A DNA stretch of 42,398 bases, from positions 1-42,398 of the forward strand of contig CACFVT010000007.1 in assembly GCA_902569865.1 (NCBI GenBank), given 5' to 3'. Below the pieces are notes generated by a model. It did no database searches and had not been told where the DNA came from. It worked only from the letters and a program-made list of their open reading frames with translations. The position numbers and the translations under genes were made by a program. This DNA comes from an uncultured Alphaproteobacteria bacterium. Its GTDB lineage: Bacteria; Pseudomonadota; Alphaproteobacteria; HIMB59; GCA-002718135. Positions within the stretch are counted from its first letter, which is position 1. Every line of letters starts with the position of its first letter. Positions 1-42,398 of this stretch are shown in pieces.

Positions 1-81
1 TTCACTCCACCACCACGGCGACCACATATGAAAAATAACTGAACCTATGGTAACTAATACAACTAAAAGTGCTACGATCAT
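1..81 (-). CDS. Cytochrome c oxidase subunit II, N-terminal fragment (runs off the left edge)
   Basis: On the minus strand an ATG at 81-79 opens a frame of 27 codons that continues off the window. An in-frame TGA lies immediately upstream, so the start is well bounded. The peptide begins with a hydrophobic stretch followed by GSVIFHMWSPWWWSE. This resembles, from memory, the N-terminus of a branch of haem-copper oxidase subunit II proteins in which a first membrane helix is followed by an SPWWW motif. The gene is divergent from the pseudoazurin and cox11 genes, which fits an oxidase locus. No clear Shine-Dalgarno sequence is visible. With only 27 residues the family assignment rests on one motif and on context. 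Confidence 0.55.
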   Translation of the reverse strand, partial: MIVALLVVLVTIGSVIFHMWSPWWWSE

Positions 82-295
82 TCAAGGGTCTACATAATAG
101 AATAATTCAAGGAATCAAATCAATTTTTATAAAAAAATTAAAAAAAACTAATATAAAAGAGCGCTTTTCTATGAAGAATATGCTGTTGCGACCTTTAGTC
201 TATTTTTTATGATTAATTTTTAATATTTTTTTTGATTTGAGCAATTTATTGGCTATGTAGGTATTAATTAATTTAAAAAATAAGAGGTAATATTT

Positions 296-727
296 ATGAA
301 ATTTTTCATTATTATATTTGGTTTATTATTTTCACACTCAGTATTAGCAGAAGATACGACTATTGATATGTTAAATAAGGGTGAAGATAGAAGTATGGTC
401 TTTAGTAAAGAAATTGTTAGGATCGATGCAGGCGATACTGTCTTTTGGAAATCAATTGATAAAGGGCATAATGTAGAATTTATTATAAAAAACGGTGTTC
501 CAGAAGGTGTAGACAAATTCAAATCTAAAGTTTCAAAAGATGCAGAATATACATTTACTATACCAGGCATTTATGCTTACTGGTGCACTCCTCATAAATC
601 AATGGGGATGATTGGGTTTGTAATAGTTGGAGATGATTTATCTAACTTGGAATCAATTAAAAAAGTTAAATTTATAGGTAAATCAAAAAAAATAGCAGAA
701 CCACTTATTGCTGAGATAGAAGGATAA
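296..727 (+). CDS. Pseudoazurin-type periplasmic blue copper protein
   Basis: This is a 143-residue exported cupredoxin. Residues 1-18 form a signal peptide ending in VLA, with cleavage before ED. The type-1 copper ligands are all present with pseudoazurin spacing: His58 (KGHNV), Cys97 and His100 (CTPH) and Met105 (MGM). Pseudoazurins shuttle single electrons between periplasmic redox partners such as cytochrome c, oxidases and reductases. An AGAGG ribosome binding site at 283-287 lies 8 nt before the ATG. The gene sits between a divergent oxidase subunit II gene and cox11, so it may deliver electrons to a haem-copper oxidase; that partner is inferred from context. The 214-bp region to the left holds the divergent promoters, and I see no clear operator in it. 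Confidence 0.9.
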   Translation: MKFFIIIFGLLFSHSVLAEDTTIDMLNKGEDRSMVFSKEIVRIDAGDTVFWKSIDKGHNVEFIIKNGVPEGVDKFKSKVSKDAEYTFTIPGIYAYWCTPHKSMGMIGFVIVGDDLSNLESIKKVKFIGKSKKIAEPLIAEIEG

Positions 728-742
728 AATTTAACAAATATT

Positions 743-1282
743 GTGCAATATAAAAAAAAAAATTTTATTATTATTGCAATCAATTTTTTATTTATTGTTT
801 GTATCTTATCAATAGGAATTTATACGTATAAATATTTAAGTAAAGATAATGTAGCGGATAATGAGTTTGTGAAAGGTCAAATAGTTATAAACCCAGAAGC
901 AAAATCACCCGCTATATTAGAAAGAACACTTAACATAAAGTTTGTTGCAAAAGTTGATCAATCTTTAGAATGGGAATTCAAGCCTTTAAAAGAAAATATA
1001 AAAGTAAAAATTGGAGAAAATAACATAGTAAAATATCAGGGCAAAAACATATCAAACAAAACTATTACTTCAACTGCAAATTTTATTGTGGATCCTGAGG
1101 CAGCACAAGTATACTTAATAAAAACTGAATGTTTTTGTTTTACTGAACAAACTCTTAAATCTGGTGAAAGTCAAATATTTACAATGGTTTTTTATGTTGA
1201 CCCTGCCCTTGATTCAGACTGGTATTTTAAAAATTTAGAAGATCTAGTATTCACATACGAGTTTTCAGAATATAAAAGTTAA
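743..1282 (+). CDS. ctaG: Cytochrome c oxidase assembly protein Cox11/CtaG
   Basis: This 179-residue membrane-anchored copper chaperone inserts copper into the CuB site of cytochrome c oxidase subunit I. One N-terminal transmembrane helix (about residues 8-29) is followed by a periplasmic immunoglobulin-like domain. The family signature is CFCFTEQTL, with copper-binding Cys130 and Cys132, followed by the usual FYVDPAL segment. The start codon is GTG at 743, 15 nt after the pseudoazurin stop, and no better ATG precedes the membrane helix. Length and domain layout are normal for the family. In many alphaproteobacteria cox11 lies inside a coxBA-ctaB-cox11-coxC array. Here coxC and surf1 do not follow; thrC does. 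Confidence 0.93.
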   Translation: MQYKKKNFIIIAINFLFIVCILSIGIYTYKYLSKDNVADNEFVKGQIVINPEAKSPAILERTLNIKFVAKVDQSLEWEFKPLKENIKVKIGENNIVKYQGKNISNKTITSTANFIVDPEAAQVYLIKTECFCFTEQTLKSGESQIFTMVFYVDPALDSDWYFKNLEDLVFTYEFSEYKS

Positions 1283-1311
1283 AGTTTTAATATTTATCAA
1301 CTAGGAGAAAA

Positions 1312-2679
1312 GTGCATTATCTAAGTACGCGCAATAATCAACTAAAAGAATCTTTTTTAAATATTCTTTTTAGAGGATTATCAAAAGATGGAGGGTTATT
1401 TTTACCATCAGAGTGGCCAACTGTTTCTTTAGAAAACTTGCAAGGTAAATCTTATCAAGAGGTTGCTCACTCTATAATTTATCCATATATAGAAGATGAT
1501 ATTCCCTATTCTGATTTACAATTAATCATAAATACAGCTTATGAAAGTTTTAATCATAAAAAAATTGCACCTCTACTTAATATCGATCAGAATAAATATA
1601 TATTAGAACTGTTTTATGGTCCTACATTTGCTTTTAAAGATTATGCTCTTCAATTTTTAGGGAGCTTATTTTCTTATCTATTAAATCAAAGCAAAAAGAA
1701 AATTACTGTTTTAGGAGCAACATCTGGAGATACAGGTTCAGCAGCAATAAATGCTTTTAAAGGAAAAAATGATATTGAAGTTTTTATTTTACATCCACAC
1801 AATAATGTATCTGAAGTTCAACGTCGACAGATGACTACAGTAGAAGAAAACAATATACATAATTTTGCTATTGAAGGTACTTTTGATGATTGCCAAAACA
1901 TTGTAAAAGAACTTTTTGTCGATGAAGAAATCCAATCCAAGACTTCTTTAACTGCAATAAATTCAATTAATTGGATAAGAATAATTGCTCAAACAGTTTA
2001 TTATTTTTGGTCTTATTTACAACTAAATGAAGAAAAGATTAATTTTATCGTACCATCAGGAAATTTTGGTAATATTTTTTCTGCTAGAGTAGCAAAATAT
2101 ATGGGACTTCCAATAAATGAACTTCATATAGTTACAAATGAAAATGATATTTTGCATCGCTCTATTAATACAGGTGAAATGAAAATTCTTAAAGTAAAAC
2201 AAACTTACAGTCCGAGTATGGACATACAAATCTCTAGCAATTTTGAGCGGCAATTATTTGAAAGCTCACGAAGAAATAGTAATTATTTAAATGAGTTAAT
2301 GCTATCTTTTTCTAAAGATAAAGAGGTTACGATACCAGAGAATATAGTTAAGGATATGCAATCAATTTATAAAACTCACGCTGTTACTGACTCTGAAGTA
2401 TTGCAAACAATTAAAGAATTTTATAATAAATACCATTATTTATCTGATCCTCATACAGCAACTGGATTAAATGTATTAAATAAAATAAATAACAATATTG
2501 CAAATATTAGTTTGGCTTGTGCACATCCTGCTAAATTTAAAAAGGCAATCTTTGATGCTATTAATCAAGAACCTGCTGTTCCTAAAGAACTTAAAAATAT
2601 TTTTGATAAAGATGAAAAGATGATTATATTAGAAAATAATAAAAAATTAGTTAAATCAGAAATTTTAAAATTAATTTAA
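1312..2679 (+). CDS. thrC: Threonine synthase
   Basis: PLP-dependent enzyme (455 residues) that converts O-phospho-L-homoserine to L-threonine in the cytoplasm. The N-terminal YxSTRN...GLSKDGGLFLP segment is typical of the long, class-1 threonine synthases. The PLP lysine is Lys109 in FAFKDYALQ. The phosphate-binding region includes GATSGDTGSAA, and SGNFGNIFSARVAKYMGLPI is also diagnostic. It starts at GTG 1312, preceded by an AGGAGA ribosome binding site at 1303-1308. The M16 peptidase gene follows after 2 nt, a pairing seen often in alphaproteobacteria, so the two are probably cotranscribed. Confidence 0.96.
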   Translation: MHYLSTRNNQLKESFLNILFRGLSKDGGLFLPSEWPTVSLENLQGKSYQEVAHSIIYPYIEDDIPYSDLQLIINTAYESFNHKKIAPLLNIDQNKYILELFYGPTFAFKDYALQFLGSLFSYLLNQSKKKITVLGATSGDTGSAAINAFKGKNDIEVFILHPHNNVSEVQRRQMTTVEENNIHNFAIEGTFDDCQNIVKELFVDEEIQSKTSLTAINSINWIRIIAQTVYYFWSYLQLNEEKINFIVPSGNFGNIFSARVAKYMGLPINELHIVTNENDILHRSINTGEMKILKVKQTYSPSMDIQISSNFERQLFESSRRNSNYLNELMLSFSKDKEVTIPENIVKDMQSIYKTHAVTDSEVLQTIKEFYNKYHYLSDPHTATGLNVLNKINNNIANISLACAHPAKFKKAIFDAINQEPAVPKELKNIFDKDEKMIILENNKKLVKSEILKLI

Positions 2680-2681
2680 AT

Positions 2682-3935
2682 ATGCAACAAATTACAACTC
2701 TAGATAATGGACTACGTATTGTCACACAAAATATGCCTGGTTTGGAAACTGTATCAATGGGAATTTGGAATTTTGTTGGAGGAAGGGATGAAGAGGAAAA
2801 TGTTAACGGTGTTGCTCACCTTTTAGAACATATGGCATTTAAAGGTACTACATCTAAATCAGCATTACAGATTGCAGAAACTATTGAAAATGTTGGTGGT
2901 GATATAAATGCATATACATCTAAAGAGATTACAGCTTATTATGTTAAATTACTTGCAGATGATTTACCATATGGAATTGATATATTGACAGACATTCTTC
3001 AAAATTCTACTTTTCAAGAAGACGAATTAAACCGCGAAAGAGGTGTTATTATTCAAGAAATAGGAATGTACCTTGATACACCTGATGATATGATTTTTGA
3101 TTATTGGCAAGACAAAGCTTATCCTAATCAACCAATGGGAAGATCAATATTAGGTAAAACAGACATAATAAAAAACATTACAAGAGAACAGGTAAAAGAT
3201 TTTATGAGTTCCCATTATAATCCAAAAAAAATGATTGTGAGTGCTGCTGGTAAAATTGATCACTCTTCCTTTGTTGAAAGTATTAAAAAAGTTTGTAACA
3301 ATTTACCTAATGGCACAAACAATATTAGAATTAAAGCAAATTATAATTCTGGTGAATATAGGGAAGAAAAAAAGCTCGAACAAATTCACCTCCTATTAGG
3401 TTTTGAAGGAATTAATTATCACAATGATGATTATTATTCTCTACTTGTGTATTCTTCACTTTTAGGCGGAGGAATGTCTTCAAGATTATTTCAAGAAATT
3501 AGAGAAAAACGAGGGTTAGTATATGGGATTTCTTCTTTTAGTGCATCTTATACAGATACAGGTATTTTTGGCATATACTGTGGAACAGGAGAACATCAAA
3601 TAACAGAACTAATCCCTGTTTTATGTGATCAATTAAATAGTAGTCCAACTACTATTACTGAGAAAGAAATTGAAAGAGGGAAGGCACAATTAAAAGCAAG
3701 TTTAATGATGGGTAGAGAAAGTGCATTTCGTCGCTGTGAAAGTGCCGCAAAACAATTATTAGTTTTTAATCGTGTAATTGAACCATCTGAAATCTTAAAA
3801 AAAATTGAAAATGTTAATGTCGAATCAGTAAAAAAAATAGCACAATTGATTGTATCGCGACCATTAACTATTTCAAGTATTGGCCCAATAAAAAAACTTG
3901 AAACTCTTGATAAAATTCAAGATAGATTAAAATAG
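2682..3935 (+). CDS. M16-family zinc metallopeptidase (mitochondrial processing peptidase-like)
   Basis: A 417-residue M16B peptidase, the bacterial relative of the mitochondrial processing peptidase beta subunit. The inverted zinc motif HxxEH is present as His46, Glu49 and His50. The distal zinc ligand is Glu126, exactly 76 residues after the second histidine as in the family. The C-terminal half carries the GGGMSSRLFQEIREKRGLVY segment found in active M16B proteins. The protein has no signal peptide. The ATG lies 2 nt after the thrC stop, so translation is probably coupled. The physiological substrate in bacteria is not established. A 127-bp stretch to the right holds a small gene on the opposite strand. 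Confidence 0.93.
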   Translation: MQQITTLDNGLRIVTQNMPGLETVSMGIWNFVGGRDEEENVNGVAHLLEHMAFKGTTSKSALQIAETIENVGGDINAYTSKEITAYYVKLLADDLPYGIDILTDILQNSTFQEDELNRERGVIIQEIGMYLDTPDDMIFDYWQDKAYPNQPMGRSILGKTDIIKNITREQVKDFMSSHYNPKKMIVSAAGKIDHSSFVESIKKVCNNLPNGTNNIRIKANYNSGEYREEKKLEQIHLLLGFEGINYHNDDYYSLLVYSSLLGGGMSSRLFQEIREKRGLVYGISSFSASYTDTGIFGIYCGTGEHQITELIPVLCDQLNSSPTTITEKEIERGKAQLKASLMMGRESAFRRCESAAKQLLVFNRVIEPSEILKKIENVNVESVKKIAQLIVSRPLTISSIGPIKKLETLDKIQDRLK

Positions 3936-3952
3936 TTTAAAATATTATTAAA

Positions 3953-4048
3953 TTATATTGAAAGTATTGTCCAAAAAACAGAAAAACCTATAAATATTAA
4001 GATAGCTAATATTAAAAAAGCAATTATTTCTTTAAGAGGAAATTTCAT
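3953..4048 (-). CDS. 31-residue single-pass membrane peptide downstream of DUF6494 gene
   Basis: On the minus strand an ATG at 4048-4046 opens 31 codons ending in TAA at 3955-3953. The translation is a short basic or polar start (MKFPLKE), one uninterrupted hydrophobic helix of about 20 residues (IIAFLILAILIFIGFSVFW), then a short tail. It begins 14 nt after the stop of the DUF6494 gene on the same strand, and it fills a gap that otherwise has no gene. The purine-rich TTAATAAT spacer gives no strong ribosome binding site. I do not recognise a family. The clean membrane helix, the start near the upstream stop and the position support a real gene, but AT-rich DNA readily yields short hydrophobic frames by chance. 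Confidence 0.5.
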   Translation of the reverse strand: MKFPLKEIIAFLILAILIFIGFSVFWTILSI

Positions 4049-4062
4049 AAATTATTAATAAA

Positions 4063-4269
4063 TTATTCAATTTTTATTTTATCTGAAATTGTATGCTCAA
4101 TATTTTGGTCCTTAATAGTCATTTTCATTTCAATTGCAACTTCATCACTTGTTTTTAAATTTCCTTCTCCTACAGATTTAGTTATATAATTTTCAATAAC
4201 TTTTTGAGAGGTGATACCTACTTTTTTTAAAAATTTTCTAATTTCCAGATTTAAATTTTCTTCATTCAT
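4063..4269 (-). CDS. DUF6494 family small protein
   Basis: A 68-residue soluble protein beginning MNEENLNLEIRKFLKKVGITSQ, followed by an ENYITKSVGEGNL helix and a beta-rich tail ending in HTISDKIKIE. From memory this matches the conserved alphaproteobacterial family DUF6494, whose members share the IRKFLKKVG(I/V)TSQ start, a short helical middle and a Thr-His-x-Val-like tail. The function is unknown. It is the first gene of a two-gene minus-strand unit with the 31-residue membrane peptide and is convergent with the M16 peptidase gene. The 153-bp gap to the right, before ubiA, contains only AT-rich sequence that presumably holds divergent promoters. Confidence 0.8.
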   Translation of the reverse strand: MNEENLNLEIRKFLKKVGITSQKVIENYITKSVGEGNLKTSDEVAIEMKMTIKDQNIEHTISDKIKIE

Positions 4270-4422
4270 TTTATTATTCTATGCTAATTAATTAACTTTG
4301 TAAAAACAATAAAAACTCCTAATCTAGATAAAAATGTAATTTTTGATTAAATAATTATAGTAGATATTAAGTTTTTGTTATATCAGATTTTTTTATTATA
4401 AAAATTAGCCAAAACTTTAACT

Positions 4423-5286
4423 ATGTTGGATAAATTTATTCCAAAAAATTTTTTTTATTTTCTTGATTTAATTAGATTCAATAATCCTATAGGTTTTTTA
4501 CTATTGATGTGGCCCTGTTGGTTTGGTTTAGCTTATTCAAATAAATCTTATAATGATTTATTTTATTTATACATTTTATTTTTTTTTGGATCATTTCTAA
4601 TGAGAAGTGCTGGTTGCATTATAAATGATCTAATTGATATTAAAATTGATAGCAAAATAATGCGTACTTATAGGAGGCCTCTAGCATCAAAAAAAATTAA
4701 TATTTTAAATGCAATAATTTTCCTCTTTGTTCTACTTCTTCTCAGTTTTGCAATTTTAATTCAGTTTTCAATATTAACTATAATTATTGGTTTATTGAGT
4801 GTTCCTATTATTATTCTGTATCCATTAATGAAAAGAGTTACATATTGGCCTCAACTTGTTCTTGGTATAGTTTTTAGTTGGGGGGTATTAATTACCTCTT
4901 TTGAATTATATGGAGGAATAAAATTAGATTATTTCTTACTTTACTTAGCATGCATTTTTTGGACTTTAAGCTATGATACGATTTATGCCTATCAAGACAG
5001 AAACGATGATATTAGCAATAATGTAAAATCTACGGCTGTACTATTAGGGGAAAAAGGTAAGTTATTTGTAAGGTTTAGCTATTTTTGTATGTTAAGCATA
5101 ATCAGTTATTTATCTTGGAAATCATCAGAAAATCTAGCTAGTTTAGGCGTGATAATTGTAATACTTATTGGTATAAACATAATTATAAATAAATGGCAAC
5201 CACACTCTACTGAAAGTTCAAATTATTATTTTCGACAAAATAATTTATTGGGTGGTGTTATTTTTTTATATTTATTATTTTTTTAA
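4423..5286 (+). CDS. ubiA: 4-hydroxybenzoate polyprenyltransferase
   Basis: Integral membrane prenyltransferase of 287 residues that attaches the polyprenyl tail to 4-hydroxybenzoate in ubiquinone biosynthesis. The first Mg-diphosphate motif is N68-D69-xx-D72-xxx-D76, preceded by MRSAGCIIND and followed by the RPLAS stretch typical of UbiA. The second aspartate-rich motif is YAYQDRNDD (about residues 188-196). Eight or nine hydrophobic helices can be read, as expected. The stop codon abuts the ATG of the downstream ABC transporter with no spacer, so ubiA is probably the first gene of the operon running to lpxL. Confidence 0.93.
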   Translation: MLDKFIPKNFFYFLDLIRFNNPIGFLLLMWPCWFGLAYSNKSYNDLFYLYILFFFGSFLMRSAGCIINDLIDIKIDSKIMRTYRRPLASKKINILNAIIFLFVLLLLSFAILIQFSILTIIIGLLSVPIIILYPLMKRVTYWPQLVLGIVFSWGVLITSFELYGGIKLDYFLLYLACIFWTLSYDTIYAYQDRNDDISNNVKSTAVLLGEKGKLFVRFSYFCMLSIISYLSWKSSENLASLGVIIVILIGINIIINKWQPHSTESSNYYFRQNNLLGGVIFLYLLFF

Positions 5287-7038
5287 ATGCCTTCAGTGTA
5301 TAAAAATAAAAGATCTGTAATTAATCGCTTGATTTTTGATTATTTATTTAGCCATAAATATATAATTTTTTTAGCATTATTAATGATGATTATATCAGCT
5401 GCAGCAACAGGTTTGCATGCTTGGCTTGTAAGACCTGCTTTAGATGAAGTTTTGATAAAAGGAAATAAAGAAATGCTGTTTCTAATTCCTCTTGCTATTA
5501 TAATTGTTACTCTTTGCAAAGGTATTGCGACTTATACTCATTCTTTCCAAATGAGTAAAGTTGCTCATTCTGTAATTGCTAAACTTCAAACACATATGTT
5601 TGAAAAATTAATGTATCTAAATTTAAACTATTTTAATGAATCTAAGTCAGGAAATTTAATTTCAAGACTTATTAATGATACCTACTATTTAAGATTGGCG
5701 ATAGTAAAATCTGTAACAGCTGTAATCAAAGATATTTTAGTTATTATCTTTTTGCTAGCAAATATGTTTTATCAAAGTTGGTCATTAACACTTTTTGCGT
5801 TTTTTGCATTCCCCTTAGCAATTTGGCCAATAAAAAAAATTGGTAAAAGTATTAGAAATATTACATATGAAATTCAAAATGAAATTGCGAAATTTTCTAA
5901 TGTTTTAGCTGAGAGTATTAAAGGAATTCGTCAAGTTAAGGCATACAACAGAGAAGAATATGAAAAGAAAAGAGCATTTGAAACTATTAATTTCATAAAG
6001 AAATTTTTTATACGATCAGCCTTTGTGAGCAATAGATTAAGTCCTCTAATGGAATTTATAGGGAGTTTAGCTGTTGCTGTTTCTATCTATGCTGGTGGAG
6101 TTTTTGTTTTGAATGAAAGCATGACAACAGGCCAATTCATGAGTTTTCTTGTAAGTCTTCTTTTGGCATACCAGCCTGTAAAAGCTCTTGGTAATTTAAA
6201 TATAAGTGTTCAAGAAGGTCTAGCAGGTGCTGAAAGAATATTTTTATTACTGGATACGCCGTTAGAAAAATCAGAAAAACATGGAGTTAGTAGCAATATT
6301 AAATTAAATGGAAATATAGAATTTAAAGATGTTAATTTTTCTTATAGTGAACAAAAAATTCTTAATAATATAAATTTAACAATAGATTCCGGGAAAAAAA
6401 CTGCTTTTGTAGGAATGTCAGGGAGTGGAAAATCGACTTTAATTAATTTATTATTGAGATTTTATGATCATTATAAGGGAACAATTAAAATTGATCAAAA
6501 AGATATTAAATCATTGTCGTTATTTGATTTAAGAGAAAATATTTCCTTAATTACTCAAGAAACTCTTTTATTTAATGAGAGTATATTAGATAATATCAGA
6601 TATGGAAATATGTCATCTAATGATGATGAAATTCAAGCAATTGCAGATATTTCAGGTGTAAGTAAATTTGCAAATCAGTTACCTGATAAGCTAAATACAA
6701 TTGTTGGAGAAAGTGGTATTAAACTATCAGGAGGACAAAGACAAAGAATAGCAATTGCAAGAGCTCTAATCAAAGATGCGCCTATACTTATTATGGATGA
6801 AGCAACGTCTTCATTAGATAACCTTACTGAAAAGGAAATACAATCAGCTCTTGATGAATTAATGAAAGATAAAACAACCATTATTATTGCCCATAGACTA
6901 AGTACTATACAAAATGCTGACGTGATTTTTACATTAGAAAAAGGTATAATAGAAAGTAATGGTGATCATGAATATTTAATTAAAAATTCTGCAGTTTACA
7001 AAAAATTACAATTGCAGGAAGACTATAATGACAATTAA
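5287..7038 (+). CDS. msbA: MsbA-type lipid A / polar lipid ABC exporter (fused TM and ATPase domains)
   Basis: A 583-residue ABC half-transporter that probably works as a homodimer and flips lipid A-core across the inner membrane. Residues 1-310 form the six-helix exporter domain. The nucleotide-binding domain follows, with Walker A GMSGSGKST (376-384), signature LSGGQ (480-484), Walker B ILIMDE (500-505) and an H-loop IIAHRLST. The neighbours waaA, lpxK and lpxL support a lipid A role over a drug-export role; many close homologues carry only a generic ABC transporter label. It overlaps the next gene by 11 nt. Confidence 0.85.
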   Translation: MPSVYKNKRSVINRLIFDYLFSHKYIIFLALLMMIISAAATGLHAWLVRPALDEVLIKGNKEMLFLIPLAIIIVTLCKGIATYTHSFQMSKVAHSVIAKLQTHMFEKLMYLNLNYFNESKSGNLISRLINDTYYLRLAIVKSVTAVIKDILVIIFLLANMFYQSWSLTLFAFFAFPLAIWPIKKIGKSIRNITYEIQNEIAKFSNVLAESIKGIRQVKAYNREEYEKKRAFETINFIKKFFIRSAFVSNRLSPLMEFIGSLAVAVSIYAGGVFVLNESMTTGQFMSFLVSLLLAYQPVKALGNLNISVQEGLAGAERIFLLLDTPLEKSEKHGVSSNIKLNGNIEFKDVNFSYSEQKILNNINLTIDSGKKTAFVGMSGSGKSTLINLLLRFYDHYKGTIKIDQKDIKSLSLFDLRENISLITQETLLFNESILDNIRYGNMSSNDDEIQAIADISGVSKFANQLPDKLNTIVGESGIKLSGGQRQRIAIARALIKDAPILIMDEATSSLDNLTEKEIQSALDELMKDKTTIIIAHRLSTIQNADVIFTLEKGIIESNGDHEYLIKNSAVYKKLQLQEDYNDN

Positions 7039-7699
7039 AAAAAAAATTATTAAAAATTTTTTTGTTCAACATTTTTTAGCTTTTTTAAGTGCTATGTATA
7101 TAAAACTAGTCAAAGCAACATCTGTTATTTTAGAAAAAAATATTGAATCGCCAGAATTTTATTGGAAAAATAATAAACCTTTCATACTAGCTTTTTGGCA
7201 CAATCAATTAATGTTGATTAGTTATTGTTGGAAATCAAATTCTAAAATAAATGTTCTAGCTTCAGGTCATAGTGATGGGAGATTTGGAGCAATTATAGGA
7301 AAATATTTTAATTTAAATAATATTCCAACATCATCTAATGAAAAATCAATTACTATTAAGCCAATTTTTAAATTACTAAAAAACTCAAGCTACATAGGGA
7401 TAACGCCTGATGGTCCAAGAGGACCAAATCAAAAAGTATCAGATGGAATAATTAAAATATCAAAAACAACACAAGTTCCTATTATACCCATTGGGTTTGC
7501 CTCATCTAAATTTAAAAGACTTAAATCTTGGGATTCTTTCTTAATCACTAAACCTTTTGCTAGGTGTGCTTTTGTATGGGGAAATTCAATAACTATACCT
7601 AAAAATTGTAGTGAAAATGAAATTGAGGAATTTAAAAATAAGTTAGAGAGTGAAATAAATATTTGTGTGGATCAGGCAAAAAAAGAAATAAATGCATAA
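7028..7699 (+). CDS. DUF374 lysophospholipid acyltransferase-family protein
   Basis: A 223-residue protein of the DUF374 family, related to glycerolipid and lipid A acyltransferases. The family features are the AFWHNQLML segment (acyltransferase His motif region), HSDGRFG, and the strongly conserved ITPDGPRGPN loop. The N-terminus has one hydrophobic, probably membrane-associated segment. DUF374 genes commonly lie directly before waaA in alphaproteobacteria, as here, and probably add an acyl chain to a lipid A or phospholipid intermediate; the exact substrate is not known to me. It overlaps both neighbours (11 and 8 nt), indicating translational coupling. Confidence 0.85.
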   Translation: MTIKKKIIKNFFVQHFLAFLSAMYIKLVKATSVILEKNIESPEFYWKNNKPFILAFWHNQLMLISYCWKSNSKINVLASGHSDGRFGAIIGKYFNLNNIPTSSNEKSITIKPIFKLLKNSSYIGITPDGPRGPNQKVSDGIIKISKTTQVPIIPIGFASSKFKRLKSWDSFLITKPFARCAFVWGNSITIPKNCSENEIEEFKNKLESEINICVDQAKKEINA

Positions 7700-8924
7700 A
7701 ATATATAAATTTATATCTTATTGTTTAATTCCGTTTATTTATTTAAATACATTCATAAGATTAATTAAAAAAAAAGAAGATAGTAATAGATACAAAGAAA
7801 GATTTGGATTTACAAATTTAAAAAAAAATGTTGAAAAAGAGTTTGTTTGGATTCATGCCTCAAGTGTTGGTGAGTTTAAATCATGTGATTTATTAATAAA
7901 TCATTTCTATAAGACATATAATTTATTAATTACAACAACAACTAAAACAGCTTCAGATTACGCCATAAAAAATTATGGAGAAAAAATTATTCATCAATAT
8001 GCTCCCTATGATGTTATCCCATGGATTGATAAATTTTTAGAAACTTGGAAACCAAAGTTAGTAATTTGGATTGAATCCGATATTTGGCCTAACACAATAG
8101 TTAGATTGCGTGAAAAGAAAATTTCTGCAGTTTTCTTAAATGCTAGAATATCTCCTCAATCTTTTGAAAGGTGGAAAATTTTTTCTTCTTATTATAAATT
8201 TATAACTAAAAGTTTTTTTTCAATCTATGCACAAAGCAAAAATGATTTGGACAGAATAACAAAACTTACAGATGTAAATGTAGATTATTTAGGTAATTTA
8301 AAACTAACCAAAAGAAATACCTCACTATCCAAATATGAAATTTCAGAAAAAATAAATATTATGATAGCAAGCACGCACCAAAATGAAGAAAATTTAATAA
8401 TTCCATACATGCAAAATATAAGCGAAAAATTTCCATTTATTAATTTTATTATTGCACCTCGACATCCAAATAGATCAAAAACAATTTATAGTTTACTAAA
8501 GAATAAAAAATTAGATGTTGAATATCATAGTCAATTAGAAAATCATAAGTGTAGATACTTGATAATTGATAGTTTTGGGAAAATGGAAGAATTTTTCAAT
8601 AAAAGTGATATAGTTTTTTTAGGTGGATCTCTTATAAAAAAAGGTGGTCATAATCCAATCGAAGCTGCTTTAGCAAATTGTGCAATTATTTCTGGTCCCT
8701 ATGTGTTTAATTGGCAGAATTTATATGAAGAAATGATGGATCAAAATTCTTGTTTAATGATTAATGAAGCAAAAGAATTAGAAATAAAAATAATAAATCT
8801 AATTAAAAATAAGGACCTTCTAGAAAAATACAAAAAAAATGCCCTTACTTTTTCAAATACTGTTTTCTTTAAAGAAGACAAATTGATAAAATTATTAAAT
8901 TATAAACTGAGGTATAATGCTTAA
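7692..8924 (+). CDS. waaA: 3-deoxy-D-manno-octulosonic acid (Kdo) transferase
   Basis: A 410-residue GT30 glycosyltransferase that transfers Kdo from CMP-Kdo to the lipid A precursor at the inner membrane. The N-terminus carries a short hydrophobic segment and the RYKERFG motif. The catalytic glutamate is Glu61 in WIHASSVGEF. Other family motifs are WIESDIWPN, LNARIS and the GGSLIKKGGHNPIEAA donor-site region. It overlaps the DUF374 gene and lpxK by 8 nt each. Length is normal. Confidence 0.95.
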   Translation: MHKIYKFISYCLIPFIYLNTFIRLIKKKEDSNRYKERFGFTNLKKNVEKEFVWIHASSVGEFKSCDLLINHFYKTYNLLITTTTKTASDYAIKNYGEKIIHQYAPYDVIPWIDKFLETWKPKLVIWIESDIWPNTIVRLREKKISAVFLNARISPQSFERWKIFSSYYKFITKSFFSIYAQSKNDLDRITKLTDVNVDYLGNLKLTKRNTSLSKYEISEKINIMIASTHQNEENLIIPYMQNISEKFPFINFIIAPRHPNRSKTIYSLLKNKKLDVEYHSQLENHKCRYLIIDSFGKMEEFFNKSDIVFLGGSLIKKGGHNPIEAALANCAIISGPYVFNWQNLYEEMMDQNSCLMINEAKELEIKIINLIKNKDLLEKYKKNALTFSNTVFFKEDKLIKLLNYKLRYNA

Positions 8925-9906
8925 AGCACCAAAATTCTGGTATTACAAAACAGATAGTTTTTTATCAAATTCATTATATCCACTTTCTTTAATATTTCGA
9001 CTTGGCACAAAAATACGGAACCTCATAAGCAAAGAAAGGGAAGCTAAATTACCTATAATTTGTGTTGGCAATATTGTGATTGGTGGAGCGGGAAAAACTC
9101 CAGTTGCTTTAAAAATTGGAAATATGCTTAAAAAAGCTGGGTATAATCCTCATTTTGTATCCAAAGGTTATGGTGGATTAGAAAAAAATAACATATTAGT
9201 AAATGATTGGCACTCTCCAAGGAGTGTTGGGGATGAGCCTTTATTATTATCTGAAATAGCACCAACATGGATTGGTGTAGATAGAAATAAATCATTTGAG
9301 TTAGCTAGAGAACAAGGTGCTAATTGTATTGTTATGGACGATGGTTTTCAAAACCCAACTCTTCAAAAAGATTTTTCAATTGTAGTTGTTAATGGAGAAC
9401 AAGGGTTTGGTAACAAAAGAGTTATACCCTCAGGTCCATTAAGAGAGAGTATTAGCAGAGGTTTATCCAGAACAAACTTAGTTATAACTATAGGAGACAT
9501 TTCAGAATCTGTTAAAAACAAAATTCCTAAAAATATCCCAATGATTGCAGCAAGCTTTAAAATAAAAGAAGGTGATTTAATGTTAAAAGGTCAAAAAGTT
9601 ACTGCTTTTGCAGGAATTGCTTATCCAGAAAAATTTTTTAATTCCTTAAAATTAGTAAAGGCAAATATTGTTGATCAGATAAGTTATTCCGATCATCATA
9701 TCTACAGTGAAAATGATCTGCTTAATTTAGCAGAAATAGCAAATAAAAATAAATCAATACTTATTACAACAAAAAAAGATATAGTTAGAATTCCTAAAAC
9801 CTTTAGATCTCTTGTAAAAACAATAGACGGTTTCATTCAATTTGATGATGAGAAACTTTTGTTAGAAATATTAACTAATTTAATTGAAAATAAAATTAAT
9901 AATTAA
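8917..9906 (+). CDS. lpxK: Tetraacyldisaccharide 4'-kinase
   Basis: LpxK phosphorylates the 4' position of the lipid A disaccharide. The 329-residue protein has the expected N-terminal hydrophobic membrane-binding region, the P-loop GNIVIGGAGKTP (51-62), the SKGYGG and DDGFQNP motifs (catalytic Asp region), and RVIPSGPLRE. The start overlaps the waaA stop by 8 nt, and its stop overlaps the lpxL start as TAATG. This is an essential step in making Kdo2-lipid A, so the organism makes true lipopolysaccharide. Confidence 0.96.
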   Translation: MLKAPKFWYYKTDSFLSNSLYPLSLIFRLGTKIRNLISKEREAKLPIICVGNIVIGGAGKTPVALKIGNMLKKAGYNPHFVSKGYGGLEKNNILVNDWHSPRSVGDEPLLLSEIAPTWIGVDRNKSFELAREQGANCIVMDDGFQNPTLQKDFSIVVVNGEQGFGNKRVIPSGPLRESISRGLSRTNLVITIGDISESVKNKIPKNIPMIAASFKIKEGDLMLKGQKVTAFAGIAYPEKFFNSLKLVKANIVDQISYSDHHIYSENDLLNLAEIANKNKSILITTKKDIVRIPKTFRSLVKTIDGFIQFDDEKLLLEILTNLIENKINN

Positions 9907-10781
9907 TGCGATTTTTAGTGCTCATTAGATATTTTATTGAGTTTTTTCTTTATAAAATTGTTTTCGTTATTTTAAACCTATTCTCTAAAAAATTTTCTAA
10001 AAACATTTTTAGTTATTCATTTATGCTTTTAGGCAGAATATCAAAATATAATAAAATAGCTAAAGATAATTGTAAAATTGTTTTTAGTGACTTTAGTGAT
10101 AAAGAAATAACGAAAATTATTAATAATAGTTGGAAAAACTTAGGTAAAAACCTGTATGAGTTAAATAATTTAAAAAAACTTATAGATGATAAGAATGCAA
10201 TCCAAATATTAGGTTTAGAAAAACTTAAAAAAATTAAAAAAGAAAACTCACCAGTAATTTTTTTTAGTATTCATTCAGGTAACTGGGAAATTTGCGTTCC
10301 AATATTAGATAAAAATGGTTTCAATATTGGAGCCATATATAGGCACATAAATAATGTTTTTTTTGATAGATATATTTTTAAAAAAAGAACAGACTCACTT
10401 AAAACAAAAAATAGTTTTTATACACCAAAAGGAAAATTAAGCGCTAAAGAAATACTTGAAGGAGTTATTAATAATAAAAATATATTTTTGCTTGTAGATC
10501 AAAAAGATTCAGCAGGTACTTTGATAAATTTTTTTGGAAGAAAAGTTAAAACTCAAACAGGTTTTTTAAAGATAGCAAGAAAATATAATTTAAAAATTAT
10601 TCCTATGAGAAATATACGACTTCCGGATAATACATTGCAGATAACATTTGAAGAACCTCTTGGTCATAGCAATGACAACATAAGTGATGATAAAAAAATG
10701 TTAGAAATTAATACCATTGTAGAGAGATGGATTAGAGAGAGTCCAGAAAATTGGTTTTGGCAACACAAAAGATTTAATTAA
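9906..10781 (+). CDS. lpxL: Lipid A biosynthesis acyltransferase (LpxL/HtrB family)
   Basis: A 291-residue membrane-anchored late acyltransferase that adds a secondary acyl chain to Kdo-lipid A. One N-terminal membrane segment is followed by the HX4E catalytic motif, His123 and Glu128 in SIHSGNWEI. The LVDQKDSAGTLINFFGRKVKTQTG segment corresponds to the family's conserved DQ...F(F)G region. The C-terminal PENWFWQHKRF motif is typical. It is the last gene of the lipid A operon and runs head-on into xseA, with which it overlaps by 8 nt at the stop codons, leaving no intergenic terminator. Confidence 0.93.
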   Translation: MRFLVLIRYFIEFFLYKIVFVILNLFSKKFSKNIFSYSFMLLGRISKYNKIAKDNCKIVFSDFSDKEITKIINNSWKNLGKNLYELNNLKKLIDDKNAIQILGLEKLKKIKKENSPVIFFSIHSGNWEICVPILDKNGFNIGAIYRHINNVFFDRYIFKKRTDSLKTKNSFYTPKGKLSAKEILEGVINNKNIFLLVDQKDSAGTLINFFGRKVKTQTGFLKIARKYNLKIIPMRNIRLPDNTLQITFEEPLGHSNDNISDDKKMLEINTIVERWIRESPENWFWQHKRFN

Positions 10782-12105
10782 TTTTTTTTACCTTAATTTT
10801 TATTGTGTTATCAATTAATTTTGCATTAAGAATGTCATTTTCTCTAATTAACTTTGAGTCGTTTATAATTTTTTTTCCTTTTGATATAATAGAATAACCT
10901 TTTTTTAAGTTTGAATTAATAGAATTAGTTTCGATCAACTTAAGATAAGATATATATTTTTCCTTATTATTCTTTAATTCTCTTTTTATCGAGGAGTGAA
11001 ACTTATATGAGAGATTTTTAAGATTGGATTTATTAAACTTAATTAAGTTACTAGAAATTTTGAGATTATTAGACAGAGCATAAAAATCCTTAGATCTTAT
11101 TGCAATATAATTTTTTATTATTCTACCTAAGCCAGAATTAATAAAAATTAAGCGATCTTTAAATGACTGAATTATTTGCTCTGGAGTTTTAATATAAGAA
11201 GATAATTTATATATATTAGTTGAATTTTGTTTTAAAAGATTTTCAATACCATAATTTAATCTCTGTTTTAAAACTCTAATATTATTAATAAGTTCAGATC
11301 TAACAGGAACAACTAATTCAGCAGCAGCTGTTGGTGTTGAAGCTCTTAAATCAGATACAAAATCTATAATGGTTGTGTCTGTTTCATGACCAATTGCAGA
11401 AATAATTGGAATATGTGATTTGCTAACCACTTCTGCAAGCTTCTCATCATTAAAAGTCATTAGATCTTCCGTACTACCACCACCTCTTGCTATAATAATT
11501 ACATCTGGTTTATTTTCTTTGACTTTGTTAAAGCCATTAATTGCATCAATGATATTTTTTACCGCTTCTGTGCCCTGTACAGCAACTGGCCATAAATCAA
11601 TAGGGGTTTTAAAACGATCTGAAATTCTATTTATAATGTCATGAATTACAGAGCCATTTGGAGAGGTTATCACACCAATTCTTGATGGAAGATATGGAAT
11701 TTGCTTTTTATTTTCATCATCAAAATATCCCTTTGCGCTGAGTCTTTTTTTTCTTTCTTCAATTATTTTTAATAAAGCACCTTCTCCTGCTATTTCAATT
11801 TTATCAACATCAATTTGATAAGTAGTTTTAAATTTTGACCAAGTTGTAATTCTTCCAGTTAAAATAACTTCCATGCCCATCTCAGGCTCAAATGTTAGTA
11901 ATCGTTTTTTTTGCTCCCATACAACAGCACTTAAAATAGATGTTTCATCTTTAAGAGTGATATAAAGTTGACCTTTAGTAGCAGCACGTATTTCTGATAT
12001 TTCACCTTTAATACGAACATAACTAAAATGGTCTTCTATTAAATCTTTTAACTCTCTATTAAATTGAGTTACTCCATATTCTGGAATATTTAATTTTAGA
12101 CTCAT
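10774..12105 (-). CDS. xseA: Exodeoxyribonuclease VII large subunit
   Basis: A 443-residue nuclease subunit that degrades single-stranded DNA. The N-terminal OB-fold (about residues 10-105, including YVRIKGEISEIRAATKGQLYITLKDE) binds DNA. The central catalytic domain carries SRIGVITSPNGSVIHDI, IIARGGGSTEDLMTFNDE and AIGHETDTTIIDFVSDLRASTPTAAAE, all strongly conserved in XseA. A long coiled-coil C-terminal region follows and ends in the short beta tail KGYSIISKGKKI. The start overlaps the tadA stop by 4 nt (ATGA). xseB is not in the window. Confidence 0.95.
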   Translation of the reverse strand: MSLKLNIPEYGVTQFNRELKDLIEDHFSYVRIKGEISEIRAATKGQLYITLKDETSILSAVVWEQKKRLLTFEPEMGMEVILTGRITTWSKFKTTYQIDVDKIEIAGEGALLKIIEERKKRLSAKGYFDDENKKQIPYLPSRIGVITSPNGSVIHDIINRISDRFKTPIDLWPVAVQGTEAVKNIIDAINGFNKVKENKPDVIIIARGGGSTEDLMTFNDEKLAEVVSKSHIPIISAIGHETDTTIIDFVSDLRASTPTAAAELVVPVRSELINNIRVLKQRLNYGIENLLKQNSTNIYKLSSYIKTPEQIIQSFKDRLIFINSGLGRIIKNYIAIRSKDFYALSNNLKISSNLIKFNKSNLKNLSYKFHSSIKRELKNNKEKYISYLKLIETNSINSNLKKGYSIISKGKKIINDSKLIRENDILNAKLIDNTIKIKVKKIN

Positions 12106-12554
12106 TTTCTCAATTTAATAAAAAATTTTTCTAGCAAGCTCTTGCAATCTTTCTCCATTATACCTCCATAAATTTCAGTTTTAAAAGTATGTTTTTTTTT
12201 CAACGAAATTTTATATTTTTCTAAAGATCCATTTTTTTCATCATAAGCTCCAAAATATAATTTATCAATATGTACTTCGTTTATCGCTGAAGCACACATA
12301 AGGCATGGCTCTAATGTTACAAACATTGCGGTATTATTTAAATACTTACGGGATAATTTTTTACATGCATTTATTATCAAATCTATTTCACAATGATAAA
12401 TAGCATTTTGTTCTTTATTTACTCTATTGTAACTTTTTGCAATAATCTCGTTTGTATTAATATCAACTAATACCCCTCCTACTGGCACTTCTTGATTATC
12501 AAAGGCATTCTTAGCTTGATTAATTGCTTCTTTCATAAAATAATCAATGTTCAT
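12102..12554 (-). CDS. tadA: tRNA-specific adenosine deaminase
   Basis: A 150-residue zinc deaminase that converts A34 of tRNA-Arg(ACG) to inosine. The zinc site is His54 with catalytic Glu56 (HCEI), Cys84 and Cys87 (PCLMC). The usual HAE motif reads HCE here, a change at the non-ligand middle position that leaves the catalytic residues intact. It is divergent from the amidotransferase gene with only 36 bp between the two start codons, so promoters must be very compact or overlapping. Confidence 0.9.
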   Translation of the reverse strand: MNIDYFMKEAINQAKNAFDNQEVPVGGVLVDINTNEIIAKSYNRVNKEQNAIYHCEIDLIINACKKLSRKYLNNTAMFVTLEPCLMCASAINEVHIDKLYFGAYDEKNGSLEKYKISLKKKHTFKTEIYGGIMEKDCKSLLEKFFIKLRK

Positions 12555-12590
12555 ATAGTAAAGATTTAAATAAAATTATATTATCATCAT

Positions 12591-13298
12591 ATGAAAAATC
12601 CAATTATAGGAATTACATTTGATTTTGAAAATAGCGGTGGATACTCAAAGTTTCCCTGGTATGCAATAAGAGAAAATTATCTGACTTGTTTATATAAATT
12701 TGGTGCAATACCTTTTCCAATATTGCACGAAAATTCTCTAAATAATACCTTACTTAAAGTATTGGATGGTTTAGTTATTACAGGAGGTAATTTTGATATC
12801 AATCCAAAACTCTATTCAGAGAATAATGGGGGTTCAAAAAATATTAAAGATAAAAGAACTAACTTTGAAATAGATATTTTTCAAAAATTTCTTGAAACTT
12901 CAAAACCAATTTTAGGTATTTGTGGTGGAGAGCAATTAATGAATGTTGCTAGTGGTGGAAGTTTAATTCAAGATATTGATCAATCTATACAAACTAAAAT
13001 TTACCATGAACAACAAAATCCAAGGAACGAAGTCAGTCATGAAATCAAAATTACAAAACATTCTAAACTTTTTAATATTGTTAAAAGTGAAAAAATAAAA
13101 GTTAACAGTGCTCATCATCAGTCAGTAAATAGTCTTGGAAAAGATTTTGTATCCTCTGCTTTAGCGCCAGATGGAATAATTGAAGCTATAGAACATGTTA
13201 AGCATCCATGGTGCCTTGGACTCCAATGGCATCCTGAATTTTTGATTACAAAATCTGATACTGCAATCATTAAGGATTTTATTTTTCATGCAAAATAA
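12591..13298 (+). CDS. Class-I glutamine amidotransferase-like hydrolase (peptidase C26, gamma-Glu-GABA hydrolase family)
   Basis: A 235-residue C26-family enzyme of the PuuD type. The nucleophile is Cys111 in GICGGEQ, with His214 and Glu216 of QWHPE completing the triad. LDGLVITGGNFDINP near the N-terminus and NSAHHQSVN are also family-typical. Members hydrolyse gamma-glutamyl bonds, for example gamma-glutamyl-GABA in putrescine degradation. No other putrescine gene is nearby, and the gene leads an rRNA-modification operon, so the substrate is open. It overlaps the rluB frame by 11 nt. Confidence 0.85.
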   Translation: MKNPIIGITFDFENSGGYSKFPWYAIRENYLTCLYKFGAIPFPILHENSLNNTLLKVLDGLVITGGNFDINPKLYSENNGGSKNIKDKRTNFEIDIFQKFLETSKPILGICGGEQLMNVASGGSLIQDIDQSIQTKIYHEQQNPRNEVSHEIKITKHSKLFNIVKSEKIKVNSAHHQSVNSLGKDFVSSALAPDGIIEAIEHVKHPWCLGLQWHPEFLITKSDTAIIKDFIFHAK

Positions 13299-13989
13299 AA
13301 TGAGAATAGCAAAATTTATTGCTAATGCTGGTTATTGTTCACGAAGGGAAGCTGAAAAATTAATTGAAAAAAGAATAGTTAAAATAAATAATAATTTATG
13401 TTTACACCCAAGCGATACTGTAAGTGAAAATGATAAAATCACTATTGGAAAACAAATTATAAAATTAAGTCAAACTATTAAGTTATGGAAATTATATAAA
13501 CCTATAAAATATATTTGTTCAAACAAAGATGAGCAGAATAGAAAAAAAATATTTGATTTAATACCAAGTGATTTTCCAAGAACCATTAGTATTGGGCGAT
13601 TAGATTTTATGAGTGAAGGACTCATTTTATTGACAAATAATGGAGACTATTCACGCAAATTAGAACTTCCAGATAAAGGGTATGAAAGAATATATAGAAT
13701 ATGTATTAGAGGTAAAATTGAAAAAAAATATTTAGAAATAATTAACAAAGGAATTGAAATAAATAAAATTATTTACAAAAAAATTAAAATTAAAATAGAT
13801 AAATCTGACAAAAATTTTACTTGGTTAGTTGTAAAATTAAAAGAAGGAAAAAACAGAGAAATAAGAAATATTTGTAAATATTTTTCTTGGCAAATTGTAA
13901 AATTAATAAGAATTCAATATGGACCTTATAAATTAGGAGATTTAAAAGTAGGTGAAATAGAAGAAATTAAATTAAAAAAACATGCCTAG
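13288..13989 (+). CDS. rRNA pseudouridine synthase of the RsuA/RluB family
   Basis: A 233-residue enzyme with an N-terminal S4 RNA-binding domain (about residues 5-60, IAKFIANAGYCSRREAEKLI) and a catalytic domain whose aspartate is Asp106 in GRLDFMSEGLILLTNNG. The later LKEGKNREIRNIC motif is typical of RluB/RluE/RluF/RsuA enzymes. RluB (23S U2605) is the most likely equivalent. Two starts are possible: 13288 (AAGGA at 13272-13276, 11 nt upstream, overlapping the previous gene) and ATG 13300, one base after the previous stop. I kept the first. Confidence 0.88.
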   Translation: MQNKMRIAKFIANAGYCSRREAEKLIEKRIVKINNNLCLHPSDTVSENDKITIGKQIIKLSQTIKLWKLYKPIKYICSNKDEQNRKKIFDLIPSDFPRTISIGRLDFMSEGLILLTNNGDYSRKLELPDKGYERIYRICIRGKIEKKYLEIINKGIEINKIIYKKIKIKIDKSDKNFTWLVVKLKEGKNREIRNICKYFSWQIVKLIRIQYGPYKLGDLKVGEIEEIKLKKHA

Positions 13990-14542
13990 TATTATTGGAG
14001 GTAAATACAAACGGACTAAAATAGAAGTTCCTAGTAAATTAGTTAGGCCTACATCTGCATTAAAAAGAGAAGCTGTTTTTTCAATATTAGAAAGCTATGC
14101 TTTGCAAAATTCAATAAACCTTTACGAAAATAAATCAATTATTGACGTTTATGCAGGCTCTGGATTGATTGGCTTAGAGGCTATTTCAAGGGGAATGAAA
14201 AAATCTTATTTCATTGAGAATAATGAAAGTGTTTTTAAAATCCTAAAAAATAACTGTAATAAAATTTGCAAAACTGACGAATATGAAATTATTTTTGAAA
14301 GAGCAATAAATGGAATAAATAGAGTATTTGAAATTAAACCATCTTTAATTTTCATAGACCCTCCTTATAGTAAAGAAAATATACACTTAATTTTATTAAC
14401 AATTCTTAAAAATAATATTAAATCTAGAGATACGATCATTATAATAGAAACTGAACGTAAAGAGCAAATTGTAATTCCTGAAAATTTGATTGTTTTTAAA
14501 AAAAAAATATATGGAAAAACTAAATTATTATTTCTAAATTAA
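13982..14542 (+). CDS. rsmD: 16S rRNA (guanine966-N2)-methyltransferase
   Basis: A 186-residue Rossmann methyltransferase that modifies G966 of 16S rRNA. Visible motifs are the N-terminal GGKYKRTKIEVP and RPTSALKREAVFSIL (family signature), the SAM site around Asp55-VYAGSGLIGLEA, and catalytic DPPY at 126-129. It overlaps rluB by 8 nt; rluB-rsmD pairs are common in alphaproteobacteria. Its TAA stop is interleaved with the pgi stop on the other strand in the palindrome TTAA at 14539-14542. Confidence 0.93.
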   Translation: MPSIIGGKYKRTKIEVPSKLVRPTSALKREAVFSILESYALQNSINLYENKSIIDVYAGSGLIGLEAISRGMKKSYFIENNESVFKILKNNCNKICKTDEYEIIFERAINGINRVFEIKPSLIFIDPPYSKENIHLILLTILKNNIKSRDTIIIIETERKEQIVIPENLIVFKKKIYGKTKLLFLN

Positions 14543-15750
14543 CTTAAATATTTTTTTGTTAATTTTTTACCCTGCTCTACTGCAGGTTGGTCAAAAGGAT
14601 CAACATCAAAATAAATACATGCAGCAATTGTTTCAATCATACTATTTGCCATTAGTATGCCAATTGATTCTTCATCTATTATGTCAATTAATATTTCACG
14701 AAATTTATAATTATTTAACCTAAAAGTATCAATTGTTGCATCTTGTTCAGCATGCATCAAATCTCCCATTTTTTTATCAACCAAATAATCTACTGACTCA
14801 GCTTTCATAATTTGTGAATTTATATTTAGGCCTTTGTTTTTATAATTGCTTTTTATAAAAGTAAAAAACTTATCTTTAGGTCCGTCCAAATAAAGTTGAA
14901 GTTGACTATGTTGATCAGTAGTACCGGTAGCATGTAATGCAGTAACTCCTCTATTTTTTTTTCCTATACTTTCAGCCCATAATTGAAGATACCATTTACC
15001 AAAATAATTTAATCCATCTGAATAAGTCATTAAAACATTTGATGAAAAGTTATTAGACTTACAGAATTTAAAAATTTGAGCAAACTTAAATAAATCAATA
15101 AAATCATTTTGATTTAAAACACTGATTACTCCTTGATGGATTTTTTTAACATCTAATCCTGCTAATATTGCAGGAACCATACCTACATTTGTAAAAACAG
15201 AGTACCGACCTCCAATATTATTTTTATGCTCCAGGAGAAGGCATTTATTTTTCTTAGCAATATTAAAAAGTGGAGAGTCTTTAGATTCAGTTATTATCAT
15301 AGTATTTTCATATAAAATTTTTAAAATATTTTTCTGATTGGCAATATTTATTACGCATCCAAGTTGAGAGAGTGTTTCAGGTGTGGTTCCTGATTTTGAA
15401 ATAACTATAAATCCAGTAGTTTCTATGTCTAACTTAAGAATTTGATTTTGAAAAAACAAGGGATCAATATTATCAAAAAATAAAATATTTTCAGGTTGAT
15501 TTATAGATATATTGATAAGAGCTCTAGCGCCAAGATTTGACCCCCCCGTTCCAAAAACAACATATTTTTTTTTGTTTTTTGTAAATTTTTTAGTTTTAAC
15601 TATTGTTGAATTTAATAAATCATTATCTTTAACAATATTAAGGGCGGGAAGGTTATTACAAATACTTTTAATTTTAACATTTATATCTTCAATATCTTTA
15701 GTAAGCTGTACATCCTTATCAAAATTTATATTTGTAAAATTAACTTGCAT
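14539..15750 (-). CDS. pgi: Glucose-6-phosphate isomerase (short form)
   Basis: A 403-residue sugar-phosphate isomerase linking glucose-6-phosphate and fructose-6-phosphate. Motifs are FGTGGSNLG (usual GxGGSxLG), VISKSGTTPETL, GGRYSVFTNVG and the C-terminal FDQPAVEQGKKL with the catalytic lysine region. It is about 150 residues shorter than the enterobacterial enzyme but carries all main motifs, so I read it as the short bacterial form and not a truncation. A run of seven C residues at 15540-15546 (G on the coding strand) encodes part of the GTGGS motif and is unusual in this AT-rich DNA. Confidence 0.92.
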   Translation of the reverse strand: MQVNFTNINFDKDVQLTKDIEDINVKIKSICNNLPALNIVKDNDLLNSTIVKTKKFTKNKKKYVVFGTGGSNLGARALINISINQPENILFFDNIDPLFFQNQILKLDIETTGFIVISKSGTTPETLSQLGCVINIANQKNILKILYENTMIITESKDSPLFNIAKKNKCLLLEHKNNIGGRYSVFTNVGMVPAILAGLDVKKIHQGVISVLNQNDFIDLFKFAQIFKFCKSNNFSSNVLMTYSDGLNYFGKWYLQLWAESIGKKNRGVTALHATGTTDQHSQLQLYLDGPKDKFFTFIKSNYKNKGLNINSQIMKAESVDYLVDKKMGDLMHAEQDATIDTFRLNNYKFREILIDIIDEESIGILMANSMIETIAACIYFDVDPFDQPAVEQGKKLTKKYLS

Positions 15751-15756
15751 TTATTT

Positions 15757-16284
15757 TTAAAAAAAGAAAAATCTTTTTTTCTTCTTATTTGTATTTTTAA
15801 TTTTTACTGTAGGAGCTTCTAAATTTGATTCAGTTTCATCATTTAAAAGTTTTTTTCTAATTCTTTCTGATTCAGTAATAGAATCTAAAATTTCAATTTC
15901 ATCATCCCATGATTTTGACATGGATCGCTTTTCAGATGCAAATTGCTCATCAATTTCATCTCTTATACTATCATTAGTTTCGTCCGCATTACTTTTGCTT
16001 AAAATAATTTCCATTGTCGATAATTCTGAATTATTATTATCAGCTTCATCCTCTAATCCAAAAAGTATTTCTTTAGCTAAATTACTCTCTGCTTTATCAA
16101 GATTTTTTTCCTCTAGTTGATCTGGGGGTAAAAGATTAAAATCTGGAGGCATTACAAGTGGAGGATTTTCAATGATACTAAATTCATCAATATTTTTTCT
16201 ATTAACACCAGCGCTTTCCCTTACTTTTGCACACGAAACAACCAACAAAGAAGATAATAAAAGAAGAATAAAAATTTTTTTCAT
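15757..16284 (-). CDS. DUF3035 lipoprotein (BamF-like)
   Basis: A 175-residue outer-membrane lipoprotein candidate. The signal peptide ends in a lipobox VVSC with Cys18. The mature start includes the DEFSIIENPPLVMPPDFNLLPP segment characteristic of DUF3035 proteins; in alphaproteobacteria some of these have been named BamF, a subunit of the beta-barrel assembly complex. The rest is acidic, serine/glutamate-rich and probably disordered, ending in a basic then aromatic tail (KKKKRFFFF). It lies between lspA, whose product processes lipoproteins, and pgi, probably in one operon with ileS and lspA. The BamF role is inference from family and context. Confidence 0.75.
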   Translation of the reverse strand: MKKIFILLLLSSLLVVSCAKVRESAGVNRKNIDEFSIIENPPLVMPPDFNLLPPDQLEEKNLDKAESNLAKEILFGLEDEADNNNSELSTMEIILSKSNADETNDSIRDEIDEQFASEKRSMSKSWDDEIEILDSITESERIRKKLLNDETESNLEAPTVKIKNTNKKKKRFFFF

Positions 16285-16760
16285 TTTTTATTAAGGTTAA
16301 TTTTCTTTAACATGTTTAATAATATCATTAATATTCCTACAGATATATAAATATCAGCAAAATTAAATGCTGGCCAATAATATTGGTTAATATGGAAGTA
16401 TATGAAATCTATTACATAACCATTTACAAATCTATCAATAATATTTCCGATAGCTCCACAAATTATAATAAACAAGCCCCAATATTCAAGATAATCTTGT
16501 GCATTTAATAAAAGATAAATAATAAAACAAACAACCAATAAAGCTATCATAATTAAAAATACAGCAGGTATGGTCTCTGAAAATAAACCAAATGAAATAC
16601 CAAAATTATGTATGTGCGTAATATCAAGGAAAGAGGTTATCTTTATAAATTTATATAAATCAATATAATTAAATACATAATATTTTGAAAGTAAATCTAA
16701 AGATACTAAAAGAAAAAAAATTATTATTTTTTGTAAATTTTTTACTTTATATAATTGCAT
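16281..16760 (-). CDS. lspA: Lipoprotein signal peptidase (signal peptidase II)
   Basis: A 159-residue inner-membrane aspartyl protease that cleaves lipoprotein signal peptides. Four hydrophobic helices are visible. The catalytic aspartates are Asp118 (GYVIDFI) and Asp136 (FNFADIY), with the conserved GAIGNIIDR and HNFGISFG segments. I chose the ATG at 16760, which overlaps ileS by 14 nt; the open frame extends to a GTG at 16787, but that would add nine residues inside ileS coding sequence. The downstream gene encodes a lipoprotein, with a 4-nt overlap. Confidence 0.9.
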   Translation of the reverse strand: MQLYKVKNLQKIIIFFLLVSLDLLSKYYVFNYIDLYKFIKITSFLDITHIHNFGISFGLFSETIPAVFLIMIALLVVCFIIYLLLNAQDYLEYWGLFIIICGAIGNIIDRFVNGYVIDFIYFHINQYYWPAFNFADIYISVGILMILLNMLKKINLNKK

Positions 16761-19521
16761 TTTCGCAACGATCACATATTTCTTCACGTATTAATTTCTT
16801 CTTATATTTCCAACATCTTTGGCATTTTTGTCCATTAGTTTTTGAGACAACAATTTTTACATTTGGAACTTCTTCTAATGAAAAGCCTTGAGTCTCATTA
16901 TTAATTTCATGTAATTTAAATGAGGAAGTAATACTTATTTCATCTAACGAATAATTTTTTATTTTTTCTATTATTGAGCTTTTAACATAAATATCAAGAT
17001 GTGCTTCCAAGCTAGAACCAATCATTTTTTCAGTTCTCTTATTTTCTAATGCCCCAGTTATTACTTTTCTGATTTGTTTTAAAATCGTCCAATTTTTTTT
17101 GATATTTGAATTTTGATAATCTGTTGGGGTATGTAAAAAATCCTCCAAGTGGACACTATCTTGATTTCCTCTAGCTTTCCATGCTTCTTCTGTTGTAAAA
17201 GATAAAGATGGAGCTAACCATCTAACTAAATAGTTAAATATTATATCTAAAAGAGTTCTAGAAGATCTTCTAATTTTTGATTTTTTTCCATCACAATATA
17301 TTACGTCTTTTCGAATATCAAAATAAAAAGCTGAAAGATCATTGGAACAAAAATTCAGTAAAGTAGTAAACATAAGATGGAAATTAAAGTTTTTTACACA
17401 GTCAGAAATAATTTGATCAATTTCATACAATCTATGTAAAATATATTTTTCTAAATCAGGAAATTCATTCTCATTGATTTTCTCATTATCATTAAAGCCG
17501 TCCAGATTACCTATTAAATATCTAAATGTATTTCTAATTCTTCTATAAGAGTCAGTTTGTGCCTGTAAAATAGCATTATCTAATTTTAAATCATCATAAT
17601 AATCTGACGCAACTACCCATAATCTTAAAATATCTACACCGTATTTTTTTAAAATATCATCAGGAGAAATAACGTTACCAAGAGATTTTGACATTTTTCT
17701 TCCTTTGCCATCAACAACAAAACCGTGAGTTAATACACTTTCGTATGGTGCCCTACCTCTTGTTCCTGATGATTCTAATAAAGAAGAGTGAAACCAACCA
17801 CGATGTTGATCACTTCCTTCTAAATACATTGATGCAGGCCATTTTAAATCTTCTCTTTTTTCTAAACAAAAAGCATGTGTTGACCCACTATCAAACCAAA
17901 CTTCAACAACATCTTTAATTTGTTCATAATCATTTATTAAATATTTATCTCCAAGAAATCTTTGAGGATCTTCAGTAAACCAGGTATCACTACCCTCTTT
18001 TTCATAAATATTTGCAATTCTATCAATAACATTTTCGTCTCTTAATGGCTGTCCTGTTTCCTTGTTAACAAATAATGGCAAAGGAACCCCCCAAACCCTT
18101 TGTCTGGAAATACACCAATCTGGCCTTGTTTCTATCATTGAGCGAAGACGTTTTTGTCCTTGTGGTGGATAGAAAACAGTTTTATCAATTGATTTAAGAG
18201 CTATGTCTCTTAATTTATTTTTTTCCATAGAAATAAACCACTGGGGAGTATTCCTATAAACTAAAGGAGCTTTTGATCTCCAAGAATGAGGATAACTATG
18301 ACGGAGTGTTCCTTTAAATAATAATTTTGAGAACTCATTTAATTTATCTGATATTTTGCCATCAACTTTGTAAATATGCTCACCTTCAAATCCTTTTGCA
18401 TGATTATTATATTTACCATCATCCTGCACAGTTTGAACAATATCAACGCCATTTTTGATTCCTAAATTATAATCATCATCTCCATGACCAGGAGCAATGT
18501 GCACTATTCCAGTTCCTTGTTCTAAATTTACAAATTCTCCATGAAATGGTCTTACTATAAAATCATATCCAATACTTTTAAATGGATGCTCACAATGACA
18601 TTCAGATAAATGTTTACCTTCAAATTCTGTAATTTCTTTATAACTCTCTATTCCTATTTCATCACATACTTGCTTAACTAACTCTTTAGCAAATATAAGT
18701 TTGTCTCCAATATTAGCTAAACACTCATTTGTTATTTTCTCAACCTCAATTAATGAATATTTTAAATCTTCACCATATGCCAATGCTCTATTCCCAGGTA
18801 TAGTCCAAGGTGTTGTTGTCCAAATAACTATATTAGCCCCCTCAAGATCTTTATATGAAGCACTATTAATTAAAAATTTAACATATATTGTGTTTGAAGT
18901 ATGATCTTCATATTCAACTTCTGCATCAGCTAATGCTGTTTTTTCAACAACAGACCAAAGAACAGGCTTAGCACCTTTATATAAACTTTCATCAATTAGA
19001 AATTTTCCAAGTTCACGAACAATTTGAGCTTCTGCTTGATTAGACATAGTGAGATAAGGATTTGCCCAATCTCCCTCAACTCCTAATCTCCTAAATTCTT
19101 TCTTTTGAATATCAATCCATTTTTCTGCGAACTCTCTACACTCTTGTCTAAATTGCACAACGGGAACATCATCTTTATTTTTGCCTTTTTTTCTATAACT
19201 CTCCTCAATTTTCCATTCAATTGGCAATCCATGACAATCCCATCCTGGAACATAAATAGAATCCTTACCTGCCATTTGTTGTGTTCTTACAATGACATCT
19301 TTTAATATTTTATTTAATGCTGTTCCCATATGTATATGTCCATTTGCATATGGAGGTCCATCATGTAGAACAAATTTTTCTCTGCCTTTTGATTTTTCTC
19401 GCAATTTATAAAATATTTTTTCTTTATCCCACTCATCTAAAATTTTTGGTTCTTTAGTGGGTAAGTTTGCTCTCATTTCAAAAGTAGATTTTGGGAGAAA
19501 AATAGTATCTTTATATTCCAT
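16747..19521 (-). CDS. ileS: Isoleucyl-tRNA synthetase
   Basis: A 924-residue class-I synthetase charging tRNA-Ile. The HIGH-type motif reads HMGT in PPYANGHIHMGTALNKILKD (residues 57-76), and the second motif is KMSKSLGN. The central editing domain contains WTTTPWTIPGNRA and GTGIVHIAPGHGDDD. The C-terminus has the zinc finger CQRCW...CDRC typical of the eubacterial type, which is generally mupirocin-sensitive. Four G-rich family blocks such as GWDCHGLPIEWK and SDQHRGWFHSS are intact. The start directly abuts ribF, and the ribF-ileS-lspA order is widespread in bacteria. Confidence 0.97.
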   Translation of the reverse strand: MEYKDTIFLPKSTFEMRANLPTKEPKILDEWDKEKIFYKLREKSKGREKFVLHDGPPYANGHIHMGTALNKILKDVIVRTQQMAGKDSIYVPGWDCHGLPIEWKIEESYRKKGKNKDDVPVVQFRQECREFAEKWIDIQKKEFRRLGVEGDWANPYLTMSNQAEAQIVRELGKFLIDESLYKGAKPVLWSVVEKTALADAEVEYEDHTSNTIYVKFLINSASYKDLEGANIVIWTTTPWTIPGNRALAYGEDLKYSLIEVEKITNECLANIGDKLIFAKELVKQVCDEIGIESYKEITEFEGKHLSECHCEHPFKSIGYDFIVRPFHGEFVNLEQGTGIVHIAPGHGDDDYNLGIKNGVDIVQTVQDDGKYNNHAKGFEGEHIYKVDGKISDKLNEFSKLLFKGTLRHSYPHSWRSKAPLVYRNTPQWFISMEKNKLRDIALKSIDKTVFYPPQGQKRLRSMIETRPDWCISRQRVWGVPLPLFVNKETGQPLRDENVIDRIANIYEKEGSDTWFTEDPQRFLGDKYLINDYEQIKDVVEVWFDSGSTHAFCLEKREDLKWPASMYLEGSDQHRGWFHSSLLESSGTRGRAPYESVLTHGFVVDGKGRKMSKSLGNVISPDDILKKYGVDILRLWVVASDYYDDLKLDNAILQAQTDSYRRIRNTFRYLIGNLDGFNDNEKINENEFPDLEKYILHRLYEIDQIISDCVKNFNFHLMFTTLLNFCSNDLSAFYFDIRKDVIYCDGKKSKIRRSSRTLLDIIFNYLVRWLAPSLSFTTEEAWKARGNQDSVHLEDFLHTPTDYQNSNIKKNWTILKQIRKVITGALENKRTEKMIGSSLEAHLDIYVKSSIIEKIKNYSLDEISITSSFKLHEINNETQGFSLEEVPNVKIVVSKTNGQKCQRCWKYKKKLIREEICDRCENAII

Positions 19522-20450
19522 TAAATTTTATGATATTTTTTAGCTTTTTTAACGTCTTTTTGAATTTGATTCGTTAGTATTTTAAAATCCTTATATTTTT
19601 TTTCAGGTCTAATAAATGTTAGAAATTCAACAGTCAATTGCTTACCGTAAATATTACTATTAAATTCAAATAAATGAGTTTCTAGAAGTAAATTTAATCC
19701 TTTTACTGTTGGTCTTTCTCCAAAATTAGCAATTCCCTTATAAGTTTTACCTTCAAGTATAACATTTACACAATACACACCTTTTTTTGGTAAAATATGA
19801 TTTCCTGGCTTAATATTTGCAGTAGGAAAATTGATAAGTCTAGCTTTTTGATCACCTTTAATAATTTTGCCTTGCATGAACCAATGACGCCCAAGAGCTT
19901 CAAAAACTTTTTCAAATGAACCATCGTTAATATCTTTTCTAATTATTGATGAAGAAAATTTTAGATTATTTTTTTTATTTTTAACATGGTCAATTATATG
20001 TAACTTATAATGATATTTATTAGATAATTTTTTTAATAATGTGGTATCCCCTTTTCTATCTTTACCAAATCTAAAATCTCTTCCTACTATTATTTTTTTA
20101 ATATTTAATTGTTTAACTAAAATTTTTTCAATAAAATTTATTGCATCTAAATTTGATAAAGTTTTATTAAATTTATATTCAATATAATTATCTAAACCTA
20201 AAGAATTGAGAAAATATTTTTTGTAATCATTTGTGATTATATTAAAATTATTATCAGTGCTTTTAAAATAAATTTTTGGATGTGGAACAAATGTCATTAT
20301 TGCTGAATTAAGATTATTTGATCGTGAATTATTTATTATTTTTTTTATTAAATGTTGATGGCCTAGATGAATACCATCAAAATTTCCAATGCAAAGACAA
20401 AGGTTTCGAATTTTAAAATCTTTTTTTGTATTTAATTTATGTAATTTCAC
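19521..20450 (-). CDS. ribF: Bifunctional riboflavin kinase / FAD synthetase
   Basis: A 309-residue enzyme making FMN and FAD. The N-terminal nucleotidyltransferase half has IGNFDGIHLGHQHLI (His28 and His31 in the class-I-like adenylyl-transfer motif) and VGRDFRFGKDRKG. The C-terminal kinase half has the INFPTANI and GVYC motifs and ends in EFLTFIRPEKKYKDF. It starts at GTG 20450; no ATG is available upstream before a 28-bp palindrome, and no Shine-Dalgarno sequence is evident. No RFN riboswitch fold is visible in the short leader. Confidence 0.94.
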   Translation of the reverse strand: MKLHKLNTKKDFKIRNLCLCIGNFDGIHLGHQHLIKKIINNSRSNNLNSAIMTFVPHPKIYFKSTDNNFNIITNDYKKYFLNSLGLDNYIEYKFNKTLSNLDAINFIEKILVKQLNIKKIIVGRDFRFGKDRKGDTTLLKKLSNKYHYKLHIIDHVKNKKNNLKFSSSIIRKDINDGSFEKVFEALGRHWFMQGKIIKGDQKARLINFPTANIKPGNHILPKKGVYCVNVILEGKTYKGIANFGERPTVKGLNLLLETHLFEFNSNIYGKQLTVEFLTFIRPEKKYKDFKILTNQIQKDVKKAKKYHKI

Positions 20451-20455
20451 TTTAA

Positions 20456-20483
20456 TTTATAGGTATATAAATATACCTATAAA
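20456..20483. repeat. Perfect 13-bp inverted repeat between xylA and ribF
   Basis: The sequence TTTATAGGTATAT (20456-20468) is followed after AA by its exact reverse complement (20471-20483). As RNA it would form a 12-bp, mostly A-U stem with a 4-nt loop, 19 nt after the xylA stop and 6 nt before the ribF start, both genes being on the minus strand. No U-tract follows in the direction of transcription, so it is not a canonical intrinsic terminator. It could stabilise the xylA 3' end, attenuate read-through, or be a protein-binding site. Confidence 0.6.
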
Positions 20484-20501
20484 CTAGATTTAAAAATTGA
20501 A

Positions 20502-21815
20502 CTACAGGTACTTATTTAAAATATTTTCTAAATACTCTTGATTCCCTGACCTTGGTTTAGGTTCAATATTTTCATCAAGGACTTTTTGATGAATTGACTC
20601 AAGTGTTGTTCCCTTGTTATAGATATAATTACCTAAATCCTTTTGCCAATCCTCATATCTTTTTGTTACATAATCAGAAAGTTTTTTATCATTTATCATT
20701 TTTTCAACGGCTAGAAGTGTTTTAGCGCATATATCCATTCCACCAATATGAGCATAAAATAAATCTTCGGGATCTATTGATTGTCTGCGAATTTTTGCAT
20801 CAAAATTCAGGCCACCTTTACCAATGCCTCCATTTGAAAAAATATGATAAAAAGGAAGAATTAATTCTAAAACACTATTAGGAAATTGATCAGTGTCCCA
20901 ACCTAACAGAGTGTCACCCCTATTAATATCTAAACTGCCTAAAGCATTATTTGCAATAGCATATACTATTTCATGCTCAAAACTATGCCCAGATAAAGTC
21001 GCATGATTTGCTTCAATATTTAATTTTATTTCATTCTCTAAACCAGCTTTTCTTAAAAAAGCTAAACATGATGCTGAGTCAAAATCATATTGATGCTTTG
21101 TTGGTTCATGTGGTTTAGGTTCAAGCAAGATTTGACCATCAAAACCAATCTTGTATTTATAATCCACTACAAGCTCAAGAAATCTTTTAAGATTATCAAT
21201 TTCCAATCCCATGTTGGTATTAAGAATAGTTTCATATCCTTCTCTGCCACCCCAAAGAACATAGTTGCTTCCACCTAATCTTTTTGTTGCGTCCATACAA
21301 TCTTTAACTTGAGCTGCTTTATAAGCAAAAACTTCTGGATCAGGATTTGTGGAGGCGCCACTCATATATCTTTTGTGAGAAAATGCATTTGCAGTTCCCC
21401 ATAAAAGTTTAACTTTAGAAGTTTCCATTTTTGATTGAATTAAATCAATTATATAAAGAAAATTTTTTTGGGTTTCTTTATAGTTAGATCCCTCAGGAGA
21501 AATATCTCTATCATGAAAACAAAAAAAAGAAGTTTTTATTTTATTAAAAAAATCAAAAGCTTCATCGAGTTTCATCTCAGCCATTTTAAGAGGATCTCCA
21601 CTAGACATCCAAGGTCTTTCAAATGTTGCCCCTCCAAACGGATCTAATCCAGGCCAAGTAAATGTGTGCCAATAACAAGTGGCAAAACGAAGATTTTCTT
21701 TCATCGTTTTCCCTAAAACTTGTCTATTTTCATCATAATATTTGAAGCTTAGAGGATTATCACTATCTGGACCCTCATAAATTATCTCATTAATATTTTT
21801 AAAATAGTCACTCAT
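20502..21815 (-). CDS. xylA: Xylose isomerase
   Basis: A 437-residue TIM-barrel enzyme converting D-xylose to D-xylulose (and glucose to fructose). Catalytic and metal residues align with E. coli numbering: His101 and Asp104 in CFHDRDISPEG, and Glu232 and Lys234 in LLEPKPHEPTKHQYDFD. NIEANHATLSGHSFEHE and SLDINRGDTLLGWDTDQFP supply the other metal ligands. A strong GGGAGGA ribosome binding site precedes the ATG. No xylulokinase gene (xylB) or xylose-specific regulator is in the window, so the kinase must be elsewhere. It is divergent from the glyoxalase gene across 113 bp. Confidence 0.95.
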   Translation of the reverse strand: MSDYFKNINEIIYEGPDSDNPLSFKYYDENRQVLGKTMKENLRFATCYWHTFTWPGLDPFGGATFERPWMSSGDPLKMAEMKLDEAFDFFNKIKTSFFCFHDRDISPEGSNYKETQKNFLYIIDLIQSKMETSKVKLLWGTANAFSHKRYMSGASTNPDPEVFAYKAAQVKDCMDATKRLGGSNYVLWGGREGYETILNTNMGLEIDNLKRFLELVVDYKYKIGFDGQILLEPKPHEPTKHQYDFDSASCLAFLRKAGLENEIKLNIEANHATLSGHSFEHEIVYAIANNALGSLDINRGDTLLGWDTDQFPNSVLELILPFYHIFSNGGIGKGGLNFDAKIRRQSIDPEDLFYAHIGGMDICAKTLLAVEKMINDKKLSDYVTKRYEDWQKDLGNYIYNKGTTLESIHQKVLDENIEPKPRSGNQEYLENILNKYL

Positions 21816-21928
21816 TTATTCCTCCCATTCTATTCCTATAAACATTCTTTAAGCATACTATATTATAAAATTTATGATAGAATTAGGTTTAAAAAATTTA
21901 GTATAAATAATTAAAATTAGAGGTAGGA

Positions 21929-22354
21929 ATGAAATATTTGCACACGATGGTAAGAATTAAAGATATTGAAGAGTCTATTGATTTTTATTGCAACAAATTA
22001 GGTCTTAAAGAAATAAGACGGCGTGAAAGTGAAAAAGGACGGTTTACTCTTATTTTTCTTGGAGCTAAAAATAGTGATGATAATACTGGCTTACTTGAAT
22101 TAACATATAATTGGGATTCTGAAGAATATACTGGTGGAAGAAATTTTGGTCACTTAGCTTATAGTGTGAAAAATATTTATGAAACATGTGATAGATTAAT
22201 TAAAAGTGGTGTTACTATCAATAGACCTCCTCGAGATGGGCGTATGGCTTTTATAAAATCTCCAGATAATATTTCTATTGAAATACTTCAAGAAGGTGAA
22301 GCTCTTCCTATAAAAGAACCATGGGCTTCAATGGAAAACAATGGTTCTTGGTAA
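21929..22354 (+). CDS. gloA: Lactoylglutathione lyase (glyoxalase I)
   Basis: A 141-residue metalloenzyme of the vicinal-oxygen-chelate fold that isomerises the methylglyoxal-glutathione hemithioacetal. Metal ligands match the bacterial Ni-type enzyme: His5 (LHTMVRI), Glu57 (LLELTYNW), His75 (GHLAY) and Glu118 (IEIL). The IDFYCNKLGLKEIRRRE segment is typical. An AGAGGTAGG ribosome binding site lies just before the ATG. Methylglyoxal detoxification fits a neighbourhood of sugar catabolism. The next gene begins very near its stop. Confidence 0.92.
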   Translation: MKYLHTMVRIKDIEESIDFYCNKLGLKEIRRRESEKGRFTLIFLGAKNSDDNTGLLELTYNWDSEEYTGGRNFGHLAYSVKNIYETCDRLIKSGVTINRPPRDGRMAFIKSPDNISIEILQEGEALPIKEPWASMENNGSW

Positions 22355-22362
22355 AAATTGCT

Positions 22363-23193
22363 ATGAGTAGAAGAAAAAAATTAACAGTTTATGATTATTT
22401 AAAGTCTAAAGGTAAAAGACAGTTGAGCAATTTATTTGTTCACACTATAGAAGAAGCTGCGGCTGCTGAAGAGGCTGGAATAGATTATATTGTTGCAGCA
22501 CATGATTTGCCACAATTTGGAATCAATGCCTCATTAAATGATGTAAAAAAAATAAGAGAAGTTGCTCCAAATTGTTTTATGCAATCTGCTGGACCAATAC
22601 CACCAGCTTCAGAATATGAAGCCATTAAATTCGCACATGATTATTTATCCTTTGGGGTAGATTGTATCTATGTTGGTAATCACAGTTTAAAATGGATTAG
22701 AGCTATGCGTGATGAAAATATTCCTACAATTGGTCATGTTGGCTTAATTCCTGGTAAGGCAACCTGGATCGGTGGGTTAAGAGCAATTGGCAAAACAGCA
22801 GATGAGGCCATAGGTGTTTTAAAACATACATTAGATCTTCAAGAAGCAGGTGTAATTGGTGTTGAGCTTGAAGTTGTACCACCCAAAGTTGCAAAAGTAA
22901 TAACAGATAAAGTTGAAATTATAACAATGTCAATGGGAAGTGGTTCTGACTGCGATGCACAATTTTTATTTTCAAATGATGTGTTAGGTTGGAATGAGGG
23001 GCACATACCAAGACATGCAAGAGTATACAGAAACTTTAAAAAAGAATATGCCAGACTACAAGCAGAGAGAATATTAGCATTTAAAGAATTTCATGAAGAT
23101 ACAATAAATAAAAAGTTTAATGATCCTAAAATAAACGTACAAATCAAGGATGATGAATTTGATAAATTTTTAGAATTAGCTGAAAAAATCTAA
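22363..23193 (+). CDS. PanB-like (ketopantoate hydroxymethyltransferase superfamily) protein, divergent
   Basis: A 276-residue TIM-barrel protein. The frame is open from 22321 inside gloA, but the natural start is the ATG at 22363, giving MSRRKKLTVYDYLK, which aligns with the PanB N-terminus. The best family match is GHVGLIPGKATWIGG...EAGVIGVELEVVP (residues 124-173), the counterpart of PanB AHVGLTPQ...LECVP. Aligned by eye, the PanB metal and substrate residues are only partly kept: HD at 47-48 replaces GDS, the second metal aspartate is not apparent, and the KxE pair is replaced by VGN. It is therefore probably a PanB or PEP-mutase/isocitrate-lyase-type aldolase with another substrate. The stop overlaps the desaturase stop by 4 nt. 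Confidence 0.7.
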   Translation: MSRRKKLTVYDYLKSKGKRQLSNLFVHTIEEAAAAEEAGIDYIVAAHDLPQFGINASLNDVKKIREVAPNCFMQSAGPIPPASEYEAIKFAHDYLSFGVDCIYVGNHSLKWIRAMRDENIPTIGHVGLIPGKATWIGGLRAIGKTADEAIGVLKHTLDLQEAGVIGVELEVVPPKVAKVITDKVEIITMSMGSGSDCDAQFLFSNDVLGWNEGHIPRHARVYRNFKKEYARLQAERILAFKEFHEDTINKKFNDPKINVQIKDDEFDKFLELAEKI

Positions 23194-24170
23194 TTAGGTA
23201 CACTCAACTCAATTTTATAATTTGGATTTCTAGCTTGTTTAAAAATTGCTGGAATAATTTCTTTATAAGCTCCCCAAAGACCATTTTTTGCAGGAGGCAT
23301 CTGATCTTTAATTAAATTATGAAGTTTTGGCAAATTATACGATGGTACTGTAGGAAACATATGATGCTCAATGTGATATTCCATATGCCAATATAAAAAA
23401 CTGAAAACAGGATTTAGATATACAGTACGTGTGCTATAACGATGATCTTTGATATTTTCTTGCAAGCCAGTATGCTGTGTTAATCCAAAAGAAGCAACAA
23501 GAGTTTTCCCATAAAACCCAGGAAGAACTAAGTACAAAATAGGTAGCCAAGTCTGATAAAATATAGATATTAAAATTACAACTAACCAAATACCAACATG
23601 TATTCTTGCTGAATTTCTGCATTTTGATCGTTCTTTCTCAGGAATACATTGCTCCATCACAGGTGTAGTAATTCCAATAGCATGTTTTATAGTTTCAAAT
23701 TGCAGTGTTTTATGGAATGTTAACATTGGAGCAAAGGGAATAAAATATGAAAAAAATAAAAATAAATCAGTTGGTTTTCTTATTGCAATTTCAAAATCAT
23801 GAGGATCATCATATGCTGTAAATCCATGATGTTTAAAATGAGACCATCTCCATCTTACTGGTTCAAAATTATCCATATAACTGGAAATTTGATAAAAAAT
23901 ATTGTTCCAGAATTTTGATTTAAATGCAGTTTTATGACCCGTTTCATGCCAAATAGAATCACTGCAAGCATATATGTTCCCATAAATTATAAAGAATAGA
24001 AGACTCCACCATGTTCCCCAAGTAGCATAAGCAAGATATCCAAAAAAAATTAGAACACTAAAATATATAGATACGTGCTTAAAACCTGCCCAATCAGATT
24101 TTTCACACAATTTTCTGAATTCTTCTTTATCAACTTCTGGACGATACCATTTATCTAAGTCAACTTTCAT
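23190..24170 (-). CDS. Membrane di-iron oxygenase of the fatty acid desaturase family (MocD-like)
   Basis: A 326-residue integral membrane protein with the three histidine boxes of desaturases and hydroxylases: H75ETGH79, H111FKHH115 and H266IEHH270, plus His233 in FGLTQHTG. The FEPVRWRWSHFKHH block and the ending YHIEHHMFPTVP...LP resemble, from memory, proteins annotated MocD (hydrocarbon oxygenase) from the rhizopine cluster rather than acyl-lipid desaturases. The neighbouring gene upstream encodes a MocA-type dehydrogenase and an importer lies in the same run, which supports a sugar or cyclitol oxygenase role; a lipid desaturase is the alternative. It needs an electron donor, possibly the Rieske-fold protein at 33477-33797. 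It is the last gene of the minus-strand run. Confidence 0.75.
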   Translation of the reverse strand: MKVDLDKWYRPEVDKEEFRKLCEKSDWAGFKHVSIYFSVLIFFGYLAYATWGTWWSLLFFIIYGNIYACSDSIWHETGHKTAFKSKFWNNIFYQISSYMDNFEPVRWRWSHFKHHGFTAYDDPHDFEIAIRKPTDLFLFFSYFIPFAPMLTFHKTLQFETIKHAIGITTPVMEQCIPEKERSKCRNSARIHVGIWLVVILISIFYQTWLPILYLVLPGFYGKTLVASFGLTQHTGLQENIKDHRYSTRTVYLNPVFSFLYWHMEYHIEHHMFPTVPSYNLPKLHNLIKDQMPPAKNGLWGAYKEIIPAIFKQARNPNYKIELSVPN

Positions 24171-24237
24171 AATTTCATAATTATCATGAAAGTATAATTT
24201 AGAAAATAAAAATAAGAATGAATTATAAATTATAATG

Positions 24238-25389
24238 CTATTTTAATAAAAGTTTTATTTCATCTTCTGAAAATGGTTCAGGCTGATAACATGTTGATCT
24301 TAATTGCACTTCATTTTTTGTTTCAGAAGCAATAATTATTGACTCGATTATATCTAAAACGTGTAAGGCTATTTCTCCATTGCATCGATGTTTACGATTA
24401 TTTTCAATTGAGTAAATCATCTCTGATAATCCCGCACCTCGATAATTTGATTGTTTTGGTGCCTCATTACTACGGCCACTATGATTAATAATATTAGTTT
24501 TACCTAAATATTTATTCTCAACTGAATACTCTTTCCATTCAGAGCCTAGCTTATGTGATAACAACACAGGGCCTCCGAACATATTTGGATCAGGAACTAT
24601 TAAAGATCCCTTGGATCCATACAATTCCATGTGATTTCTTCCATGATTTTGAACATCAAAAGAAATAAACCCTTGGATTATTGATTTATTGGCAAACTCA
24701 ACATCAAACATTACAGAAGTTGAAATTTCTACATCAAAAAATTTACCTTTTTTAGGACCAGCTAAATATTCTCGTTTGTCTAAAAATTTTTTTCCTCTTG
24801 CGCGTACATTTATTGCAGGACCAAGTAGATTAACTAATGTTGTAAAAAAATAAGGACCCATATCAATTACTGGCCCACCTCCTTGTTGAAACCATGATTC
24901 TGGATTTGGATGAAATTCTTGAACACCTGGAAATCCAAATATAAAATTACCAGTTAATATTTGACCTATCTCGCCCTCATCAATTAATTGTCTTGCAGTT
25001 TGACCACCTCCACCCAGAAAAGTATCAGGAGCGTTTCCAACATATAAATTATTTTTTTTAGCAATTTCAAGTAAATGATTTGCGTCATCATATTTCATTG
25101 ACATTGGTTTTTCACTGTAAACATGTTTTCCAGCTTCTAAAGCTAGTTTTGAAACTTCATAGTGTGCTTGAGGAATAGTTAAATTAAGAATGATATCAAT
25201 ATTAGAATCATTAAGAAGTTCATCAACACTCAATGATTTTATAGTGTATTGATCAGCACATTTTTTGGCTGCTTCAGGATATTTGTCAGCACATGCAACA
25301 AACTTAATATTATTAAAATACTCTTGAGAGCGAAAATATGTCTCAGCAATATTACCACAACCAATTAGTCCTATATTTTTCATATGCAT
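24238..25389 (-). CDS. Gfo/Idh/MocA-family NAD(P)-dependent oxidoreductase
   Basis: A 383-residue dehydrogenase with an N-terminal Rossmann domain (IGLIGCGNIAETYF, residues 5-18), the family EKPMSM motif with the catalytic-region lysine, and a C-terminal alpha/beta substrate domain containing GGGPVIDMGPYF. Members oxidise sugars, cyclitols or their derivatives. In this island it could oxidise an inositol (IolG-like), a rhizopine-like compound (MocA-like) or an aldose. The start may be ATG 25389 or ATG 25383, two codons later. The SDR gene upstream ends 47 nt away on the same strand. Confidence 0.88.
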   Translation of the reverse strand: MHMKNIGLIGCGNIAETYFRSQEYFNNIKFVACADKYPEAAKKCADQYTIKSLSVDELLNDSNIDIILNLTIPQAHYEVSKLALEAGKHVYSEKPMSMKYDDANHLLEIAKKNNLYVGNAPDTFLGGGGQTARQLIDEGEIGQILTGNFIFGFPGVQEFHPNPESWFQQGGGPVIDMGPYFFTTLVNLLGPAINVRARGKKFLDKREYLAGPKKGKFFDVEISTSVMFDVEFANKSIIQGFISFDVQNHGRNHMELYGSKGSLIVPDPNMFGGPVLLSHKLGSEWKEYSVENKYLGKTNIINHSGRSNEAPKQSNYRGAGLSEMIYSIENNRKHRCNGEIALHVLDIIESIIIASETKNEVQLRSTCYQPEPFSEDEIKLLLK

Positions 25390-25436
25390 TCTTTTAAATT
25401 ATTAATTAAATATCTCTATTATTAATTTAAAATTTT

Positions 25437-26213
25437 TTATTCCATTACAGCGCCACCACTTACATTAATTGTTTCACCAGTAGTCTCACTAAATTGATTT
25501 GAACATACTGCAACAATAGCTTTGGCTATATTATCAGGCATTTGATATCTACCTAGAGGTATTCTATCCAACCAATCTTTTTCAACATCATATTTAGATT
25601 TATCCCATCCATGCTTTATACGCCAATTAATTTCATTATTAATCATATCAGTCCCAATCGTCCCTGGACTAATTGCATTTACTCTAACATCTGGAGCTAA
25701 TTCTAGAGCTAATGCTCTAGTGAACCCTATTACACCCATTTTTGAAGCATTATAATGCGCAGTAAATTTTTGAGCTCTCCTTGCTGCTTGAGAAGAGATG
25801 TTTAAAATGGAGGATCCTTTTTTAAATAAAGGGATTGCATGCTTTGTCATCAAAAACATACCTTTTAAATTTACATTCATAACTAAATCCCATTCTTTAA
25901 CTGATAAGTCTTTACATAAATTTAAGGTTGCAACACCAGCATTATTAATCAGATGATGTACATTTAATTTTTTATTTGCAATTTTTGTATAAAAATTTTT
26001 TACATCTTTTTCTGAAGTTATATCTAAATTAAAAGTTTGAAGCTTAGGATGTTTTAATTTTTTTTTAATTTTTTTAATTTTTTCTTTATCTTTATCTACC
26101 AAATAAACGTTTGCTGAATAATTTAAAAATAATTCACAAGTAGCAGAACCTATACCTCCTGCTCCCCCGGTAACAACAACATTATTATTTTTAAAAATAT
26201 TTTTTTTAAACAC
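25437..26213 (-). CDS. Short-chain dehydrogenase/reductase
   Basis: A classical SDR of about 258 residues. The cofactor motif TGGAGGIG is at 15-22, NNAG lies in the middle, and the catalytic Tyr154 and Lys158 are in HYNASK, preceded by ISS. It ends in ETINVSGGAVME. The frame is open from TTG 26249 inside the upstream gene; I placed the start at GTG 26213, 4 nt after the upstream stop, because this gives the normal SDR N-terminal length. In an L-fucose context it is a candidate sugar 1-dehydrogenase that could form the lactone, but the sequence alone does not fix the substrate. Confidence 0.85.
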   Translation of the reverse strand: MFKKNIFKNNNVVVTGGAGGIGSATCELFLNYSANVYLVDKDKEKIKKIKKKLKHPKLQTFNLDITSEKDVKNFYTKIANKKLNVHHLINNAGVATLNLCKDLSVKEWDLVMNVNLKGMFLMTKHAIPLFKKGSSILNISSQAARRAQKFTAHYNASKMGVIGFTRALALELAPDVRVNAISPGTIGTDMINNEINWRIKHGWDKSKYDVEKDWLDRIPLGRYQMPDNIAKAIVAVCSNQFSETTGETINVSGGAVME

Positions 26214-26217
26214 TCTG

Positions 26218-27072
26218 TTATTTATTTTTGCCCTGATAGCCAATACCAATATTATTAGTCTTCTTACTTACATCCATTATTTTTGGATACTCATAATTTA
26301 AGCCTAAAAGCTGTCTAACTTTATTATTAGAGTTTTTTTTAAATTCTTCATTTAAATAGGAAATTAAATCTTCCACTGGTTTTATGTACTTAGGTAAAAA
26401 CTCAATAAGCAATGCAGCTCTTTGATGATCAGATTTATTTGGCGATGCTCCATGCCAACAATTTCCATTAAAAAATACTAAATCTCCAGGTTTGGCAACC
26501 ATTTGTTGTTTATTGGTAAAGTCATCATTTTGATTTGGATACTTTAATTTTTTTTGTGATCCTGGAATATATGCTGTAGCTCCAGACTCAACAGAACAAA
26601 TATCAAGAGGGATTGTTGCTTGACAATTTTGAGCAAAAGAGCTGTTTAATCCCATAGGAAAAGTTTCACTTTTATAATAATCCCAATACGGATAGTCTAT
26701 ATGTAATTCTTGTCCAGGTGAACCTGGTAATAATCTACTAGCACAATAAGACCCACAGATAAATTCTGATCCTAAAAGTTTAGACATTAACTTAAAAATA
26801 ATATCATTTGTAATTAACTTATTAAAAACTTCTCCTTTACCAAATAAATTCCATACACGTTGCTGTAATTGAATCTTTCCAGAAGCTTCAGCTTCAGCAT
26901 TAAAGTGAGATTCTTTTTGCTCTTGAGTATCAGCAAAATGATTAACTATTTCTCTAGCAGATTTTATATCATCTAAATTATAAACATTTTCAAAAACTAT
27001 TACTCCAGATTCCTGCATGAGTTCATTCAATACATCATTAGTATTAAAATTTTCTTTAGTAAATTTTTTCAT
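26218..27072 (-). CDS. Phytanoyl-CoA dioxygenase (PhyH) family Fe(II)/2-oxoglutarate oxygenase
   Basis: A 284-residue jelly-roll oxygenase. The iron triad is His124 and Asp126 (LHIDYP) with His207 (CWHGASPN), and Arg218 is placed to bind 2-oxoglutarate. PGDLVFFNGNCWHG and SGATAYIPGSQ are typical of the family. Bacterial members hydroxylate varied small molecules, and some remove O- or N-methyl groups. It follows the ABC importer ATPase gene by 24 nt and precedes the SDR gene, so it probably acts on the imported compound. The substrate is not identifiable from sequence. Confidence 0.85.
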   Translation of the reverse strand: MKKFTKENFNTNDVLNELMQESGVIVFENVYNLDDIKSAREIVNHFADTQEQKESHFNAEAEASGKIQLQQRVWNLFGKGEVFNKLITNDIIFKLMSKLLGSEFICGSYCASRLLPGSPGQELHIDYPYWDYYKSETFPMGLNSSFAQNCQATIPLDICSVESGATAYIPGSQKKLKYPNQNDDFTNKQQMVAKPGDLVFFNGNCWHGASPNKSDHQRAALLIEFLPKYIKPVEDLISYLNEEFKKNSNNKVRQLLGLNYEYPKIMDVSKKTNNIGIGYQGKNK

Positions 27073-27096
27073 GATTAAATTTTAAATTAAAATAAA

Positions 27097-27876
27097 TTAT
27101 AATTCTAGTTCTTTTGCAAGATCACCGATTTCTGCGCCTCCAGCCATTAATCTTTTGACATCATCACCACCAAGTTCTGACGATAATCCTGAGCCTATTA
27201 CTTCTCCTAAACTAAGGAAGGTGTAGCGATCAGCAATTAGACGAGCATGTATCTCATTGTGAGTGATTAATATAATTGCAATATTTCCAAGACGTTGAAC
27301 TTTTTTTATAGTTTTTAAAACTTCCATTTGTTGTTTTTGACCAAGCGCTGAAGTTGGCTCATCTAAAATAAGTATCTTTGCTCCAAAATAGATAGCTCTT
27401 GCGATAGCTAATGTTTGTCTTTGGCCACCTGACATTGTACCTACGGGTTGATTAAGATCTGAAATGTTTATTCCAATTTTCGACATTTCTTCCTTTGTTA
27501 TTTTATCCATATCTTCCATTTGCATTAAACCAAATGGGCCAGGTCCTTTTTTTATTTCGCGTCCAAGAAAAAAATTTCTAGTGACTGACGTTAGGGCATT
27601 TAATGCAAGGTCTTGATAGACTGTCCCTATACCCGCATCTGAAGCTTGTCTCGGTGATGTAAACTTAACAACTTCTCCGTCAACCTTTATCTCACCTCTA
27701 GTTGCAGAGTGAACACCGGATAATACTTTAATAAGTGTAGATTTACCTGCACCATTATCACCTAATAATGCATGAACCTCACCTGGATAAACATCTAAGG
27801 ATACGCCGTTTAAAGCTGTAAATGAGCCAAATTTTTTAACTAAATCTGTAATTTCAATTAAAGGTTTTCTTTCCAT
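27097..27876 (-). CDS. Sugar ABC importer ATP-binding protein (single NBD, FrcA-like)
   Basis: A 259-residue ATPase of the CUT2 sugar importer class. Walker A is GDNGAGKST (39-47), the Q-loop is VYQD, the signature is MSGGQ (148-152) and Walker B is ILILDE (168-173). Unlike RbsA or XylG it has only one nucleotide-binding domain, as in FrcA of rhizobial fructose importers. Its start overlaps the permease stop as TAATG. The transported sugar cannot be read from the ATPase. Confidence 0.93.
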   Translation of the reverse strand: MERKPLIEITDLVKKFGSFTALNGVSLDVYPGEVHALLGDNGAGKSTLIKVLSGVHSATRGEIKVDGEVVKFTSPRQASDAGIGTVYQDLALNALTSVTRNFFLGREIKKGPGPFGLMQMEDMDKITKEEMSKIGINISDLNQPVGTMSGGQRQTLAIARAIYFGAKILILDEPTSALGQKQQMEVLKTIKKVQRLGNIAIILITHNEIHARLIADRYTFLSLGEVIGSGLSSELGGDDVKRLMAGGAEIGDLAKELEL

Positions 27877-29471
27877 TAGATGCTACCTATTATTCTTTTT
27901 CTTATATTTTCATTTGTGAGTGCAGCAGCAACAAGAACTGCACCAAGAAATACTCTGTAGAATGATCCATCAATTCCTGGAATATAAAAGAATGCTTCTT
28001 TTGCTATGCCGAAAATAATTGTGCCTAAAATAATTCCAAGTATTGTTCCAAAACCACCTGTAAGCACAACTCCACCTATTACAGCAGCCGCAATTGCTTC
28101 TAATTCTTTTAAGTTTCCTTTAGCTGTATCCGCTGTGTTTACTTCAAATACTTGGCATGCTGCAAACATAGTTGCACAAAATGCAGTGAACATAAATAAA
28201 GAAATTTTAACTTTATTGGTTGGCACCCCATTAGCTTGTGCTGCTCCAAGATTACCACCTGTAGAATATATCCAATTACCAGCCTGGGTTCTACTTAAGA
28301 CGAAATAACAAACAAGAGCTAGAAGTAGCCATATCATCAGGCATGAATACATCCCTTTAGCAAAAATATTACCGTAATTATTTACATTCCAGTCTGCAGT
28401 AAAATACAACCAATCAAAAACAGGTTCCATAATATCGCCACCAAAAAAGTTAGCTACTGGTCTAGCTGTAAAAATTGTATCTATGTATGCTTTTGCAACA
28501 TCAATATCTGTAACTGCTTTAGCAACTACAGCAGGCACTTCTACACCAGCTTCTATCTTTTTTGTTAAAATTTCTACCATTGAATCATTGCCTGATTTTT
28601 TTGCACCAGCTAATGATTTTTCAAGTGTTTCAATCATTTTTTTTGAAGCTAAGATAGTTTTACTTTCTGCAACTTTTTCATTAACGTAAGTTAATTGTGC
28701 AGTTAATTTAGCAACAGTATTTGCTGGAACATTACTAAGAATTTCTAGAAGTTGGTCGTTTGGTAATAATTTTGCAGCATCTCTTTCCATTTCACCGTGG
28801 CCTGGCACATTTATGATATTTTTAATATCTGGTAATTCGGTAACTGTTGTAGATCCTGCAGTTTGATCAGGCGCGCGGTTAAACGCTCTGTATGATACTT
28901 CAGTAACACCTCTTAAAAAGAATAATCCTCCAAGTGTAACAATAAATGATGCAATGCCACTTTTAACAATTAACCAACCCTGAAACCATCCAAAAGATAA
29001 AGTAAAACATAATGTAATTAATAGTGCAGTTAATGGAGAGACATCGGTTATTTCAAAAAGCTTTAAACCTTCAAAATGAAAACCTCCATCAAAAGAAATA
29101 TATGGGATGACAACAGCAAAGCCCCATTTAAGTATCATTGCCATACAGCCACCTGCAAAACCTATCATTGAACCAACTGATAGATCAAATTCTCCAGCTA
29201 TAATGAGCATGCCCGCACCAAGGGCTACTATTCCTAGTTGAGCAATAACTCTAAAATTATTTCGTATTCCTAGAGCATTAAAACCTTCACCCGAAAATGG
29301 GTTAAGAGAAAATTCTCCTTCAGGAATAGAAAAATATCCCAGCATACAAAACAGTAAAAGCAAAACTCCCAAAGGGCCAATCTCTGGACGAGCAGTAATT
29401 GAAGAGTACCACTTTTTTTGTCCCTGTCGATCTGACTCTTGTCGTGGTTGCTGTGTGGTAGAAGTATTCAT
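27876..29471 (-). CDS. Sugar ABC importer permease (CUT2/FrcC-like) with a large periplasmic insert
   Basis: A 531-residue permease. Family landmarks are GEFDLSVGS (93-101), IVTLGGLFFLRGVTEV (177-192) and EAIAAAVIGGVVLTGGFGT (458-476). Typical CUT2 permeases are about 320-380 residues. The excess lies mainly between residues about 205 and 350, where a hydrophilic, helix-rich segment with repeated Lys/Glu/Ala and SKKMIETLEKSLAGAKK is inserted in what should be an external loop. A 30-residue polar N-terminal tail is also present. No Shine-Dalgarno sequence precedes the ATG, and a strong hairpin lies just upstream. It is cotranscribed with the ATPase gene. Confidence 0.9.
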   Translation of the reverse strand: MNTSTTQQPRQESDRQGQKKWYSSITARPEIGPLGVLLLLFCMLGYFSIPEGEFSLNPFSGEGFNALGIRNNFRVIAQLGIVALGAGMLIIAGEFDLSVGSMIGFAGGCMAMILKWGFAVVIPYISFDGGFHFEGLKLFEITDVSPLTALLITLCFTLSFGWFQGWLIVKSGIASFIVTLGGLFFLRGVTEVSYRAFNRAPDQTAGSTTVTELPDIKNIINVPGHGEMERDAAKLLPNDQLLEILSNVPANTVAKLTAQLTYVNEKVAESKTILASKKMIETLEKSLAGAKKSGNDSMVEILTKKIEAGVEVPAVVAKAVTDIDVAKAYIDTIFTARPVANFFGGDIMEPVFDWLYFTADWNVNNYGNIFAKGMYSCLMIWLLLALVCYFVLSRTQAGNWIYSTGGNLGAAQANGVPTNKVKISLFMFTAFCATMFAACQVFEVNTADTAKGNLKELEAIAAAVIGGVVLTGGFGTILGIILGTIIFGIAKEAFFYIPGIDGSFYRVFLGAVLVAAALTNENIRKRIIGSI

Positions 29472-29478
29472 TATATAT

Positions 29479-29506
29479 CAAAAAAGGGCCGATAAAATCG
29501 ACCCTT
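29479..29506 (-). terminator. Hairpin plus U-tract between binding-protein and permease genes (attenuator)
   Basis: On the minus strand AAGGGTCGAT pairs with ATCGGCCCTT across a 3-nt TTT loop (29484-29506), a 10-bp stem with one G-U pair. It is followed by a run of T (A on the plus strand from 29480). This has the form of an intrinsic terminator. It lies 12 nt after the substrate-binding-protein stop and 8 nt before the permease ATG. Partial termination here would give more binding protein than permease, as is known for several binding-protein-dependent importers. Confidence 0.85.
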
Positions 29507-29517
29507 AGATTAATAAA

Positions 29518-30423
29518 CTATCTATCAATTCCTGCAAGAGCAGCAACTGAAGCAGCGTTAGACTTATCAACGAAGCCTGGTCCTGAAGGGATGTTAGCTC
29601 CTGGAAGAAGTCCAGCACTGTTATTGTACAGGTGTAATACGATAATTGGCACATAACCCTGTAATCTTTGTTGTTGATCAATAGTGAATGATACTCTACC
29701 AGCTGCGATTAAGTCCATAACTGCAGGACTTAAATCAAAACAAGCATGGTGTACTGTCATACCAAGATCAGCAACAGCTTTATCAACAGCTTCACATACA
29801 TGTGGTCCTACTGAAAGGATAGCGTCAACATCACTGTTTGCCTGTAAAGCAGCAGTAGCACGAGTTTGAATCGTTGCAGGATCTGAAGTAGTATCAGTAA
29901 ATTCCATAGGAACTGCTTCACCATAACCTTCACATCTGTCAACTAGTGCAGTATTGTAAGCTTCTTGAATCATACAAAGTGCTTTTGTTGCACCTTCAGA
30001 TTTTGCTCTTTCACCAGCTTTTTGTCCAGCAAGATATTCTGGCTGACCAACGTGCATAAGTGCACCTAAAGCAGCAGAATTTTCTAAACCAGAGTTCATA
30101 GTAATTACTGGAACACCAGCAGCAACAGCAGCTTTAATAGCAGGGCCTAATGCATCTGGATCTGGTAGAGAAATTACCATACCGTCAGGCTGAGTAGCTG
30201 CAGCAGCTTGAATTGAGCTTGCCATATCAGCCATATCAGCAGATGGATTGTAAATATATTCAAAGTCCGCACCGATTGCACGAGCTGCATCTTCACCACC
30301 TTTTTGAACAACTGGCCAAAAAGGATCTTTTCCTTCACCGTGAGTTACCATTACATATCTCTCAGCGAATGCAGAACTAGTAACAAAAACTAGTGCCGCT
30401 ATTGAAATTAGAAATTTTTTCAT
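29518..30423 (-). CDS. Periplasmic sugar-binding protein of the CUT2 importer
   Basis: A 301-residue Peripla_BP_4-type (ribose/fructose/inositol-like) binding protein. Residues 1-20 form a signal peptide ending AFA. The mature start YVMVTHGEGKDPFWPVVQKG and the DGMVISLPDPDALGP, GVPVITMNSG and SVGPHVCEAVDKA segments are family-typical. I start at ATG 30423 because GGAGG at 30429-30433 is correctly spaced; a frame extension of four codons upstream would remove that site. Codon use is visibly more G+C-rich and biased (GCA/GCT, many alanines) than in neighbouring genes, consistent with high expression. The ligand is not readable; L-fucose, inositol or a methylated sugar are candidates by context. 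Confidence 0.92.
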   Translation of the reverse strand: MKKFLISIAALVFVTSSAFAERYVMVTHGEGKDPFWPVVQKGGEDAARAIGADFEYIYNPSADMADMASSIQAAAATQPDGMVISLPDPDALGPAIKAAVAAGVPVITMNSGLENSAALGALMHVGQPEYLAGQKAGERAKSEGATKALCMIQEAYNTALVDRCEGYGEAVPMEFTDTTSDPATIQTRATAALQANSDVDAILSVGPHVCEAVDKAVADLGMTVHHACFDLSPAVMDLIAAGRVSFTIDQQQRLQGYVPIIVLHLYNNSAGLLPGANIPSGPGFVDKSNAASVAALAGIDR

Positions 30424-30462
30424 AATTTCCTCCATTGTTATTTATTAATAATTAACAAATTA

Positions 30463-30490
30463 CTAATATTCGTGAGGCCTTTTAAATCAA
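30463..30490 (-). promoter_or_regulatory. Possible sigma-70 promoter for the sugar-importer operon
   Basis: In the 108-bp gap between iolD and the binding-protein gene, the minus strand reads TTGATT (30490-30485), a 16-nt spacer, then TATTAG (30468-30463), about 40 nt before the start codon. The match is moderate, and AT-rich DNA gives many chance hits. A separate promoter here would explain high expression of the binding protein independently of iolD. Confidence 0.3.
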
Positions 30491-30531
30491 GTACAAAATT
30501 TAATAAGTTGTGAATTGATATTTACTTATTT

Positions 30532-32376
30532 TTAAACACCTTTTCTTTGTTTATTTTTGCCATCTAAATGCTCTTTAAGTGCTTCTTTATTATTTTCTGA
30601 AGTTGCATTCAATAAAGTTGGGCTTTCCCAAAAAGCTGTTCCATCTAACCACTCATATCCATGCGTTTCCATAACAATTACATAAGTCTTATCAGATGCT
30701 TTAGCTCTTTTAAAAGCAGCTTCTAGTTCTGAGGTAGATTTAACCGTCTCCCCATTTGCACCCATACTCTTTGCATGCGCTTCAAAATTTACAAACTGCA
30801 TGTTTGTTGCTCTTGCTGCTCTTAAATTACAAATATATTCTTTACCACCTTTAGCAAGTTGGAGTCTGTTAATAACCATGTGTCCACCATTGTCACAAAC
30901 AACAATGATAAGTTTTTGATCATATAAAACTGAGCTATAAATATCACTATTATGAAGAAGATAAGAACCATCTCCAACGAAAACAACAACATCTTGTTCA
31001 GGTTTTGCCATTTTTATTCCTAACGCACCTGAGATTTCATACCCCATACAACTAAAACCCCATTCAGTTTCAAAAGTATTAAGCTGTTTTGGTTTCCATA
31101 TTTGTACAACCTCTCCTACTAAACCTCCCGCTGCTGTGACTACTATATCAGAAGGATCAGCATTCCTATAGACAGCACCTACAGCATGAGCATATGAAGG
31201 TATTTCTTGATTTGTTGGACCACTTTGTTTTTTAACATAAGAGTCCCAAGTTGTTCTCTCTTCAACAGCTCTTTGATACCATCCATTTGGTGCTTTCCAA
31301 TCAGCTAGTTCTGCAGATAATTGATTTAATCCTATCTTAGCATCACTAACAACTGGAGCGGCTCTATGTTTTGTTGTATCAAAACGCGAGGTATTAATTG
31401 AAACTAAACTGAAATCTGGATTTTGAAAATTAGTCCATGAACCCGTAGTAAAATCAGCTAGCTTTGTTCCTACCGCAAGCGCTAAATCGGTATCCTTTGA
31501 TAAACTGTTAGAAGATCCTTCACCTAAACATCCAATAGCGCTTATATAATAAGGATCATCATGCTGCATGCAACCTATCCCCATCACAGTAGCTGTGACT
31601 GGTATATTATGTTTTTTTGCAAATGCTGATAACTCAGCTTCCGCTTCAGAATATAAAACACCTCCTCCAGAGATGATAATTGGTTGTTTTGAGTTTTTTA
31701 TTTTTTCTGCAGCAGCTTTTATTTGTTTTGGGTCTGGATAAATTCTTCTAATTTCATGAATTTTTTCTTCAAAAAAAATTTCTGGGTAATCAAATGTTTC
31801 TCCTTGTACATCTTGCGATATTGAAATGGTGGCAGGTCCACAATCAGCTGGATCTAACATTGTCTGAATAGCTTGTGGCAAAGAGGATAAAATTTGTTCG
31901 GGTCTTGTAATTCTATCAAAATATTTTGATACTGATTTAAAAGAATCATTTTGAGTTTCCGTTGGTGAATTAAAGTTTTCAACTTGTTGGAGAACAGGAT
32001 CAGGAAAACGACTTGAAAATGTATCTCCTGGAATCAAAAGTAAAGGAAGCCTGTTACTTAAAGCTACAGCTGCTGCGGTTACCATATTTGTTGATCCAGG
32101 TCCAACTGAAGAGGTTGCGATAAAAATTTGTTTACGTCGCATTGCTCTTGCGTATCCAATTCCAGTTAAAGCCATGTTTTGTTCATGATGACCGCGATAG
32201 CCAGGAAGATCTGACTGAAACTCTTCCATAGCCTGCCCAATACAAGCAACATTTCCATGCCCATAAATTCCAAATGCACCAGGAAATAAAGGAGCCTTCT
32301 TTCCGTCAATAATTGTTTTTTGTGCAATCAAATATTTAAATAAAGCATGTGAACATGATAATTTAACTGTTTTCAT
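30532..32376 (-). CDS. iolD: 3D-(3,5/4)-trihydroxycyclohexane-1,2-dione hydrolase (IolD)
   Basis: A 614-residue thiamine-diphosphate enzyme. It matches Bacillus IolD along its length: FGIYGHGNVACIGQA, YRGHHEQNMA with catalytic Glu65, SSVGPGSTNMVTAAA, KYFDRITRPEQ, PATISISQDVQGE, and the ThDP motif starting GDG (468-470) and ending CDN (494-496). IolD opens the ring of the dione formed from 2-keto-myo-inositol, giving 5-deoxy-glucuronate. iolB, iolC and iolE are absent from the window, so either they lie elsewhere or the enzyme acts on a related cyclic dione. A GAGGAGG ribosome binding site precedes the ATG. It begins the 9-kb minus-strand run and is divergent from the hydroxyacid dehydrogenase gene. 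Confidence 0.92.
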   Translation of the reverse strand: MKTVKLSCSHALFKYLIAQKTIIDGKKAPLFPGAFGIYGHGNVACIGQAMEEFQSDLPGYRGHHEQNMALTGIGYARAMRRKQIFIATSSVGPGSTNMVTAAAVALSNRLPLLLIPGDTFSSRFPDPVLQQVENFNSPTETQNDSFKSVSKYFDRITRPEQILSSLPQAIQTMLDPADCGPATISISQDVQGETFDYPEIFFEEKIHEIRRIYPDPKQIKAAAEKIKNSKQPIIISGGGVLYSEAEAELSAFAKKHNIPVTATVMGIGCMQHDDPYYISAIGCLGEGSSNSLSKDTDLALAVGTKLADFTTGSWTNFQNPDFSLVSINTSRFDTTKHRAAPVVSDAKIGLNQLSAELADWKAPNGWYQRAVEERTTWDSYVKKQSGPTNQEIPSYAHAVGAVYRNADPSDIVVTAAGGLVGEVVQIWKPKQLNTFETEWGFSCMGYEISGALGIKMAKPEQDVVVFVGDGSYLLHNSDIYSSVLYDQKLIIVVCDNGGHMVINRLQLAKGGKEYICNLRAARATNMQFVNFEAHAKSMGANGETVKSTSELEAAFKRAKASDKTYVIVMETHGYEWLDGTAFWESPTLLNATSENNKEALKEHLDGKNKQRKGV

Positions 32377-32508
32377 AAAATCCTCCTCAACAAAAGTGTA
32401 TTTAAATTCTATAAGAAAAATAATTTTTTAGAACTGTTATTTGAATATTTTATTATTATTTTTTATAATTTATTTGAAATTGATCATATATAAATTATAA
32501 AAAATGTT

Positions 32509-33480
32509 ATGAAGATTGCTATAATTGGGGAAATACATCCAGATGGCTTGGAAACGCTTGAAAAATCTAATTTTAATGCTTTTGAAATTTCTAACATTGA
32601 AAAAAATAACTTAAAAAAAGCACTTGAAGATGTTGATGGGATAATTATACGATCTGCACCAAACTTAAACTCTGATATTCTTAAAGATTGCCGTAAAATT
32701 AAAATTATTGCACGTCATGGAGTGGGGTATGATAATGTAGACTTAGAATATCTTAATCAAAATAATATTGCACTTGGAGTAACTGGAACATCTAACGCCG
32801 TTAGTGTTGCTGAACATGTACTTGCTTCTTTTTTATATCTTACAAAAAATATTAACTTGTCAGATGAGCTAACAAGGAATGGGGGTTTTAAAAATAAATC
32901 TTCTTTACCAGATTTCTTTGAATTATATAAAAAAAATATTGTTATTTTTGGTTTTGGAAGGATAGGTAAAGCTCTAGCAAAAAGATGTATTGGTTTTGAA
33001 ACTAATGTTTATGTTTTTGATCCATTTATTAACAAAAGTGAAATTCATAAACATAACTGTATACCAGTTGATAAGAATGAAGGTATAAAATTAGCCGATT
33101 ATATTTCAGTGCATCTTCCATTAAACCAAGACACAAAAAATTTTATCTCAGATGAAGAGTTTGCATTGATGAAAAACTCAGTTATCATTGCTAATACGGC
33201 ACGAGGAGGTATTATCAATGAAAATGCTTTACTAAATGCATTAAAAAGTAAAAAAATTCTTGGCGCTTCTTTAGATGTTTTTGAAAAAGAACCTCCAGAT
33301 TCAAATCACCCAATATTTAAATTATCAAACGTTTTACTATCACCCCACAATGCCGCTTTGACATTGGAATGTAGAAAGAGAATGGCGATTGAATCTGCTG
33401 AAAATGTTATTTATTTTTTAAAAAATCAAGAAAAATTAAATATCAATAATATTGTAAATAAAGAAAAATTTAAATTTTAA
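32509..33480 (+). CDS. D-isomer-specific 2-hydroxyacid dehydrogenase (SerA-like fold)
   Basis: A 323-residue NAD-dependent dehydrogenase. The cofactor motif GFGRIG is at 148-153 with Asp171 at the end of the second strand, favouring NAD. The catalytic triad is Arg232 (NTARGG), Glu261 (FEKEPPD) and His280 (LSPHNA). There is no C-terminal ACT domain, so it is probably a catabolic hydroxyacid, hydroxypyruvate or glyoxylate reductase rather than a regulated phosphoglycerate dehydrogenase. Its stop is interleaved with that of the Rieske-fold gene in TTAA at 33477-33480. The 132-bp region before it is AT-rich and holds the divergent promoters. Confidence 0.88.
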   Translation: MKIAIIGEIHPDGLETLEKSNFNAFEISNIEKNNLKKALEDVDGIIIRSAPNLNSDILKDCRKIKIIARHGVGYDNVDLEYLNQNNIALGVTGTSNAVSVAEHVLASFLYLTKNINLSDELTRNGGFKNKSSLPDFFELYKKNIVIFGFGRIGKALAKRCIGFETNVYVFDPFINKSEIHKHNCIPVDKNEGIKLADYISVHLPLNQDTKNFISDEEFALMKNSVIIANTARGGIINENALLNALKSKKILGASLDVFEKEPPDSNHPIFKLSNVLLSPHNAALTLECRKRMAIESAENVIYFLKNQEKLNINNIVNKEKFKF

Positions 33481-33797
33481 AGATTTAAATATATTTCACC
33501 TTCTTCTTCAATAATATCATACATCTTTAAAGCGGGTAGTTCCAAATCACTTATTGGATCACCTGATACGATGCTGAAGGTGTTGCCACAACTAGCACAT
33601 TCAAGCTCTTCTCCCTCAACACTGGATTCACTTATAAAAGTCTGGTCTTCACAATGGCAATGGCCTTGAAGAGCAAAAAAACCTGATTCAAGTCGAAAAA
33701 TAGCATAATCTATTTCTTCGTGTTCAAAATTCTCAACACTTCCAACATCAATATCATCCTGCTGCCCAATATGAACAGGTTCAATTTCCATATTCAT
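33477..33797 (-). CDS. Rieske-fold ferredoxin-like protein with a four-cysteine cluster motif
   Basis: A 106-residue acidic protein. Order and spacing follow small Rieske ferredoxins of the MocE/oxygenase type: strand DYAIFRLESGFFALQG, first ligand loop GHCHCED, second ligand loop LECASCGNTFSIVSGDP, then LPALKMYDIIEEEGEIYLNL. The classical ligands would be CxH and CxxH. Here the positions read Cys47-x-Cys49 and Cys67-x-x-Cys70, so both histidines appear to be cysteine, although His46 and His48 flank the first pair. It may carry an all-cysteine [2Fe-2S] or rubredoxin-like site. It ends the fucose-type operon, 42 nt after the lldD-like gene, and could serve the MocD-like oxygenase. Confidence 0.75.
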   Translation of the reverse strand: MNMEIEPVHIGQQDDIDVGSVENFEHEEIDYAIFRLESGFFALQGHCHCEDQTFISESSVEGEELECASCGNTFSIVSGDPISDLELPALKMYDIIEEEGEIYLNL

Positions 33798-33839
33798 AAA
33801 AAAATTGTAGAATAAATTTCAAATATAATAAATAATTTT

Positions 33840-34994
33840 TTATCTAAATTTTAAATTTTTTCTAGAAAGTTCACTGATGTTATTAACACCCATTAGTTTC
33901 ATATCTCTCTCAATTTCATTTTTTAAATTGGATAAAGTTTTTTCAACACCTCTTTGTCCTCCTGCAGCAAGAGCATACAAATACATTCTACCTCCAGAGC
34001 ATGCCTTTGCACCAAGTGAAAGTGCTTTTAATACATGCGTTCCTCTTCTAATACCGCCTTCACAAATAACATCTACTTTATCACCTACAGCATCGACTAT
34101 TTCTGCAAGTTGATCAAAAGGTGATCTTGATCCATCAAGCTGTCTTCCTCCATGATTTGAAATCATTACACAAGTAGCCCCAACATCGACTGCCTTTTTC
34201 GCATCCTCAACAGACATTATTCCTTTAATAGCAAATTGTTTTCCCCAATTTTTATTTATTTTTTCAACACCTTTCCAATCAAGAGAATTATCTAGCATTT
34301 GAGTAAAATAATCTCCAATACTTGTCATAACACTTGTCCCAGCAGCTATATGATTCTTTAAATTACTTAATTCCCATTTAGGTTTAGTAAAATAATTAAA
34401 TGCCCAAGCTGGATGTGTGGCAAAACTTAATGCACTTTTTAAAGTCAATTTCATCGGAATAGTAAATCCTGTTTGAAGATCTCTTTCTCTATTACCTCCA
34501 ACTGCTGTATCAACTGTAACAGCCATTGCTTCAAAATTAGAGTTTTTACATCTATCAATTAGATCTTTATTTAAACCTTCATCTTTGTGCACATATAGTT
34601 GAAATAATTTAGGTGATGATACTAAGTTTGATATTTCTTCAATACTTGCGGTACCTAAAGAAGATATACCAAACATTGTTCCAAATTTTTCAGCCGCTTT
34701 AGCTACTCCTATTTCTCCTTCATAATGAAATAATCTTTGTAGTGCAGTTGGAGCACAATAAAGAGGCATATCAATTTTTTGCCCCATAACAGTTGTTGAC
34801 ATATCAACTTTATCAACACCTGATAGAACATTAGGTACTAAATCACATGAATCAAATGCTTCAGTATTTCTTTTATAAGTTATTTCATCGTCAGCAGCAC
34901 CATCAATATAGTGAAAAATTGGACTAGGTAATTTTTTTTTTGCCAATTCTCTAAAATCTTTTACGTTGTGACAATTATTAATACTGTTAAACAT
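33840..34994 (-). CDS. lldD: FMN-dependent alpha-hydroxyacid dehydrogenase (L-lactate dehydrogenase type)
   Basis: A 384-residue enzyme of the LldD/glycolate oxidase family. The catalytic base is His281 with Arg284 in SNHGGRQLDGSRSPFDQL. Lys257 and the CEGGIRRGTHVLKALSLGAKACSGGR segment bind FMN phosphate, and the N-terminal FHYIDGAADDEITY and APTALQRLFH segments are typical. In this operon it fits as the enzyme that oxidises L-lactate released by the upstream FAH-family hydrolase. A 2-nt gap separates the two genes. Other small L-2-hydroxyacids cannot be excluded. Confidence 0.88.
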   Translation of the reverse strand: MFNSINNCHNVKDFRELAKKKLPSPIFHYIDGAADDEITYKRNTEAFDSCDLVPNVLSGVDKVDMSTTVMGQKIDMPLYCAPTALQRLFHYEGEIGVAKAAEKFGTMFGISSLGTASIEEISNLVSSPKLFQLYVHKDEGLNKDLIDRCKNSNFEAMAVTVDTAVGGNRERDLQTGFTIPMKLTLKSALSFATHPAWAFNYFTKPKWELSNLKNHIAAGTSVMTSIGDYFTQMLDNSLDWKGVEKINKNWGKQFAIKGIMSVEDAKKAVDVGATCVMISNHGGRQLDGSRSPFDQLAEIVDAVGDKVDVICEGGIRRGTHVLKALSLGAKACSGGRMYLYALAAGGQRGVEKTLSNLKNEIERDMKLMGVNNISELSRKNLKFR

Positions 34995-34996
34995 TG

Positions 34997-35845
34997 TTAA
35001 GCAGCTACTGTCTTTTGAGTTTGTTCTCCCAAACCTTCAATACCTAATTTCATTAAATCACCAGGCTTTAAAAATACTTGGGGTTTCATACCCATACCCA
35101 CACCAGGAGGTGTGCCAGTAGAAATTATATCTCCAGGTTGGAGTGACATAAATCTGCTTAAATAGCTTATTAAAAAATTTACACCATACACCATTGTTTT
35201 GGTTGAGCCATCTTGCATTCTTTTGCCATTAACGTCTAACCACATTGATAAGTTTTGTGGATCAGTAATTTCATCTTTTGTAACTAAATACGGTCCAATA
35301 GGTCCAAATGTATCACAAGATTTTCCTTTTACCCACTGACCCGAATGTTCTAGCTGAAAAGCCCTTTCACTTAAATCATTTACTACGCAGTAACCTGCAA
35401 TATATTCTTGTGCCTGATCCTCAGAAACATATTTTGCTTCCTTACCAATAACAACTCCTAACTCAACTTCCCAATCAGACTTCTTAGAATTTTTTGGAAT
35501 GTGAATATCATCATTAGGTCCAACAATTGCGCTTGTAGCTTTAAAGAATATTATTGGCTCAGGTGGTACTTCCATTCCTGTCTCTTCTGCGTGATCTGAA
35601 TAATTTAAGCCTATACAAATAATTTTACCAACGCTTTTTTTACAAACACATGGTGCTATACTATCAATATTTTCTACTTTAGGCAAAGAAGAGATATCAG
35701 TGTTTTTTATTTCACTTAGTTTTTGAACAGTAACATTATCACTATCCCAGTCAGACACTAAACTTGAAGCATCACGAATATTTTCTTCTGTATCTAAAAT
35801 TCCAGGTTTTACCTCATTACCAATTCTATATCTTAAAGTTCTCAT
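34997..35845 (-). CDS. FAH-family hydrolase, probable 2,4-diketo-3-deoxy-L-fuconate hydrolase
   Basis: A 282-residue fumarylacetoacetate hydrolase-fold enzyme. Metal ligands are Glu126 and Glu128 (DWEVELGVVIG) and Asp157 (VVNDLSER). GLNYSDHAEETGMEVPPEPIIFFK and GKSCDTFGPIGPYLV are typical of bacterial FAH hydrolases acting on diketo acids. In the L-fucose route this class splits the diketo acid to pyruvate and L-lactate. The frame begins at 35857, but I chose ATG 35845, which overlaps the upstream SDR stop as TAATG. Confidence 0.88.
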   Translation of the reverse strand: MRTLRYRIGNEVKPGILDTEENIRDASSLVSDWDSDNVTVQKLSEIKNTDISSLPKVENIDSIAPCVCKKSVGKIICIGLNYSDHAEETGMEVPPEPIIFFKATSAIVGPNDDIHIPKNSKKSDWEVELGVVIGKEAKYVSEDQAQEYIAGYCVVNDLSERAFQLEHSGQWVKGKSCDTFGPIGPYLVTKDEITDPQNLSMWLDVNGKRMQDGSTKTMVYGVNFLISYLSRFMSLQPGDIISTGTPPGVGMGMKPQVFLKPGDLMKLGIEGLGEQTQKTVAA

Positions 35846-36582
35846 TATAAAGTCCATCCTCCATCAATTAAATTAAGGGTTCCAGTCACAAAATCTGATT
35901 CATCGCTAGCTAAATAAACTGCCATTGATGCTATCTCATTAGGCTGAGCTAATCTGCCCATTGCTTGTCTAGAAATAAAATCTTTTCTTGCTTGCTCAGG
36001 GTCATCAGCCATTTGAACTCTACCTTCCCAAGATGGAGTCTCTACTGTTCCAGGCAAAATCGCATTGCATCTGATACCATCTTTTATATAATCAACAGCA
36101 ATTGATTTAACAAAACCATTTAAAGCCGCTTTAGTTGTTGTATAAATAAATCTATTTGGAACACCCTTAACACTTGAAGCCGCAGAAGATACAATAATAA
36201 TATTTCCTTTTTTCTGTTTTATCATTTTTGGTAATAAAGAGTGCGACATCAGATAAGCAGAATAAATATTAACATTTATTGATCTTTGGAATTCTGCAGA
36301 GTCACAGTCTAGAATGGCACCATGATGGACAAAGCCTACAGCATGAAAAAGAATATTAATATTATTTAAAGATGAACAAAAATTTTCAACATCTAATTTA
36401 TTAGTAGAATCTAATTTGTGCGTTTCAATATTAGAATGATTAGCTTTGATCTCGTTTAATTTTTCTTCATTAATATCAGTAGCAATTACATTAGCGCCCT
36501 CATTAGCGAAAGCGATTGCCGTTGCCCTCCCAATCCCTTGAGCAGCAGCGGTTACAACTATGTTTTTATTCTCTAAGCGCAT
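35845..36582 (-). CDS. SDR, probable 2-keto-3-deoxy-L-fuconate dehydrogenase
   Basis: A 245-residue classical SDR with cofactor motif TAAAQGIG (11-18) and catalytic Tyr147 and Lys151 (YTTTK). SSAASSVKGVPNRFIYTTTKAA, NAILPGTVETPS and SDFVTGTLNLIDGGWTL closely resemble the BDH2/DHRS6 group, to which bacterial 2-keto-3-deoxy-L-fuconate 4-dehydrogenases belong. It directly abuts the fuconate dehydratase stop and overlaps the hydrolase start by 1 nt, matching the expected step order. The assignment combines family and operon evidence. Confidence 0.88.
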   Translation of the reverse strand: MRLENKNIVVTAAAQGIGRATAIAFANEGANVIATDINEEKLNEIKANHSNIETHKLDSTNKLDVENFCSSLNNINILFHAVGFVHHGAILDCDSAEFQRSINVNIYSAYLMSHSLLPKMIKQKKGNIIIVSSAASSVKGVPNRFIYTTTKAALNGFVKSIAVDYIKDGIRCNAILPGTVETPSWEGRVQMADDPEQARKDFISRQAMGRLAQPNEIASMAVYLASDESDFVTGTLNLIDGGWTL

Positions 36583-37881
36583 TTAATTATTTTTCCAATA
36601 TTCTCCATTAGGATAAGAGAACTCATTAACAGAATTTTCTTTCATTTCAATAGAGTATCCTAGATCTTGAGGTGGCATATAATTTCCATTATTTATTTTA
36701 CATGGATATATAAAATGTTCATGAAGACTATCTTGATATTCAACTACTTTATTATCTTTTTCACCATTAATCAGAACATAATCTATAATACATAAATGCT
36801 GAACATATTCACACAAGCCTACCCCACCAGCATGCGGAAAAACAGGAACATCAAATTTATGCGCCATTAATAATACTGTTAATATTTCATTAATACTGCC
36901 TAAACGACAACTATCAATTTGACACACATTCATTGCTCCAGACTCTAAGAATTGTTTAAACATAATACGGCCACTGCATGCCTCACCAGTAGCAAGTTTT
37001 ACGGAACCAACTTCTTTTTTAATTTTTGCAAAACCCATCACATCATCTGGACTAGTAGGTTCTTCAACAAACAATAAGTTGAATTTCTTATAAGCATTAA
37101 TGTGTTCTATTGATTGCTTCACACTCCATTGTTGATTTGCATCAACCATAATAGAACAATCTGGCCCAATAGTATTTCTAATTAATTCTAATCTTTTAAC
37201 ATCAGCTTCTAAATCTAAACCAACCTTTATTTTAAAATGTCTCCATCCTTGAGACATATATTGATTACATAAATCAATTATTTTTTCATCTGAGTAACCT
37301 AGCCAACCAGCTGCAGTTGTATATGATGGATAACCTTCATTAAGAATTTTTTGAATTCTATTTTCTTTAGCATTTTGACTATCTTGTAAAATATTATAGG
37401 CTTCATCTTTTGATAATGCATCCTCAATATACTTGAAGGTAAGCCACTCCATAATAGTATCAGGTTTACTATCAACAACAAATTGCCATAAAGGTTTTTG
37501 ATTTTTTTTTGCAATAAGATCCCAAAGGCAATTAAATATTGCAGCTACAGCCAAATGAACTACTCCCTTTTCAGGACCTAACCATCTCAGTTGACTATGA
37601 TCAACACACTGAAACCAAAGTTTGCCAATTTCATTTTCAAGTTCATCAATAGTTTTTCCAATAAACAAAGGAAAAAAGTGCTTAATGCATTCTGCAACAA
37701 TGTCATTTCCTTTACCAATTGTAAAAGCTATCCCAAATCCTTTTAAATTATTATCTGATGTAAAAACAGTTACATATGTCGCTGAATAATCTGGATCAGT
37801 ATGAATAGCATCAGACCCCGTTAGATCTTTTGATGTTGGAAAGCGAACATCATCTACAGTAAATTTAATTATTTTAGTCAT
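36583..37881 (-). CDS. L-fuconate dehydratase (enolase superfamily)
   Basis: A 432-residue enolase-superfamily enzyme closely resembling L-fuconate dehydratase and human ENOSF1. Catalytic Lys217/Lys219 are in FKIKVG, metal ligands are Asp247, Glu273 and Glu300, the dyad aspartate is Asp323 (QIDSCR) and His350 is in FPHAGG. These fall one position from those I recall for the Xanthomonas enzyme. LRWLGPEKGVVHLA, TTAAGWLGYSDEK and PPQDLGYSIEMK are specific to this group. It dehydrates L-fuconate to 2-keto-3-deoxy-L-fuconate; related L-galactonate or D-arabinonate may also be used. Paired palindromes lie in the leader. Confidence 0.93.
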   Translation of the reverse strand: MTKIIKFTVDDVRFPTSKDLTGSDAIHTDPDYSATYVTVFTSDNNLKGFGIAFTIGKGNDIVAECIKHFFPLFIGKTIDELENEIGKLWFQCVDHSQLRWLGPEKGVVHLAVAAIFNCLWDLIAKKNQKPLWQFVVDSKPDTIMEWLTFKYIEDALSKDEAYNILQDSQNAKENRIQKILNEGYPSYTTAAGWLGYSDEKIIDLCNQYMSQGWRHFKIKVGLDLEADVKRLELIRNTIGPDCSIMVDANQQWSVKQSIEHINAYKKFNLLFVEEPTSPDDVMGFAKIKKEVGSVKLATGEACSGRIMFKQFLESGAMNVCQIDSCRLGSINEILTVLLMAHKFDVPVFPHAGGVGLCEYVQHLCIIDYVLINGEKDNKVVEYQDSLHEHFIYPCKINNGNYMPPQDLGYSIEMKENSVNEFSYPNGEYWKNN

Positions 37882-37939
37882 CTGTTAATATTTTTTAAAT
37901 GTTGGATTATAAATAAATTCTCAGTCCAAATCAGTTCCT

Positions 37940-37975
37940 AAACATGTTTTAGATGGCAAGTGCGCTAGGCCATCT
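37940..37975. promoter_or_regulatory. Two adjacent palindromes upstream of the L-fuconate dehydratase gene
   Basis: A perfect 10-bp palindrome AAACATGTTT (37940-37949) is followed by an inverted repeat with 7-bp arms AGATGGC (37951-37957) and GCCATCT (37969-37975) around an 11-nt spacer. Outer T-A positions extend the symmetry. They lie about 60-95 nt upstream of the dehydratase ATG, in the 130-bp gap after the lactonase gene on the same strand. No U-tract follows on either strand, so these look more like regulator-binding sites than a terminator. No regulator gene is in the window. Confidence 0.45.
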
Positions 37976-38011
37976 TAAACTAGCATTTAACAATTAGTAT
38001 GAATAAATCAA

Positions 38012-38875
38012 TTATATTCTATAATATTTTTCAGCATTCTTCATTAATAAATCATTAATTTCAGTATGACTAAATTTAGATATAATTTTCATATAAGCTA
38101 ACCAAAAAGATTGATATGTGGACTTAGAAAAAAATTTATCAACTGGAAAATTACTTGCAAACATACATCTTTTTGTTCCAAAACTATCAATAGCAACTTT
38201 AATATAATCACTAATAAAATCAGTACTCCAATTAGTTTTCCATTCTCCAAATCCTGATATTTTTAGAACAACATTATCAAGTTTACTCATTTCGTTTACT
38301 GCTTTTTTCCAGCCATCAAAATCATCAAGTGACTCTTCAGGCCACAAACAATGATTAATAAGAAATTGAACACTTGGAAATTTTTTTATTAAATCAATTG
38401 CTTGCTTATATTGCGTATAATAAATTAAGATATCAAAACTTAGGTCAAATTTTTTTAATAAATTAAAATTTTGTAGCCATAGTTCATTATATAAAAAATC
38501 ATTTTTTCGATCTTTGCATTTCAAAATTTGACGAATGCCTCTAAAATTTTTAAATTGCTTATGCTCCTCTAAGTCTTTTTCTGCTTTTGAATCTAATAAA
38601 TTTACAAAACCAACTATAGCATTTGGAAAACTTAATGGGTGTGAATCCGATATTTTTTGTAACCACTCAGTTTCCTTTATTTTATTTTTTTCACTAATTT
38701 CAGCTTGAATATGAACAATTTTTTTAAGAGAAAGACCTTTTGCATCATTCATCAAATTTTCGATTAAATAATTTTGTTTTAAATCATGATTCTCATTATT
38801 TTGAATCCAAGGATAATCATTATTTAAGTCCCATAAATGAATATGTGTATCAATGAAATTTATATGATTTAACAT
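38012..38875 (-). CDS. COG3618 amidohydrolase, probable L-fucono-lactonase
   Basis: A 287-residue TIM-barrel hydrolase of the amidohydrolase_2 type. The metal motif DTHIHLWDL (Asp9, His11, His13) is at the N-terminus, with later NHC and SNFPVD segments supplying further active-site residues. COG3618 proteins include L-fuconolactone and L-rhamnonolactone hydrolases. Its position just upstream of the dehydratase gene fits hydrolysis of L-fuconolactone to L-fuconate. The 130-bp gap with palindromes means the dehydratase could have its own promoter. It is divergent from galE across 79 bp. Confidence 0.88.
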   Translation of the reverse strand: MLNHINFIDTHIHLWDLNNDYPWIQNNENHDLKQNYLIENLMNDAKGLSLKKIVHIQAEISEKNKIKETEWLQKISDSHPLSFPNAIVGFVNLLDSKAEKDLEEHKQFKNFRGIRQILKCKDRKNDFLYNELWLQNFNLLKKFDLSFDILIYYTQYKQAIDLIKKFPSVQFLINHCLWPEESLDDFDGWKKAVNEMSKLDNVVLKISGFGEWKTNWSTDFISDYIKVAIDSFGTKRCMFASNFPVDKFFSKSTYQSFWLAYMKIISKFSHTEINDLLMKNAEKYYRI

Positions 38876-38954
38876 TTAGTTTAATTACCTAACTATTTAG
38901 ACTATTTTATACTATATAATTAAATATTAAGTAATATAGGTATTTTTAAAACTA

Positions 38955-39938
38955 ATGAATATTTTATTAACTGGTGGAGCTGGTTACATTGGCAGTCACG
39001 TAGCATTATCATTGCTTGATAGTGGAAATGACATAACGATTATTGATAACTTAATAACTGGAAACAAAGAAATATTACCTAAAAACATTAATTTTTATAA
39101 CTGTAATATTAATAATAAAAAAAAAATTAAAGAAATAATTCAATCTTCTCAATTTGATATTTTAATGCATTTTGCTGGATATATTAAAGTTGAGGAGTCA
39201 GTATATCAACCTGAAAAATATTTTGAAAATAATACTAAGAATGCAATTTCTCTTTTTGAAACATGTTTAGAAAATAATTTAAATAATATTATTTTTTCAT
39301 CTACTGCGGCTATCTATGGCAACCCTAAAAATAACAATCCAATTACTGAAAATGTAATTTTGGAACCTCTGAATCCATATGGTGAGTCAAAAATGAGAAC
39401 AGAAAAATATCTTTTAGCAAATAATGATAAATTTAACTCAATCATCTTAAGATATTTCAATGTAGCAGGAGCTGACAGTCAATTAAGAACTGGATTAATA
39501 AGTGATGAAGCTACACACTTAATAAAAATTATAAGTGAAGTGGCTGTTGGTAAAAGAAGTAAAATTTTAATTTATGGAAATGATTATCAAACATTAGATG
39601 GAACGGCACTTCGTGATTATATACATGTAAGTGATTTAGCAGATATACATGTTGAAGCTGCTAAATATTTGTTAAAAAATAAACAAACCAATGTTTTTAA
39701 TTGTGGATATGGAAAAGGATATTCTGTTTTGGAAGTAATAAATGAAGCAAATAATATTACTGGCAATAAAATTAAATTTGAATTCTCAAAAAGAAGACGA
39801 GGAGATGCTGAAAAGCTTGTTGCTGATGTTAATAAAATAAATAAATACATTAAATGGCAACCAAGATATAATAATCTAAAAAAAATTATAGAATCATCCA
39901 TAAATTGGGAAAAAAAAATTAATGAAAAAAATTTATAA
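38955..39938 (+). CDS. galE: UDP-glucose 4-epimerase
   Basis: A 327-residue extended SDR that interconverts UDP-glucose and UDP-galactose. The NAD motif is GGAGYIG (7-13). The catalytic residues are Ser116/Thr117 (FSSTAAIYG) and Tyr142 and Lys146 (PYGESK). RYFNVAGAD and LRDYIHVSDLA are GalE signatures. It overlaps galT by 17 nt. The pair could supply UDP-galactose for surface polysaccharide or take in galactose through the Leloir route. Confidence 0.95.
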   Translation: MNILLTGGAGYIGSHVALSLLDSGNDITIIDNLITGNKEILPKNINFYNCNINNKKKIKEIIQSSQFDILMHFAGYIKVEESVYQPEKYFENNTKNAISLFETCLENNLNNIIFSSTAAIYGNPKNNNPITENVILEPLNPYGESKMRTEKYLLANNDKFNSIILRYFNVAGADSQLRTGLISDEATHLIKIISEVAVGKRSKILIYGNDYQTLDGTALRDYIHVSDLADIHVEAAKYLLKNKQTNVFNCGYGKGYSVLEVINEANNITGNKIKFEFSKRRRGDAEKLVADVNKINKYIKWQPRYNNLKKIIESSINWEKKINEKNL

Positions 39939-40971
39939 AAGACAGTTTAAGAGAAACGATAATAAACATTTGCTATTGTATGGATATAGCAAGCATGTTG
40001 AAACATCTGTCCAAGAGCTTGAAAAAATAGATTCACCCACGCCACATATGCGATGGAATCCTGCAAGACAAGAATGGGTAACTTATTCTGAAACCAGAAA
40101 AGTAAGAACCTCTTTTCCACCAGAAGAATATTGCCCTTTGTGTCCTGGTGCTGAATTAAATTTTGCAACTGAAATCCCATTTAGTAATTTTGAGGTTGCC
40201 ATCTTTCCAAATAGATGGGCCAGTTTTCATACTAATGATAATCAAATATCCATTGATGGCTTAAGCGCAAAACCATCAAATGGAGAGTGTGAAGTAGTGG
40301 TTTATTCTTCTAAACACTTAGATACAATTGCTCAGATGCCATTAAGCAGAATAGAACTTTTATTTAATGCTTGGTCAGATCGTTACATCAAACTATTAGA
40401 AAGAGATGATATTAAATATGTAATGCCTTTTGAAAATAGAGGTGTAGAATGTGGCGTCACTCTTCATCATCCACATGGACAAATTTATGCCTATCCTTTT
40501 ATTCCTCCAGTAATTCAAAAAGAAATAGAAGCATTTAATAAAGAAAATTTTATTAAAAAATTAATGAAAAATTTAGAAAAAAATTATTTTGTTTACCAAG
40601 ATGATCATGTGATTGCAGCTATACCACCATTTGCAAGATATGCTTATGAAATATGGATAATTCCAAAAAGACAGATAGCAGGACCTTGGCAATTTACTGA
40701 CCAAGAATATAATTCTTTTGCTGTTGCTCTTCAAAAAGTAGTTAAGGGATATGATAGTTTTTTAGGCAGAAGGTGCCCTTATATAATGGGATTACATGCT
40801 GGTCCTAATCTAGAAGATAATAATTTCCATTTTCATATGGAATTTTATCCCCCTTTAAGACATGGTGATAAGCCCAAAGTATTAGCTGGCTCAGAGTCAA
40901 TGGCTGGGGTATTCATCATGGATGTTTTTCCTGAAGAGACTGCAATTGAGCTTAGAAAGTTTATGTCATGA
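39922..40971 (+). CDS. galT: Galactose-1-phosphate uridylyltransferase
   Basis: A 349-residue HIT-superfamily enzyme that transfers UMP between glucose-1-phosphate and galactose-1-phosphate. The nucleophile is the second histidine of HPH (His185, in LHHPHGQIYAYP). Zinc-site cysteines are in CPLC (71-74), and the C-terminal LHAGPNLEDNNFHFHMEFYPP block is typical. The start ATG 39922 overlaps galE; it overlaps sufE by 4 nt (ATGA). galK and galM are not in the window. Confidence 0.94.
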   Translation: MKKIYKRQFKRNDNKHLLLYGYSKHVETSVQELEKIDSPTPHMRWNPARQEWVTYSETRKVRTSFPPEEYCPLCPGAELNFATEIPFSNFEVAIFPNRWASFHTNDNQISIDGLSAKPSNGECEVVVYSSKHLDTIAQMPLSRIELLFNAWSDRYIKLLERDDIKYVMPFENRGVECGVTLHHPHGQIYAYPFIPPVIQKEIEAFNKENFIKKLMKNLEKNYFVYQDDHVIAAIPPFARYAYEIWIIPKRQIAGPWQFTDQEYNSFAVALQKVVKGYDSFLGRRCPYIMGLHAGPNLEDNNFHFHMEFYPPLRHGDKPKVLAGSESMAGVFIMDVFPEETAIELRKFMS

Positions 40972-41384
40972 AATCAATTGAAGAAAAAATTAATTTTTTT
41001 AAAGAAAACTTAGAATTATTTGATGATGATATGGATAAATATAAATATCTTCTAGACCAAGCAAAAAATGCAAAACCCTTTCCTGAAGAATATAGACAAG
41101 ATAGTTTTAAAGTCGATGGATGCCAAGCACAAGTGTGGTTGGTGCCATATATAGAACAAAAAAATTTATGTTTTTATTCAGACTCTGATGCCTTTATTTC
41201 AAAAGGAATGGTAACAATTCTTTGTGAAATTTATGGAGACAGAAACCCAGGTGAAATTGCAAAAGCAGACTTTGATCTTTTATCTTCATTAAAATTAGAT
41301 ACCTTGTTAACACCTGGAAGACGAAATGGTGTATATTCAATGCTAATGAAAATTAAAGAATATGGAAATGTTTACAGTCAATAA
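40968..41384 (+). CDS. sufE: Cysteine desulfuration protein SufE
   Basis: A 138-residue sulfur-transfer protein that accepts persulfide from SufS for Fe-S cluster assembly. The active cysteine is in the conserved VDGCQAQVWLVP loop. PEEYRQDSFKVDGC, GMVTILCEIYGDRNPGEI and the C-terminal LTPGRRNGVYSML are family-typical. It overlaps galT as ATGA, so it is probably cotranscribed with galET, an unexpected pairing; no other suf gene is visible here. Confidence 0.93.
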   Translation: MKSIEEKINFFKENLELFDDDMDKYKYLLDQAKNAKPFPEEYRQDSFKVDGCQAQVWLVPYIEQKNLCFYSDSDAFISKGMVTILCEIYGDRNPGEIAKADFDLLSSLKLDTLLTPGRRNGVYSMLMKIKEYGNVYSQ

Positions 41385-41448
41385 AATTAATTTAACTTAA
41401 TTATTTTATTCTATTTCATAATTTTTTCTATATCAGGCTTTAAGAAAT

Positions 41449-42398
41449 ATGATTCAAAAGAAAAATATTAAAATTAATGAAAAGCTCTTTAATTTTATTA
41501 ATAATCAAGCACTAAAAGGTATTGAAATTGATGAGGATATCTTTTGGAATGGATTTTCAGATATTGTAGATACTTACTATCCAAAAAATGTCGCTCTTTT
41601 AGAAAAGCGAAATAATTTACAAAATAAAATCAACTATTGGCATAAACAAAATAGATCTAGAGATATTGATCTTGATGAATACAAGAGTTTTTTAAAAGAA
41701 ATAAATTATATAGTTGATGAAGGACCTGATTTCAAAATTACAACATCAAATGTTGATGAAGAAATCTCAACAATTTGTGGTCCACAACTAGTAGTACCTA
41801 TTACAAATGCAAGATTTGCTATTAATGCAGTAAATGCAAGATGGGGGAGTCTATATGATGCTCTTTATGGAACAGATGCTTTGGGGGAAGTTCCACAAGG
41901 AAATAATTATGATCCTGCAAGAGGAAATAAGGTGATTGGATTCGCTAAATCACATTTAGATAAATTTGCCCCCCTAGAAAATATAAAATGGAGTGAAATT
42001 AATAAAATTGAATTGCAAGATAATAAAATTATTTTAGGTAGTATAAAGGAAAGTTCAGTAAATTTTGTAAATAAAAAACAGCTTATAGGATGGAAGTCTT
42101 CTAAAGACGATCAACTCCTAGAATTAATTTTATTAAAAAACAATCTTCATTGTAGAATATTAATTAATGAAAATGATGCAATTGGAAAAAATGATCCTGC
42201 AAATATCTCAGATATATTGGTAGAGTCTGCGATATCTAGTATTCTTGATTGTGAGGATAGTGTAGCAACTGTTGATGCTGATGATAAAATTTTAGCTTAC
42301 CAAAACTGGTTAGGTCTTACTAAAGGAGATTTAGAAGCTGAATTCGAAAAAAATAATAAACCTGTAAAGAGAGTATTAAATAAAGATATTATTTACAA
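41449..42398 (+). CDS. glcB: Malate synthase G, N-terminal part (runs off the right edge)
   Basis: From ATG 41449 the frame stays open to the end of the window (about 316 residues; the full enzyme is usually about 720). GPQLVVPITNARFAINAVNARWGSLYDALYGTD (111-143) and ESAISSILDCEDSVATVDADDK...YQNWLGL (about 262-296) are signatures of GlcB. The enzyme condenses glyoxylate with acetyl-CoA to malate. The 64-bp gap after sufE has no visible terminator hairpin. The ribosome binding site is weak (TAAGAAAT). Confidence 0.93.
   Translation, partial: MIQKKNIKINEKLFNFINNQALKGIEIDEDIFWNGFSDIVDTYYPKNVALLEKRNNLQNKINYWHKQNRSRDIDLDEYKSFLKEINYIVDEGPDFKITTSNVDEEISTICGPQLVVPITNARFAINAVNARWGSLYDALYGTDALGEVPQGNNYDPARGNKVIGFAKSHLDKFAPLENIKWSEINKIELQDNKIILGSIKESSVNFVNKKQLIGWKSSKDDQLLELILLKNNLHCRILINENDAIGKNDPANISDILVESAISSILDCEDSVATVDADDKILAYQNWLGLTKGDLEAEFEKNNKPVKRVLNKDIIY

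Follow-up and report, generated by a model that had tools for sequence, protein, structure and literature searches.

Rieske ferredoxins hold the outer iron of their cluster through two histidines; a cysteine in either place would be shorter and negatively charged. MocE-family ferredoxins are encoded beside a ferredoxin reductase and oxygenase or desaturase partners.

Iwasaki and co-workers replaced these histidines by cysteine in the archaeal Rieske ferredoxin ARF of Sulfolobus (PMC2946596). In their work, the H64C mutant, with three cysteines and one histidine, built a low-potential [2Fe-2S] cluster, H44C failed or was largely impaired in cluster assembly, the double mutant H44C/H64C largely failed, and a respaced all-cysteine mutant with CxxC in loop 1 held a mononuclear Fe(Cys)4 site. 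The paper also likens Rieske loops to the loops found in rubredoxin and zinc ribbons. In Hsp33, CxC and CxxC pairs together hold one zinc (PMC8282892). Our search of open-licence papers found no natural four-cysteine Rieske-fold protein, a result that leaves its absence unproven.

Here we describe such a candidate, named R4C, in a 42,398-nucleotide stretch of DNA (the window) from an uncultured alphaproteobacterium. As far as we found, its ligand change was known before only as an engineered one. R4C shares the kind of fold and the histidine-to-cysteine replacement with ARF H64C, H44C/H64C, and H44I/K45C/H64C, and the CxC + CxxC pattern with H44C/H64C; unlike these man-made mutants it is natural, and the distance from inner cysteine to inner cysteine is 20 rather than 19 (PMC2946596). 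The author of the preliminary description knew of no described ferredoxin with such a motif in this fold; given the engineered ARF mutants, this can hold for natural proteins only. The gene and its two metal loops lie as follows.

33477 to 33797, minus strand: R4C, an all-cysteine Rieske-fold protein of 106 amino acids, recognized from its open reading frame, predicted fold, and orthologues
33651 to 33659, minus strand: first metal loop, Cys47-x-Cys49 (codons 47 to 49), at the Rieske Cys-x-His position, from alignment and orthologues
33588 to 33599, minus strand: second metal loop, Cys67-x-x-Cys70 (codons 67 to 70), at the Rieske Cys-x-x-His position, from alignment and orthologues
32509 to 33480, plus strand: convergent D-2-hydroxyacid dehydrogenase (Pfam match), the neighbor of R4C on its other side

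In the window the reading frame opens with ATG, and its 3′ end shares four bases with the convergent dehydrogenase gene. The only cysteines are C47, C49, C67, and C70, in the motifs C47-H48-C49 and C67-A-S-C70. R4C is very acidic, with a calculated pI of 4.05–4.18 among the best 80 of 84 relatives and a charge of −19 to −28, vs −10 to −18 in eight canonical paralogues, for which domain stretches only were used. A promoter and terminator scan gave counts close to those of shuffled sequences and was uninformative.

The best NCBIfam match of R4C is the MocE-family ferredoxin TIGR02377 (E 1.6e-7), whose cut-off of 136 bits lies far above the 31.2 bits reached. The Pfam Rieske profile PF00355 scores 17.4 bits (E 0.0043; cut-off 20.3) with the window protein; it matches all 23 R4C members searched at E ≤ 1, and among nine near-complete genomes with R4C it exceeds the cut-off in three (G083, G105, and G094; 25.7–26.5 bits) and misses the protein in six. 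With phmmer, R4C matches CarAc (1vck) at E 1.3e-5. An AlphaFold2 model built from a 23-row alignment (pLDDT 90.5, pTM 0.78) retrieved 104 PDB chains at E ≤ 0.001 in Foldseek, the best at E 1.4e-7 and TM 0.86, and reached TM 0.84–0.89 to Rieske ferredoxins. VIA-align gave Z 16.0–17.7 and an rmsd of 1.3–1.9 Å over about 100 residues for its 24 best entries, nearly all of them Rieske ferredoxins. The whole predicted fold is therefore like that of BphF, CarAc, and T4moC (1fqt, 1vck, and 1vm9), whose outer iron sits on two histidines; R4C has cysteine at both places. The rubredoxin profile PF00301 does not appear among the Pfam matches of the 23 members. A search against Rieske and rubredoxin families thus returns Rieske/MocE similarity, for the window protein below the cut-offs, and no rubredoxin match. 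Rubredoxin and zinc-ribbon proteins also differ from R4C in overall fold.

The position of the cysteines follows from the alignments. Against BphF, phmmer gives an ungapped alignment of 91 residues in which C47, C49, C67, and C70 stand opposite Cys, His, Cys, and His. In the first loop R4C is one residue longer than its MocE-type relatives. In hhalign, C49 and C70 each stand opposite a histidine of the MocE-type ferredoxins, and the gap falls later; in tblastn and HMM alignments the position of this gap varies, in some falling right after C47, which would set E50 opposite the histidine. The ambiguity leaves the ligand conclusion unchanged, because 32 of the best 80 R4C proteins contain no histidine and position 50 is no usual metal ligand. 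The preliminary description had ascribed the ligand-loop spacing of MocE-type ferredoxins to R4C. Length, fold, strand order, and loop positions are indeed shared with TIGR02377 and the canonical paralogues of the same order; the spacing itself equals that of BphF. In place of the CxH + CxxH of the MocE family, CxC + CxxC is found in 80/80 orthologues (best 80 of 84). Fold prediction, alignment, and orthologues agree, as first proposed, and support R4C as a predicted full-length Rieske-ferredoxin fold with both histidine ligand positions occupied by cysteine. By the reasoning of the preliminary description, such a site would be expected to have a much lower potential or to bind a single iron.

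A genome scan with R4C-like peptide patterns gave 84 relatives, of which the best 80 were kept, and all 80 loci contain R4C. Within these best 80 of 84 the four cysteines are invariant. The CxC-x17-CxxC spacing is kept in 82/82 loci (two of the 82 being repeats of others), and this identical motif rules out a sequencing or assembly artefact. Each cysteine is encoded by a mixture of TGT and TGC (48 and 32 at C47, for example), so it is the residue and not the DNA that is conserved. The residue after C70 is glycine in 78 of the 80, forming a CxxCG knuckle, often CPxCG. In contrast to the cysteines, residue 46 is N in 59 proteins, H in 18, and another residue in three; at position 48, P occurs in 30, N in 29, H in six, and another residue in 15. 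The preliminary description had considered a shifted ligand set using His46 or His48; since both positions vary freely and 32/80 proteins have no histidine anywhere, this set is excluded. An additional pair of cysteines at positions 42 and 81, nearly always occurring together, is found in 22 of the 80 (L036–L039, for example), and Cys81 stands alone in two more; their covariation suggests that the two residues are spatially close.

That R4C is a ferredoxin in decay, its cluster gone and its cysteines preserved by chance, is very improbable. The stem branch of R4C is long (1.98), and from L075 to L139 R4C is 56–71% identical where the FMN-dehydrogenase beside it is mostly 84–88% identical, as decay would have it. 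However, the cysteines are invariant in 80/80 (best 80 of 84) despite synonymous codon changes, the median pairwise dN/dS is 0.13 (149 scorable of 300 sampled pairs), and none of the 80 genes has an internal stop codon.

R4C is probably a diverged duplicate of the MocE-type ferredoxin of the same group. Alignment by hhalign with ten canonical MocE-type sequences gave a probability of 99.4% and 30% identity over 102 columns. In a 42-row tree, which included 14 of the 80 R4C proteins and kept the ligand columns, R4C forms a single clade (100/100), and a branch with 94/98 support, just below the starred threshold of the tool, separates R4C and eight canonical rows of the same order from 20 other canonical rows; the alignment and the shared side of this branch indicate common ancestry with MocE-type ferredoxins. 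R4C attaches beside the paralogue of genome G055 (84/88), but its long stem makes the exact attachment point uncertain.

All 35 homologue stretches read by eye are CxH/CxxH, several of them being one gene under two locus identifiers. They come from seven loci of the window's family (canonical paralogues), eight loci of a class set of 385 genomes, 20 of which matched, and one further set, in which 13 of 18 chosen genomes matched. Likewise, 26/26 stretches from 398 phylum genomes are canonical (with only 12 candidates scored in large genomes). The 12 near-complete genomes hold 38 Rieske-profile matches, 30 of them with a locus, and each locus holds an open reading frame with the CxH/CxxH string; among the other eight, three are R4C itself and one (L049) is canonical. 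A 94-aa open reading frame with a CxC/CxxC string at L208 was set aside as a chance frame. No four-cysteine Rieske relative outside R4C was found among the homologues read; the genome scan used R4C-like peptide patterns and could miss four-cysteine Rieske proteins unlike R4C.

We favor, with a probability of about one half, the reading that both histidine ligands of a duplicated MocE-type Rieske ferredoxin were replaced by cysteine and the change then fixed, and that the four cysteines, two at each ligand-loop tip, would close round one metal ion, either iron as in rubredoxin or zinc as in zinc ribbons. A single-metal Cys4 site would thereby replace the [2Fe-2S](Cys)2(His)2 cluster, and R4C would be retained for the L-fucose-type sugar-acid gene row that it closes. 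We infer this identity and nuclearity of the metal from the ARF mutants, the CxxCG knuckle with its zinc-ribbon similarity, and the CxC/CxxC set of Hsp33. Against it counts that loop 1 of the ARF mutant with one bound iron had CxxC instead of CxC. Like rubredoxin and zinc ribbons such as LysW and the Hsp33 switch domain, R4C has a set of four cysteines and a CxxCG knuckle, and its combination of CxC and CxxC is that of Hsp33; unlike them, it scores far below the zinc-ribbon cut-offs and has no rubredoxin match. A rubredoxin was matched in 0/12 near-complete genomes vs 7/14 control genomes, which shows only that the lineage lacks ordinary rubredoxin, because three of the 12 (G102, G110, and G114) also lack R4C.

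Close behind, and likewise tentative, is the possibility that R4C keeps a [2Fe-2S] cluster held by four cysteines and acts as a low-potential ferredoxin without proton-coupled histidines. Its cysteines occupy the four Rieske ligand positions, its predicted fold is unchanged from that of Rieske ferredoxins, and it descends from [2Fe-2S] ferredoxins; the BphF-like loop spacing could accommodate a [2Fe-2S] core just as well. The CxC pair of mitoNEET binds one metal, which counts against such a cluster. In ARF (PMC2946596), the low-potential [2Fe-2S] cluster of H64C speaks for it, whereas the failed or largely impaired assembly in H44C and H44C/H64C speaks against it, as does the CxC pair of Hsp33, which binds one metal (PMC8282892).

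It is also conceivable, albeit unlikely, that R4C binds zinc and transfers no electrons, serving instead as a structural adaptor or as a thiol switch of the Hsp33 type, a possibility that overlaps with the single-metal reading. CxC/CxxC is the zinc motif of Hsp33 (PMC8282892), 22/80 R4C proteins (best 80 of 84) carry the additional cysteine pair, and weak similarity to zinc-ribbon families recurs among the 23 members: LysW in 14, Trm112p in nine, and RPAB4 in eight with Pfam, and LysW/ArgW in 22 with NCBIfam (best E 5.2e-6). However, the window protein reaches only 13.8 of 27 bits with the LysW profile PF21344 and 21 of 75 bits with NF041070, short cysteine knuckles attract such matches, and the fold as a whole matches ferredoxins that transfer electrons.

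R4C is usually the last gene of a row for fucose and lactate catabolism, which in the window comprises the following genes.

33840 to 34994, minus strand: FMN-dependent L-lactate-dehydrogenase-like enzyme, directly upstream of R4C across a 42-bp gap (Pfam FMN_dh, E 5.6e-129)
34997 to 35857, minus strand: FAA-hydrolase, 2,4-didehydro-3-deoxy-L-rhamnonate-hydrolase-like (NF053535, 388 bits, cut-off 500)
35845 to 36582, minus strand: short-chain dehydrogenase of the same row (Pfam match)
36583 to 37881, minus strand: enolase-superfamily sugar-acid dehydratase, fuconate-dehydratase-like, a role suggested by the pathway (MR_MLE_C, E 2.5e-52)
38012 to 38875, minus strand: amidohydrolase, L-fucono-1,5-lactonase-like (NF052480, 90.9 bits, cut-off 400)

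We take this order to represent the oxidative breakdown of L-fucose (or L-rhamnose) to pyruvate and L-lactate, followed by oxidation of the lactate. The sugar substrate is uncertain because the genes score below NCBIfam cut-offs; the FMN-dehydrogenase, for instance, reaches 305 bits with the L-lactate dehydrogenase subfamily PRK11197 (cut-off 376). Among the best 80 of 84 loci, the FMN-dehydrogenase gene lies directly upstream of R4C in 78, the exceptions being L063, which begins at R4C, and L105 (genome G105), which lacks the gene; the convergent 2-hydroxyacid dehydrogenase lies beyond R4C in 78, all except L099 and L106. In the 67 genomes of the window's genus (G000–G066), R4C is present in 53/54 with the FAA-hydrolase (E ≤ 1e-60) and 0/13 without it, and in the one exception, G053, the contig ends inside the FMN-dehydrogenase gene. 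With neighboring genes and incomplete genomes, this co-occurrence may show no more than linkage. A SufE-family gene (iron-sulfur sulfur transfer) at 40968–41384, the third beyond the lactonase, adjoins GalE and a GalT-like gene, and by sequence reading a SufE-like gene also lies at the edge of L152, a locus of G102, which has no R4C.

If its metal is iron, R4C would most likely carry electrons, as a small and very acidic protein close to the FMN lactate-dehydrogenase-like enzyme; we infer this redox role and partner, and the partner is the weakest link of the proposal. For taking up electrons from lactate oxidation, an iron site with a rubredoxin-like potential would be better suited than a very low-potential [2Fe-2S] cluster. 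An obligate partnership is weakened by several genomes: the sister family has FMN-dehydrogenase relatives at 66–84% identity and no strong R4C match, G102 has a relative (70%) without R4C, G114 has the row of short-chain dehydrogenase, FAA-hydrolase, and FMN-dehydrogenase without R4C, and G105 (91% complete) has R4C and no FMN-dehydrogenase match at E ≤ 1e-30. At L062 the FMN-dehydrogenase is 76% identical to that of the window and the neighbors 91–99% (FAA-hydrolase 98, short-chain dehydrogenase 99, R4C 95), as if this gene alone had been replaced in place; versions at 74–77% also occur in L069, L073, L106, L107, L116, and L119, though they stand out less from their neighbors. At G001:C10:33400-34552 the gene is split into two matches with a TGA inside the first, either a real break or a sequencing error.

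The surroundings also set R4C apart from its MocE-type paralogues. No reductase-like or desaturase-like genes lie close by, its neighbors being the fucose-type catabolic genes, whereas most paralogue loci read have them: by sequence reading, desaturase-like genes are near the canonical paralogues, with a reductase-like gene in most. MocE ferredoxins are said to work with partners of the fatty-acid-desaturase type. By the same reading, a reductase-like gene and several desaturase-like ones surround the canonical paralogue in L042, L043, L044, L049, and L050, which may form a MocDEF-like system of several enzymes. In the window, a profile-confirmed FA_desaturase-family gene at 23190–24170 lies near GFO_IDH_MocA, SDR, and PhyH genes.

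Among 200 genomes sampled, 110 belong to the window's own family, and strong R4C matches (56–100% identity) occur in 86 of these, counting that of the window, and in none outside the family; many of the genomes are incomplete. Among 385 class and 398 phylum genomes, R4C was found in the window's own genus only, all other matches being weak. Eight plasmid records match R4C at 29–32% identity, and no relatives were found in viral contigs. In the best 80 of 84, the carriers are recorded as uncultured marine Alphaproteobacteria, ‘Pelagibacteraceae’ or ‘Pelagibacterales’, one ‘Proteobacteria’ bin, and MarineAlpha5 bins. The family appears to correspond to the AEGEAN-169 group, with its published fucose operon. 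A conserved non-phosphorylating fucose operon is described for AEGEAN-169 ‘Ca. Indicimonas’ in PMC11366302, the main text of which does not contain the word ‘ferredoxin’; the main text of another paper on the group, PMC10308909, contains none of the words ‘Rieske’, ‘ferredoxin’, and ‘fucose’.

Iron-sulfur biology has long asked what makes a fold take one metal centre rather than another. Evolution seems to have repeated a ligand change that engineers made in a Rieske protein, and R4C, if the favored reading is true, would be a natural counterpart of the engineered ARF mutant (PMC2946596). The odds are about even that a Rieske [2Fe-2S] ferredoxin was here converted in nature to a single-metal protein, rubredoxin-like or zinc-ribbon-like, with its fold unchanged, and that the conversion became fixed in a single ocean lineage, which uses the protein in sugar catabolism. 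Many genomes with R4C also encode an unaltered paralogue, so that His2 and Cys4 form a natural pair in one fold, which could be used to test the role of histidine ligation in potential, proton coupling, and cluster assembly. For the uncultured marine group itself, R4C extends the sugar metabolism by a redox or metal protein that has drawn little notice.
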